From the NCBI GenBank assembly GCA_003696605.1, contig RFGV01000266.1:1-49048 (forward strand): DNA of 49,048 nt, read 5' to 3'. The DNA comes from Chloroflexota bacterium. Lineage in GTDB: Bacteria > Chloroflexota > Anaerolineae > Promineifilales > Promineifilaceae. Made by a program: the position numbers and the translations under genes. The notes beneath the pieces are model-generated. The model worked only from the letters and a program-made list of their open reading frames with translations, searched no databases and had not been told where the DNA came from. Numbering within the stretch: the first letter of the stretch is position 1; each line of letters begins with the position of its first letter. Below are positions 1-49,048 of this stretch, one piece after another.

Positions 1-363
1 AATCACTGGCACCCGACTATACTTTGCCAATTCCAAAATATGCGCATGATCAAACACTCGCGCCATAATTCCATCCACATACCCCGACAAAACCCGAGCC
101 ACATCCGCCACACTCTCTCGCCCCCCCATCTTAATCTCATTTGGCGACAAATAAAAAGCATATCCCCCCAAATGCACCATCCCCATTTCAAATGAAACAC
201 GTGTCCGCAACGACGGCTTCTGAAAAACCAATGCCAGACTCTTCCCCTTCAGCAACGGCTTGTTCCCCCCCTCCCGCCATTCTGCCTTCAACTTCATCGC
301 TAAATGAAGCAAATTATACAACTCATCAGAAGTCAAATCGGCAATGCTAATGAAATGTTTCAA
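1..363 (-). CDS. argF: Ornithine carbamoyltransferase, N-terminal part (runs off the left edge)
   Basis: Enzyme of arginine synthesis that makes citrulline from ornithine and carbamoyl phosphate in the cytoplasm. Only the first 121 codons are present. The translation begins [11 protein letters not shown] and contains [11 protein letters not shown], the carbamoyl-phosphate-binding S-x-R-T-R loop, followed by [16 protein letters not shown] and a polar-domain stretch ending at VPVI. The order and spacing match the OTCase/ATCase family, and the DLT/ELYNLL start favours OTCase. The start is TTG at 363-361: an AGGAG lies 8 nt upstream, whereas the nearby ATG opens a frame that stops after three codons. 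Aspartate carbamoyltransferase is the alternative; the C-terminal half lies outside the window. Confidence 0.88.
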
Positions 364-768
364 TTTTTCATCTCCTGGCTTAAATATCTGACAGTTCATT
401 TTCAAAATATTCGACAGAATGAACTACCAAACCTCAACATATCGCAATTTTCCATTCACCAAATTTCAAACCATAACACACCCACATTATGGAAAATCAG
501 GTAAATGCTTTCGCTCAACACCACATTCAGCACACTTGCAAGATTAGTATATCACAGCCAAAAGTAAGAAGGAAAGTATCCACCCCTTGTAAATAAACAT
601 AACCTTGACGTCACTAACAGTTATGGTAAGATAATCTCACCAGAGGGGATGTCACTACCGGTAATCAGGAATCCGGAGTCGGTTATCAGTTACACAAACC
701 GGCTATGTTAGGATTACCGAGATACAGGTATCGTTCCGTCCTGTTTTGGGCAAAAAGGTAGGTGACAT
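364..768. promoter_or_regulatory. Divergent intergenic region with promoter for the 769 gene
   Basis: No gene is supported here. On the plus strand TTGACG (605-610), a 16-bp spacer and TAAGAT (627-632) form a sigma70-like promoter pointing at the gene at 769. Downstream of it CGGTAATC (about 659) and GATTACCG (about 712) form an inverted repeat, and GATAC-AG-GTATC is a short perfect hairpin close to the start codon; both could affect the leader. On the argF side GTTCATT (394-400) and AATGAAC (418-424) form an inverted repeat that could be an operator for argF. That last point is only a suggestion. Confidence 0.4.
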
Positions 769-1800
769 ATGGACTTTATTCAAAAACGCCCTGGCTTATC
801 TGTCCTATTGGCTTTTGCCGTTGGCCTTTTCATTGGTCTGGTTGTACTTGGTTGGTGGCTTTGGCCAGTTGAATGGACAGGTGCCGGGCCAGGTGAGCTT
901 TCAGAAGCCGACCAGGCATTGTATGTGCGTGCTGTTGCCGAGCGTTATTCATTTGACGGAAACGCAGAAAAAGTACGCGAGGCCCTGGGCAGCTGGGGAG
1001 GTGACGCAGTGGCCTGTCGTCTGGCACAATCTTCCACCGCTCCAGACGATAGAGCCCGCCTGGAAGCAGTAGCGGCCGTTATCAATGGACAGGGCTGCGC
1101 CCCATTTGCACAAGAATCTCCCACCACCTCCGCACCACAACAAGAAGGAGGTAACAACTTCCTGACCCTTATACTAGGGCTAATTCTGTTTATCCTCTTG
1201 GGAGCAATTCTTGTTGTTTTGCGCCGTCGCCGTGAATTAATGGCTGGTGTCGGTCCTGCTGCGATAGAAGTCCCTGACTCTGCCCCTATTTCAACCGGTG
1301 AGGAAGCAACTGCTATCCCATTAGCCCGCTTCCAAACCACCTATAACTTTGGTCACGATGCCTACGATGATTCCTTTAGCATCGAAACGGCCGAAGGCGA
1401 GTTTCTGGGTGAATGCGGCGTAGGCATTTCCGAATCAATTGGCGCCGACACACCCAAAAACGTGACAGCCTTTGAAGTATGGCTATTTGACAAAAATGAT
1501 ATTCGCACTGTAACGAAAGTGGTTATGAGTGACCACGCCTTTTTCGATGAAGCCCTAAAGGCCAAGCTGGCCCCTAAAGGAGAACCAGTGCTGGCCCGAG
1601 AAAATGAAGTGATTGTACTGGAAACAGCATCATTGATTATCAATGCAGAGATTAAAGAGATGGTATATGGAACGGCCGAATCCCTCCCCCCCCAAAGCTA
1701 CTTCGAACGCATGACCATCGAACTCTCTGCCTGGGCTAAAGAAGGTGAATACCCCGAACCAGATGTTCAGGGACGTGTTGACGAGATCATGAACTACTAA
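769..1800 (+). CDS. Two-helix membrane protein of unknown function
   Basis: A 343-residue protein I cannot assign to a family. It opens with a short basic stretch and a strong transmembrane segment (residues about 9-32, ending in WWLWP). A small extracytoplasmic region follows with an alanine-rich helical part and two cysteines (near 82 and 108), then a Ser/Thr/Gln linker, a second transmembrane segment (about 130-150) closed by RRRRE, and a mainly acidic C-terminal domain of about 190 residues with alternating beta-like segments. The topology places the large C-terminal domain in the cytoplasm. Start ATG at 769 is preceded by GGTAGGTGA. It is a single-gene unit, with its own promoter and a terminator at 1821-1860. 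A membrane-anchored scaffold or regulator is possible but unsupported. Confidence 0.85.
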   Translation: MDFIQKRPGLSVLLAFAVGLFIGLVVLGWWLWPVEWTGAGPGELSEADQALYVRAVAERYSFDGNAEKVREALGSWGGDAVACRLAQSSTAPDDRARLEAVAAVINGQGCAPFAQESPTTSAPQQEGGNNFLTLILGLILFILLGAILVVLRRRRELMAGVGPAAIEVPDSAPISTGEEATAIPLARFQTTYNFGHDAYDDSFSIETAEGEFLGECGVGISESIGADTPKNVTAFEVWLFDKNDIRTVTKVVMSDHAFFDEALKAKLAPKGEPVLARENEVIVLETASLIINAEIKEMVYGTAESLPPQSYFERMTIELSAWAKEGEYPEPDVQGRVDEIMNY

Positions 1801-1820
1801 ACCCCACCCGTCTCCACCCC

Positions 1821-1860
1821 AAAGGCACAGCCGCCTATCTCAACGGCTGTGCCTTTTTAT
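1821..1860 (+). terminator. Rho-independent terminator
   Basis: GGCACAGCCG pairs perfectly with CGGCTGTGCC (10 bp, about 10-nt loop) and is followed by TTTTTATTTT. It ends the gene at 769-1800. On the opposite strand, downstream of dgt, the hairpin is not followed by a good T run. Confidence 0.9.
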
Positions 1861-1889
1861 TTTCCAACAACCCTCTACAAACCACCCGC

Positions 1890-3044
1890 TCAAGCACGCA
1901 CATACGGATCAAACAACTTTTGCCACTCATCCAGTGCATACCGATCCGTCATACCAGCAATATAATCCGTCACCACACGCGGTAAAGGCGTATCCTTCAA
2001 CCGTTCCTGCGTCGAAGCCGGCAACATTTTCGGCTCCTTCATATACGCCTCAAAAATCTGCGAAATAAACCGCTCCGCCTTCACCTGCATCCGCATCAAA
2101 CGATAATGACGGTACATCCGCTCCAGCAAAAACCGCTTCAGTTCCCGTATCTTCTCCCCAAACTCCGGCGAATACCCTACCAAATTCTCCGAATGCAACT
2201 GCACCTTGTCTGGCGAATCAATCTGATGCTTTGCCAATTGTGCAGCCGTATGCTGCAAAACATCCGTAACCGACACACCAATCAACTCTCGAATCAGCTC
2301 ATGCCGTACAATAGACGTAAACGTATGCCCATTCTTCCAGCCAATTGCTTCAGTCAAGTCTTGCCAGATAGCCAAATCAGACAAATCATACGGCGTAAAC
2401 AAACCTGCTCGTAATCCATCATCCAAATCATGGGCATCATAAGCAATTTCATCAGCCAGATTAGCTATCTGTGCTTCTAGCGATGCTCGACGCTCAGGTG
2501 CATAATCACCAGCATCACTTTTATCATAATCCGTTTCATGTTTGATCATGCCCTCTCTGGTTTCATAAGTTAAGTTTAGGCCATCAAAATCAGGATATCG
2601 CTTTTCCAGTTTTGTAACGATGCGATAGCTTTGGGTATTGTGATTAAAGCCACCATATTCCTGCATAAGCTGATTAAGCGCATGTTCGCCAGCGTGCCCA
2701 AACGGTGGATGCCCCAAATCATGCGCCAGGCAAATCGCTTCAGTCAAATCCTGATTAACTCCTAGCCCACGTGCCAGCGAACGCCCTAATTGCGCCACTT
2801 CCAGCGTGTGAGTCAATCGGGTACGGTAGTGATCGCCTTCGTAAAAAACAAACACCTGTGTTTTGTATTCCAGCCTGCGGAAAGCAGTCGTATGGATAAT
2901 CCGATCCCGATCTCGCTCAAATGCGGTACGTGTGGCCGATTCTTTTTCCGGGTAAACACGTCCTTTAGAATCAGCGCTTTTGAGGGCATAGGGAGCCAAC
3001 ACCTGGGATTCTATTGCTTCTAAATGTTCTCTTTTGCGTATCAT
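1890..3044 (-). CDS. dgt: dGTP triphosphohydrolase-like HD protein
   Basis: Hydrolyses deoxynucleoside triphosphates (classically dGTP to deoxyguanosine and triphosphate), so it affects dNTP pools. The 384-residue product has the complete metal-binding HD signature: RTRLTHTLEV (His about 79), AHDLGHPPFGHAGE (HD at 108-109), and later ANLADEIAYDAHD with the distal Asp. The N-terminal RDRIIHTTAFRRLEYKTQVF is the usual dGTPase start, and the length fits the short bacterial class. Start ATG 3044 has GGAAG upstream. It is monocistronic and divergent from the LysM gene. Substrate preference within this family cannot be read from sequence. Confidence 0.93.
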   Translation of the reverse strand: MIRKREHLEAIESQVLAPYALKSADSKGRVYPEKESATRTAFERDRDRIIHTTAFRRLEYKTQVFVFYEGDHYRTRLTHTLEVAQLGRSLARGLGVNQDLTEAICLAHDLGHPPFGHAGEHALNQLMQEYGGFNHNTQSYRIVTKLEKRYPDFDGLNLTYETREGMIKHETDYDKSDAGDYAPERRASLEAQIANLADEIAYDAHDLDDGLRAGLFTPYDLSDLAIWQDLTEAIGWKNGHTFTSIVRHELIRELIGVSVTDVLQHTAAQLAKHQIDSPDKVQLHSENLVGYSPEFGEKIRELKRFLLERMYRHYRLMRMQVKAERFISQIFEAYMKEPKMLPASTQERLKDTPLPRVVTDYIAGMTDRYALDEWQKLFDPYVRA

Positions 3045-3381
3045 TTGTGTACTTCCTTTCTTTTACTGGATATGCCTAAATCAGGCTTGTCCTTTTGTTA
3101 ATATTATGTCTTGTTTTTCCTCTGTCGTGATATGATAAAGGAAACAGGGTATTGTGTTAAGCGAGTATCGGCTTCTCAGGAACACAGAGATTGCAGGAAA
3201 TTTTCTGACTATTACTGTTCGCTTTATTTGCGAAACTCTGTATTATCTCGGTAAATCTCCGCGTTCTAAAAGAGTTTCAACATAAATTTTGTGCAGTCAC
3301 TTATTTTTTTGGATAAAGGCAAGTTTAGCATAATCGAAAACCGTTGCCTATTTGTCTGTTGTGGCCGGAAGAGGGAGAAGA
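3045..3381. other. Divergent intergenic region between dgt and the LysM gene
   Basis: About 340 bp of AT-rich DNA without a supported gene. It must hold the promoters of both flanking genes, but no box pair is convincing. Two small hairpins are visible: GCCT-AAATC-AGGC near 3078 and TTCGC-TTTATT-GCGAA near 3219. Confidence 0.35.
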
Positions 3382-4032
3382 ATGTCCAGAATCAGGGTAA
3401 GCAGAATGGCTGTGGTAATATTGGGGGCAGCAGTATTGGGGGTGGGGACGTTGCTGGCTGTGTTTGTTCTCAGTAATCGCCCGGCAGGTACGAGTGGTTT
3501 GTCTGCGGAGACTGTTACGGTAGCTGGGGAAACGGTATTGGTGGCCAGAGATCCACAAAAGGCTGTCAGGTTGGTGGGGAATGTTGGAGAAGCGCCATCT
3601 GAACAGGGACAACCTTTACCGCCTGCCCCAGAACAACAACCAACCACTTTGCCCGCACCTACGGAAACGCCTGTACCAACGCCTATACCAACAGCTACGC
3701 CTGTGCCGGAGCCGGTTGTTTTTATAGACTATACGGTTCAGCCAAATGATAGTTTGTATGGTATTGCGTTACGCCCGGACACGTCTATTGCGCTGATGGC
3801 GCATTATGGTATTGACCAGGAGGATTTGGTGCCTGGTGAGGTGATTAAGTTGCCAGTGGGGAATCCAGCGTATTGTCCGGAAAATTTACAGCCGTATGCA
3901 GTGGGTGAGGGGGATACGGCGTTTAGTATTGCACGGCAGTTTGGTATTACGGCTGATCAGTTGCGGGAGTTTAATGGTTTGGATGAGGATTATACGGTGT
4001 ATGTGGCGACGATTATTTGTGTGCCGCGGTAG
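3382..4032 (+). CDS. Membrane-anchored LysM protein
   Basis: A 216-residue cell-envelope protein that should bind peptidoglycan or another GlcNAc polymer. Residues 1-8 are basic, 9-31 form a transmembrane or uncleaved signal segment, and about 70-112 is a Pro/Thr-rich extended linker with TPVPTPIPT-type repeats. Two LysM domains follow: 116-159 (YTVQPNDSLYGIAL) and 171-215 (YAVGEGDTAFSIARQFGIT...NGL). Start ATG 3382 is chosen because GAGGGAGAAGA directly precedes it; an in-frame TTG 30 nt upstream lacks a site. No catalytic domain is present, so it is probably an adhesin or scaffold. The stop is followed immediately by an AACGGCCGTT palindrome. Confidence 0.9.
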   Translation: MSRIRVSRMAVVILGAAVLGVGTLLAVFVLSNRPAGTSGLSAETVTVAGETVLVARDPQKAVRLVGNVGEAPSEQGQPLPPAPEQQPTTLPAPTETPVPTPIPTATPVPEPVVFIDYTVQPNDSLYGIALRPDTSIALMAHYGIDQEDLVPGEVIKLPVGNPAYCPENLQPYAVGEGDTAFSIARQFGITADQLREFNGLDEDYTVYVATIICVPR

Positions 4033-4073
4033 CAACGGCCGTTTCCCGTCCGTTCTCTCTGAAGCATTTCAGG

Positions 4074-4079
4074 TATAAT
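4074..4079 (+). promoter_or_regulatory. Probable -10 box for the 4121-pgk operon
   Basis: A perfect TATAAT 42 bp before the start at 4121. The -35 region is weak. The palindrome at 4034-4043 lies at about the -35/-40 position. Confidence 0.5.
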
Positions 4080-4120
4080 ACCTTCACAATTTTAACTTTT
4101 TTATCAGGTAAACATTTTGT

Positions 4121-4996
4121 ATGATTACTGAAGACATTATTTGGGAAGAGGTTTGGCCGGTTGTAGAGCGGTTAATCCAGGCAACTCTGGCAGAAGACAA
4201 CAATCAGATAGCTGCCCTGGTTATGCCAGGAGAACAGGCCGCTGATATGTTGGATTTGTTTGGGTTTGCGGTCTTCGATATTCTGCTCAAGACTGTACTG
4301 GGGCGAGAACGGTTGGGATTGAGTCGAGCAATTGAAGCAGACAACGGCCGTTTTGTATTCATTGAATACGCCTGGCCTGATCCAGCCTCCCCAGACAACA
4401 GTTACACAGCTGCCGACGTCGTCTCTGTTAAACTCACCCGCCACCAAAATCAGTGGCACATTGTAGAAATCAACCCGGCCACAGCCGATCTCCCCCTTAC
4501 TGGCCCACGCGCGCGCGGCATCCTGACCACCAGCAAAATCCTCAGTGAAAAAGACAAAGTACCTGCCGAACCGTGGATACTTCCCATCGCCCTCTACGCC
4601 GGCTTGCTCCAGCTCCCTTTGCAGCCTACAGCCATGCAAGACCCCGTAGAAGAGTTGCTATTACCAGGCCTGCAACACCGCACTTATGGCGTTATGTCCC
4701 TTATCCGAGCACGACGCCTGTGGCGCGATTTCCGAAAAGTTGCCACACCATCTCTGGAAAAACCTGCTGCCTGGGCAGCTGCGGTAGAATTTATCATGAA
4801 CGAACAAAATATGCGTGATCTTACTCAAGCGGCTGTTGGCAAACAGTATAAAGTTGGCCTTGCCAGCCTCGTACCACGCATCAAACAAATCAAAAAAGCC
4901 CTCAATATTCAGGGGTTGGATGAACGGTACACAGATATTCAGTCCACCCAGATTGTTTATAAAGATGACCACCAACACAACAACGGCGAGTCTTGA
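4121..4996 (+). CDS. Hypothetical protein upstream of pgk
   Basis: A 291-residue soluble protein I do not recognise. The N-terminal 130 residues look like an alpha+beta domain resembling SnoaL/NTF2-type folds in pattern: helix, then [11 protein letters not shown], then [20 protein letters not shown], which reads like the closing strands of such a fold. The middle, from [13 protein letters not shown], is helical, and the C-terminus is basic and helical ([21 protein letters not shown]). No membrane segment or signal is present. The gene ends 28 bp before pgk on the same strand with no terminator between, so the two are probably co-transcribed. The NTF2-like suggestion rests only on residue pattern. 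Confidence 0.8.
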
Positions 4997-5024
4997 AAAA
5001 CGGCCGTTTACAGGAAGGAACAAA

Positions 5025-6242
5025 ATGAACAAAAAAACAATTCGTGACATTGACATTCGTGGCAAAAAAGTCCTTGTTCGCGTAGATTTCAACGTTCCCC
5101 TCAGCAGCAAGAACCCCGACGACCATATCACCGTCACCGACGACACCCGCATTCAAGCCGCCATGCCTACCCTGAACTACTTGCTAGAACATGGTGCAGC
5201 CCTCATCCTCTGCTCCCATCTGGGGCGCCCCAAATCAGATGCTGACAAACAATATGCCATGAACCCCGTCGCCCGGCGACTCAGCGAGCTAATCGACCGA
5301 CCAGTACAAAAAATGGACGAGGTTGTGGGAGAATCAGTCACAGCTGCTGTTAGCCAAATGAAACCCGGTGACATTATTTTGCTGGAAAACACCCGCTTTC
5401 ACCCCGGCGAAAAGAAAAATGACCCACAACTTTCACGACAACTGGCCGCACTGGCCGATGTCTATGTTAACGATGCGTTTGGGTCGGCCCACCGTGCCCA
5501 CGCCAGTACAGAAGGTGTGGCTCGCGCCATGCGTGCCAAAGGTGGACCAGCTGTGGCCGGATTTCTGATGGAAAAAGAGTTAACCGCACTGGGAACGGCC
5601 GTTACCAATCCACCCCATCCCTACATCGCCATCATGGGCGGCGCCAAAATCTCCGACAAAATCAAACTCATCGAAAACCTGCTCCAAAAAGCTGACAAAA
5701 TCCTCATCGGCGGCGGCATGGCCAACACCTTTCTAAAAGCCCAGGGACATCACATGGGTAAATCCCTCGTTGAACAAGACGCCCTGGACGAAGCCAAACG
5801 CCTCCTCCACCTCGCCGGCAACCGCCTCCTACTCCCCGTAGATCTTGTCGTTGCCGACCAATTTGCCGCCGACGCCCATGCCGAAATCGTCGAAGTTTGG
5901 GGCGTCCCCCCAGAAAGCATGGCTCTAGACATCGGTCCCAACACCCTGGAACAATTCTACCTGGAACTGCAAGGCGCACGCCTTGTTGTATGGAACGGCC
6001 CAATGGGCGTATTCGAGTTCGACCAATTTGCCCAAGGCACCAACAAACTCGCCCTCTTACTAGCCGAATTGGTAGAAACAGGCACCCAAGTAATTATTGG
6101 TGGTGGTGATTCTGCTGCCGCCGTCACCAAAGCTGGCCTTGCCGACAAAATGAGTCACGTCAGCACAGGTGGTGGCGCCAGCCTGGAACTATTAGAAGGA
6201 AAAACCCTGCCCGGCATCGCCGTATTAGACGACAAAGCATAA
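5025..6242 (+). CDS. pgk: Phosphoglycerate kinase
   Basis: Glycolytic and gluconeogenic enzyme that transfers phosphate between 1,3-bisphosphoglycerate and ADP. The 405-residue product has the family N-terminus [11 protein letters not shown] (substrate-binding Asp), the basic patch SHLGRPK, the [11 protein letters not shown] loop, [12 protein letters not shown], and the C-terminal nucleotide-binding motifs GPMGVFE and GGGDSAAAV (Ser where Thr is usual). Length and domain order are normal. Start ATG 5025 is preceded by AGGAAGGA; the frame is open further upstream but overlaps the preceding gene. A palindrome (4999-5008) fills most of the 28-bp gap before it. A strong terminator follows at 6270-6306. 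Confidence 0.97.
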
Positions 6243-6269
6243 TGACAACCAATAAACTCACAAATTCAA

Positions 6270-6306
6270 AACGGGATGGGCTGACTTATATCTCCCATCC
6301 CGTTTT
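6270..6306 (+). terminator. Rho-independent terminator after pgk
   Basis: ACGGGATGGG and CCCATCCCGT form a 10-bp stem with a 12-nt loop, followed by TTTTTATT. An A run precedes the stem, so it could act weakly on the other strand as well. Confidence 0.9.
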
Positions 6307-6546
6307 TATTGCAACTTGCCCATCCTAAAAACTTTATCAACCCTATTCCCAAAACAATCACGACAAGCCCGAAAAGAAGCATTCGAATCTGAAACAGATT
6401 TGAAGATATGACCAAACACTTGCAATATTGAACACGCCTTACCCGAAGAATTCCCGTAAGCACTCGCCAAACAAGAATCAGACAGCAAATATTGACTTTC
6501 ATCCCCATAACCTATACACTACCTGTCACAACAACCTTATAAAAAG
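6307..6546 (+). promoter_or_regulatory. metH leader region with promoter
   Basis: About 240 bp of AT-rich DNA between the pgk terminator and the riboswitch. TTGACT (6492-6497), a 17-bp spacer and TACACT (6515-6520) form a plausible promoter; transcription would start near 6527, about 20 nt before the aptamer. The rest shows no convincing gene. Confidence 0.5.
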
Positions 6547-6650
6547 ACTCATCCAGAGAGGTGGAGGGACCGGCCCTGTGAAACCTCGGCAACCACCGCC
6601 AGCGTGCGGCAGGTGCCAATTCCGGCAGACAATGGTCTGAAAGATGAGAG
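6547..6650 (+). ncRNA. SAM-I (S-box) riboswitch aptamer
   Basis: Contains the conserved S-box elements in order: P1 5' strand CTCATC (6548-6553), AGAGNGGTGGAGGGA, GGCCC, TGAAACCTCGGCAACC, AGGTGCCAATTCC, GGCAGACAATGGTCTG and the closing GAAAGATGAG (P1 3' strand, 6643-6648). It senses S-adenosylmethionine and sits directly upstream of metH. The P1 3' strand AAGATGAGAG (6641-6650) is perfectly complementary over 10 nt to CTCTCATCTT in the terminator 5' arm. Low SAM therefore allows an antiterminator, and bound SAM frees the terminator. This is the standard OFF-switch layout. Confidence 0.97.
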
Positions 6651-6663
6651 ACAGGCAAACAAC

Positions 6664-6697
6664 AACCTCTCATCTTGGTGAGAGGTTCTTTTTTTGT
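6664..6697 (+). terminator. SAM-regulated intrinsic terminator
   Basis: AACCTCTCA and TGAGAGGTT form a 9-bp stem with a 6-nt loop, followed by CTTTTTTT. Its 5' arm is the partner of the riboswitch P1 3' strand, making it the expression platform for metH. Confidence 0.95.
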
Positions 6698-6728
6698 ATT
6701 TCGGCAACCGTCGGAAGGAGTAAACACT

Positions 6729-9700
6729 GTGACAGATCGAATCAATCAGCTTAAAAAAGCATTGCAAACACGGATTCTTATTCTGGATGGCGCAATGGGG
6801 ACGATGATCCAGAGTTATCAGCTGGATGAAACCGGGTATCGGGGGAAACGGTTTGCGGATTTTCCATATGACTTGCGTGGGAATAATGATTTACTAAATC
6901 TGACGCAACCGGATATTGTTCGGGCAATTCACGCTGCTTATCTGGAAGCAGGGGCAGATATTATTGAGACGAATACCTTTAATGCGAATGCGATTTCACA
7001 GGCGGATTATCATCTTTCACATTTGGCGTATGAAATGAATTATGAGGCGGCGCGATTGGCGCGCGAAACGGCCGATTCCTTCACCCATCAAACACCAGCC
7101 AAACCCCGCTTCGTGGCCGGTGCCCTTGGCCCCACCAACCGCACTGCCTCCATCTCCCCCGACGTCAACGATCCCGGTTACCGCAACGTTACCTTTGACC
7201 AGCTAGTTGCCGCCTATGCTGATGCTGCCCGTGGCCTCATTGATGGCGGCGCCGACATCCTGTTAGTTGAAACTATTTTCGACACCCTCAACGCCAAAGC
7301 AGCTATCTTCGCCATCCAATCCGTTTTTGACGAAAAGGGAGTAACCCTTCCCATTATGATTTCTGGCACAATCACTGATGCCAGTGGCCGCACCCTCTCT
7401 GGCCAGACTACCGAAGCCTTCTGGAATGCCATTCGACATGCCGAACCACTTATTGTAGGGCTAAACTGTGCTTTGGGAGCGCGCGATTTACGGGCATACA
7501 TTCAGGAGCTTTCCCAAATCGCCGATACCTATGTCAGTGTTTATCCCAATGCTGGCTTACCAAACGAATTTGGGGAATACGACGACACACCCGAAAACAT
7601 GACGGCCGTTCTGCGAGAATTTGCCGAAAGCGGTTTCGTCAACGTTGTAGGTGGCTGCTGTGGCACAACACCAGCGCACATCCGCGCCTTCGCCCAGGCC
7701 ATTTCCCATCTCCCCCCGCGTCCCATTCCCCAAATCCCCCGTCAATGTCGCCTCAGCGGGCTTGAGCCCCTCAATATCAGTCGAGAACTCAATTTTGTCA
7801 ACATCGGCGAACGCACCAACGTCACCGGCTCACGCCGTTTCGCCCGCCTCATCCGCGAAGGCAACTACGAAGAAGCCCTGAACGTCGCCCGCCAGCAGGT
7901 AGAAAACGGGGCGCAAATGATTGATGTCAACATGGATGAAGGTATGCTGGATGCGGAAGCAGCTATGGTACGCTTCCTGAATCTCATCGCGACTGAACCA
8001 GACATTGCCCGTGTCCCTGTTGTTATTGATTCTTCCAAATGGTCGGTTATCGAAGCCGGGTTGAAATGTATTCAGGGTAAAGGCGTCGTCAATTCCATTA
8101 GCCTGAAGGAAGGAGAAGCCGAATTTATCCGACAGGCCAAACTGGCCCGCCGGTATGGTGCGGCCGTTATCGTTATGGCGTTCGACGAACAGGGGCAGGC
8201 TGATACAGTGGACCGAAAAATTGAGATTTGCCAGCGTGCCTATCGCATCCTGACCGAACAAGTCAATTTTCCGCCCGAAGACATTATTTTTGACCCTAAT
8301 ATTTTTGCAATTGCCACAGGCATTGAAGAACACAATGAATATGGCAAGGCCTTTATAGAAGCCACTCGCTGGATAAAACAAAACTTGCCTCACGCACTGG
8401 TAAGTGGCGGGGTCAGTAATATCTCATTCTCGTTTCGAGGCAACAATGTTGTCCGCGAAGCTATCCATTCTGTCTTTTTGTATCACGCTATTCAGGCTGG
8501 CATGGATATGGGCATTGTCAATGCAGGACAGTTGGCCATTTATGAAGAGCTAGACCCGGAATTACGGCAATTGATTGAAGATGTTTTATTCAATCGCCGA
8601 GCAGATGCGACAGAACGGCTGGTGGCTTATGCGGAAACAGTGAAAGGCCAAACCAGGGAGAAAAAGGAAACAGTTGCCTGGCGCTCCTGGCCTGTGGAGA
8701 AACGGCTGGCGCATGCCCTGGTTCAGGGGATTAATGAGTATATTATAGAAGATACGGAAGAAGCCCGGCAGAAAATGGAACGGCCGTTACACGTCATCGA
8801 AGGTCCCCTCATGGACGGCATGAACATCGTCGGCGATCTTTTTGGCTCTGGCAAAATGTTCCTGCCCCAAGTTGTCAAAAGCGCCCGTGTCATGAAACAG
8901 GCTGTTGCCCACCTCATCCCCTATCTGGAAGCCGAAAAAATCGAACGCGGCTTACAAAACCAATCACATGGCAAAATCCTGCTGGCCACCGTCAAGGGTG
9001 ACGTGCACGACATTGGCAAAAATATCGTCGGCGTCGTACTGCAATGTAACGGATACGAAGTCATTGACCTGGGCGTCATGGTTCCAGCCGCAAAAATTCT
9101 GGAAACTGCCCTCACCGAAAAGGTGGACGTAATTGGCCTGAGTGGACTTATCACACCATCGTTAGAAGAAATGCGACACGTTGCCCGCGAAATGGAACGA
9201 GAAGGTTTTACCATCCCCTTGCTCATTGGGGGGGCCACAACATCCAAAATCCACACGGCTGTAAAAATTGCACCTGAATACAGCGGGCCGGTCATCCATG
9301 TTACCGATGCTTCCCGTGCTGTGGGGATTGTCTCTGCTTTGCTCAGTGAGACCCAAAAAGACGCCTTGTTGGCAGATGTGCGGGCTGAATATGAGGCAAT
9401 TCGCCAGCAACATGCAGGCAGGCGGGCGCGAAGCCGGTTGGCCTCATTGAGTGAAGCCCGGCGCAACCACTTCCGGACAAACTGGCACAGCTACCGACCC
9501 CCTGTGCCCACTTTGCCGGGTTTGCATACATTCGATGCCTACGATCTGAATATTCTGCGCCAATACATTGATTGGACACCATTCTTTCAGGCGTGGGAGC
9601 TGAGTGGAAAATTTCCGCATATTCTGCAAGATGCGACTGTGGGGGAAACAGCTACGCGTCTTTATCAGGATGCACAGACAATGCTGGATGATATTATTCG

Positions 9701-10442
9701 TGAGAATTGGCTGACAGCACGGGGGGTAATTGGGCTGTTTCCGGCAAATAGTGTGGGCGATGATGTGGAAATTTATGCTGATGAGGCACGACAAAGTGTG
9801 ATAACGGCCGTTCACTTCTTGCGCCAGCAAATGCAAAAACCTCCCGGACGCCCTAACTATTGCCTGGCCGACTACATTGCGCCCAAAGAAACCGGCATAC
9901 CCGACTATCTCGGCCTGTTCGTTGTCACCGCTGGCATTGGACTGCCAGAAAAAGTAGCCGAATTTGAAGACAATCATGATGACTACCATGCCATTTTGCT
10001 CAAAGCACTGGCCGACAGATTGGCCGAAGCGTTTGCCGAACATTTACATGAGCGGGTACGGCGTGAATTTTGGGGCTATGCACCAGACGAAACACTCACC
10101 AATGAGGAGTTGATTGCTGAAAGTTATCGTGGAATTCGGCCTGCGCCAGGTTATCCAGCCTGCCCTGACCACACGGAAAAGCAGCTCATTTTCCATCTTT
10201 TGCATGCATCTGCCCATACAGGTGTTTCATTGACTGAGAGTTTCGCCATGTGGCCAGCGGCGTCTGTTTCTGGCTATTATTTTGCCCATCCGGAAGCCCG
10301 CTATTTTGGTGTGGGGCGGATAGGGCGTGATCAGGTAGCAGATTATGCCCAACGCAAAGGGATGTCTGTTGCTGAGGTGGAACGGTGGCTGGCCTCTAAT
10401 CTGGCTTATGAGCAGGAGCCGGAAGTGGCAGCAGTTGTGTGA
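6729..10442 (+). CDS. metH: Cobalamin-dependent methionine synthase
   Basis: Transfers a methyl group from methyltetrahydrofolate via cobalamin to homocysteine. At 1237 residues it is full length, with all four modules. The homocysteine domain (about 1-325) has DGAMGTMIQ and the zinc ligands in GLNCALGA and VGGCCGT. The pterin domain (about 340-600) has [12 protein letters not shown] and [10 protein letters not shown]. The cobalamin domain (about 640-890) has the base-off ligand motif [14 protein letters not shown]. The C-terminal SAM-binding activation domain (about 900-1237) has [14 protein letters not shown]. The start is GTG 6729, with AAGGAG 8 nt upstream. The upstream riboswitch terminates transcription when SAM is plentiful. 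Palindromes at 7602, 8780 and 9804 sit inside the reading frame. Confidence 0.98.
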
Positions 10443-10455
10443 TGGGGAAGCCAGC

Positions 10456-11373
10456 GTGTCTCGTTTTGTTGTTCCCCCTGTGTTTGCCCGCCGCATAACG
10501 GCCATTTACGGTGCACAGGGGGAAGCGTGGCTGGCTGAGTTACCAGATTTGATGCAACGGTGTGCTCGACGCTGGTCGTTGACTCTGAAACGGCCGTTTC
10601 CCGACCTTACTTACAATTACGTCATCGCTGCTACTCGTGCCGATGGTCTGCCCGTTGTCCTCAAGCTGGGGGTGGTTAATCGGGAGCTTATTACCGAGAT
10701 TCACGCCCTGCGCCTGTACGCCGGGCAAGGCGCAGTCCGTTTGCTGGATGCTGTGCCAGAAGCGGGTGCACTTTTATTGGAGCAGCTATATCCTGGTACG
10801 CCTTTGAGCAACCAGGAAGATGACGCCAGGGCAACGGCCGTTGCTGCCCATCTTATGCAACAGTTGTGGCGTCCTCCTGTCAATCCTGAACAGTTCCCCA
10901 CTGTGGCTGACTGGCTGAGGGGATTTGGCCGTTTGCGCGCCCGCTATGCTGGTGGTGTTGGTCTCTTTCCGCGCCATTTAGTAGAACTGGCCGAAACCCT
11001 TGCTACCGAATTACAGACCAGTGCAGCCCCGTCTGTACTCCTGCACGGCGATCTTCACCACAAAAACATTTTGCAAGCTCAACGCGCCCCCTGGCTAGCC
11101 ATTGACCCCAAAGGCATCATTGGCGAAGCAGCTTATGAAACCGGCTCATGGTTGCGCAACCCATTTCCTCAACTGCTCACCTGGCCTCAGGTTCGTCAGG
11201 TTTTAGCACGAAGAGTAGCCCAATTTGCCGAAATATTGGGATTTGAGCCACAACGGGTTATTGGCTGGGGGGTAGTCCAGGCGGTTCTCTCTGCATGGTG
11301 GTCGCTAGAAGATAATGAAAATAATTGGGAATGGGGGATCCGATGTGCGGAATTGCTGGCGTCCTTGCTCTAA
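10456..11373 (+). CDS. APH(6)/hydroxyurea-type phosphotransferase family kinase
   Basis: A 305-residue kinase of the aminoglycoside/hydroxyurea phosphotransferase family, whose members phosphorylate small molecules such as streptomycin. Visible motifs are the N-lobe strand VVLKLGVVNREL with Lys and an ensuing Glu, the Brenner catalytic loop VLLHGDLHHKNIL, and the metal-binding AIDPKGIIGE. The start is taken as GTG 10456, 13 bp after metH stops, with GGGGA upstream; earlier in-frame starts overlap metH. Co-transcription with metH is likely, which would put it under SAM control and argues for a metabolic rather than a resistance role. No resistance phenotype should be inferred from the family name. 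Confidence 0.85.
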   Translation: MSRFVVPPVFARRITAIYGAQGEAWLAELPDLMQRCARRWSLTLKRPFPDLTYNYVIAATRADGLPVVLKLGVVNRELITEIHALRLYAGQGAVRLLDAVPEAGALLLEQLYPGTPLSNQEDDARATAVAAHLMQQLWRPPVNPEQFPTVADWLRGFGRLRARYAGGVGLFPRHLVELAETLATELQTSAAPSVLLHGDLHHKNILQAQRAPWLAIDPKGIIGEAAYETGSWLRNPFPQLLTWPQVRQVLARRVAQFAEILGFEPQRVIGWGVVQAVLSAWWSLEDNENNWEWGIRCAELLASLL

Positions 11374-11376
11374 CAG

Positions 11377-12036
11377 CTATTTGGCTGAGGCGAGCCGATG
11401 GGCCTGACGAGTGGTTTCGGGTAACCGGTAGCGGGGTGTGCAACGCAAGACGTAAGCAACGGCCGTTTCCAGACTAATCCGATGCCCCACCGACACATAC
11501 ACCGGCTTCACGCCAGTACGGGTGCGTAATGCCACACCCACGACTTCGCCCCGATCTATCAGCGGCTGACGACTGCCACGGAGTGTATCCAGTGGGGCAT
11601 GGCGGCCAGTCAACCGCGTTTTAGCCACTCCTATTGTGGGCATATCGGCCAATACGCCCAGATGCGCCGCCAATCCAAATCGGCGAGGATGAGCAATCCC
11701 TTGTCCATCACACAAAATCAGGTCTGGCCGCGTTTTCAGTTTGGCAAGGGCATCCAGAATAGCAGGTACTTCACGAAAAGAGAGCAAGCCGGGAATATAG
11801 GGAAATGTGGTTGGGCGCTGGACAACGGCCGTTTCTACCACCACCAAATCCGGGAACGAAAGTACCGCCACTGCGGCCTGTGTCACCCTTCCATTCTCTT
11901 TAAAGCCCACATCAACACCAGCCACATGCTTTACTTCGCTCAGCCGATCTTCTGTTACCACAAACGGCCGTAACCGCTTTTGTATCTCTATTGCCTCCTG
12001 TGGCGTCAAATCCCATTCATGCGCCCGCACATCCAT
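11377..12036 (-). CDS. nfi: Endonuclease V
   Basis: DNA repair nuclease that cuts one phosphodiester 3' of deoxyinosine, the product of adenine deamination. The 219-residue protein has the signature segments VAGVDVGF (catalytic Asp), [10 protein letters not shown] (catalytic Glu, strand-separating wedge nearby), [22 protein letters not shown] (second Asp) and IGVAKTRL, and ends with the [11 protein letters not shown] segment. Start ATG 12036, with GGGAAGGG upstream. It is convergent with the kinase gene (3-bp gap) and divergent from plsC. Two palindromes (11825, 11459) lie inside with strong composition flips. Confidence 0.95.
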
Positions 12037-12132
12037 CTACCAACCCTTCCCCTGCTCTGCACAAAATAAGTGCCATTCCCTCAAAAATTCTCTATAATCC
12101 CATACACACCACACAACGCAGGAAGGACACTC

Positions 12133-12864
12133 ATGTTTCTCAGGATACTACGAATTGTCTCCCGTTTTATTTTACGCATTATCGCCCATGTGGAAACTTA
12201 TGGATTCGAGAACGCCCCCCAAACTGGCCCCTGCATTGCCGCATCTAACCATTTGGGGCGATTGGATGCCATGCTGGCATTTATCCTGACTGACCGGGAA
12301 GATATCGTTATGCCCATTGCCGAAAAATACCAATACAATCCGGTCTGGCGCTGGTTTGGTGAACGGCTCAATGCGGTGTGGCTCAATCGGTTTGATGTGG
12401 ACTTCCATGCCATGCGTGAAGTGTACAAACGGCTCAAGAAAGGGGAAATGTTAACCATTGCGCCAGAAGGCACACGCAGCCCAACGGGCGCGATGATTCC
12501 GGCAAAACCGGGAGCGGCTTATCTGGCTGCCAAAACGGGCGCACCTATCATCCCGGTTGCCATTTACGGAACAGAGGATAAAGAGGTGGTACGTCGCCTA
12601 AAACGGCTAAAGCGACTTGATATTACGATTCGGGTTGGAGAACCTTTTACATTGCCACCGCTCTCGCGTCATAATCGGGATGAACAGCTCCAGGCAGGCA
12701 CAGATGAGATTATGTGTCGTATTGCGGCCATGTTGCCGGAAAAATATCGAGGGGTGTATGCAACGCATCCTCGTCTGCAGGAGATTTTGGGGGAAAACGG
12801 CCGTTATTCTCCCCCAAAAGACAAATCACAACAACACGAACCCCGCCAGGAAAACGAAAAATAA
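12133..12864 (+). CDS. plsC: 1-acyl-sn-glycerol-3-phosphate acyltransferase family protein
   Basis: Acylates lysophosphatidate to phosphatidate at the membrane in phospholipid synthesis. The 243-residue product has the acyltransferase block I SNHLGRLDAM (HX4D), block II around WRWFGERLNAVWLNR, and block III APEGTRSPTG, plus IPVAIYGTE as block IV. The N-terminus is amphipathic with no clear transmembrane helix beyond the first 20 residues. Start ATG 12133 has GGAAGGAC upstream; the frame is open 63 nt further without a site. The acyl acceptor could differ within this family. Confidence 0.9.
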   Translation: MFLRILRIVSRFILRIIAHVETYGFENAPQTGPCIAASNHLGRLDAMLAFILTDREDIVMPIAEKYQYNPVWRWFGERLNAVWLNRFDVDFHAMREVYKRLKKGEMLTIAPEGTRSPTGAMIPAKPGAAYLAAKTGAPIIPVAIYGTEDKEVVRRLKRLKRLDITIRVGEPFTLPPLSRHNRDEQLQAGTDEIMCRIAAMLPEKYRGVYATHPRLQEILGENGRYSPPKDKSQQHEPRQENEK

Positions 12865-12891
12865 GTGTTGCCACATGGGTGCCGTTTTTGC

Positions 12892-13782
12892 CTAAAGATA
12901 CTGACGCACAAACTCACCAATTCGGGCAATTGCTTCTTGGGATTCTGGTACAACAGCCGCAAATGCCTGCCAGACGTGTATCATCTCTTCCCAAATATCC
13001 AGTGTTACCGCCACACCAGCTGCTTCCGCACGAGCCGCCAGCCGACTGGCATCATCCAATAAAATTTCGGCCGATCCTGCCTGAATCAGCAATGGCGGCA
13101 AGCCGTTTAAGTCGGCATAAAGCGGGGAAGCCAATGGTATTTGTGGGTCCGTCTCGCCCAGATACAGCTGGGCATATTCAGCCAGCCGTTCACGTGTTAT
13201 GACCGGATCGGCGGCGGCATTGGTCGTCAGGCTTTTGCCTGTGAGGGCCAGGTCAACCCAGGGTGACAGACAAACGGCCGTTGCCGGCAACGGCTCCCCA
13301 GCATCTCGCAAAGCCACCAATACCGCCATAACCAATCCACCACCGGCCGAATCCCCTGCCAAAGCCAGCCGATCGGCCGTAAATCCCTGAGTCAACAACC
13401 ACCGATACGCTGCCAATGCATCCTCTACGGCCGCCGGAAACGGATGCTCCGGCGCCAGACGATAATCCAGCGAAAAAACTCGTGCCTGAGTTGCAGCAGA
13501 CAACCGCCAGGCCAAATCCTGGTGAGTGGTGCTGGAACCAATGACATACCCACCACCATGAAAATAGAGTAGCAAACGATCATCACGGGCACCTTCTGCC
13601 GCCAACAAGAGGCCAGAAACAGAATCGGCCGTTATCTGTTCGCTATATACATTCGGTGGCAATGGCGTCTGTGCGGCCAACATCTCCATAGCTGCCCGCT
13701 GCTGTGCCAATGGAACCCCACTCGGTGTCGGGTTTGCCTTTAGAAACTGCACAATCGCTTCATATTCCGGACTGGGCATCAT
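12892..13782 (-). CDS. Alpha/beta hydrolase of the hormone-sensitive-lipase type
   Basis: A 296-residue esterase/lipase. The oxyanion-hole motif YFHGGGYVIGS, the nucleophile elbow LAGDSAGGG, the aspartate region AGSAEILLDDA and the histidine in WEEMIHVWQAF make a complete catalytic triad of the HSL (GDSAG) family. DYRLAPEHPFPAAVEDALAAYRWL is typical of that family. There is no signal peptide, so it is cytoplasmic. The natural ester is unknown. Start ATG 13782 (ATGATG) follows GAGAGG. It converges with plsC. Confidence 0.92.
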   Translation of the reverse strand: MMPSPEYEAIVQFLKANPTPSGVPLAQQRAAMEMLAAQTPLPPNVYSEQITADSVSGLLLAAEGARDDRLLLYFHGGGYVIGSSTTHQDLAWRLSAATQARVFSLDYRLAPEHPFPAAVEDALAAYRWLLTQGFTADRLALAGDSAGGGLVMAVLVALRDAGEPLPATAVCLSPWVDLALTGKSLTTNAAADPVITRERLAEYAQLYLGETDPQIPLASPLYADLNGLPPLLIQAGSAEILLDDASRLAARAEAAGVAVTLDIWEEMIHVWQAFAAVVPESQEAIARIGEFVRQYL

Positions 13783-13803
13783 AACCTCTCATTTTTGATA
13801 ATT

Positions 13804-13874
13804 GACAATTAACAATTAACGATTAGCGATTAGCGATTAACGATTAGCGATTAACGATTAGCGATTAACGATTT
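13804..13874. repeat. Heptanucleotide tandem repeat, about ten copies of (A/G)CGATTA
   Basis: About 71 bp of perfectly phased 7-bp units. The first two read ACAATTA; the next eight alternate irregularly between ACGATTA and GCGATTA. It lies between the divergent esterase and glycosyltransferase genes. The phase is not a multiple of 3, and no gene crosses it. Confidence 0.95.
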
Positions 13875-13996
13875 TTCATCAACACTACCTGGCCAAAAGC
13901 AGAATTGTCTGCCGATTTTACCGAAATCTAACTGTATCCTCACGCATCAGGAATGACAACTCGCCAGATTTTCCTATTCGTGGTAAAGATCGTCTC

Positions 13997-15190
13997 GTGA
14001 GAATCGCAATGGTAGGACCGTTTGGTCTGCATCCCAATAAAACGATGCAGAGTCGGGCGTTGGGGCTGGCACGTCCACTGGTGGCCACAGGCCACGTTGT
14101 CCGTATGTTTATGCCACCCTGGCATACTCCCGCAGAAGCTAACCGTAGCTGGGAGATAGATGGTGTCCAGCTACGCTATGTGCCACTGCGGGGAGGTGTC
14201 CCCGGTATAACCCGCCAGCTGGTACGGGAGGTGTTGGCCTGGCAACCAGATGTCGTCTATTGTTTTAAGCCAAAGGCGTATAGTGGTCTGGTGGCCTGGT
14301 GGTTGTGGCAATTTCATCGGCATCGTCTTCCTCTGGTAACCGATACAGATGATTGGGAAGGCTGGGGAGGATGGAATGAGCGCGCACCTTATAGCCGAAT
14401 TCAGAAACATTTTTTTGCCTGGCAAGAGCAATGGGGAATACGCCACTGTCATTTGCTGACGGTAGCCAGTCGGGCACTGGAAACGATCGTCTGGGGTATG
14501 GGTGTTGCGCCGGCACGGGTATTGTATGTACCGAATGGGCCTGGTGTGACGGTGGATTGGCAGGTGGGGGATAAAGTGTATAAATCGGCACGGCAGGCGC
14601 AGCGGATTAAATTGGGGTTGGCAGATCGGCCGATTTTGCTTTTGTATAGCCGATTGTTTGAGTTTGATACGGCACGACTGGTAGATATTTTGGCACGGGT
14701 GAAAACGGCCGTTCCTCATCTCGCTATCCTCTCCATCGGTACAGGCCTCTATAATGACGACACACACCGCTTGCGCCAATACCTGGTCAATGCCAACCTG
14801 CTTGACAACATCACCGACATTGGCTGGGCTGAACCTGAAAACCTGCCTTCTTTACTGGCCGCCGCCGACGTCGGCATCTACCTGATGGAAGACTCACTCC
14901 TAAACCGCACCAAATGTCCTGTCAAACTGGCTGATATGTTGGCTGCTGGTATTCCCGTTGTGGCCGAAGCTGTGGGGCAGGTAACTGAATATGTACGCTC
15001 CGGCTATAATGGCTTATTGCGTGCCAGTGGGGATACAGAGGGCATTGCTTCAGATATTATTCATCTGTTGCAACACCACGAGGAACGTCAATATCTGGCC
15101 ACAAACGCACAAACACATATCAGAACCCACTTTCACTGGTCTTCACTGGCCGAACAGGTCGGTCAACGGCTGGCAAAGCTGTGTCAATAA
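13997..15190 (+). CDS. Glycosyltransferase family 4-like protein
   Basis: A 397-residue retaining glycosyltransferase of the GT-B fold, probably acting at the inner membrane face on a nucleotide sugar. The N-terminal Rossmann domain starts MRIAMVGPFGLHPNKTMQSRALGLARPL. The C-terminal domain has RPILLLYSRLFEF, a sugar-nucleotide region ADVGIYLMEDSLLNRTKCPVKLADMLAAGIPVVAEA and the second acidic residue of an EX7E-like element in VGQVTEYV. Start GTG 13997. No polysaccharide genes flank it, so the acceptor is unknown. At the palindrome 14704-14713, inside the gene, composition flips sharply. Confidence 0.88.
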   Translation: MRIAMVGPFGLHPNKTMQSRALGLARPLVATGHVVRMFMPPWHTPAEANRSWEIDGVQLRYVPLRGGVPGITRQLVREVLAWQPDVVYCFKPKAYSGLVAWWLWQFHRHRLPLVTDTDDWEGWGGWNERAPYSRIQKHFFAWQEQWGIRHCHLLTVASRALETIVWGMGVAPARVLYVPNGPGVTVDWQVGDKVYKSARQAQRIKLGLADRPILLLYSRLFEFDTARLVDILARVKTAVPHLAILSIGTGLYNDDTHRLRQYLVNANLLDNITDIGWAEPENLPSLLAAADVGIYLMEDSLLNRTKCPVKLADMLAAGIPVVAEAVGQVTEYVRSGYNGLLRASGDTEGIASDIIHLLQHHEERQYLATNAQTHIRTHFHWSSLAEQVGQRLAKLCQ

Positions 15191-15213
15191 ATCAGATGAA
15201 TGGAGACGAGAAC

Positions 15214-15612
15214 ATGACAAGTCAGTTTCAGGGGCATAAATACATTACACTGGAAACTTTTAAGAAAGATGGAACAGGGGTAAAAACACCACTCTGGTTT
15301 GTAGAAAAGGACGGTATTCTTTACATGCGTACCCCTATGAACACCTGGAAAGTGAAGCGAATTCGCCGCAATCCCCGTGTACGCATTGTGCCTAGTGATG
15401 TGCGTGGCACGCCAAAAGGGGAATGGGTATCTGGCACGGCCGAAATTCACCACGAATCGGAATTGCCCTGGGTAAACGATCTGGTGCGGCAAAAATATGG
15501 CTGGCTAAAGCGGCTGATGGATTGGCGCAGCCGGATTACAGGCAAGCAGGGGAATTTTGCGGTAATCGCGGTACAGCTGGATGGCAGGCCAGGTAATCCT
15601 TCTGATGCCTAA
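15214..15612 (+). CDS. PPOX-class F420-dependent oxidoreductase-like protein
   Basis: A 132-residue split-barrel flavin/deazaflavin-binding protein. HKYITLETFKKDGTGVKTPLWFVEKDGILYMRTPMNTWKVKRIRRNPRVRIVPSD is the characteristic first half of the F420-type PPOX family; the Lys/Arg cluster KVKRIRRNP contacts the cofactor phosphate. Start ATG 15214 is preceded by GGAG 8 nt away; an upstream in-frame ATG at 15196 lacks a site. Its stop overlaps the convergent patatin stop by 4 bp. Whether it uses F420 or FMN cannot be decided from this sequence. Confidence 0.88.
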   Translation: MTSQFQGHKYITLETFKKDGTGVKTPLWFVEKDGILYMRTPMNTWKVKRIRRNPRVRIVPSDVRGTPKGEWVSGTAEIHHESELPWVNDLVRQKYGWLKRLMDWRSRITGKQGNFAVIAVQLDGRPGNPSDA

Positions 15613-16532
15613 ATGGCTTTTGCTTCCATGATCAAGTCGGAGACCGGATGATCATCATGAAAATGGGGAGCGCCGCTCATATGTCCCGGTTTGGGAGGGG
15701 GAGCGTTTTCCAGGAAAACGGCCGTTGTCTCCTCTGCCTGCTTCATTAACACCTGACTATTCGAAAAATCCAATACCGATCGAGAAATTGGACATGGTGA
15801 CGGCAAATAAAGTACCGGCAACTGACGGGCAATCGCCGGCGCTTCCACCAACACACGTTGCCGCATTGCTGTATGCATGGTTATCAAAAACATTTCCGCC
15901 ACATGTCTGGGCAAAGAGGCATGATGACAGGTATCTCCGGTATCAAGCACCACCAGAGACGCCGCCCCCATTCGCACTGCTGCTGCCAAAGGCACATGCG
16001 CAGTTAATGCCCCATCCACATATAACACACCATTAATCTCCACTGGCGGATAAACGCCTGGAATGGCAGCACTGGCTAACAGCGCTTTGTGGAGCTTCCC
16101 GGAAGTAAATAACGCCCCATGATGCGTCAATAAATTCGTAGCCAATGCCCCAAACGGCAAATGCAGTGCTTCAAATTCAGTCACCGAAAGCGTTCGGCAA
16201 ATCAATTCTGTCAGATTGTCATTGGGGAAAATGCTCAGTTTGGTAGAAAGTAAATGACGTGCCTGAGCAATTCGCCCACCAGGGAATATCATTTCCCGCG
16301 AGAGGTTTTCCCATACTTCTTCAAGCAGGTGCGTCCCTTCTATCATTCCGTGGTCGGCAATGACCGCTCCATTTAAGGCGCCAACAGATGTGCCAACAAG
16401 CAAGTCGGGCATGAGGCCAGCAGCCAGTAATGATTTGAGCATGCCTACCTGAATTGCCCCCAGGGCTGCCCCGCCGGAGAGTACAAAAGCTATAGGTCGG
16501 GGGAGGAGGTTATGCCAACGGCCGTTTTTCAT
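15609..16532 (-). CDS. Patatin-like phospholipase family protein
   Basis: A 307-residue acyl hydrolase with a Ser-Asp dyad. FVLSGGAALGAIQVGML is the oxyanion loop, LLVGTSVGALNGAVI contains the nucleophile (GTSVG), and VDGALTAHVPL contains the catalytic Asp (DGA). It belongs to the RssA/NTE-like group. Start ATG 16532 has GGAG 8 nt upstream; an in-frame start 72 nt earlier has none. Codons 2-5 (KNGR) are formed by a palindrome copy right at the start. A second, shorter patatin lies at 45814. Confidence 0.92.
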   Translation of the reverse strand: MKNGRWHNLLPRPIAFVLSGGAALGAIQVGMLKSLLAAGLMPDLLVGTSVGALNGAVIADHGMIEGTHLLEEVWENLSREMIFPGGRIAQARHLLSTKLSIFPNDNLTELICRTLSVTEFEALHLPFGALATNLLTHHGALFTSGKLHKALLASAAIPGVYPPVEINGVLYVDGALTAHVPLAAAVRMGAASLVVLDTGDTCHHASLPRHVAEMFLITMHTAMRQRVLVEAPAIARQLPVLYLPSPCPISRSVLDFSNSQVLMKQAEETTAVFLENAPPPKPGHMSGAPHFHDDHPVSDLIMEAKAI

Positions 16533-16676
16533 CTGACTTGCTCCACAATAGAATGTCTCTTTTACTGACTCAAACCTACCTGTGTGACTGGTCAAAACGG
16601 CCAAATCTTACTCATAATTCCCGTAGTCTGCCGGACATTTTGGCCATTGCTCATAAGTTGGGGCAAACAATGCGGG

Positions 16677-16705
16677 TTTTCAGTTTGGCAAACGGCCGTT
16701 ACAAT
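16677..16705 (+). promoter_or_regulatory. Promoter of the YigZ gene with a palindrome in the spacer
   Basis: TTTTCA (16677-16682), a 17-bp spacer and TACAAT (16700-16705). The AACGGCCGTT copy at 16691-16700 fills the end of the spacer. The -10 box ends 6 nt before the ATG, so transcription should start at or next to the start codon. Confidence 0.45.
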
Positions 16706-16711
16706 ATCCTC

Positions 16712-17377
16712 ATGACCCAAAATCGCTACCCCATTCCGGCCAGAGAAACCCGCACCGAAATCCAGGTGGCTAACTCTCGTTTTATAGCCACGGCAGCGCC
16801 GGTTTTTTCCGTAGAAGAAGCCAGGGCATTTATTGCCCGTATTCGCCAGGAGTTCAGCGACGCCACGCATAACGTGCCCGCTTACCTGATCGGTCATGGC
16901 AGTTCCGTCATTGCCCATTGTAATGATGATGGCGAACCATCTGGTACAGCCGGTCGCCCCATGCTGGCCGTTTTGCAAGGCAGTGGCCTGGGGGATATTG
17001 CTGTGGTGGTAACTCGCTATTTTGGGGGTACAAAGCTGGGTACAGGGGGGCTGGTTCGGGCTTATTCAGATGCAGTCAAAGCGGTACTGGCGGTGTTGCC
17101 GCTGGCAGAAAAGGTGTCGGTGCATGTGGTCATGATGGCCACGCCTTATGCTTTGTTGGAGCGTGTCCGCTTATTGATTCAGGCTCATAACGGCCGTATT
17201 TTGGATGAAACATTTGCCGCCGACGTAACCATTACCGCTCAATTCGCCACAACCCGGTTTCCCGCATTTCAAAACGCGTTGCGGGAACTCTCGCACGGGC
17301 AACTGGCGGCAGAAATCATCGAAACAACCGAGGCAATTATGCCTCTGTCTTCTTCCGCGCCAACCGATAACCAGTAA
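16712..17377 (+). CDS. yigZ: YigZ/IMPACT family protein
   Basis: A 221-residue protein of the YigZ/IMPACT family. The family signature HCNDDGEPSGTAGRPML and VTRYFGGTKLGTGGLVRAYSDA is complete in the N-terminal domain (about 20-130), followed by the smaller RNase PH/EF-G-like C-terminal domain. Bacterial members are linked to translation or ribosome function, but the biochemical activity is not settled. Start ATG 16712 matches the family start. No Shine-Dalgarno site is visible, and a -10-like TACAAT ends 6 nt upstream, so the mRNA may be leaderless. Confidence 0.92.
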   Translation: MTQNRYPIPARETRTEIQVANSRFIATAAPVFSVEEARAFIARIRQEFSDATHNVPAYLIGHGSSVIAHCNDDGEPSGTAGRPMLAVLQGSGLGDIAVVVTRYFGGTKLGTGGLVRAYSDAVKAVLAVLPLAEKVSVHVVMMATPYALLERVRLLIQAHNGRILDETFAADVTITAQFATTRFPAFQNALRELSHGQLAAEIIETTEAIMPLSSSAPTDNQ

Positions 17378-17395
17378 CCAATTGTCTCGCTGCGT

Positions 17396-19015
17396 TCAAT
17401 TCTGCGTGTCTGTATGAATGAGAATCACAAGCTCATGCCGAATGCCATCTGTTTCTGGCTGGCTGCCTCCGGCCACGGCCGTTATCGGCGTTAACCAACC
17501 CGGCAAATCGATGCCACCTTGCCGCAGATATGGACGCAACTCGTCGAAATTTACATAAAATCCGGGCGTTATTTCTGGTGATAACTGCCCCCAGGCTCCC
17601 TGCAAGCCCCTATTGGCTGCCAGAGATTGTGTTTGTGTCTCTGGCAATTTGTCCAGGGCTTCCGCGTTAATGGCCAGCAGGAAACGGCCGTTTTCCGTGC
17701 CATACCCAATGCGCCAGTCGGGGAGTAGAATGGTGGTAAAGGTGTAGCGGGTGCCGTCCGAAACGGCCGTTTCCGTTAGTGTCCCCAGTCCGGTAATCGG
17801 ATCGCCGATATTGGCTGACAGTTGTGCCAGATTGGCCGCCAGCGTATCCGCATCGGCCGTTTCCACCAGAGCCAATACATCCAACCCGCCATTTACCCCT
17901 CCCCAAAACGCACCACTAACCGAAGGCAGCAAAACAGCGCCAGCCGCACCCGTCAGGTAAGGGAATAGTTCTGTATCTGGATTCAAGCTATATTGTCGGG
18001 CAAATGCGTCCATCGAAGCCGAAAAATCTGCCTCACCGATTTCCGCAATCAATGTATCTCGATACGCCTGCCAGAGAAAGTGAACGCCTTGACCGCCCGC
18101 AAATGCAACAGCATCCGCCGGAAACCAGTTGACCAGTTTTGTTCCGTCGGCCTGAAGAGAAATGGCCTCTTGTTGCCAGGGAGCCATCTGACTGGAGTCA
18201 AACAATGTGACGCCTGTGAGCCGTATGCCAAACTCGGTGGGGATGAGGGCAACGGCCGTACCCCGTATGGCTTGTGTGGGCAAATTTTCTGGCCGGGCAG
18301 GAACAAACGGGGCAATCAGTTCAGCCAATGTCGTGCTGATTTGTTCACCACTGAAAAAGATGGTGGCCGAACGGTCGGGTGGTAACTGGCTGATGGTAGC
18401 GATGTAATCCGGGTTTTGTGCCAGAGATTCTCCCTCGCGGGTTTCCAGGGCAGTTTGCAGAGCGGTTTCGTCTGAGGCAAAGAAGAACAGATTGTCCGCA
18501 CGACCAAAAAGACGTCCGTCAGACAGACGCCACATGGAATGGCCAGCAACTGTGTTGGAAACGGCCGTTTCTCCTGTAACAGATGCCAACCTGTCTTTCA
18601 ATTTTTGGGCAAACGCATCAGCCGCCTGCCGGTCACGCACTTCCACCGCCAATACCCATTGTATATGCGTTGGCGTTGTCTCCAGCCCAACCAATCCAAC
18701 ATATTGCCCTACCCAGGGTAATACATCCTCATCTAACGAAATATCCATCTCCGTCAGTTGGTTGACACCATCTTCAGCAACGGCGGCCTGACTGAAAGTG
18801 TCCCACAAGTCTGTCAGACGGTCGCGATCAGCCTGCAACAAGTCTATACCGGCATAAAAGAAGGCATCAGGTGGGGCAATGGAAAGTGTGGCATCAAAAC
18901 GGCCGTTTAACCGATCCAGCAAACGCCATCCCCACGGATCAAGCCATAACATACCCCCAACCAAAAACAAAACCAGCAAAATTCCCCCACCAATCAGCCA
19001 AAATCCTCGTTTCAT
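17396..19015 (-). CDS. DUF3352-type membrane-anchored protein
   Basis: A 539-residue protein with one N-terminal transmembrane anchor (residues about 4-24, FWLIGGGILLVLFLVGG) and a large extracytoplasmic region. The repeated plan of APPDAFFYAGIDL, HIQWVLAVEVRDRQAADAFAQKL, ATIFFSGEQ and a second half with VLALVETADADTLAANLAQL resembles the DUF3352 family of cyanobacteria and Chloroflexota; function unknown. Start ATG 19015 has AGGAG 6 nt upstream. It is probably co-transcribed with the lipoprotein gene at 19065-19778. Palindromes at 17475, 17684, 17763, 18252, 18561 and 18899 make this one of the densest genes, encoding short ETAVS/ENGRF-type islands. Confidence 0.85.
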   Translation of the reverse strand: MKRGFWLIGGGILLVLFLVGGMLWLDPWGWRLLDRLNGRFDATLSIAPPDAFFYAGIDLLQADRDRLTDLWDTFSQAAVAEDGVNQLTEMDISLDEDVLPWVGQYVGLVGLETTPTHIQWVLAVEVRDRQAADAFAQKLKDRLASVTGETAVSNTVAGHSMWRLSDGRLFGRADNLFFFASDETALQTALETREGESLAQNPDYIATISQLPPDRSATIFFSGEQISTTLAELIAPFVPARPENLPTQAIRGTAVALIPTEFGIRLTGVTLFDSSQMAPWQQEAISLQADGTKLVNWFPADAVAFAGGQGVHFLWQAYRDTLIAEIGEADFSASMDAFARQYSLNPDTELFPYLTGAAGAVLLPSVSGAFWGGVNGGLDVLALVETADADTLAANLAQLSANIGDPITGLGTLTETAVSDGTRYTFTTILLPDWRIGYGTENGRFLLAINAEALDKLPETQTQSLAANRGLQGAWGQLSPEITPGFYVNFDELRPYLRQGGIDLPGWLTPITAVAGGSQPETDGIRHELVILIHTDTQN

Positions 19016-19064
19016 TGTCCACTCCTGCGAAACTGACGCATCTTCATTTCGTAACACACCATTT

Positions 19065-19778
19065 TTAGCGTTGCACAGGTGGCTCAATAGCAACCACCCG
19101 ACCAAACTCAGAAAAATCTATTTGCCACACAGACGGCTCAGAAGCCTCGGCAACAGGCTCAGTAACAAGGGCACGAACAAGTTCAAAAGAAGACGGCCGT
19201 ATCCACAACCGCGCCTGCACCATCTCCGGGCCAATCAAACCACCACTCATCCGATACATCCGCTCACCAGCCACATCCCCACTGACCACATACAACAACT
19301 CATCCGGGCCATCATCCAGTTTCTCCGTGCCAACCAAAGACAAATTGCGGAAATCGGCCGTTAACACCGCCTGCAACCCCACCTCCGCATCAAACAACAC
19401 AGCCGGATTAAACCCCCAATTAGGCGGCAACTCCTCCCAGGCCCCCGTCAAAATATTCGTCTGCCACTGCACAGCCGCCACACTAACCACATTCACATCC
19501 GTCACCAACCCCGGCGCAATCACCCGCACCACCGCTCGCGTCCTATCCGGCGCCACATAATCCCCCTCCGCACGCCGAAACGAAATCGTCCCATCCGGAT
19601 CCAAATATGCTGGTGCGCCAGTCCGCTCAATCACAAAATGAAAACCTGACAAAGCCTGCATTCGCTCTGCCGACCGCTGTAAAATCTCCTCTGGTGGCAA
19701 CTCCGGTGGGGGCGCTTCCCGACAAGCCACCACAAACACCCCAAGCAACACCCCAAGCAATAAAATTCGCTGCACCAT
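19065..19778 (-). CDS. LppX/LprAFG-like lipoprotein
   Basis: A 237-residue lipoprotein. The signal peptide MVQRILLLGVLLGVFVVAC ends in a lipobox with Cys19. The mature part has the LppX_LprAFG pattern, ILQRSAERMQALSGFHFVIERTG...DGTISFRRAEGDYVAPDRTRAVV, a half-barrel with a hydrophobic cavity. In mycobacteria this family carries lipids across the envelope. The start is ATG 19778 (or the adjacent GTG) after AGGAGG. It is followed 49 bp later by the DUF3352 gene on the same strand, so both may act in the envelope. Confidence 0.88.
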   Translation of the reverse strand: MVQRILLLGVLLGVFVVACREAPPPELPPEEILQRSAERMQALSGFHFVIERTGAPAYLDPDGTISFRRAEGDYVAPDRTRAVVRVIAPGLVTDVNVVSVAAVQWQTNILTGAWEELPPNWGFNPAVLFDAEVGLQAVLTADFRNLSLVGTEKLDDGPDELLYVVSGDVAGERMYRMSGGLIGPEMVQARLWIRPSSFELVRALVTEPVAEASEPSVWQIDFSEFGRVVAIEPPVQR

Positions 19779-19980
19779 CCGCCTCCTGACTCCCCCTTCT
19801 ATCTATGCGCGCCAGTTTACCCAACACATTCCACCCATGCAATGAATAGGAAATCCGTCATGGTAACATCTAGCTATGTAGTTATCCCCCGGGAATTTTT
19901 ATAATAATCACGTCGCCCACCACAGTTGTACATCAATCTGAGGAGTTCGACACAAGTACAGCTTAACGGGGAATCCTGCG

Positions 19981-21312
19981 ATGACAGATAATACACCTGT
20001 ATTCACCGGCATCACCCTTGATCCAGAGCTGGCCAAAATCAAGCTATGGTTGGCAGAAAAAATAGAAGCATCCCTGCCTCAAAAAATCGTTCTCGACCGA
20101 AATCCACAAACCATTCAATTGATCCGAGACCGATTTAATCTGGCCCGTCAACACGGCAAATTCCACATCCCACCAGACCAGGAAACCCTATTTTTTGAAG
20201 AACTACTGGACGAAATTCTGGGATTTGGCCCACTAGAAAAACTGCTAAGAGACGATACCATTAGCGAAATCATGGTCAATCGGGCCGATCTCGTATACAT
20301 CGAACGCAAAGGCAAAATCATTGAGTCGGGCGTGCATTTTGTTGATGATAATCACGTTATCCGCATCATCAACAAAATTATCACACCTCTGGGGCGGCGA
20401 ATTGGGCCAGACTCGCCAATGGTTGACGCGCGTTTGCCAGATGGCTCGCGCGTCAACGCAGTTGTTCCACCGTGTGCAATTGACGGGCCAAATATTACTA
20501 TTCGCAAGTTTTCCAAAAATCCTCTTGGTATTGAAGACTTGATTCGATTCGGCAGTATGACCGAACAAATGGCTGAGTTCCTGAAAGCATGTGTTGTATC
20601 TCGGCTAAACATTGTCGTAGCAGGTGGCACCGGTTCAGGTAAGACAACATTATTGAATGTGCTATCGAGCTTTATTCCTGATGATGAGCGAATTATTACT
20701 ATTGAAGATGCTGCGGAATTGAGCCTGCGGCAAAGGCATGTAGTACGCCTGGAAACCAAAAAACCGGCACATGCAGGCGACCACGAAGTAACGATTCGGG
20801 ATTTGGTGATCAATTCACTACGTATGCGGCCAGAACGTATCGTAGTTGGTGAGTGCCGTGGGGGAGAGGCGCTGGATATGTTGCAGGCGATGAATACAGG
20901 GCATGATGGAAGTATGACGACGGTACACGCCAACTCTCCCCGTGACACAATTTCCCGCCTGGAAACGTTAGTGTTGATGGCGGGAATGGAGTTGCCGCTT
21001 TCGGTTGTGCGTAAACAGATTGTGTCAGCCGTTGATCTGATCGTGCAGCAGGCGCGTTTGCGAGATGGTAGCCGCAAGGTGATTAATATCACGGAAGTGG
21101 TAGGGATGGAGGGGGATACAGTTGTTATGCAAGATGTATTTCGGTTTGAAGAACATGGGGAAGAGGATGGTAAGGTGATTGGTGCGTTTGTGCCGGGCGG
21201 TGTGCGGCCAGTTTGTGAGCAACGGCTGAAGAATCATGGTTTCAATTTGCCTCCTTCTATGTTCATGACCACCTCTGGCCGTGGAGGAGCCTTGAACCGC
21301 CGGATGCGTTGA
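19981..21312 (+). CDS. cpaF: CpaF/TadA-type secretion ATPase (orphan)
   Basis: A 443-residue hexameric ATPase of the type II/IV secretion superfamily that normally powers Flp/Tad pilus assembly. The N-terminal domain has FGPLEKLLRDDTISEIMVN. The catalytic domain has Walker A VAGGTGSGKTT (about residues 213-222), the Asp box ERIITIEDAAEL, Walker B RIVVGECRGGEALD and the His box MTTVHANSPRDTISRLE, all intact. No tadB, tadC, pilin or prepilin peptidase gene is next to it. The start ATG follows GGGGA. A terminator at 21343-21377 makes it monocistronic. It contains no palindrome copy. Confidence 0.94.
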   Translation: MTDNTPVFTGITLDPELAKIKLWLAEKIEASLPQKIVLDRNPQTIQLIRDRFNLARQHGKFHIPPDQETLFFEELLDEILGFGPLEKLLRDDTISEIMVNRADLVYIERKGKIIESGVHFVDDNHVIRIINKIITPLGRRIGPDSPMVDARLPDGSRVNAVVPPCAIDGPNITIRKFSKNPLGIEDLIRFGSMTEQMAEFLKACVVSRLNIVVAGGTGSGKTTLLNVLSSFIPDDERIITIEDAAELSLRQRHVVRLETKKPAHAGDHEVTIRDLVINSLRMRPERIVVGECRGGEALDMLQAMNTGHDGSMTTVHANSPRDTISRLETLVLMAGMELPLSVVRKQIVSAVDLIVQQARLRDGSRKVINITEVVGMEGDTVVMQDVFRFEEHGEEDGKVIGAFVPGGVRPVCEQRLKNHGFNLPPSMFMTTSGRGGALNRRMR

Positions 21313-21342
21313 TCCAGGTGGTTGGTGGCCGTTTTGGTTGGG

Positions 21343-21377
21343 GAACGTGGGTAATATAATGCCCGCGTTCTTTTTTT
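21343..21377 (+). terminator. Rho-independent terminator after cpaF
   Basis: GAACGTGGG pairs with CCCGCGTTC (9 bp with one G-T pair, 10-nt loop) and is followed by seven T. Confidence 0.85.
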
Positions 21378-21411
21378 CGCCTCTGTTTTCTTGCTGAGTT
21401 ACAATGGGGTT

Positions 21412-22728
21412 ATGAAGGTTTTTCTGCATAGTATTGGCTGTCGCCTGAATCATAGCGAAATTGAAACGATGGCTCGGCAATTGTTGGCTGCCGGGCATGA
21501 GATTGTGTCGGACACGGCCGTTGCTGATAAGATCATCATCAACACCTGCGCCGTCACTGCCGAAGCTGCCCGTGATGCCCGCACCATGACTCGCCGACTC
21601 CATCGTGGCAACCCTGATGCCGAAATCATCCTCACTGGCTGCTACGCCACCATTGCCCCCAACGAACTTGCCCGCGTAGAAGGGGCGAGCCGCATTGTTG
21701 TCAACAACCAAAAGCCCCAGTTGGTGCAAATGCTTGTCCCCAATGCGCCTATCAGCTTGCCCATATTTGACCAGGAACCCATTTTACGCGAATTTCTGGC
21801 CGGAAGTGTGGGCCACACCCGTGCTTTTATTAAGGTGCAAGATGGGTGTAATAACCGCTGCACCTTCTGTGTGACCACGATTGCCCGTGGTGAAGGCAAA
21901 AGCCGCCATTTGGGTGACATAGTCGCTGAAATTCAGGCATTTGCCCAGGCTGGCTATCAGGAAGCCGTTCTCACCGGTGTCCATTTGGGTAGTTATGGGC
22001 ACGATTTGGGTAATCAGACCGGTTTACTGGAACTGGTTCAAGCCATCTTAACGCATACAGATATTCCGCGTCTGCGTCTCTCCTCTCTGGAGCCATGGGA
22101 CATTCCACCCGATTTCTTTCGCCTGTGGGAAAACCCGCGCTTGCTACCACACCTGCACATGCCATTGCAATCTGGCAGTGACCGAATCTTGCGACGGATG
22201 GCACGCCGTACAACCCGTGCCAGTTTTCGGGCATTGGCACAGGCAGCACGTACTCATATTCCAGACTTGAATCTGAGCACAGATATCATTGTTGGTTTTC
22301 CAGGAGAAACTGAACAGGATTTTGCTGAAAGTCTTGATTTTGTAGAGGAAATTGGTTTTTCTCGCCTGCATGTGTTTAGTTACAGTCCCCGACCAGGTAC
22401 AGCAGCGGCCAAAATGCCAAACCAGATACCGGGCAAAGTGAAAAAGGAACGCACGCAAAGAATGATTGCGCTGGGTAAACAGCTTAGTTTGCAGTTTCAC
22501 CAGCGGTATGTGGGGCAAACGTTGCCGGTTTTGTGGGAAACAACTGTTGGCGCGAATGAGGATGGTTTGCGCTGGGTGGGCTATACGGATAATTATATTC
22601 GGGTATCGGCAATTGGCTCGCCAAATTTGATGAATAAGGTGCTGCCGGTGCGCCTGACGGAAGCGCGACCAGATGGGGCATTGGGTGAATTGGTTGGGGT
22701 GGCCGCGCCGGTGGATGCTGGTGAATGA
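21412..22728 (+). CDS. mtaB: tRNA t6A37 C2-methylthiotransferase (MtaB)
   Basis: Radical-SAM enzyme that adds a methylthio group to t6A37 of tRNA. The 438-residue product shows the N-terminal UPF0004 domain with three cluster cysteines (IGCRLNHSE, NTCAVT, LTGCYA), the radical-SAM motif VQDGCNNRCTFC, and a C-terminal TRAM domain. CRLN and the order of motifs favour MtaB over MiaB or RimO. Start ATG 21412; no Shine-Dalgarno site is visible, and TACAAT (21400-21405) ends 6 nt before it, so a leaderless message is possible. It is translationally coupled to the next gene by an ATGA overlap. Confidence 0.94.
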   Translation: MKVFLHSIGCRLNHSEIETMARQLLAAGHEIVSDTAVADKIIINTCAVTAEAARDARTMTRRLHRGNPDAEIILTGCYATIAPNELARVEGASRIVVNNQKPQLVQMLVPNAPISLPIFDQEPILREFLAGSVGHTRAFIKVQDGCNNRCTFCVTTIARGEGKSRHLGDIVAEIQAFAQAGYQEAVLTGVHLGSYGHDLGNQTGLLELVQAILTHTDIPRLRLSSLEPWDIPPDFFRLWENPRLLPHLHMPLQSGSDRILRRMARRTTRASFRALAQAARTHIPDLNLSTDIIVGFPGETEQDFAESLDFVEEIGFSRLHVFSYSPRPGTAAAKMPNQIPGKVKKERTQRMIALGKQLSLQFHQRYVGQTLPVLWETTVGANEDGLRWVGYTDNYIRVSAIGSPNLMNKVLPVRLTEARPDGALGELVGVAAPVDAGE

Positions 22729-24080
22729 GACGAAGCTGGTTGTGGTGGTTGGTTGTTTGCCTGGCTTTGACGGCTTTGGTGGCTTGTGGGGAAGATGTGG
22801 TGTTGACAGAAACGGCCGTTTCTCGTGCATCTCCTCCGCCAACTTCTTCCACAACTCTTTCTGCCACTCCCGTTACTTCTGATTCTTCCATTACACCCAA
22901 GAGCGAAGATGAATCAGCCATGCGTTACGGCTATACCTACCAGCAACCAGATGGAAATCGGCTCGCTCAGGGGACAGGCCGTATGCCGACTGTCTCTCCC
23001 ATTGATGTCCCGTTGCGAGGTGTTCCCCGTTGGGTAACGGCCGTTTCCGCCCAAAATATCACCTGGTGGGCGGTTGTTTTGCAAGACAATACCGTGCAAC
23101 TCTTTCAGGTACAGGACGGAACGATTACAGAACTCACCCCGCCGATCTCCCAAATACCATTTCCGCCATTACTTTACCTGAAAAACAGCCAACCGGCTTT
23201 GGCCATACCACCCGACACAGCTTTTGGATTGACCCATCCAGCATTATTGCCCAATGGTCTCCTGGCATACCCGTTACCAGGAGATGGCTTGCAAGTGGGC
23301 AGTCAGTCGTTGGAATTGACCCCACTGCCAGATGGCCGAATTCTGCAAGACGAAAACGGCCGTTTGCTGCTGCTAACCAATCCAACCACCCGATACGACC
23401 ATGCCGTTCTCGGCGACGAACTCGAAGCAAGCGGAATTGCCTTGCTAAAAACCAGTCCGGAACTTTCTATCCACACCCAGATACCTATCCCTGATCCCTT
23501 CGTCATTGAAGGTGTTGCGCCTATCTGGACCGACTGGGATGGAGATGGCACACGCGAAATCATCGTTACCCTCTCCAGCCTGGCAACTGGTGCCCAAATT
23601 GTTCTGTTTGACGAACAAGGAAACCAATTGGCGAAAGGCCCAGCCATTGGGCAAGGTTACCGCTGGCGCCACCAGATTGCCGTGGCTCCGTTTGGCCCCA
23701 ATGGGGAGATGGAGTTGGTAGATGTGCTTACTCCCCACATTGGTGGCGTTGTTGAGTTTTATCGGTGGGAAGGAGAGGTGCTGACAATTGTGGCGAAACA
23801 GGCAGGATATACCTCCCACGTAATTGGCTCCAGAAATCTGGATATGGCTGCTGCCGGAGATTTTGATGGAGATGGTCGTTTCGAGTTGTTACTGCCGAAT
23901 CAGTCGCGCACTGAATTGGGCGCAATTCAGCACACTTCTGAGGGAGCAAAAGTTATCTGGCGAGTGCCTCTGCCGGGGAAAATGGTGACTAATCTGGCAA
24001 CAACCACCACGGAAAACGGCCGTTTGGTCATTGGTGTAGGGCTGGACAACGGCATATTGCGCCTCTGGCCAGCCCAATAA
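22725..24080 (+). CDS. VCBS/FG-GAP repeat lipoprotein
   Basis: A 451-residue surface lipoprotein. The signal is MRRSWLWWLVVCLALTALVAC with the lipid-carrying Cys21. A Ser/Thr/Pro linker follows, then a beta-propeller-like body with EF-type calcium loops DWDGDGTREI and DFDGDGRFELL typical of VCBS/FG-GAP repeats. The start ATG overlaps the mtaB stop (ATGA), so it is translated by coupling even though the functions look unrelated. A palindrome encodes ETAVS in the linker just after the lipobox; three further copies lie at 23037, 23356 and 24016. Its binding partner is unknown. Confidence 0.87.
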   Translation: MRRSWLWWLVVCLALTALVACGEDVVLTETAVSRASPPPTSSTTLSATPVTSDSSITPKSEDESAMRYGYTYQQPDGNRLAQGTGRMPTVSPIDVPLRGVPRWVTAVSAQNITWWAVVLQDNTVQLFQVQDGTITELTPPISQIPFPPLLYLKNSQPALAIPPDTAFGLTHPALLPNGLLAYPLPGDGLQVGSQSLELTPLPDGRILQDENGRLLLLTNPTTRYDHAVLGDELEASGIALLKTSPELSIHTQIPIPDPFVIEGVAPIWTDWDGDGTREIIVTLSSLATGAQIVLFDEQGNQLAKGPAIGQGYRWRHQIAVAPFGPNGEMELVDVLTPHIGGVVEFYRWEGEVLTIVAKQAGYTSHVIGSRNLDMAAAGDFDGDGRFELLLPNQSRTELGAIQHTSEGAKVIWRVPLPGKMVTNLATTTTENGRLVIGVGLDNGILRLWPAQ

Positions 24081-24083
24081 CCA

Positions 24084-25259
24084 TTACAAAGTTGGGGCGA
24101 CCTTTGCCAGTCGTTCCACTGCCCGTTCCAGTTCACTCATCGCCGTTGCAATGGAAAACCGCACATGCCCTTCGCCACTCTCGCCAAAGGCAATACCCGG
24201 CGTCCCCGCAATACCGGCCTGCTCTAGCAAAGCCTCAGCTAACTCCAGACTGTTCTTGGAACTATTGGGGAAGCTTGGGAAAAGGTAAAATGTGCCTTCA
24301 ATCGTGCGACAAGACACCCCCTCTATTTCGTTTAATGCTTTTACCATAAAGTCTCGCCGCGCCTGGTAAGAGTTGCGCATTTCGATGACGCAATCCTGCG
24401 GACCAGTTAATGCAGCCACAGCAGCATGCATTGTAAAGTTGGCTGCCGAAGATACCGTCTGGCTGTTCATTCGAATGGCAATTTTGAGAATGGGGGTGGG
24501 ACCAACCAGCCAGCCTAGTCGCCAGCCTGTCATGGCATAAGATTTGGACAAACCGTTTACAGTAAGGGTGCGTTCGGCCATACCGGGTAGAGAGCCAATG
24601 GAGATGTGGGAACGGCCGTCGAACACCAGTTTCTCATAAATTTCATCAGCAATCACATACAAATCTGCTTCTTGGGCTGCTTCGGCAATGGCCTCCATCT
24701 CCTCGCGGGTAAATACTCGGCCTGTTGGATTACAAGGAGAATTCACCATAATTGCTTTGGTGCGTGGCGTCACTTGCGCCCGGATAAGATCGGCCGTTAT
24801 GTGGAAATTATTCGTAGCAGACAAGCGCACAGGAACTGGCCGACCACCTGCCAGTGTAATCATGGGTGGGTAGGATACCCAAACTGGTTCCAGGTACAAC
24901 ACTTCATCGCCCGGGTTAAGCACGGAGGCCAATGCCAGATATAATGCCCATTTGCCACCGGGCGTTACAACCACGTCAGTATCAGGGTTTACGTGTATAC
25001 CATTTTCGCGGGCCATCTTGTCCGCAATGGCTTCCAGCAGGGAGGGGATGCCTTTCATGGGGGCTGGGTAGTGTGTCGCACCGTTTTTGATGGCAGTAAA
25101 TGCGGCTTCGACGATGTGGGATGGGGTATCGAAGTCTGGATCACCGCCAGCCAGGGCTATCACATCATGTCCGGCGGCTTGTAGTGCCTTTGCCTTGTCG
25201 TTGACGGCTAGTGTAACTGATGCGGGTATACTACTTACGAGTTGGGAAAGTTCTTTCAT
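24084..25259 (-). CDS. Class I/II PLP-dependent aminotransferase
   Basis: A 391-residue fold-type I aminotransferase of the aspartate/aromatic group. Motifs: ALAGGDPDFDTPSHI, the cofactor site TPGGKWALYLAL, NSPCNPTGRVF (Asn binding PLP), VIADEIYEKLVF (Asp/Tyr), the Schiff-base Lys in LTVNGLSKSYAMTGWRLGW, and the C-terminal carboxylate-binding Arg in GHVRFSIA. Substrate cannot be assigned; aspartate or alanine/valine-type activity are candidates. Start ATG 25259 is preceded by GAGAGGAG 5 nt away. Divergent from the PqqB-like gene. Confidence 0.93.
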   Translation of the reverse strand: MKELSQLVSSIPASVTLAVNDKAKALQAAGHDVIALAGGDPDFDTPSHIVEAAFTAIKNGATHYPAPMKGIPSLLEAIADKMARENGIHVNPDTDVVVTPGGKWALYLALASVLNPGDEVLYLEPVWVSYPPMITLAGGRPVPVRLSATNNFHITADLIRAQVTPRTKAIMVNSPCNPTGRVFTREEMEAIAEAAQEADLYVIADEIYEKLVFDGRSHISIGSLPGMAERTLTVNGLSKSYAMTGWRLGWLVGPTPILKIAIRMNSQTVSSAANFTMHAAVAALTGPQDCVIEMRNSYQARRDFMVKALNEIEGVSCRTIEGTFYLFPSFPNSSKNSLELAEALLEQAGIAGTPGIAFGESGEGHVRFSIATAMSELERAVERLAKVAPTL

Positions 25260-25349
25260 GGCGTCTCCTCTCTCCATTTTGCTGGCTTTATTCTAACAGA
25301 GGGGATGGGTATTGGCGATAATTGGCGTGTGGCCAAAAGGGAGGTATGG

Positions 25350-26237
25350 ATGATGTGGGATGATTTGCATGGTGAGGGGGTGTTTGTGTTGGTTTTGGGT
25401 ATGATGCAGGATGGTGGGTTGCCACATGCAGGTTGTCGGTGCAAGCGGTGTGCGGCTGCGTTTGCTGCGCCGGAGAAGGGGGAATGGGCGGCGTGTGTTG
25501 GGGTGGTGGAACGACGTGGGAGGGAAACGGCCGTTTGGCTTATTGATGCGACGCCAGATATCCGGTATCAGCTTAATCTGTTGGCACCACTGTTGGGGCC
25601 GCATCCAACTCGGCCTAATCGCCTGCGCCAGCCCAATGGCATTTTTCTGACACATGCCCACATGGGACACATTGGCGGCTTGCCTCATATGGGGCCAGAA
25701 GCCATGGCTGTGTCTGGCCTGCCTGTGTATGCTGCAAAGGGGTTGGTTGATTTGTTGCGTGAGAATCGTTTGTGGCGGCCATTGGTGAATTGCCTGGCAT
25801 TGCGAGAATTGGCAGCAGGGGAAGTGGTGATGTTGTCGGAATGGACACGGATAACGGCCGTTTCGGTGCCTCACCGGGATGAATGGGGGACAGGCACGTT
25901 TGCTTTTCGGGTAGATGGGCCGAACAAGTCATTGCTCTACTTGCCGGATATTGACGATTGGGCACAGTGGCCACAAGCCCAAAGTATCCTGTGGGAGGTG
26001 GATTACGCGCTGGTAGATGCCAGTTTTTACAGCCGAGCAGAGTTGGGCGGGCGTGAACCGGTGGCACACCCGTTGGTGACAGACACTTTGCACCGATTTA
26101 CCCAAATGCCAGGCCAGTTGGTGTTGACACATCTGAATCATACCAATCCTGTACTGGACAGGGGAAGTGCGGAACGGGCTGTGGTGGAAGCGTTGGGTGT
26201 ACGTGTGGCGGAAACGGGAATGTGGTGGCAGCTGTAA
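25350..26237 (+). CDS. PqqB-like metallo-beta-lactamase fold protein
   Basis: A 295-residue hydrolase-fold protein. FVLVLGMMQDGGLPHAGCRCKRC is the typical PqqB-like start with three cysteines that may bind a structural metal. LTHAHMGHIGGLPHMG is the metal motif, with Gly where the HxHxDH class has Asp; VPHRDEWGTGTFAF and LTHLNHTNP supply later ligands. No pqqA, C, D or E gene is near, so PQQ synthesis should not be inferred. Start ATG 25350 has GGGAGG upstream. Palindromes at 25527 and 25854. Confidence 0.85.
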   Translation: MMWDDLHGEGVFVLVLGMMQDGGLPHAGCRCKRCAAAFAAPEKGEWAACVGVVERRGRETAVWLIDATPDIRYQLNLLAPLLGPHPTRPNRLRQPNGIFLTHAHMGHIGGLPHMGPEAMAVSGLPVYAAKGLVDLLRENRLWRPLVNCLALRELAAGEVVMLSEWTRITAVSVPHRDEWGTGTFAFRVDGPNKSLLYLPDIDDWAQWPQAQSILWEVDYALVDASFYSRAELGGREPVAHPLVTDTLHRFTQMPGQLVLTHLNHTNPVLDRGSAERAVVEALGVRVAETGMWWQL

Positions 26238-26445
26238 GTTCGATCGACTTTTTGGTTCTCTCTTGTCTCTGCATTTCCAGATATTGAATTGTATGCCCAC
26301 GATTAGCTTTTACGAAAACAAGCCATTTTGCGCCACCTTGATTTTCTCGAAATGTGTACAATAGAGACAATTCTTGTGATCTGCCACAGCCTGTTCAAAC
26401 TGAATAACAGCCAGTGGCAGAAATTATAGAAGGAGGTAATAAATC
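26238..26445. other. Intergenic region before the SHOCT gene
   Basis: About 200 bp of AT-rich DNA. TACAAT at 26357-26362 could be a -10 box for the SHOCT-DUF302 pair, but no good -35 lies at the right distance. No gene or RNA recognised. Confidence 0.3.
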
Positions 26446-26682
26446 ATGATGGGCTTTGGTATGGGATTTGGCGGGCTGGGCATTTTGTTCATGCTTGTTT
26501 TTTGGGTAGTTGTTATAGGGTTGGGTGTTTGGTTGTTGGCAAATCTTTTTCCCAAGATTTCTGCGAATACATCACCACAAAATTCACCGGATTCTCCTGT
26601 TGAAATTCTAAAGCGCAGGTATGCTCGGGGCGAGATTTCTCGTGAAGAATATGAGAGAATGCGGCAAGAACTGGAACAATAG
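26446..26682 (+). CDS. Small membrane protein with SHOCT domain
   Basis: A 78-residue protein with one glycine-rich transmembrane helix (about 8-33) and a C-terminal SHOCT motif, PVEILKRRYARGEISREEYERMRQELEQ. SHOCT (short C-terminal) domains are thought to mediate oligomerisation. The start ATGATG has a strong AGGAGGT 9 nt upstream. The DUF302 gene follows 49 bp later on the same strand and is probably co-transcribed; this pair often accompanies metal or copper handling genes, and a cupredoxin remnant lies just beyond. Confidence 0.93.
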   Translation: MMGFGMGFGGLGILFMLVFWVVVIGLGVWLLANLFPKISANTSPQNSPDSPVEILKRRYARGEISREEYERMRQELEQ

Positions 26683-26731
26683 GACAACGCCAAATTTATT
26701 TCAGTTAAATAATTTTGTAAGGAGAAATGGA

Positions 26732-27145
26732 ATGAGTGAAATAAAGACAGATTATGGGTTTCGGATACATCTCGATGTACCGTATGAGGCGGCTATTGAA
26801 AAAGTAACGGCCGCTTTGAAGGAAGAAGGGTTTGGTGTACTCACTGAAATTGATGTCAAGGCGACGCTAAAGAAAAAACTGGATGTTGATTTTCGCAAAT
26901 ATATCATTTTGGGAGCATGTAATCCGCCATTGGCACACCGGGCATTGAGTACGGAATTGGAAATTGGTTTGCTATTGCCGTGTAATGTTGTGGTCTATGA
27001 GGATGAAGAGAATGGCGGTAGTGTGGTTTCTATTGTTGATCCAATTGCCATGCTAGGGGTGGTGGATAACTCTGCCCTGCAAGATGTGGCCAATGAGGCG
27101 CGCACGCGGCTGCAAAATGTGCTAACGGCTTTAGCACAAGGATAA
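26732..27145 (+). CDS. DUF302 protein
   Basis: A 137-residue soluble protein of the DUF302 family. The family features are the N-terminal YGFRIHLDVPYEAAIEKVTAALKEEGFGVLTEIDVKATLKKKLDVDFRKYIILGACNPPLAHRAL, including the conserved single Cys of LGACNP, and the C-terminal NVVVYEDEENGGSVVSIVDP. The biochemical role is unknown. Start ATG 26732 is preceded by AAGGAGAA. Together with the SHOCT gene it forms a two-gene unit. Confidence 0.93.
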   Translation: MSEIKTDYGFRIHLDVPYEAAIEKVTAALKEEGFGVLTEIDVKATLKKKLDVDFRKYIILGACNPPLAHRALSTELEIGLLLPCNVVVYEDEENGGSVVSIVDPIAMLGVVDNSALQDVANEARTRLQNVLTALAQG

Positions 27146-27271
27146 CCCGGTGCAGGTGTGGGGGGGTATTGGTATGTTTGCACGCAAACAATATGGTTTT
27201 ATGGTTACCAGAGCTTGACCAGCCATCGCGTCAAAAGACAAATCTGCCAATCCCTAATCCAATAGCCAGCA

Positions 27272-27547
27272 TCATGGTTCCACAATCAGTACCCCCCGCA
27301 TACCATCATCATAATGCTGCCCCTGTTCCTGAAAACAACCAAACTCCCATCGCCCCACCTTGTCTGACGGAATAGTCGCTGTAACAACAGTCGCCTCGTC
27401 TGGCGATATAAGCAACGGGTCAATCATAACCATCAACCCGGCATGTGCATCCATCAACGGCCGTTGAAACGCCCCAAACCTTGTATAGAATCTGCTCCAG
27501 GAGAAGGAACTTGTCTGATGGTTATATTCCCCTTGCCATCTGGCAAT
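27272..27547 (-). pseudogene. Remnant of a cupredoxin-like copper protein
   Basis: The last about 61 codons read DAHAGLMVMIDPL...ATVVTATIPSDKVGRWEFGCFQEQGQHYDDGMRGVLIVEP. This is a type I copper site end with Cys, His and Met ligands in the usual C-x(n)-H-x(n)-M order. The frame is open up to a TGA at 27550-27548 but has no ATG/GTG start, no signal peptide and no first His-containing strand, so the protein is incomplete. The only in-frame start is a TTG at 27457 without a ribosome site. In the adjacent frame the region just upstream (ELPDGKGNITI...) also reads like protein and ends in the palindrome at 27457-27464, so a frameshift at that palindrome is possible. I treat it as decayed. Confidence 0.55.
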
Positions 27548-27561
27548 TCAGAAAGAGTATC

Positions 27562-28773
27562 CTAAATTGTATGGCGCACATCTTGTTTTGGGGGTTGCAC
27601 AGCCAAGAAATCCTGAGCGAATCGGGTTGTATAACTTGTTAGAAGTTCTGTCACACGGTCTGCAAAAGGTGAGGCCACCAACAGTCCAGCATGGTATTCT
27701 TTCTCCAACCGCCATACAATTTCAGCGTCGGTATAGGCAGTGAGATCTGGGTGCTTTTGTCGTGCCAGACAAGTGATAAGTCCAGCATACTCTTGCCGGT
27801 ATGGCGGAAGTGTATAAGGCTGTTGACGTATGTCGGCTATTTCCAGGCGAGCTACTTCAGCCCATAAGGAAATGCCGGTAGCCGCTTCAACCATTTTGTC
27901 TATATTTGCACCACCTACACGAGCGGCGGTTTCCAAGAAGTAGAAACGGCCGTCTTCACCACGAATAAACTCCGTATGCATCGCACCCCGCTTTTGCCCC
28001 AATTCACGTACCAATTCCGCATTCAATCGCAACAAAGTTTCCGTTTGCTCATCCGACCGAGGCAGAACCTGCGTCGTAAAAATCCCCCCTCCATGCGCCA
28101 CAGCCAGCGGCGGTACACCATACCCACTTGCCAGGGCAAAAACCACTTCCCCTTGCCAAATCAACGAATCTACATGAAACACATCACCCGGCACAAACTG
28201 TTCCAGCAAGTAAAACGACTGTTGATCACCCAACTCCGCCAATGCCTGCCAGACTGCCTGCGATGTATCCAGCTTGCGAATGCCAATTGCACCTGCCTCA
28301 AATCGTGGTTTCAACACCCAGGGCGGAGCAACTTGAGATAAATATGCTTCCACACGGGCATGATTGAACAAAGGTGTAAAGGCAGGCACAAGAACGCCGG
28401 CCTCCTGTGCCCGCATCCGCATGGCTAATTTGTCTCGAAAATGTCGCGCGGTTGATTCTCCCATGCCCGGCAAACGCAAATGTTCTCGCAAGGAAGCGGC
28501 CGTAGCCACATCATAATCATCTAATGCAATAATGCGATCGATAGAACGGGTACGCATAAGATAACTGATGGCATAAGTAATATCCGGCTGTGCAGATAAA
28601 TCAGGCATGTAGAAATGTTCATCTATCACATCCCACGGCCAGGGATCTTCGGCCGTTGCCTGAGCAGCTACCAAAATCACCCGACACCCCTGCCGCTTAC
28701 ATTCATACAAAAAGGGAATACCTTTATATTCACTGGCCAAACAGAGAATGGTTATCGGCCGTTTTTCTTCCAT
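27562..28773 (-). CDS. ATP-grasp family ligase
   Basis: A 403-residue ATP-grasp enzyme that would activate a carboxylate as acyl phosphate and join it to an amine or thiol. Segments: N-terminal pre-ATP-grasp Rossmann part ITILCLASEYKGIPFLYECKRQGCRVILV, the ATP-grasp lysines in PPWVLKPRFEAGAIGIRKL, the LLEQFVPGDVFHVDSL hinge, and the metal ligands in GAMHTEFIRGEDGRFYFLETAARVGGANI. It resembles the carboxylate-amine ligase/acetyl-CoA carboxylase-like group; the substrate is unknown. Start: the ATG at 28773 (MEEKRPITI) sits 9 nt after AGGAG, while the ATG 9 nt upstream overlaps that site. It follows the FAD oxidoreductase gene by about 100 bp on the same strand. Confidence 0.87.
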   Translation of the reverse strand: MEEKRPITILCLASEYKGIPFLYECKRQGCRVILVAAQATAEDPWPWDVIDEHFYMPDLSAQPDITYAISYLMRTRSIDRIIALDDYDVATAASLREHLRLPGMGESTARHFRDKLAMRMRAQEAGVLVPAFTPLFNHARVEAYLSQVAPPWVLKPRFEAGAIGIRKLDTSQAVWQALAELGDQQSFYLLEQFVPGDVFHVDSLIWQGEVVFALASGYGVPPLAVAHGGGIFTTQVLPRSDEQTETLLRLNAELVRELGQKRGAMHTEFIRGEDGRFYFLETAARVGGANIDKMVEAATGISLWAEVARLEIADIRQQPYTLPPYRQEYAGLITCLARQKHPDLTAYTDAEIVWRLEKEYHAGLLVASPFADRVTELLTSYTTRFAQDFLAVQPPKQDVRHTI

Positions 28774-28875
28774 GCGCTTCATCTCCTGCAGACTGCTACC
28801 AATTCAACCAGCTCCCCAAAACGAGAAACCTGTTCCCAGATTGTACCCATATAGCCAGCAATTCCCCAAAAGCAA

Positions 28876-30258
28876 TCATAATTGTCCGGCCGTTGCATCC
28901 CAATTTGCCAACATAGCCCGATACGTCGGATCATCATATCGGCTAAGCAAAAACGCCGGCGCGTAATCTGGCAACTCTGCTCCGGTTATGTGAGCAGCCA
29001 GCAATTCCCCGCCAGCCATACTGGCCATAATGCCATAACCAGACACTGCCCCAAACACATACGCACCTTCTATTGGCAACGGCCCAATCAACGGCCGATT
29101 TTCCCGCGTTTTACAATAATACCCCCCATCCACAAACGGCTTACCCATTCGCCCAATATACGCCTCCAGACCAGGAATCATCCGTACCAACCCGCGCATT
29201 ACCACCTCCGGATACTCCGGATCAAATTGCGGTGGCCACACCACCTCTTGTGGCTCCAGATGATATGTCCACAAAATCAGCAAAATGGGACTGTCTGCAC
29301 CACCTTCCGGGCGAAAATGAACACCTGCCGGAAATTGTTCCAACAACCAGCGCGTTTCCGGATCCTGTGCCAATTCTGCCCGCTCTTCTTCTGACCATAA
29401 CAAATAGACCGGATCACTCCAAATCATAAGCGGGACATCACGCGGTACAATGCCCAAGTGGTCCTTAATAGAAATTTTCCCATGCAGTTCATTAAACACC
29501 GGCAGATCAACACCCAACATCTGACCGGTTTGGCGCAGGAAGGGACCCGACGCATTGACAAAACAGCGGGTTTGTATTTGTGTAACCGTGCCATTTTGGG
29601 CAACATGAACGGTATGAACACGGCCGTTTTCCACCCCAACATTCACCACCCGCCCCGTCACCAATTCCACACCACACGCCCGCGCTTTCGTAAGCAAATA
29701 CATCCCCAACTGTTGCGCACTCAACCAACCACAACGGCGCGTGTGCAACATAGCCACCACATCTTCCGTTACAAAGGGAAACCACCGCCGAATTACCGCC
29801 GGGTCCAGCACCAAATCAGCACCCTCTGGTTGTTCCCGATACCCTTCGGGAGGAGAAGGCTGATACACACCCTCTTCAGAACGGCCGTCATGCACCCGCA
29901 AAGGCCCCGCCCCCAACGCCGAAATCTCCCGCGCTGAGCGCTCAAACTCCGCCGCCCGTGCCGGATCCGCCGTCAAAAACACATATCCCCGCCGATTCAG
30001 CCCAAAATAATTCCCACTCTCATCCGCCAGCTCCTCCAGCAGGTCAATGCTACGATTCATAAACCGCACCATCGTATCGCCAGGTCCCGGCCACCAGTTG
30101 CGATAACACTCTGTAGACTTATCACTTGTAAATGTCAATGGCTCCCGTTCATCCACCAACACAATTCGCTGCAAACCATGCCGTACAGCCAAATGATAGG
30201 CCGCCGACACACCACAAATACCGGCTCCACAAATCACTACATCTGCCTGCTGGCGCAT
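28876..30258 (-). CDS. FAD-dependent oxidoreductase (DAO/glycine-sarcosine oxidase type)
   Basis: A 460-residue flavoenzyme of the D-amino-acid oxidase superfamily. The N-terminal dinucleotide motif VVICGAGICGVSAAYHLA begins at residue 7, the second strand ends with VLVDEREPL, and the C-terminal FAD segment is RPLIGPLPIEGAYVFGAVSGYGIMASMAGGELLA. The middle substrate domain is divergent. It probably oxidises the C-N bond of an amino acid or amine. Start ATG 30258 lies 7 nt after AAGGAGG; the in-frame GTG two codons earlier is too close to that site. Likely co-transcribed with the ATP-grasp gene, and a hairpin operator candidate sits upstream. Confidence 0.9.
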   Translation of the reverse strand: MRQQADVVICGAGICGVSAAYHLAVRHGLQRIVLVDEREPLTFTSDKSTECYRNWWPGPGDTMVRFMNRSIDLLEELADESGNYFGLNRRGYVFLTADPARAAEFERSAREISALGAGPLRVHDGRSEEGVYQPSPPEGYREQPEGADLVLDPAVIRRWFPFVTEDVVAMLHTRRCGWLSAQQLGMYLLTKARACGVELVTGRVVNVGVENGRVHTVHVAQNGTVTQIQTRCFVNASGPFLRQTGQMLGVDLPVFNELHGKISIKDHLGIVPRDVPLMIWSDPVYLLWSEEERAELAQDPETRWLLEQFPAGVHFRPEGGADSPILLILWTYHLEPQEVVWPPQFDPEYPEVVMRGLVRMIPGLEAYIGRMGKPFVDGGYYCKTRENRPLIGPLPIEGAYVFGAVSGYGIMASMAGGELLAAHITGAELPDYAPAFLLSRYDDPTYRAMLANWDATAGQL

Positions 30259-30294
30259 TTTCACACCTCCTTGCTACGCCAAACTAATTTTTAC

Positions 30295-30326
30295 CCCAAA
30301 AGTGTAAACCAGTTTGCACTTTTGGG
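30295..30326. promoter_or_regulatory. Near-perfect 15-bp inverted repeat between divergent genes
   Basis: CCCAAAAGTGTAAAC and GTTTGCACTTTTGGG form a 15-bp stem (one T-G mismatch) around CA. It lies 37 bp upstream of the FAD oxidoreductase start and just before the promoter of the receiver gene. The position and symmetry suit an operator; a terminator is unlikely in a divergent gap. Confidence 0.6.
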
Positions 30327-30340
30327 ATAACTCAAACCAC

Positions 30341-30369
30341 TTTACACCCCCCCTCAAATCTCATATACT
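30341..30369 (+). promoter_or_regulatory. Sigma70-type promoter of the receiver gene
   Basis: TTTACA (30341-30346), a 17-bp spacer and TATACT (30364-30369), with an expected leader of about 66 nt. The hairpin at 30295-30326 lies 14 bp upstream. Confidence 0.7.
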
Positions 30370-30441
30370 ACACCTTGCTATTCCTGGCAGATCGTGAATT
30401 CAGCAATTCGCCAAATCTCAAGGGAACATTAGGGAAAATCT

Positions 30442-30816
30442 ATGAACAAACCAGTAGCATTCATTATAGAAGACAACGAAGATCTGGCAGCCTTATTCAG
30501 CGAGGTATTAGAATCGGCTGACTACGAAACGGAAATTATCTACGATGGCCAGACAGCCATGAGCCGACTGGCCCAAAGCACACCTGATGTCATTATTTTG
30601 GATATGCACCTGCCGCACATTGATGGCCGGAAAATTCTGGACTATGTGCGAGCAGAACCCCGATTAGCTGAAACGCGGGTAGTTGTTGCCACGGCCGACC
30701 CAGGCTCGGCGGCTGGTCGGCCTACGGTGCAGGCCAACACAGTGCTGATCAAGCCAATTCGGCCTCAACAATTACGACATCTTGTTTCCAGACTGCGCCC
30801 ATCAGAAGAAGCGTAA
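30442..30816 (+). CDS. Single-domain response regulator receiver (CheY-like)
   Basis: A 124-residue stand-alone receiver domain. The acidic pair E10-D11 (FIIEDNED), phosphoacceptor D54 (VIILDMHLPHIDG), switch residue T84 (VVVATADP) and Lys104 (VLIKPIRP) are all present, so it should be phosphorylatable. There is no output domain. No histidine kinase gene is adjacent, so its partner is elsewhere. Start ATG 30442 follows AGGGA. It converges with rnz with a 10-bp gap. Confidence 0.94.
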   Translation: MNKPVAFIIEDNEDLAALFSEVLESADYETEIIYDGQTAMSRLAQSTPDVIILDMHLPHIDGRKILDYVRAEPRLAETRVVVATADPGSAAGRPTVQANTVLIKPIRPQQLRHLVSRLRPSEEA

Positions 30817-30826
30817 GTTTGCACCC

Positions 30827-31771
30827 CTATGGCTTTTTCTTGAGCCGATTCACCCCTTCTCGTGTAATCTGAAAATGATCGAAGTCCCGTGCCACGTATG
30901 TTTTTGGGAAAATGGCGCGGGCTTCTTTTTTGATATCCCGTTCGTAATACCGGCGAGAAAGGTGTGTGAGGATGAGTGTTTTGACTCCTGCCTCTCGTGC
31001 GAGTCGGGCTGCTCCTGCTGCTGTCATGTGCCCGAATTGGCGTGCCATGCTGGCCTCTTCTTCTGTGTAGGTGGCTTCAATCACTAATGCATCGGCATGC
31101 TGGCAAATTTCTATCAGGTTGTCGGTTTGGCCTACGTCGCCGATGTGAACGTATTTTGTGCCGGGAATGGGGGGGCCTAGCACGTCGTCAGGGTGGATGA
31201 TTCGGCCGTTTTCGAGGGTGATTGTCTCTCCCCGCACCAGTCTTGCCCGCTCTGGTCCAAAAGGTATGTCCAATTCTGTCGCCTTGTCCACTAAAAACGG
31301 CCGATGTGGTTTCTCCTCAAACAAGAACCCCAAGCAATCAGGGCCTCGATGGGAAACAGTAAAAGCGGACAGGGTGAATTTGTCATCTTCCATGATCACA
31401 CCCGGCTCCACAGGAATCAGATTGATGTCAATGGGAATTCGGCCGTCTGGAAAAACAACCTTAAAGAGCAAGTTAGATACTCGCTTGAGTGTGGAACGGC
31501 CAGCATATATTTCGATTGCATCCAGGTTCTCCCATCGGGCCAGTGTAGATACCAGTCCACCTAATCCCAATATGTGATCCAGATGACCATGTGTGAGCAA
31601 GATTTTATTGAGTCGTTTAAAGCCCAGTCCACTTTTCAGGATCTGACGCTGAGTGCCCTCGCCACAATCCAGCAAAAAGCGGTATTGTCGGTGCAAAATC
31701 ATATGCGCCGAAAGTCCTCGTTGTACTGAGGGGGCAGAAGATGATGTTCCCAGAAATATTAGTTCAAACAT
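30827..31771 (-). CDS. rnz: Ribonuclease Z
   Basis: Zinc-dependent endonuclease that removes 3' trailers from tRNA precursors. The 314-residue length fits the short bacterial form. Visible are FLGTSSSAPSVQRGLSAHMI, the metal motif LLTHGHLDHILGLGGL (residues 60-71), the exosite-type insertion around LARWENLDAIEIYAG, HIGDVGQTDN with an Asp ligand, and the C-terminal ALVIEATY and ILTHLSRRY. The Shine-Dalgarno site is weak (GAAGTGA), which suggests translation depends on the upstream rtcA, 59 bp away on the same strand. Confidence 0.95.
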   Translation of the reverse strand: MFELIFLGTSSSAPSVQRGLSAHMILHRQYRFLLDCGEGTQRQILKSGLGFKRLNKILLTHGHLDHILGLGGLVSTLARWENLDAIEIYAGRSTLKRVSNLLFKVVFPDGRIPIDINLIPVEPGVIMEDDKFTLSAFTVSHRGPDCLGFLFEEKPHRPFLVDKATELDIPFGPERARLVRGETITLENGRIIHPDDVLGPPIPGTKYVHIGDVGQTDNLIEICQHADALVIEATYTEEEASMARQFGHMTAAGAARLAREAGVKTLILTHLSRRYYERDIKKEARAIFPKTYVARDFDHFQITREGVNRLKKKP

Positions 31772-31830
31772 ATATCACTTCGTTTTTGTCATTTGCAGAG
31801 GGCTTGGGGAAAACATGCCAGGTTGGGCAA

Positions 31831-32883
31831 TCAGGTGGAGCGGGTAAAGCCAATTCCCTTCACCTGAATGTGCGCCGGCTTTCCCGGTTCACCCTCAATT
31901 TGTATGGGTATTTCCAGCCACTGATGTAGTAGTCGGGCGTTTGTCAGGGTATGGTTTGTTAATTCGTTGGTGGTAAAGCTGGAACTGCCCTGCGCTAAAG
32001 CCATGGGCAGCAGAAGTTGGTCGGCCAGGTGCTTGTCAACTGCGGCTCCATTTTGCACGAAAGCCAGCATTTCGGCAACGGCCGTTTCGGCCACCTTGTC
32101 CGCCGGTAACCCTTTTCGCCCCAAAGCTGACGCGCCACCACCCGTCGTCCACAGGACAATGCCGGCGCCAGGAGCCCGCCCTCGTTCCCGTACAGCCTCA
32201 ATATGTGGCTTCAGGCCAGCGTCAGCCAACAGGTTGTGTGCTCGTCGGGCCATCCGCTGCGGGATGTGGGCGGGCAGGTTGGTAACGGCCGCAATGCCCG
32301 CCACCTGCGTGATGGGTTGGGGGGTGAAGGCAACTGCTTGCAGGTGAGAGACGGAAGAGATAACGGCCGTTACCTTCCCGCCACCGGCCGGATACCATCC
32401 CCATGCCTCCAGCGCCAATTGCCAATCTACCCCAAACCGGGCAAACGCCGGGCACGCCACCTTGGCTACATAATGGTAAGATGGACTAAACGGCACATGC
32501 GTCCCGCCCAGCAACGTTATATGAGACGGGCGATTGGCAAATAACAATGGCCACAAAACTGTTTGTAAAACCAACATAACAGAGCCAGCAGAGCCCTGCC
32601 CGGCTGCTTCTGTTACATCAAACCGATAATGCCCTGCTTGTGGTTCAGATTGTGGATAGAATTCCAGGGTAGTGGCATTCAGGTGGGCGCCAGAAAGACG
32701 CGCCTGGCAAATGGCAGCCGCCGCGCGCACGGCCGTTAGATGTTGTGGCCGCAACCCCGGTTTACGCCGACCAGCCCGAATATTCACCAGGCGAAACGGC
32801 CGTCCTGTCAGCGTTGCCAGACTCAAACACGTCCGCAATACCTGCCCCCCACCTTCCCCCTCACTTCCATCAATCACCAACAT
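31831..32883 (-). CDS. rtcA: RNA 3'-terminal phosphate cyclase
   Basis: Converts an RNA 3'-phosphate to a 2',3'-cyclic phosphate using ATP. The 350-residue protein starts MLVIDGSEGEGGGQVLRTCLSLATLTGRPF, the family signature, continues with RAGRRKPGLRPQHLTAV, an internal insert domain from HIPQRMARRAHNLL, and the nucleophile-bearing DKHLADQLLLPMALA (His of the E. coli H309 type). It starts about 20 bp after the terminator of the sugar transferase gene and leads into rnz. Neither rtcB nor an rtcR-type activator is present in the window. Confidence 0.95.
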   Translation of the reverse strand: MLVIDGSEGEGGGQVLRTCLSLATLTGRPFRLVNIRAGRRKPGLRPQHLTAVRAAAAICQARLSGAHLNATTLEFYPQSEPQAGHYRFDVTEAAGQGSAGSVMLVLQTVLWPLLFANRPSHITLLGGTHVPFSPSYHYVAKVACPAFARFGVDWQLALEAWGWYPAGGGKVTAVISSVSHLQAVAFTPQPITQVAGIAAVTNLPAHIPQRMARRAHNLLADAGLKPHIEAVRERGRAPGAGIVLWTTGGGASALGRKGLPADKVAETAVAEMLAFVQNGAAVDKHLADQLLLPMALAQGSSSFTTNELTNHTLTNARLLHQWLEIPIQIEGEPGKPAHIQVKGIGFTRST

Positions 32884-32904
32884 TCACCATTACTCCCATA
32901 ACAA

Positions 32905-32931
32905 CAAAAAGCCCCTGCTCAACACAGGGGC
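32905..32931 (-). terminator. Rho-independent terminator after the sugar transferase gene
   Basis: On the minus strand GCCCCTG and CAGGGGC form a 7-bp GC-rich stem followed by TTTTTGTTGTT. It separates the sugar transferase gene from rtcA. Confidence 0.88.
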
Positions 32932-32962
32932 CCATTCTACCATTTTGTATGCAAATTACAGC

Positions 32963-33655
32963 TTAGTAAGCACCATCTCCCTTCAACACCGCCGGAACGG
33001 TTCGGAAAATAATCTTGACATCCTCCATAAGAGACCAGTTCTTGATATATTGCATATCCAATTTTACCCGATTCTCATAAGAAGTATTGGAACGTCCACT
33101 CACCTGCCACAAGCCAGTCAAACCCGGCATCACTGTCAGCAACATATCCCCATGCTGCCCATACTTTACAATTTCTTCCGGCGTAATGATGCGCGGGCCA
33201 ACCAAAGACATCTCCCGTCGTAACACGTTAAACAACTGTGGCAATTCATCCAGACTAAACTTGCGCAAAAACCGTCCTACCCGTGTCACACGAGGATCGC
33301 ACTTCAGCTTGTAATTCTTGGCCAACTCAGCCCGCAAACGAGGATACCGGGCTAAAATTTCATCCCCATTTACATACATTGTGCGGAACTTAAATGCATC
33401 AAATACACGGCCATCTTTACCTAATACACGGCGTCGGTAAATAACAGGACCCGGAGAATCCAATCTTACCAGCAAGGCAATAATCAGGAACAGTGGAGAA
33501 ATTAAAATGAGGCCAGGAACGACAAGGATATAATCCAGACATGCCTTTAGAAATGCACCAACTCGGGAATGTGCTCTTGGTGGCAACGTGTAAGCCCGAG
33601 TGACAATATTTTGTTTGTTAGTGAGAACTTTGGTGGCGATTGGAACTTGTAACAT
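32963..33655 (-). CDS. Initiating sugar-phosphate transferase (short WcaJ/ExoY-like)
   Basis: Transfers a sugar-1-phosphate to undecaprenyl phosphate to start an exopolysaccharide or glycan repeat unit at the membrane. The 230-residue product is the catalytic core only: one hydrophobic segment (about 38-62, [24 protein letters not shown]), [63 protein letters not shown] and [13 protein letters not shown], all family motifs. The four-helix N-terminal part of full-length WcaJ is absent. Start ATG 33655 is 6 nt after CAGGAG; an in-frame start 63 nt earlier has no site. Confidence 0.93.
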
Positions 33656-33833
33656 TGTTTGCTCCTGTGAGAATTTATACACACATCCGTCTATCTTGTT
33701 CCCTAGTTTACGGAGCATAACTTACAAGCACTCTTACATTTTCTAACTGCCGTTAAATTGACAAGGGAAACAATTTCCTCCCCCAAAATGGGCGTTCCGC
33801 AAAATCTATGTTTTGAGACAAAGTCAGCCTGGT

Positions 33834-34349
33834 TCAGGATGAGGGAATAGCAGTAGCAATAGCCGTGCAAAGAAGAACGGCCGTGGCACACCCCAAATTC
33901 AACCACAACAACCGAATCTCTCGCTCAGACAACCCCTTCTGTTCTGTCTGTGCCAAATTCGGCCGTTTTTCCACCAACAAACGCAACCGTTCCATAGCCG
34001 GATACAACACCCATTGCATATATCCACCAATCACCACCATGCCTCCAAACGCCAAATGCTTCACCAAAATCGCCCACGCCCACAAACTATCCAGCACCAA
34101 AAAGCCATGATAGTTCGAGTCATTCGTCATTTGGACAAACCCGGTAATCAGCAACAACACCAAACTTCCATTCGCCCATGGCAAAAAACGCATCTGCAAA
34201 GCCAACCATTGATTATCGGCTAACGTTCCCCGCCGCAGCGCTGGCCACGCCACCAACACCATCAATGCCAATCCCCCTAGCCAAACAACCGTCGCCAGCA
34301 AATGTACCCAATAAGACAACACCAACACCCAAAACGTTATACCTGCCAT
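33834..34349 (-). CDS. CopD-like four-helix membrane protein
   Basis: A 171-residue integral membrane protein with four hydrophobic segments (about 3-25, 50-70, 82-105, 148-168). FWVLVLSYWVHLLATVVWLGGL has the His and Trp-Leu-Gly-Gly pattern of the CopD/DUF2269 group, whose other members are linked to copper or haem. A second His lies in WAILVKHLAFGG. Start ATG 34349 follows GAGG and lies 7 bp after the stop of the preceding glycosidase-like gene, so it is the last gene of that operon. The longer upstream frame overlaps that gene and is not used. Confidence 0.8.
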   Translation of the reverse strand: MAGITFWVLVLSYWVHLLATVVWLGGLALMVLVAWPALRRGTLADNQWLALQMRFLPWANGSLVLLLITGFVQMTNDSNYHGFLVLDSLWAWAILVKHLAFGGMVVIGGYMQWVLYPAMERLRLLVEKRPNLAQTEQKGLSEREIRLLWLNLGCATAVLLCTAIATAIPSS

Positions 34350-34356
34350 TTCCGCC

Positions 34357-35523
34357 TCACTTTTCCATATCCCGCAAAGCAAAATACGCCTTTCGCGGCG
34401 TACCATCCGGCAGCACAATGGACCACCACCATTGTTCATCTTCCGGTGTCCAATCAGAATTGGCAATGTAAACAGTCGTCATCAACCCAATCCAGGGTTG
34501 CCAGTTTTCCCGTGCATACTGATATGCTCGCACCAAATACTCCGCTTGCGTCGCTTCATCCACAGCATACCACGCATAATCCGGATTTACTTGATCCAGC
34601 GTCCAGCCCATTTCCAGTATCACTACCTGCTTGTGACCATCTCCATTAGCCACCATAATCGCTCGCATATCTTCTACATGCCGAAAAGCAAACCAGCGTC
34701 CACCACCATATTCTGGACTGACAGCTGCTTCTGGCGGTAACTCTGGTGGTGCTTTAAATCCAGGTGCATGAACCCCCAATGCATCAAAATAAGCGGCCGC
34801 ACCAGCATCATACATACCTTGCAAAAACTCGGTGTCTGGTATGGCAACTGGTAGCCCCGTTCCGGTCGGCGCCAGTCCTGCAGAAATAACAATGGCCTCC
34901 GGATCAGCAGCCTTAATGGCTTCGTAGCAAGCCTTTAGCAATGCGGTGTACTCAACAGGGTTGGGTGGCCGCTCACCCCATTCCCGACTTAAGTTAGGTT
35001 CATTCCATACCTGGTAAGCGGCAATGCGCCCCCGATAGCGGCTGGCAACGGCACCGCAAAAATCGCCAAAATCTTGATAGTCGGCTGGTGGTTGGTTCTC
35101 TTTGTATTGATTGTCGGCTGGTTCTGCCCAAAATGGTTGCCGGTCCAGACGAACGAGTAGTTTGATTCCGGCTGCTTCTGCTTCACTTACAATCAGATCC
35201 GGCCGGTACCAATCATAACGCCCTTTTTGGATGCCTTCGATTTCTCGCCAGGGGAATTCTTGTTTTACCCAGCCAAATCCCATTTCTTTAACCAAATTGA
35301 GATCGCGAATGGCGATGTCTGGTTTCCACCAGAGGAATGCTTGTACGCCGTATTCTGGTGAATTGAATATGGGTTGCACAGGTACATCCCCCATAAGTGC
35401 TGAGGGTAAGGTGGGGGTTGGTGGCAGGGTGGGTGTTGCTGGTGGGGTAACGGCCGTTTGGCATCCAGCCAGCAACACCCCCAAAAAAACAATTACTTGC
35501 AGGAAGGATGCTACTCTTTTCAG
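34357..35523 (-). CDS. Lipoprotein with clan-A glycoside hydrolase fold, CTG start
   Basis: A 388-residue secreted lipoprotein. The body is a (beta/alpha)8 GH-A domain related to GH39/GH5: FGWVKQEFPWREIEG, YQVWNEPNLSREWGE (acid/base Glu after Asn) and VVILEMGWTLDQ (nucleophile Glu), so both catalytic residues are present. No ATG/GTG fits. CTG at 35523-35521 gives the signal KRVASFLQVIVFLGVLLAGC, has GGAG 8 nt upstream and overlaps the stop of the preceding gene as CTGA, just as ATGA overlaps do; the first TTG (35484) would delete the basic part of the signal. A palindrome encodes QTAV directly after the lipobox. The sugar substrate is unknown. Confidence 0.85.
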   Translation of the reverse strand: MKRVASFLQVIVFLGVLLAGCQTAVTPPATPTLPPTPTLPSALMGDVPVQPIFNSPEYGVQAFLWWKPDIAIRDLNLVKEMGFGWVKQEFPWREIEGIQKGRYDWYRPDLIVSEAEAAGIKLLVRLDRQPFWAEPADNQYKENQPPADYQDFGDFCGAVASRYRGRIAAYQVWNEPNLSREWGERPPNPVEYTALLKACYEAIKAADPEAIVISAGLAPTGTGLPVAIPDTEFLQGMYDAGAAAYFDALGVHAPGFKAPPELPPEAAVSPEYGGGRWFAFRHVEDMRAIMVANGDGHKQVVILEMGWTLDQVNPDYAWYAVDEATQAEYLVRAYQYARENWQPWIGLMTTVYIANSDWTPEDEQWWWSIVLPDGTPRKAYFALRDMEK

Positions 35524-36839
35524 CGTTTTTTCTCCATAGCGGCAATCGCCCCAAAAGCCGGTCGGGGAATGCCGTTGATGTCCACAATGCTATAAGGGAC
35601 AGGATCGTCTGTAGGCCCTGAACCTTTATTGCCGAAGTCAAAGTTAAAGAGGAAGGCCAGCCACACATTGCCGGAATCGTGCATTTGCTGGTAAGCCTGA
35701 ACGATGAAGTTGGCCTGTTCTTCCAGCGTATTGTCCAGGGCAAATTCAAATCCGGTAGGAACCTGATCGTATCCCTCGCTGCTAGCCCAGCCGAATTCAG
35801 TTACACACAGTTTTTTGTTGGGGTCAATGGCATGCACTTTTTCAGCGTAGGTATCGAGAGTGGTTTTGAAACTCCAACTATGGTGCGGGTTATCAAAAGG
35901 GCCACGGAAAACGGCCGTTTGCGCTTCGGGTGTACTACCAGCCGCGTCAAATGTCACATCTGGCCCTATATTGTACCCATTGTGGTGCACACCAACACAG
36001 TCCGCATAATTAAGCATTCCTGCCGCCAGAGCCCTGTCCAGATACTCAAAGTCATCTGCCCATCGTATCCAGTCTCCCGTGCCCGTTGGTGATAGCGCAC
36101 CACTAATCACAATGATGTTTGGATCGATTGCCTTGATTGTCTCATATGCCACCCGCAAAAACTCAACATAATCCTCCGGACTGATCCCATTTGGCGAGGT
36201 CCATTCCCGGTCCAGATTCTGCTCATTCCACACTTCAATAGCATCAATCCGCCCAGGATGCCGGGTAAGCAGTTCGGTCAAGAATTGCGCGTACTGATTG
36301 TAATCATCTGGCGGGCCATTTTCTCCACCTTGAGCCCGTGTCCAGGCTGGTGCCCCAACCACACTAACCATCAAACGGAGGTTGTGAGCATGAGCCTGCT
36401 CAATCACACTATCATAAAAGAACCACTGGTCAGCATCTGGGCTGGGATGAACAAGCCACCATTGAATTTGCATTTTTACCCAGTCTAACCCCAATTGGTT
36501 ACGAACAGCGTTCATTGTATCGGCCGGGTTGCCAACAGTGGCATTGCCATGCACCTGAATCCCATAGCCAAAGGCATCTGCGGGCCAGGGCTGGTCGAGG
36601 GGGATGATGTCAATGGCCGGATCGTCGGCAGAAACGGCCGTATCCGGTGGCGAAACTGGCTCACCATCCTCCGTAATCTGAGGCGGGGGCAACAAAGTAG
36701 CCGTCGCAGGCGCTGGCGGCAAAGTAGGTGCCACAGCCGGTACCGTGGGGGAAACGGCCGTTTCCCCACCACCACAAGCCACCAACAAACCCATCACCAC
36801 CCCCCCCAACAACAACCAAGACACCAATCTCTTTCCCAT
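35520..36839 (-). CDS. Lipoprotein with clan-A glycoside hydrolase fold
   Basis: A 439-residue lipoprotein paralogous to its two neighbours. Signal MGKRLVSWLLLGGVVMGLLVAC with lipobox, then a Pro/Ala/Thr linker (about 24-75) that begins with palindrome-encoded ETAVS, then the GH-A domain: LGLDWVKMQIQWW, AIEVWNEQNLDREW (acid/base Glu), VISGALSPTGTG, and LCVTEFGWASSEG (nucleophile Glu). The active site looks intact. Start ATG 36839 has GAGG 9 nt upstream. It overlaps the next gene by 4 nt, so the two are made together. It probably cleaves or binds extracellular polysaccharide. Confidence 0.9.
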   Translation of the reverse strand: MGKRLVSWLLLGGVVMGLLVACGGGETAVSPTVPAVAPTLPPAPATATLLPPPQITEDGEPVSPPDTAVSADDPAIDIIPLDQPWPADAFGYGIQVHGNATVGNPADTMNAVRNQLGLDWVKMQIQWWLVHPSPDADQWFFYDSVIEQAHAHNLRLMVSVVGAPAWTRAQGGENGPPDDYNQYAQFLTELLTRHPGRIDAIEVWNEQNLDREWTSPNGISPEDYVEFLRVAYETIKAIDPNIIVISGALSPTGTGDWIRWADDFEYLDRALAAGMLNYADCVGVHHNGYNIGPDVTFDAAGSTPEAQTAVFRGPFDNPHHSWSFKTTLDTYAEKVHAIDPNKKLCVTEFGWASSEGYDQVPTGFEFALDNTLEEQANFIVQAYQQMHDSGNVWLAFLFNFDFGNKGSGPTDDPVPYSIVDINGIPRPAFGAIAAMEKKR

Positions 36840-36886
36840 ATCTCAAAACCTCATCCCAAAAATTTCAAAGCAATACACAAACCAAA

Positions 36887-36926
36887 GGGCGCATTCTGGC
36901 CCAAAACCAAACACCAAAATGCGCCC
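36887..36926 (-). terminator. Probable terminator of the 1039-residue protein gene
   Basis: GGGCGCATT and AATGCGCCC form a 9-bp stem with a loop of about 22 nt. On the minus strand it is followed by an imperfect TTTGGTTTG run. It sits between the stop at 36999 and the start at 36839. Confidence 0.5.
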
Positions 36927-36998
36927 TCCACACAAACCTCAGACCAAACCAGACCAACCCAACCAGTCCGCATTTACTCTGAGGCATCATCCTGATTC

Positions 36999-39900
36999 TT
37001 ATCCGCCACCCATCACCTGGCGCAGCGTTTCACACGCCGGACAACTTCCACCCGGCCGAATAATCGCGTAACCCGCCTGCGGGTCATCACCCCACGTTGT
37101 CGAATCCACATTCCACACAATCATTAACCGGACTTTACCACTACTCGCCGACAAACTCGCCGCTTCTGCCAGCCACTGCGCCTGCTGCGACACCGTCACA
37201 TTCTGCGCCCAGGCAAAGCCGCCCGGCAATGAACCATACCCCTCAGGCGTCAAATAACCCAACTCAGTAAAGCACAACGGGCGTGCCCCACCAAATGCAT
37301 TCCAGTAAGTATCCACCATTCCCCAGAAATACCGGGTGTAATGATGAGACCGCGGATCACCACTGGTCTGGTTCGGAGAAATAATCCCCTCATTATAGTG
37401 AATACCAATACAATCCATATAACTGGCTGCACCAGCCGCTGCCATACCAGCCACATAAACACCATCATCACAGCCAGCACCACTACACCCCCCAAAGAAA
37501 CCAGTCGGGGCAGGCGCACCACTAATCACCATAATATTGGGATTCGCCGCTTTGATGGCATTATAAGCCGGCGCCAAAATATTATTGACATAAGCCGCCG
37601 GATCGATCTGTCCTGCCGGCCACTCCCGGTCAATATTCTGTTCATTCCAGACCTCAATAGCATCTGGTGGTTCAGGCAAAGAAGCAACCTGTGCCAGGAA
37701 ATTGACATACGCATTAAAGTCAATCGCAGACGGATACAAATTAGCACCCGGAATACTCAGTAAAATCTTGAAACCAGCCGCGTGCGCTTCTGCAATGACT
37801 CCAGCCACCACATCACCAGTTTGCCCGGGTGACCATTTGTGCTGCCGTTTAATCCACGTCATCCCTGCATACTGCATCAGGCCGTATGGCGCACCAAAAG
37901 CCTGACCACCCAGTTCAAAGCCGCTGTTGGCAACTGGTGGCACGCTTACCGGTGGCGGCGCACTACCACCACTATCCCCACCACCATCGGCTACGGTGGG
38001 TGGCTCAACTTCAACCACTTCGAGAGCAGTAATATCCACGTTCGGATTTACTGTAACCAGTGAAGCAAAAATCCAACCTTCTTGCCCATCTGGCAGGCGG
38101 ATATTGAACCAGCTTGCATCGCTATTACGCCCCAGCAGGCTAACCTTGGTGCCGGCAGATGCCCCACCAGCTATCAGGCCGTAGCCCAGACCAGGGCCTG
38201 TACGGACGTTGGCATTGGTGTTTACAACTGCATCTGCATCACCCGGGTCGAAACCGGTATTGGTGGGTGGTTCTGTTTCGGCCGTTGTGGGTGCAGCCGC
38301 AGTTGGTTCGGGGGTTGTTTCTACAACCGGTTCTTCTTCAGCTACTACGGCCACTGTGGCTGTGTCCAGATTGATAACCGTATCGCCCAGGGCGAAATCT
38401 ACATCGATGATGAAATTACCAGCTTGCTCAGAGCCATCCCAAACGAAGGAAAGTTCCTCACCTGTGCCACTGGCCAGAACACTGCCACTTTCATCTCGAA
38501 CAGTCCAGACTATGGCCGCGCCACTGGGCTGAGGTGCTTCGCTCACTCCCAGGTAGCTGCCCAATGCATCGGCGTAAGGTTGTCCATCAGTGATGTTGTC
38601 CAGGCCGCTAACGGCTACGCCTCCCAGATTGAACTGGTGCGCCAGTCCTAACCGTGCGGCTAGTGCAGCTGCATTGCCTAACCAAACCTGGTGGGTTTGT
38701 TCGGAAAGTTCATAGCTGTATTTGTAGGTGAGGCTGACGCCATCCCATTCTAATGGACTGGCTGTTCCAGACAGGGCCACTTCGATTGGTGTGCCTGGCT
38801 CAACTTCTTCGCTCCCTTGTACAAACTGAAGTGCGCCAAAGTTGACAAGTGCCTGGTCGTTGGGAAGCTCGACGAAAGCTTCGCCCAGACGGTCAACGGC
38901 GTTGGCTGTAATGAGCATGCCCAGCTTTTGCCGATTGACGTGGTGGGTTGCCCAGCTAAGAACCTGGGCGGCTTTGCCATCGGTTGTGTAGGTTTGTGGG
39001 TCGAGGGGCATGCGGATATAGATGGTGTCGGCAATTTGGCCGAGTTCGGCCCAGTTTTGGCCGTCTGTGTCCCAACGGCCGTTTATTTGTATGGGCGCGT
39101 TGAGTGTCAGGGCCAGTTTGAGTCCCTGGGCATGCAAGGCATCGGCCAGGCTGCGAACATAGGCGGTAAATGCCTCTCCTTGTGCGGAAGGCACTGCCTG
39201 ATAGTCCAGGTTGACACCAACAAAGTTTCCTGTGCTGGCTTTTTCAACCAGGAGGCTTATTTGGCTGGTTTGTTGTTCGGCATTGGCTAATAGTGCTGAA
39301 AGGGAAGCCTGATCAATAACTGCTCCTACATTGGTGACGTGAAGGTATTGATCATAGGGGCCGGTGGGAATTTCGGCCGTTTCGCCCTGCAGCATCCCTG
39401 CTTCTGTACCACCCAATGTCAAAGTTCCTACCAATACTTCTGTGAGATGGGGCATAACTTCTGCCGGGAGTTCTCCTTCTGGCCGCACGATGGCTGCCAC
39501 GCGTGGAGAGTCTGGAGCAGTGGTTTGCACCAGCGCCAATGCTTTGGGCAAAGGACCGGGCAGGGTTGTCATTTGTCCGGAGCCCATGTCCATTTCGAAT
39601 GGTATAAATTGCCATGCTGTGCCGTCCCAGCCATACAAATCGAGGGTATCGGCCGAACCGGCATTTCCCGGTACAGTAATGGTTGCCTGTCCGGCTGGGG
39701 CATTCTCGTCATACTCAATGATGTACACTTCTCCCACTGGTGAGAGTTCGGAAGGCAGGGCTGCCGCACTGTTTTCCTGGATAAAATCGGCCAGGTTGGA
39801 TACTTTGACGTTTACCCGCGCATTGGGGTCGCTCAAAGTAAGAGAGAATTGGCCAGGAATTTCCTGTGTTGTTTCAGTGGTGGGAATAATCGTGGTGAGT

Positions 39901-40118
39901 CCCCCGCTTTGCTCGCCATTGTCTCCCAGCCCTAGCCGCTCTCCCAGTGAAATGGGGGGGAGGAATAACCCGGCTATGATAAGCAAGGCCACAACGATAA
40001 AGCCGGCGATTAATAAGCCGGTGGGGCGTTGGGCTGTATTGCCGGTATCTGTTGTCTGTTCTATTTCTGGCGACGTTTTGGTTTCTTCCGTCTCCAAAGA
40101 CGGCCGTTCTTCTTCCAT
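36999..40118 (-). CDS. Large membrane-anchored protein: GH18-like, SH3b and GH-A domains
   Basis: A 1039-residue surface protein. Order: acidic cytoplasmic tail (1-32), transmembrane helix (33-55), a beta-rich region (90-215), a GH18-type barrel (about 250-520), a beta domain (530-595), Thr/Pro linker, bacterial SH3 (630-690, ANVRTGPGLGYGLIAGG), a second linker, and a GH-A barrel (735-1039). The GH-A domain has IEVWNEQNIDREW (acid/base Glu, about 825) and LCFTELGYLTPEG (nucleophile Glu), as in the two downstream paralogues. In the GH18-like part the motif position reads FVGVNLDYQ, with Gln replacing the catalytic Glu, so that barrel is probably non-catalytic. Start ATG 40118 follows GGAGG. 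It may act on cell-wall or matrix glycans. Confidence 0.9.
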   Translation of the reverse strand: MEEERPSLETEETKTSPEIEQTTDTGNTAQRPTGLLIAGFIVVALLIIAGLFLPPISLGERLGLGDNGEQSGGLTTIIPTTETTQEIPGQFSLTLSDPNARVNVKVSNLADFIQENSAAALPSELSPVGEVYIIEYDENAPAGQATITVPGNAGSADTLDLYGWDGTAWQFIPFEMDMGSGQMTTLPGPLPKALALVQTTAPDSPRVAAIVRPEGELPAEVMPHLTEVLVGTLTLGGTEAGMLQGETAEIPTGPYDQYLHVTNVGAVIDQASLSALLANAEQQTSQISLLVEKASTGNFVGVNLDYQAVPSAQGEAFTAYVRSLADALHAQGLKLALTLNAPIQINGRWDTDGQNWAELGQIADTIYIRMPLDPQTYTTDGKAAQVLSWATHHVNRQKLGMLITANAVDRLGEAFVELPNDQALVNFGALQFVQGSEEVEPGTPIEVALSGTASPLEWDGVSLTYKYSYELSEQTHQVWLGNAAALAARLGLAHQFNLGGVAVSGLDNITDGQPYADALGSYLGVSEAPQPSGAAIVWTVRDESGSVLASGTGEELSFVWDGSEQAGNFIIDVDFALGDTVINLDTATVAVVAEEEPVVETTPEPTAAAPTTAETEPPTNTGFDPGDADAVVNTNANVRTGPGLGYGLIAGGASAGTKVSLLGRNSDASWFNIRLPDGQEGWIFASLVTVNPNVDITALEVVEVEPPTVADGGGDSGGSAPPPVSVPPVANSGFELGGQAFGAPYGLMQYAGMTWIKRQHKWSPGQTGDVVAGVIAEAHAAGFKILLSIPGANLYPSAIDFNAYVNFLAQVASLPEPPDAIEVWNEQNIDREWPAGQIDPAAYVNNILAPAYNAIKAANPNIMVISGAPAPTGFFGGCSGAGCDDGVYVAGMAAAGAASYMDCIGIHYNEGIISPNQTSGDPRSHHYTRYFWGMVDTYWNAFGGARPLCFTELGYLTPEGYGSLPGGFAWAQNVTVSQQAQWLAEAASLSASSGKVRLMIVWNVDSTTWGDDPQAGYAIIRPGGSCPACETLRQVMGGG

Positions 40119-40461
40119 TGTTGTTTTACCTCCAACTTGTCGGATGTATCATTGTCACTGCTGGCATTTTCTCCATGTTGTATCTCCTTGCCAAAAATGC
40201 CAGGCAAATACCGGAGGGTACATAAAAAAACGGCCGTTTCACAAGCCGTCTGCTCTGCCTCTGGCAGTCACCCTGCCACCTCCGGCAAAGTGTTGAACAT
40301 TCTAGCACAAGGATTTACGACTTGCCAAACCAGCCCCCTCTCACCACCCAAACATCCCCATTTCAGTGGCAAATCGTCAAAAAGAAAAGCGGGTGAGCAG
40401 TCACCTACTCACCCGCATCTCATACTTAATTAATCTAGTCAGCTAATCTAGTCAGTTCCCC
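40119..40461. other. Intergenic region between DUF3179 gene and large surface protein gene
   Basis: About 340 bp. It holds a palindrome copy at 40229-40238, the terminator at 40380-40417 and, close to the stop codon of the DUF3179 gene, a short direct repeat (AATCTAGTCAG twice near 40433-40454). No gene is supported. Confidence 0.5.
40380..40417 (-). terminator. Rho-independent terminator after the DUF3179 gene
   Basis: On the minus strand GCGGGTGAG and CTCACCCGC form a perfect 9-bp stem (10-nt loop), followed by TTTTCTTTTT. Confidence 0.9.
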
Positions 40462-41562
40462 CTAGTCATCTATCCCATACACAACAGTATCTGGATGAAA
40501 ATCTTTCCAACCAAACCAGAAAGAGGTTGTACTTTTAACACGTACCAATTGATTGCCAGTCAAAGGTCCTGCAACAGCCTCTCCTGTAAACGCATCCCAG
40601 ACTGTACCTGTTTCATTATCCACAATCGTTGCCGGAAAATCGGCCGGTTCAAATGTCAATACCTGGTCTGCCACGCGTCGATCAAACACAGCACTGGCCA
40701 CACTATTTACATCAAACACAACCAAAATATCATGCGATCCCACTGAGTCATTAATCACTGGTTCATCGTTCAGCACACTAAATGGATAAGCAACAGCCTT
40801 ATCATTCAGCTCAACACCTATTACAAATTCCTTTGTATAAAGGCGATCATCTGAAAAGGTTTCACCAACTACACCAGCAGAGCCGGAACGGTAATAGCTG
40901 TCATATACATCCCGTGCACCACGTCGCCCGCCCTTATCCAGTGCCAGCGTGTCGGGGTATTTCTCTTTCCACTCCGACCAGGTCATCATCCATGAGGGCA
41001 AAAATTCCAGTTTCGTGCCAATCATTTCGCCTTCAACGGCTTCACCCAAGAGCTGACTCCAATAGCTTTCGGTTTGGCGATCGTACATGACTAATACGTT
41101 ACGAATCAGTTTGCCAGATACACCAAAGGTATATTCTTTCCCATTAATTTCTCGGGCATACACGATGCCCGTAAAACAAAGCGGTCACCATGTTACGGCG
41201 ATTTTCACGCCACCCACTTCGTCGTTTACGATTTCGTGGTTGCTTAGCAGGGGAACGGAGTATGCACGGGTATCCCCATTGAACGTAACCCCTATCACCA
41301 GTTCATCAGGATCGTAGAATTCATCGGCTTCGTCGGCAGTGAGGAAGCGGGGGTTATCAATAGCAGGAATGGCGTCGCGGGGAAGTAAAGTGACAATGCG
41401 CAAATCAGCATATTTTTCGGGATTTACTGTATTGGCTGGTATGTGTTGAGAGGTGGCGGTTTTATTTTCTGGCAGGGATTGTGATGTGCAGGCGGCAAGT
41501 AGCAAAATGAGTCCCACCCAAAATGCAGGAATGGTGAATGGGGGCTTTTGTCTTTTTGTCAT
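40462..41562 (-). CDS. DUF3179 lipoprotein, candidate selenoprotein (in-frame UGA at 41187-41185)
   Basis: Read through one UGA, this is a 366-residue DUF3179 protein. The signal peptide ends in ILLLAAC, so it is an extracytoplasmic lipoprotein. Before the UGA: DELVIGVTFNGDTRAYSVPLL, SNHEIVNDEVGG, KIAVTW. After it: PLCFTGIVYAREINGKEY, TFGVSGKLIRNVLVMYDRQT and the rest of the domain, in the same frame. In the family this position is the first Cys of a CPLC motif (usually TYCPLC), so UGA sits at residue 126 as U-P-L-C129. A hairpin with bacterial SECIS geometry follows (separate entry). Start ATG 41562 has AAGGAG upstream. The alternative is a nonsense mutation or two split fragments. The hairpin and the intact downstream frame argue for selenocysteine, but no sel genes are in the window. 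Confidence 0.75.
41153..41187 (-). promoter_or_regulatory. Candidate bacterial SECIS element
   Basis: On the minus strand, starting from UGA (41187-41185): 13 nt, then CGGGCAU (41171-41165), loop CGUGU (41164-41160) and AUGCCCG (41159-41153). The stem is 7 perfect base pairs. The loop begins 20 nt after the UGA and has G as its second base, which meets the published general consensus for bacterial SECIS (short stem-loop about 16-37 nt after UGA, G early in the apical loop). The stem is also coding (TGIVYAR). Confidence 0.7.
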
Positions 41563-41655
41563 AGGCTCTCCTTATTGTATTCCTGGCAGGTGATTCGTAT
41601 TGTCGCAGGTTGTGTATTATTATTGTAAGTATAGTGATGAGGTTGGTCTGTAAGC

Positions 41656-41683
41656 TTGACACCGTAACGGCCGTTGCTATACT
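41656..41683 (+). promoter_or_regulatory. Strong sigma70-type promoter of the SCP2 gene, palindrome in spacer
   Basis: TTGACA (41656-41661), a 16-bp spacer and TATACT (41678-41683). The palindrome AACGGCCGTT at 41666-41675 occupies the middle of the spacer, so anything binding it would compete with RNA polymerase. The leader before ATG 41756 is about 65 nt. Confidence 0.75.
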
Positions 41684-41755
41684 TTTCGCATATTATCCGT
41701 TTCGCTTCTACCTGTTTGAGTGGCAAGCACCATATATAGTTAAGGAGAGACACAC

Positions 41756-42076
41756 ATGGCATCTGTAGCTGATATTTTCAAGGCATTACCCAGTCGCTTT
41801 AACGCCGAAAAAGCCGGGAGCTTTAACGCATCGGTTCTGTTCGATCTTTCTGGCGATGATGGTGGTCAGTGGCATGTGGTGATTGCCAATGGCCAGTGTG
41901 ATGTGGGTGAAGGCAGCATTGACAACCCGACGGCTACAATTCGTATGGCCGCTTCTGATTATGCGGATATGGTAAGCGGCAAGTTGAATCCGATGGCTGC
42001 CTTTATGACCGGCAAGGTTAAAGTTGAAGGTGACCTGAATACGGTGATGAAGTTCCAGCAAATTTTTGGAATGTAA
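41756..42076 (+). CDS. SCP2 sterol-binding domain protein
   Basis: A 106-residue single-domain protein of the SCP2 family, a lipid-binding alpha/beta fold with a hydrophobic tunnel. The pattern VADIFKALPSRFNAEKAGSFNASVLFDLSGDDGGQWHVVIANGQCDVGEG, NPTATIRMAASDYADMVSGKLNPMAAFMTGKVKVEGDL is typical of stand-alone bacterial members, which probably bind fatty acyl chains rather than sterols. Start ATG 41756 has AAGGAGAG upstream. Monocistronic, with a promoter at 41656 and a terminator at 42106. Confidence 0.95.
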   Translation: MASVADIFKALPSRFNAEKAGSFNASVLFDLSGDDGGQWHVVIANGQCDVGEGSIDNPTATIRMAASDYADMVSGKLNPMAAFMTGKVKVEGDLNTVMKFQQIFGM

Positions 42077-42105
42077 GGTTGACTTGCAGCTAACAGAAAA
42101 GAAAG

Positions 42106-42142
42106 CAGGCCTGCTCCAATTAGGTGGCAGGCCTGTTTGTTT
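42106..42142. terminator. Rho-independent terminator, probably bidirectional
   Basis: CAGGCCTGC and GCAGGCCTG form a 9-bp stem with a 12-nt loop, followed by TTTGTTT on the plus strand and preceded by an A-rich run that gives CTTTCTTTTC on the minus strand. It lies between the convergent SCP2 and MtaD-like genes. Confidence 0.85.
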
Positions 42143-42159
42143 CGTGCATCAAATCAGGC

Positions 42160-44160
42160 TCAGGAAACGGCCGTTTGTTGTTGCAGGGCAATTTCCGGAT
42201 ACTCATTCCGTTCAGCCGTCGCCGGATCTAACCCTAACAACTGCAACAACTCCGTTATCAATCGTGCTTTCCGCTCTGCATCATGACGCGACCATGTACG
42301 CGACTTAATTTCCAGATAAAATCCCGGCAACGCTGGCTCTAAAATCTTATCCAAATTCAAGGCAAAATCTGTCTCCTGGTAAATCACCCGCCAGCGTCGC
42401 CGCTCCTTGGCCACAGTCACTTCTTTCTCCGGCGCAAAATACTCCCGATAAAACCGTAACGGCCGATCTGCTGGCGCCAGATACCGCGACCGGGACAACA
42501 TGACCGCATTAGGAAACTCATGCAAACTACTCTCTCCAATTAACGTCAGTCGTGTTCGTGTCTGATACACCTCACCCTTTTCATTGACATAATCATCCTC
42601 GCGATAACGCAAACGCGCCGCATCTGGATCACCACCACCAAAAACAAAATAATGATCATACTGACGATAATGGGAATGCTTCACAATCTCCAGTTCCGGC
42701 TTCTGGATCGCTTCCAGCACCAATTTGTCATCAGCAACCGGCACTTTCACTTGCACTTCAAAGCTCTCCTGGCGCTGCACCCCGGAAAGCAAAACCAGTT
42801 TATTATAAGGACTGGACTCCCGTTTCAGAACAAACGCATCAATTTCAGCAGCAACCTTAGCCGCTTCGGCTTTTGCTGCGGCTTCATCAACTGTCAGAAG
42901 CTGATGGTCGCGCAACAGCCAACGGCCGTTCACCATCACATGCCGTACATCGGTGCTCTTGGCCGCATAAATAATTCGCGAGTACACCGCATCAGGATTA
43001 TTATGAAAATGAGGCCAATTGTGAACCCCATCCATATCCATCACAACCAGATCCGCCTTTTTCCCAGGCTCCAGACTACCAATCTTATCTGCCATATGCA
43101 CAGCCCGCGCCCCACCAATTGTTGCCAATTCCAAAGCCTGTCGAGCCGGTAACACAGTGGGGTCATCAGAAACCGCCTTAGCCATTAATGCCGCCAGTCG
43201 CACCTCTTCGACCATATCCAGGTCATTGTTACTGGCCGGTCCATCTGTGCCCACACCCACATTCAGGCCAATCTTCAGCATTTTACCAACCTGTGCCATC
43301 CCACTGGCCAGTTTCAGATTGCTGCTGGGACAATGCGCCACACCTGCCCCTGCCTTCTTAAGCTGGAACATTTCCCCTTCGTCCAAATGCACACAATGCG
43401 CTGCCAACAATTTGGTTTCCAGCAAACCATGCTTGCTAATCCAGGGAACAACGGGCATACGGTGCTGCTCCCGACAGTTACTTACTTCCAGATGCGTTTC
43501 GCTCACGTGGGTATGAATAGGCACATCATATGCTCGCGCCAAATCAGCACAAGCACGCATCAACTCGGGGGTAGCCGTGTACCAGGCATGAGGCGCTACA
43601 GCAGGCTGAATGAGCGGGTGACCATTCCACTTTTCAATGAAGCGGCGACACCGGACTAACGCATCTTCGTAAGTTTCGGCATCAGGGGCGGGGAAAACCA
43701 GCACAGTTTGCCCCAACAAAGCCCGCATACCAATTTCGGCCGTTTCCTCTGCAATCGCTTCTTCAAAATAATACATATCCGCAAACGTAGTAATCCCCGA
43801 CCGAATCATCTCTGCACAAGCCACCCGCGTTCCCAGCTTCACAAACTCCGGTGTGACAAACTCCCGCTCCAACGGCATCAAATACCCCAACCACACATCC
43901 AGCCGCAAATCATCATTCAAGCCACGCACCAACGTCATTGGTACATGCGTATGTGCATTCACCATTCCCGGAAATATCACCTTTCCTGTACAATCCACTG
44001 TTTCATCAGCCGAATAGTCACGCAAAAGCATTTCGGCCGGACCAACAGCCACAATTGCATCATCCCGAACAGCCACCGCACCTTCAGCAAAAAGATCGTA
44101 TCGGGCGTTCATCGTTACCACAACGCCCCCAACCAACAAAAAATCAACTTTTTCAGACAT
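42160..44160 (-). CDS. MtaD-like amidohydrolase fused to a CYTH-like domain
   Basis: A 666-residue two-domain protein. Residues 1 to about 430 form a metal-dependent deaminase of the 5'-methylthioadenosine/S-adenosylhomocysteine deaminase type: PGMVNAHTHVPMTLVRG (HTH at 70-72), THVSETHLEVS, LLAAHCVHLDEGE, VAHCPSSNLKLASGM and GTDGPASNN. From about 450, FEVQVKVPVADDKLVLEAI, ARLRYREDDYVN, RTRLTLIGES, RRWRVIYQETDFALNLDKI and GFYLEIKSRTWSRHDAERKARLI have the alternating basic/acidic strand pattern of a CYTH triphosphate tunnel domain. CYTH proteins bind triphosphates such as ATP or ThTP. Start ATG 44160 is 6 nt after GAGGAG. The deaminase alone is usually about 430 residues; the fusion is unusual to me. 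Confidence 0.85.
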   Translation of the reverse strand: MSEKVDFLLVGGVVVTMNARYDLFAEGAVAVRDDAIVAVGPAEMLLRDYSADETVDCTGKVIFPGMVNAHTHVPMTLVRGLNDDLRLDVWLGYLMPLEREFVTPEFVKLGTRVACAEMIRSGITTFADMYYFEEAIAEETAEIGMRALLGQTVLVFPAPDAETYEDALVRCRRFIEKWNGHPLIQPAVAPHAWYTATPELMRACADLARAYDVPIHTHVSETHLEVSNCREQHRMPVVPWISKHGLLETKLLAAHCVHLDEGEMFQLKKAGAGVAHCPSSNLKLASGMAQVGKMLKIGLNVGVGTDGPASNNDLDMVEEVRLAALMAKAVSDDPTVLPARQALELATIGGARAVHMADKIGSLEPGKKADLVVMDMDGVHNWPHFHNNPDAVYSRIIYAAKSTDVRHVMVNGRWLLRDHQLLTVDEAAAKAEAAKVAAEIDAFVLKRESSPYNKLVLLSGVQRQESFEVQVKVPVADDKLVLEAIQKPELEIVKHSHYRQYDHYFVFGGGDPDAARLRYREDDYVNEKGEVYQTRTRLTLIGESSLHEFPNAVMLSRSRYLAPADRPLRFYREYFAPEKEVTVAKERRRWRVIYQETDFALNLDKILEPALPGFYLEIKSRTWSRHDAERKARLITELLQLLGLDPATAERNEYPEIALQQQTAVS

Positions 44161-44332
44161 GGGCATCTCCTCAACAAACAAATCACGAAAAAGTGCTCAA
44201 TCAAGTTACCTTAAAAAAATGTGCCTGGACAAAGGCGAACAAGTTCTGTTATGCAGGCAAGTACACCAACTCGCTAACCACAATTTAGCGTGGTTGGCTT
44301 CACCACCTGATTTCATGCATTATACCGATTCT

Positions 44333-44341
44333 TGATATAAT
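44333..44341 (+). promoter_or_regulatory. Extended -10 promoter of the pyrimidine-nucleoside phosphorylase gene
   Basis: TGATATAAT, a TGN extension plus perfect TATAAT at 44336-44341, 50 bp before the start codon. No good -35, as is common with extended -10 promoters. Confidence 0.55.
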
Positions 44342-44390
44342 CTGTAAATCTTATGTTTATTTGCTAAAAAAAGCCAAAGGGAAAACAGCT

Positions 44391-45695
44391 ATGAGAATGG
44401 TTGATCTGATTGAGAAAAAACGGGACGGAAATGAACTAAACACGGAAGAAATCGAGTGGTTTATCACCGAATACACAGCCGGGAACATTCCGGATTACCA
44501 GGCCGCAGCGCTACTAATGGCTATTTATTTGCGTGGTATGAACCGACGGGAAACAGTGGACCTGACATTGGCTATGGCTCGTTCGGGTGATCAATTGGAC
44601 TTGCATGATGTGGCGCCCTTTATTGTGGACAAGCATTCATCTGGTGGTGTGGGGGACAAGACAACCCTGGTTGTACAGCCGCTGGTGGCAGCCTGTGGCG
44701 TGCCAGTGGGCAAGATGAGTGGTCGTGGGTTGGGGCCAAGTGGCGGCACATTGGACAAAATGGAGTCGTTTCGCGGGTGGCGGTGCGATCTGTCGTTAGA
44801 GCAATTCAAGCGGCAGTTGGCGGATATTGGGCTGGTTTTGGCAGGTCAGACTTCTGATCTGGCCCCAGCAGATGGCAAGTTGTATGCGTTACGGGATGTT
44901 ACAGGTACGGTGGCCAGCTTGCCACTTATTGCCGCCTCGATTATGTCCAAAAAGTTGGCTGGCGGGGCAGATGCGATTGTGCTGGATGTGAAGACGGGTA
45001 GTGGGGCGTTTATGCGCCGGGTTGAGGATGCGCGCCAATTGGCTGAAATTATGGTGAATATTGGCAAGGATGCAGGCCGACGGATGGTGGCGCTTATTTC
45101 GGATATGAATCAGCCGCTGGGGCATGCAGTGGGGAATGCGCTGGAGGTGAAGGAGGCGATTGCGACGTTGCAAGGGGATGGTCCGGATGATTTCTGGGCG
45201 CATTGTCTGGAAGTGGCCGGGCATATGTTATTGGTGGCGGATAAAGCGAAGAGTTTGGATGAGGCGAAGGGGATGATAACGGCCGTTCGTGATAATGGTC
45301 ATGCTCTGGCGAAATTCCGGGCATTGGTGGAAGCTCAGGGAGGAGACGGCCGTCAGGTGGATGATCCGTCTCTGCTGCCACAAGCCCGGCTGGTGGAAGC
45401 TGTTCATGCGCCGCGCGATGGCTGGATTGCCGCAATTGATACAGGGGCGATTGGTTGGGCAGGCGTCCACCTTGGTGGCGGCCGTTTGGTCAAGAGTGAC
45501 ACGATTGATCACACAGTTGGATTTGTTTTACCGATGAAAGTAGGTATGCAATTCCACGCAGGAGATGTGTTAGGATACATTCATGCAAACGATGAGGATA
45601 AACTGGCCGAAGCAAAGTCGTCTGTTTTGCAGGCAATTACGTGGTCGGACGAACCGGTTGCAGCTTTGCCTCATTTTTATGGCACGATTACTTGA
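44391..45695 (+). CDS. pdp: Pyrimidine-nucleoside phosphorylase
   Basis: Phosphorolysis of thymidine, uridine or deoxyuridine to free base and (deoxy)ribose-1-phosphate in nucleoside salvage. The 434-residue product has the family signature [19 protein letters not shown], the phosphate-binding [13 protein letters not shown], the base-binding [45 protein letters not shown], and the C-terminal PYNP domain. Length and motifs fit the homodimeric Pdp/DeoA group; Pdp is favoured because [10 protein letters not shown] is the Pdp-type variant, but DeoA is possible. Start ATG 44391 follows AAAGGGA; an earlier in-frame TTG is not used. Divergent from the MtaD-CYTH gene. Confidence 0.93.
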
Positions 45696-45813
45696 AATGA
45701 GATGTTGTGGCAGGCTGCTGTTTTTCCACACGTTTGTATCTGCCCAAATGAATGAACGTTGCCCGCGCTTTGTGGGTGTTGTTGATTTGGCAGTAACTGG
45801 ATAAAAGAGGGAT

Positions 45814-46665
45814 ATGAAAATAGGATTGGCACTTGGCGGGGGTGGCGCTCGTGGCGCAGCTCATATTGGGGTGCTGAGGGAGTTGGAGCGGTTGGGTGTT
45901 CGGCCGTCTTTAATTACGGGCACGAGCATTGGTGGCCTGATTGGGGCATTGGTGGCGGCTGGATTGGGCATAGATGAGGTAACGGCCGTTTTCCAAAAAC
46001 TGAATATTGCCCAAATGTATGCGCTACCCGGCAGTGCGCCGGCTCTAAGTGGCAACACCAAAGTAGAAAAGTTGTTGGAAGAAACTTTGGGGCGTATCAC
46101 TTTTGCTGACCTGAAAATTCCACTGGCCGTGGTAACGACCGATCTTGTTAGCCGTAAGGAAGTTATATTGGATGAAGGGGATGTTATAACGGCCGTTCTG
46201 GCCACCATTGCCATCCCCCTGTTATTACCACCAGTGGAACACAATGGGATGGTACTGGTAGATGGGGGCGTGTTAAACAACACACCCTTTGATATTGCTC
46301 GTGCCCGAGGCGCCACCTTTGTCATTGCCGTTGATCTGACCAATACAGCCCCTTACGGCACACAAGATGACAACACGCCACCTCCCACAGGCGTTGTAGG
46401 GCGCGCATTGGCCATGACCCAACGCCGCCCTACCTGGCAAATCCTTTCCACAGTCACCGATATTATTACAGCCAAATCGCTTAACGCACGCCTGGCTATC
46501 TCCCAACCCGAAATTTTGCTGCGGCCACAAATGGGTACTATCGGCCTGTTTGACTTTCATCGGTGGGAAGAGGGAATTGCTGCAGGAGAAACGGCCGTTC
46601 GCCAGATCGCCACCGACCTTTGTCAACGCCTGCAACTCCCTGAACCCACCCCACCGCCAGAATAA
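45814..46665 (+). CDS. RssA-like patatin family phospholipase
   Basis: A 283-residue Ser-Asp acyl hydrolase of the RssA/YchK type. LALGGGGARGAAHIGVL is the oxyanion loop, LITGTSIGGLIGAL contains the nucleophile serine, and LVDGGVLNNTPFD the catalytic Asp. Start ATG 45814 has AGAGG close upstream. It is followed 21 bp later by the glucokinase gene in the same direction. Three palindromes (45982, 46189, 46591) each encode a TAV tripeptide, showing that the same frame of the palindrome is repeatedly tolerated. Confidence 0.92.
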   Translation: MKIGLALGGGGARGAAHIGVLRELERLGVRPSLITGTSIGGLIGALVAAGLGIDEVTAVFQKLNIAQMYALPGSAPALSGNTKVEKLLEETLGRITFADLKIPLAVVTTDLVSRKEVILDEGDVITAVLATIAIPLLLPPVEHNGMVLVDGGVLNNTPFDIARARGATFVIAVDLTNTAPYGTQDDNTPPPTGVVGRALAMTQRRPTWQILSTVTDIITAKSLNARLAISQPEILLRPQMGTIGLFDFHRWEEGIAAGETAVRQIATDLCQRLQLPEPTPPPE

Positions 46666-46686
46666 CATACCCAAGGAGAACAGCTC

Positions 46687-47439
46687 ATGCCATTTTTAGG
46701 AATAGACGTTGGTGGAAGTGGTATCAAAGGTGCCCTGGTAGATACAGAAACCGGTCAACTTGTTACCGAACGAATCCGCATTCCCTCTCCCCCCACATTT
46801 CAGCCCCAAGAAGTACTGGCTACTATTCAAACACTCATTGAACAACTAAACTACCATGGCCCTGTAGGGGTTGGCTTTCCGGCCGTAGTACAAGATGGGA
46901 TTGTGATGACCCCACCAACAGCCAAAGCATTTCCCAATTGGGAAGGTATCAATCTGGCGCAGGAAATTACCACAACCACCCGCTGCCCAACCATTGTGTG
47001 GAACGATGCGGATGTAGCTGGCCTGGCCGAAGTAACATTTGGTGCCGGGCAAGGTGTCTCCGGTGTCATTATGGTATTCACGTTGGGCACTGGTATCGGC
47101 AGCGCCATGTTTGTAAACGGCCGTCTTGTTCCCAATCTGGAACTAGGCCGCCTTTATTTACGCCACAAAAAGAAAACGGCCGAACACCTTATGTCAGACC
47201 TCATCCGCAAACAAGAAGACCTGAGCTGGGAAAAATGGGGAAACCGCCTCAACAAATACTTCCAATACATCGAACTCCTCTTCTGGCCAAACCTCATCAT
47301 CATTGGCGGCGGAGTCAGCAAAAAACACGACCGCTTTCTCCCCTACATTCACACCCGCACCCCCATTACAGCCGCCCAACTACGCAACGAAGCCGGCCTC
47401 ATCGGTGCTGCCCTGGCAGCAGCCACCATACTCACCTGA
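46687..47439 (+). CDS. ppgK: Polyphosphate/ATP glucokinase (ROK family)
   Basis: Phosphorylates glucose using inorganic polyphosphate or ATP. The 250-residue length and the motifs LGIDVGGSGIKGALVDTETG, VGVGFPAVVQDGIV, WNDADVAGLAEVTFGAG (catalytic Asp) and VFTLGTGIGSAMFVNG are those of PpgK, and the C-terminal region ending with NLIIIGGGVSKKHDRFLPYI matches too. It lacks the zinc-binding CXCGXXGC motif of other ROK kinases, as PpgK does. The start ATG follows AAGGAGAA with 8-nt spacing. Probably co-transcribed with the patatin gene. Confidence 0.94.
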   Translation: MPFLGIDVGGSGIKGALVDTETGQLVTERIRIPSPPTFQPQEVLATIQTLIEQLNYHGPVGVGFPAVVQDGIVMTPPTAKAFPNWEGINLAQEITTTTRCPTIVWNDADVAGLAEVTFGAGQGVSGVIMVFTLGTGIGSAMFVNGRLVPNLELGRLYLRHKKKTAEHLMSDLIRKQEDLSWEKWGNRLNKYFQYIELLFWPNLIIIGGGVSKKHDRFLPYIHTRTPITAAQLRNEAGLIGAALAAATILT

Positions 47440-47519
47440 CAAAAGGGTAGAATTACACCCCCCTCATTTGCTATACTGTGGACAAATCTGGTTAACAATT
47501 GAGGAAACCACAAACCATT

Positions 47520-48869
47520 ATGTTCAAAAACAAACCCGGACAACGACTGGCCTTTTTGCCCGACACAAACGTAGAAACTCTGGCCGAATGTCTGGTAGCC
47601 TTTGCCAATGGGGATGGCGGCCTGATTGTGTTCGGGCTGGACGAAACAGGCAACCAAACTGACACCATCTGGGAAGAAGAGGTCGAATCAGCCATTCGGG
47701 AAGCAGCCTCACTGTGTCGCCCCCCCGTTCCCAGCCATTGGCAACAAGTAGAAACAGAAACAGGTACACTCATTGGCGTACAAGTTCCCCGTAGCACCGA
47801 ACTGCATAGCCTGGCAGACGGCCGTATTCTGGTCCGTAGCGGTGCACGCAACCGCCTGCTCACCGGCACCGAAGTTCAAAATCTGGCCGCCAGCAAACAC
47901 GTCGCCGAATTTGAAACCGAACCCGTTCCCGGCGCACGCATGTCCGATCTGGACGAAGAAATCATCAACGAATATATGGTCAAACGGGAAACACGCGGTG
48001 CAGCCCGCATCACCTCAATCGAGGAGCTTCTATTCGAAATAGGGGCTATCACACGTGAAGGCGATCCGACAACAATTGGTATCCTTCTTTTTGGTAAAAA
48101 TCCACAAGCCTTTTTTCCCCAAAGTGGTATCGTTTTTGTCAAGTTTTTAGGTACAGAAGCTCGTGGGGCCGATGGCGGAATTGGATACGGCCGTCGTGAC
48201 GAACTAAACGGCCCTGTTGCCCGCATTGTCGAACGCGCCTGGAACATCATCTTCGAAGAAATGCACATCGGCGCCACAGTAAACCGCCTGGAAAGAGAAG
48301 AAATCACCGAATATCCCCGCTTCGCCGTGCGCGAAGCCCTGGTAAACGCCGTTGCTCATCGTGACTACCGGCTGAAAGGGCGTCGCATCGAAATCCGTAT
48401 GTACGCCGACCGGCTAGAAGTCATTAGCCCTGGCGGATTGCCCGGTTACATGACCCTTGACAATCTTGTTGAAGAACACTTTTCGCGCAACCCACGCCTG
48501 GTAAATGGCCTGTTCCAATGGGGTTACATCGAAGAATTGGGACTGGGGATCGATCAAATGATAGAAGAAATGGTCCAGGCCGGACATCCGCCGCCGATGT
48601 TCCACGCTACCCCTTATTCATTTACTGTCACTCTATCAAACAAACGGGAAAGAGCGGCCGTACCCAAATGGACTCGCAATATCAACGAGCGTCAGGCACG
48701 TGCCCTGGCATATATTCGAGAAAATGGCAGCATCACCAACCGGGAATATCGCAATTTGTGTCCAGGCGTCTCGCCAGAAACGCTGCGCCTTGATTTGGTT
48801 GATTTGGTCGATCGGGGTGTTTTGCTCAAAATTGGTTCTAAAAAAGGCACATATTATATCTTGAAATAG
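47520..48869 (+). CDS. AlbA_2 (Schlafen-like) and HATPase_c_4 domain protein, probable transcriptional regulator
   Basis: A 449-residue protein. The N-terminal AlbA_2/AAA_4 domain is recognisable from ETLAECLVAFANGDGGLIVFGLDETG and RILVRSGARNRLLTG. A middle domain (TIGILLFGKNPQAFFPQSGIVFVKF) leads to the HATPase_c_4-type segment YPRFAVREALVNAVAHRDYRLKGRRIEIRMYADRLEVISPGGLPG. The C-terminus from about 380 is a winged-helix part (NERQARALAYIRENGSITNREYRNLCPGVSPETLRLDLVDLVDRGVLLKIG). Such proteins are annotated as ATP-binding regulators; targets are unknown. The N-terminus is slightly short. Start ATG 47520 is preferred for protein fit, although the ribosome site is weak; a TTG 21 nt earlier is possible. 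A TATACT at 47472 may be its -10 box. Confidence 0.87.
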   Translation: MFKNKPGQRLAFLPDTNVETLAECLVAFANGDGGLIVFGLDETGNQTDTIWEEEVESAIREAASLCRPPVPSHWQQVETETGTLIGVQVPRSTELHSLADGRILVRSGARNRLLTGTEVQNLAASKHVAEFETEPVPGARMSDLDEEIINEYMVKRETRGAARITSIEELLFEIGAITREGDPTTIGILLFGKNPQAFFPQSGIVFVKFLGTEARGADGGIGYGRRDELNGPVARIVERAWNIIFEEMHIGATVNRLEREEITEYPRFAVREALVNAVAHRDYRLKGRRIEIRMYADRLEVISPGGLPGYMTLDNLVEEHFSRNPRLVNGLFQWGYIEELGLGIDQMIEEMVQAGHPPPMFHATPYSFTVTLSNKRERAAVPKWTRNINERQARALAYIRENGSITNREYRNLCPGVSPETLRLDLVDLVDRGVLLKIGSKKGTYYILK

Positions 48870-48915
48870 CTTTAACCTTGCTTTCGGTAACCATTTTCCC
48901 AAATATATGCACGAT

Positions 48916-48970
48916 ATCCCAAATTTATCCCAAATCCGATTTGGGATAAATTTGGGATAAATTGGGATTT
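48916..48970. repeat. Perfect 21-bp inverted repeat plus third direct copy upstream of a promoter
   Basis: Two 21-bp arms (48916-48936 and 48938-48958) are exact reverse complements around a single C. Each arm contains two TTGGGAT-type units, and a third unit (AAATTGGGAT) follows to 48968. The symmetry spans 43 bp and lies 24 bp upstream of TATAAT, so it looks like a multi-site operator for the gene that starts beyond the window or for the regulator upstream. Confidence 0.85.
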
Positions 48971-48989
48971 AATTGCATATCCTTGTTTC

Positions 48990-48998
48990 TGGTATAAT
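48990..48998 (+). promoter_or_regulatory. Extended -10 promoter for a gene beyond the window
   Basis: TGGTATAAT at 48990-48998, a TGN-extended consensus -10. It follows the operator-like repeat and points to a gene beginning after 49048. Confidence 0.6.
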
Positions 48999-49048
48999 CG
49001 ATAAATAGATAACACATTTTATTTTTAGAATATACAACTGTTCGGATT

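Follow-up and report, generated by a model that had tools for sequence, protein, structure and literature searches.

Two adjacent open reading frames on the minus strand of a Chloroflexota contig (RFGV01000266.1, assembly GCA_003696605.1), at 41185–41562 and 40462–41163 of the 49,048-nucleotide stretch analysed here (the window), lie in the same frame and are separated by a single TGA. Such a codon may mark a broken gene, an error of assembly or a site of recoding, and the locus raises the question of which of these applies. The first-pass annotation of the window proposed that the frames are the two halves of one DUF3179 lipoprotein in which selenocysteine (Sec) replaces the first Cys of a CPLC motif, and that DUF3179 is a new selenoprotein family.

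Read through the UGA, the gene spans 40462–41562 on the minus strand, with ATG at 41562, 366 codons and a TAG, matching the expected product of about 366 residues. A Shine-Dalgarno-like AAGGAG (41568–41573, by sequence) precedes the ATG and an intrinsic terminator with a 12-bp stem and a T-run (40389–40416) follows the gene, both on the minus strand; as had been claimed, the frame is intact to a normal stop and terminator. Residues 62–359 match Pfam PF11376 at 304 bits (cut-off 27) across the full profile (1–292 of 292), which, with the shared frame and single TGA, confirms that the two frames encode one DUF3179 protein. Inspection of the N-terminus revealed a signal peptide and lipobox (...LILLLAAC25TSQ), L-A-A-C25 at 41488–41499 (minus strand) being the putative signal peptidase II site with its lipid-modified Cys. 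The UGA (41185–41187, minus strand) is codon 126, in the context ...VTW-U126-PLC129-FTG... (SVPLLSNHEIVNDEVGGVKIAVTW-U-PLCFTGIVYAR), and takes the first position of U-P-L-C. The codon of Cys129, the putative resolving Cys of this UxxC motif, lies at 41176–41178 (minus strand) and is nearly invariant among aligned relatives (A2).

We compared the codon at the U126 column across DUF3179 matches from 298 genomes of the class together with 80 further named loci. Among the class matches listed with a stop, 29 had a single TGA, one a TAG and one a TAA. At the U126 column itself, 152 distinct copies comprised 94 with TGA, 57 with TGC or TGT and one with CGT, and none carried TAA or TAG; a few copies are overlapping pieces of one gene, and the distinct contexts number 91 UGA and 56 Cys. 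Homologues therefore do pair UGA with Cys at this column, as the annotation had supposed, and no random stops or frameshifts occurred in relatives at the site. These counts bear on the simplest alternative, that the UGA is a nonsense mutation in a pseudogene from which only a 125-residue fragment is made. Standard-code ORF calling does cut the gene in two, but past the UGA the frame stays open and the Pfam match is full-length, 94 distinct copies share the TGA with neither TAA nor TAG at the site, and the downstream RNA element covaries (see below); the comparative data already refute a pseudogene, which we regard as highly improbable. A misassembled TGC or TGT is less credible still: the 4.9 Mb genome is in 705 contigs, but the same codon is TGA in the independently assembled L121, L094, L145 and L056–L058, so this explanation, too, is already refuted and its probability is negligible. 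The single CGT copy (L165, ~4196) encodes Arg at the Cys/Sec site (VTW-R-PLC) and may reflect either natural loss or an assembly error.

Judged by record titles, which mostly denote metagenome-assembled genomes, UGA copies are present in Chloroflexota, Acidobacteriota, Nitrospinota, Tectomicrobia and Methylomirabilota, and in records named Deltaproteobacteria, Verrucomicrobiota, Bacillota, Marinimicrobia and Poribacteria; no relatives of the window gene were found on viral contigs. PF11376 also has a match in the genome of the archaeon Haloferax volcanii. On a quick tree, on which gain and loss are not separable, the Sec/Cys state changes at least 4 times, compared with 44 times when labels are shuffled, suggesting that the two forms have repeatedly replaced each other while the state is mostly inherited. 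The set also includes a divergent branch (L076, L077 and L078) with U-A-A-C or U-E-A-C replacing U-P-L-C, in which the L076 protein starts with a hydrophobic stretch and the stem-loop GCGGCAU-CGUGU-AUGCCGC, with near forms, covaries with other DUF3179 stems. A Dehalococcoidia genome (L112, 3622–5630) carries two tandem UGA-DUF3179 genes with one stem-loop each.

Sec insertion in bacteria calls on an RNA hairpin downstream of the UGA (bSECIS), and a candidate had been proposed here. It was found exactly as described: a perfect 7-bp stem enclosing a 5-nt loop (CGGGCAU-CGUGU-AUGCCCG; 41153–41171, minus strand) begins 13 nt after the UGA, with 20 nt from UGA to loop and a minimum free energy (MFE) of −10.4 kcal/mol (dinucleotide-shuffle z −3.6). 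The bSECIS model, as set out in PMC13188914, specifies a loop of 3–9 nt, a stem of 4–16 bp, G in the first two loop positions, a spacing of 16–37 nt and an MFE of at most −7.5. The window element agrees with all five constraints (loop 5, stem 7, loop CG.., spacing 20, MFE −10.4), which bears out its assignment to bacterial SECIS geometry. An Rfam scan of the gene gave no matches. Within the window alone, a perfect stem has P ~0.02 under synonymous shuffling, a modest value, and the decisive strength of the SECIS evidence thus comes from the comparative set.

Scored at nucleotides 14–20 and 26–32 after the UGA, the 91 distinct Sec contexts averaged 6.19 Watson-Crick pairs of 7, compared with 4.00 in 1000 synonymous-codon sets (sd 0.11, max 4.40), whereas Cys copies had 2.52 pairs at the same positions versus 2.30 in their shuffles. 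The loop matched NG[G/U] in 90 of 91 Sec copies versus 30 of 56 Cys copies. Covariation scored 0.310, against 0.081 when shuffled and at most 0.105 with the stem slid, and both sides change in five of the seven stem pairs, yielding compensatory variants such as CGGCCAU/AUGGCCG, CGGGAAU/AUUCCCG, CUGGCAU/AUGCCAG, CGAGCAU/AUGCUCG, GCGGCAU/AUGCCGC and CGGGUGU/ACACCCG across at least nine phyla. The stem is thus conserved by covariation, beyond coding constraint, and is absent in Cys forms. Reciprocal Gly/Ala swaps between T-G-I-V-Y-A-R and T-A-I-V-Y-G-R preserve the pairing, and the RNA constraint of the SECIS appears from these sequences to extend into the protein. A covariance model (R1) trained on more distant relatives only, with relatives of the window excluded, gave the window element as the sole significant match in the genome (60.9 bits, E 5.5e-15), in keeping with the covariance-model check that had been suggested. 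R1 missed two tandem paralogues on contig C152; a mismatch or bulge interrupts their stems, making their SECIS less certain.

The genome contains the full decoding machinery: tRNA-Sec (70.9 bits, anticodon UCA), SelB (362 bits), SelA (585 bits) and SelD, which carries its usual UGA (CAG-U-ASK) and is split between two contigs. Absence of the sel genes, which the first-pass annotation had named as fatal to its proposal, is therefore contradicted. In the class, tRNA-Sec was detected in 15 of the 18 genomes with UGA-DUF3179, the other three being 64–87% complete; since 225 of the 298 class genomes have tRNA-Sec, this co-occurrence is consistent but weak, and does not discriminate. More telling is that tRNA-Sec and UGA-DUF3179 share one fetched 8–9 kb stretch in L076 and L120. 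A SelD-like gene, recognised by sequence, lies less than 4 kb from DUF3179 in five loci. UGA has been reassigned in some uncultured bacterial lineages, and codon 126 could in principle specify an amino acid other than Sec, whether by reassignment across the genome or by general readthrough. We consider this very improbable: TGA ends 14 of the 36 long ORFs in the window, indicating that UGA is not generally reassigned; each gene has one UGA, at the Cys column only; and tRNA-Sec, SelA, SelB and SelD are all present. Codon, SECIS and sel-gene tests all agree, so by every computational test this is a selenoprotein gene, and the central claim of the annotation, that a bacterial SECIS directs Sec into a UxxC motif, is strongly supported. 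UGA codon 126 is, with high confidence on this sequence evidence, predicted to be read as Sec.

Four other DUF3179 genes are present in the genome, two with Cys (on contigs C152 and C421) and the two tandem UGA genes on C152. All Sec-UGA codons compete with termination, and the UGA might accordingly serve as a selenium-dependent switch, giving a truncated product without selenium and the full-length lipoprotein with it, the switch being as important as the chemistry. The Cys paralogues could serve when selenium is scarce, but neither a regulatory element nor a conserved neighbourhood speaks for a switch, which we consider unlikely; we prefer to regard the UGA as a site of Sec insertion for redox chemistry.

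The region around the tandem genes (L017 on C152, 7091–10058) holds three consecutive predicted selenoprotein genes, the two UGA-DUF3179 genes and then a UGA-containing deiodinase/AhpC-like gene (FTUPYC), beside a divergent Cys-type DUF3179 gene. Among fetched loci, the deiodinase/AhpC-like gene adjoins DUF3179 only in this genome, and we rejected it as a partner for that reason. No conserved operon partner was found among the loci compared; local synteny, with an SCP2-domain gene and a downstream large lipoprotein, was restricted to the closest relatives.

Other features of the window were observed in passing. The palindrome ACGGCCGT occurs 61 times (for example at 40230, 41667 and 42167), whereas base composition predicts 0.8; across 92.6 kb of the genome it has 138 copies, and the next commonest palindromic octamer there has 7. 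Sites are also found in L016–L019, L056, L057, L081 and L094, and the octamer is enriched in the same-family genomes G234, G290 and G204, whereas G194 shows hardly any enrichment and G094 none. Where it falls in frame, it appears to encode the NGRF/TAVS/KRPF peptides that recur in many ORFs. The cyanobacterial HIP1 repeat is similar, and a limited literature search found no link between this octamer and HIPs. Adjacent minus-strand genes at 35520–36839 and 36999–40118 encode secreted proteins that look like duplicates: a glycosidase-like region (VWNEQN.DREW) is common to both, and an SH3_3 domain is present in the larger.

We modelled the protein with AlphaFold2 using 53 relatives as input and Cys in place of Sec, obtaining predictions for the whole protein (pLDDT 90.5, pTM 0.85) and for its first half alone (pLDDT 96.1, pTM 0.91). 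The halves align with each other as tandem duplicates (hhalign 99.9%, E 5e-37), and the Cys pair is retained in the first alone: residues 80–209 (40936–41325, minus strand) form a predicted Rieske-like repeat bearing UPLC, and residues 238–363 (40474–40851, minus strand) a second without the pair. In structure comparison, the matches listed for both halves were all Rieske-type, at Z 7.9 over 92 residues for the first and 9.1 over 91 for the second, values near the range of chance matches. Sequence profiles made no such connection: PF00355 (Rieske) matched none of 53 DUF3179 members up to E 10, hhalign against a Rieske profile reached a probability of 11% at best, and a profile search of solved structures returned only chance haemoglobin matches. 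With Z near chance level and the profiles unconnected, we treat a tandem Rieske-like fold as no more than likely. The cluster-ligand motifs CxH and CxxH are both absent from the window protein, and this, with the lack of a detectable sequence match, led us to reject an iron-sulphur (Rieske) function. In the register inferred from aligned ranges, D161xxT164 and D315xxT318 take the position of the Rieske CxxH, and UPLC falls, in the predicted model, in a beta-hairpin turn other than the Rieske cluster loops. On these grounds we expect no Rieske cluster, but rather a selenol/thiol pair on a beta-scaffold.

The route from gene to function would then run as follows. SelB with Sec-tRNA-Sec would bind the hairpin 13 nt past the UGA, allowing its decoding as Sec; the protein would be exported and lipid-anchored at Cys25; and the first Rieske-like domain would display the U-P-L-C selenol/thiol pair in a beta-hairpin turn, where Sec126 may attack a substrate and Cys129 resolve the bond. 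An extracytoplasmic thiol/selenol oxidoreductase is the role we somewhat favour; our literature search found no tested function for the published family. With about equal readiness to be right or wrong, we propose that DUF3179 represents a non-thioredoxin selenoprotein class, in which a tandem Rieske-like scaffold lost or never had its cluster and carries UxxC/CxxC in another hairpin. On this view the family would be an extracytoplasmic redox lipoprotein widespread in Chloroflexota and other uncultured bacteria, with repeated exchange between Sec and Cys forms and both retained within a single genome. Under standard annotation, UGA genes come out split or truncated, and part of this surface redox set is consequently misannotated in Chloroflexota and several other phyla. 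The Sec and Cys forms, together with the SECIS and the structure model, make DUF3179 function testable, and the family points to a selenoprotein scaffold unlike that of thioredoxin.

The proposed novelty of the family did not survive comparison with the literature. DUF3179/PF11376 is tabulated as a prokaryotic selenoprotein family with the Sec motif UxxC/T in two reviews (PMC9312934, PMC13188914), which credit Zhang and Gladyshev 2007 (Nucleic Acids Res 35:4952), by their account work on the deltaproteobacterial symbiont of Olavius algarvensis. The window gene is thus a further member, identical to these published selenoproteins, as tabulated, in Pfam family and UxxC Sec position. In their material on DUF3179 that we consulted, the reviews do not mention Chloroflexota, a family SECIS, the fold or same-genome paralogue sets. 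The breadth of the distribution, the covariation of the SECIS, the repeated switching between Sec and Cys and the predicted fold may be additions of this work, as may the set of three Sec and two Cys paralogues in one genome, though each may have been described before.

Compared with known bSECIS elements, the window element is alike in loop, stem, G position, spacing and MFE, with no essential difference; its stem CGGGCAU/AUGCCCG and the covarying forms are specific to the DUF3179 family. Both halves of the protein resemble Rieske [2Fe-2S] ferredoxins (2qpz, 1vm9) in predicted fold, but have no detectable sequence homology to them, have DxxT where Rieske proteins have CxxH, and belong to a tandemly duplicated domain with its Cys pair outside the cluster loops. 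Thioredoxin-fold UxxC selenoproteins (Prx-like, DsbA-like and Trx-like) share UxxC with DUF3179 and probably the same selenol/thiol chemistry, whereas DUF3179 is predicted to place that motif on an all-beta tandem repeat rather than a thioredoxin fold.
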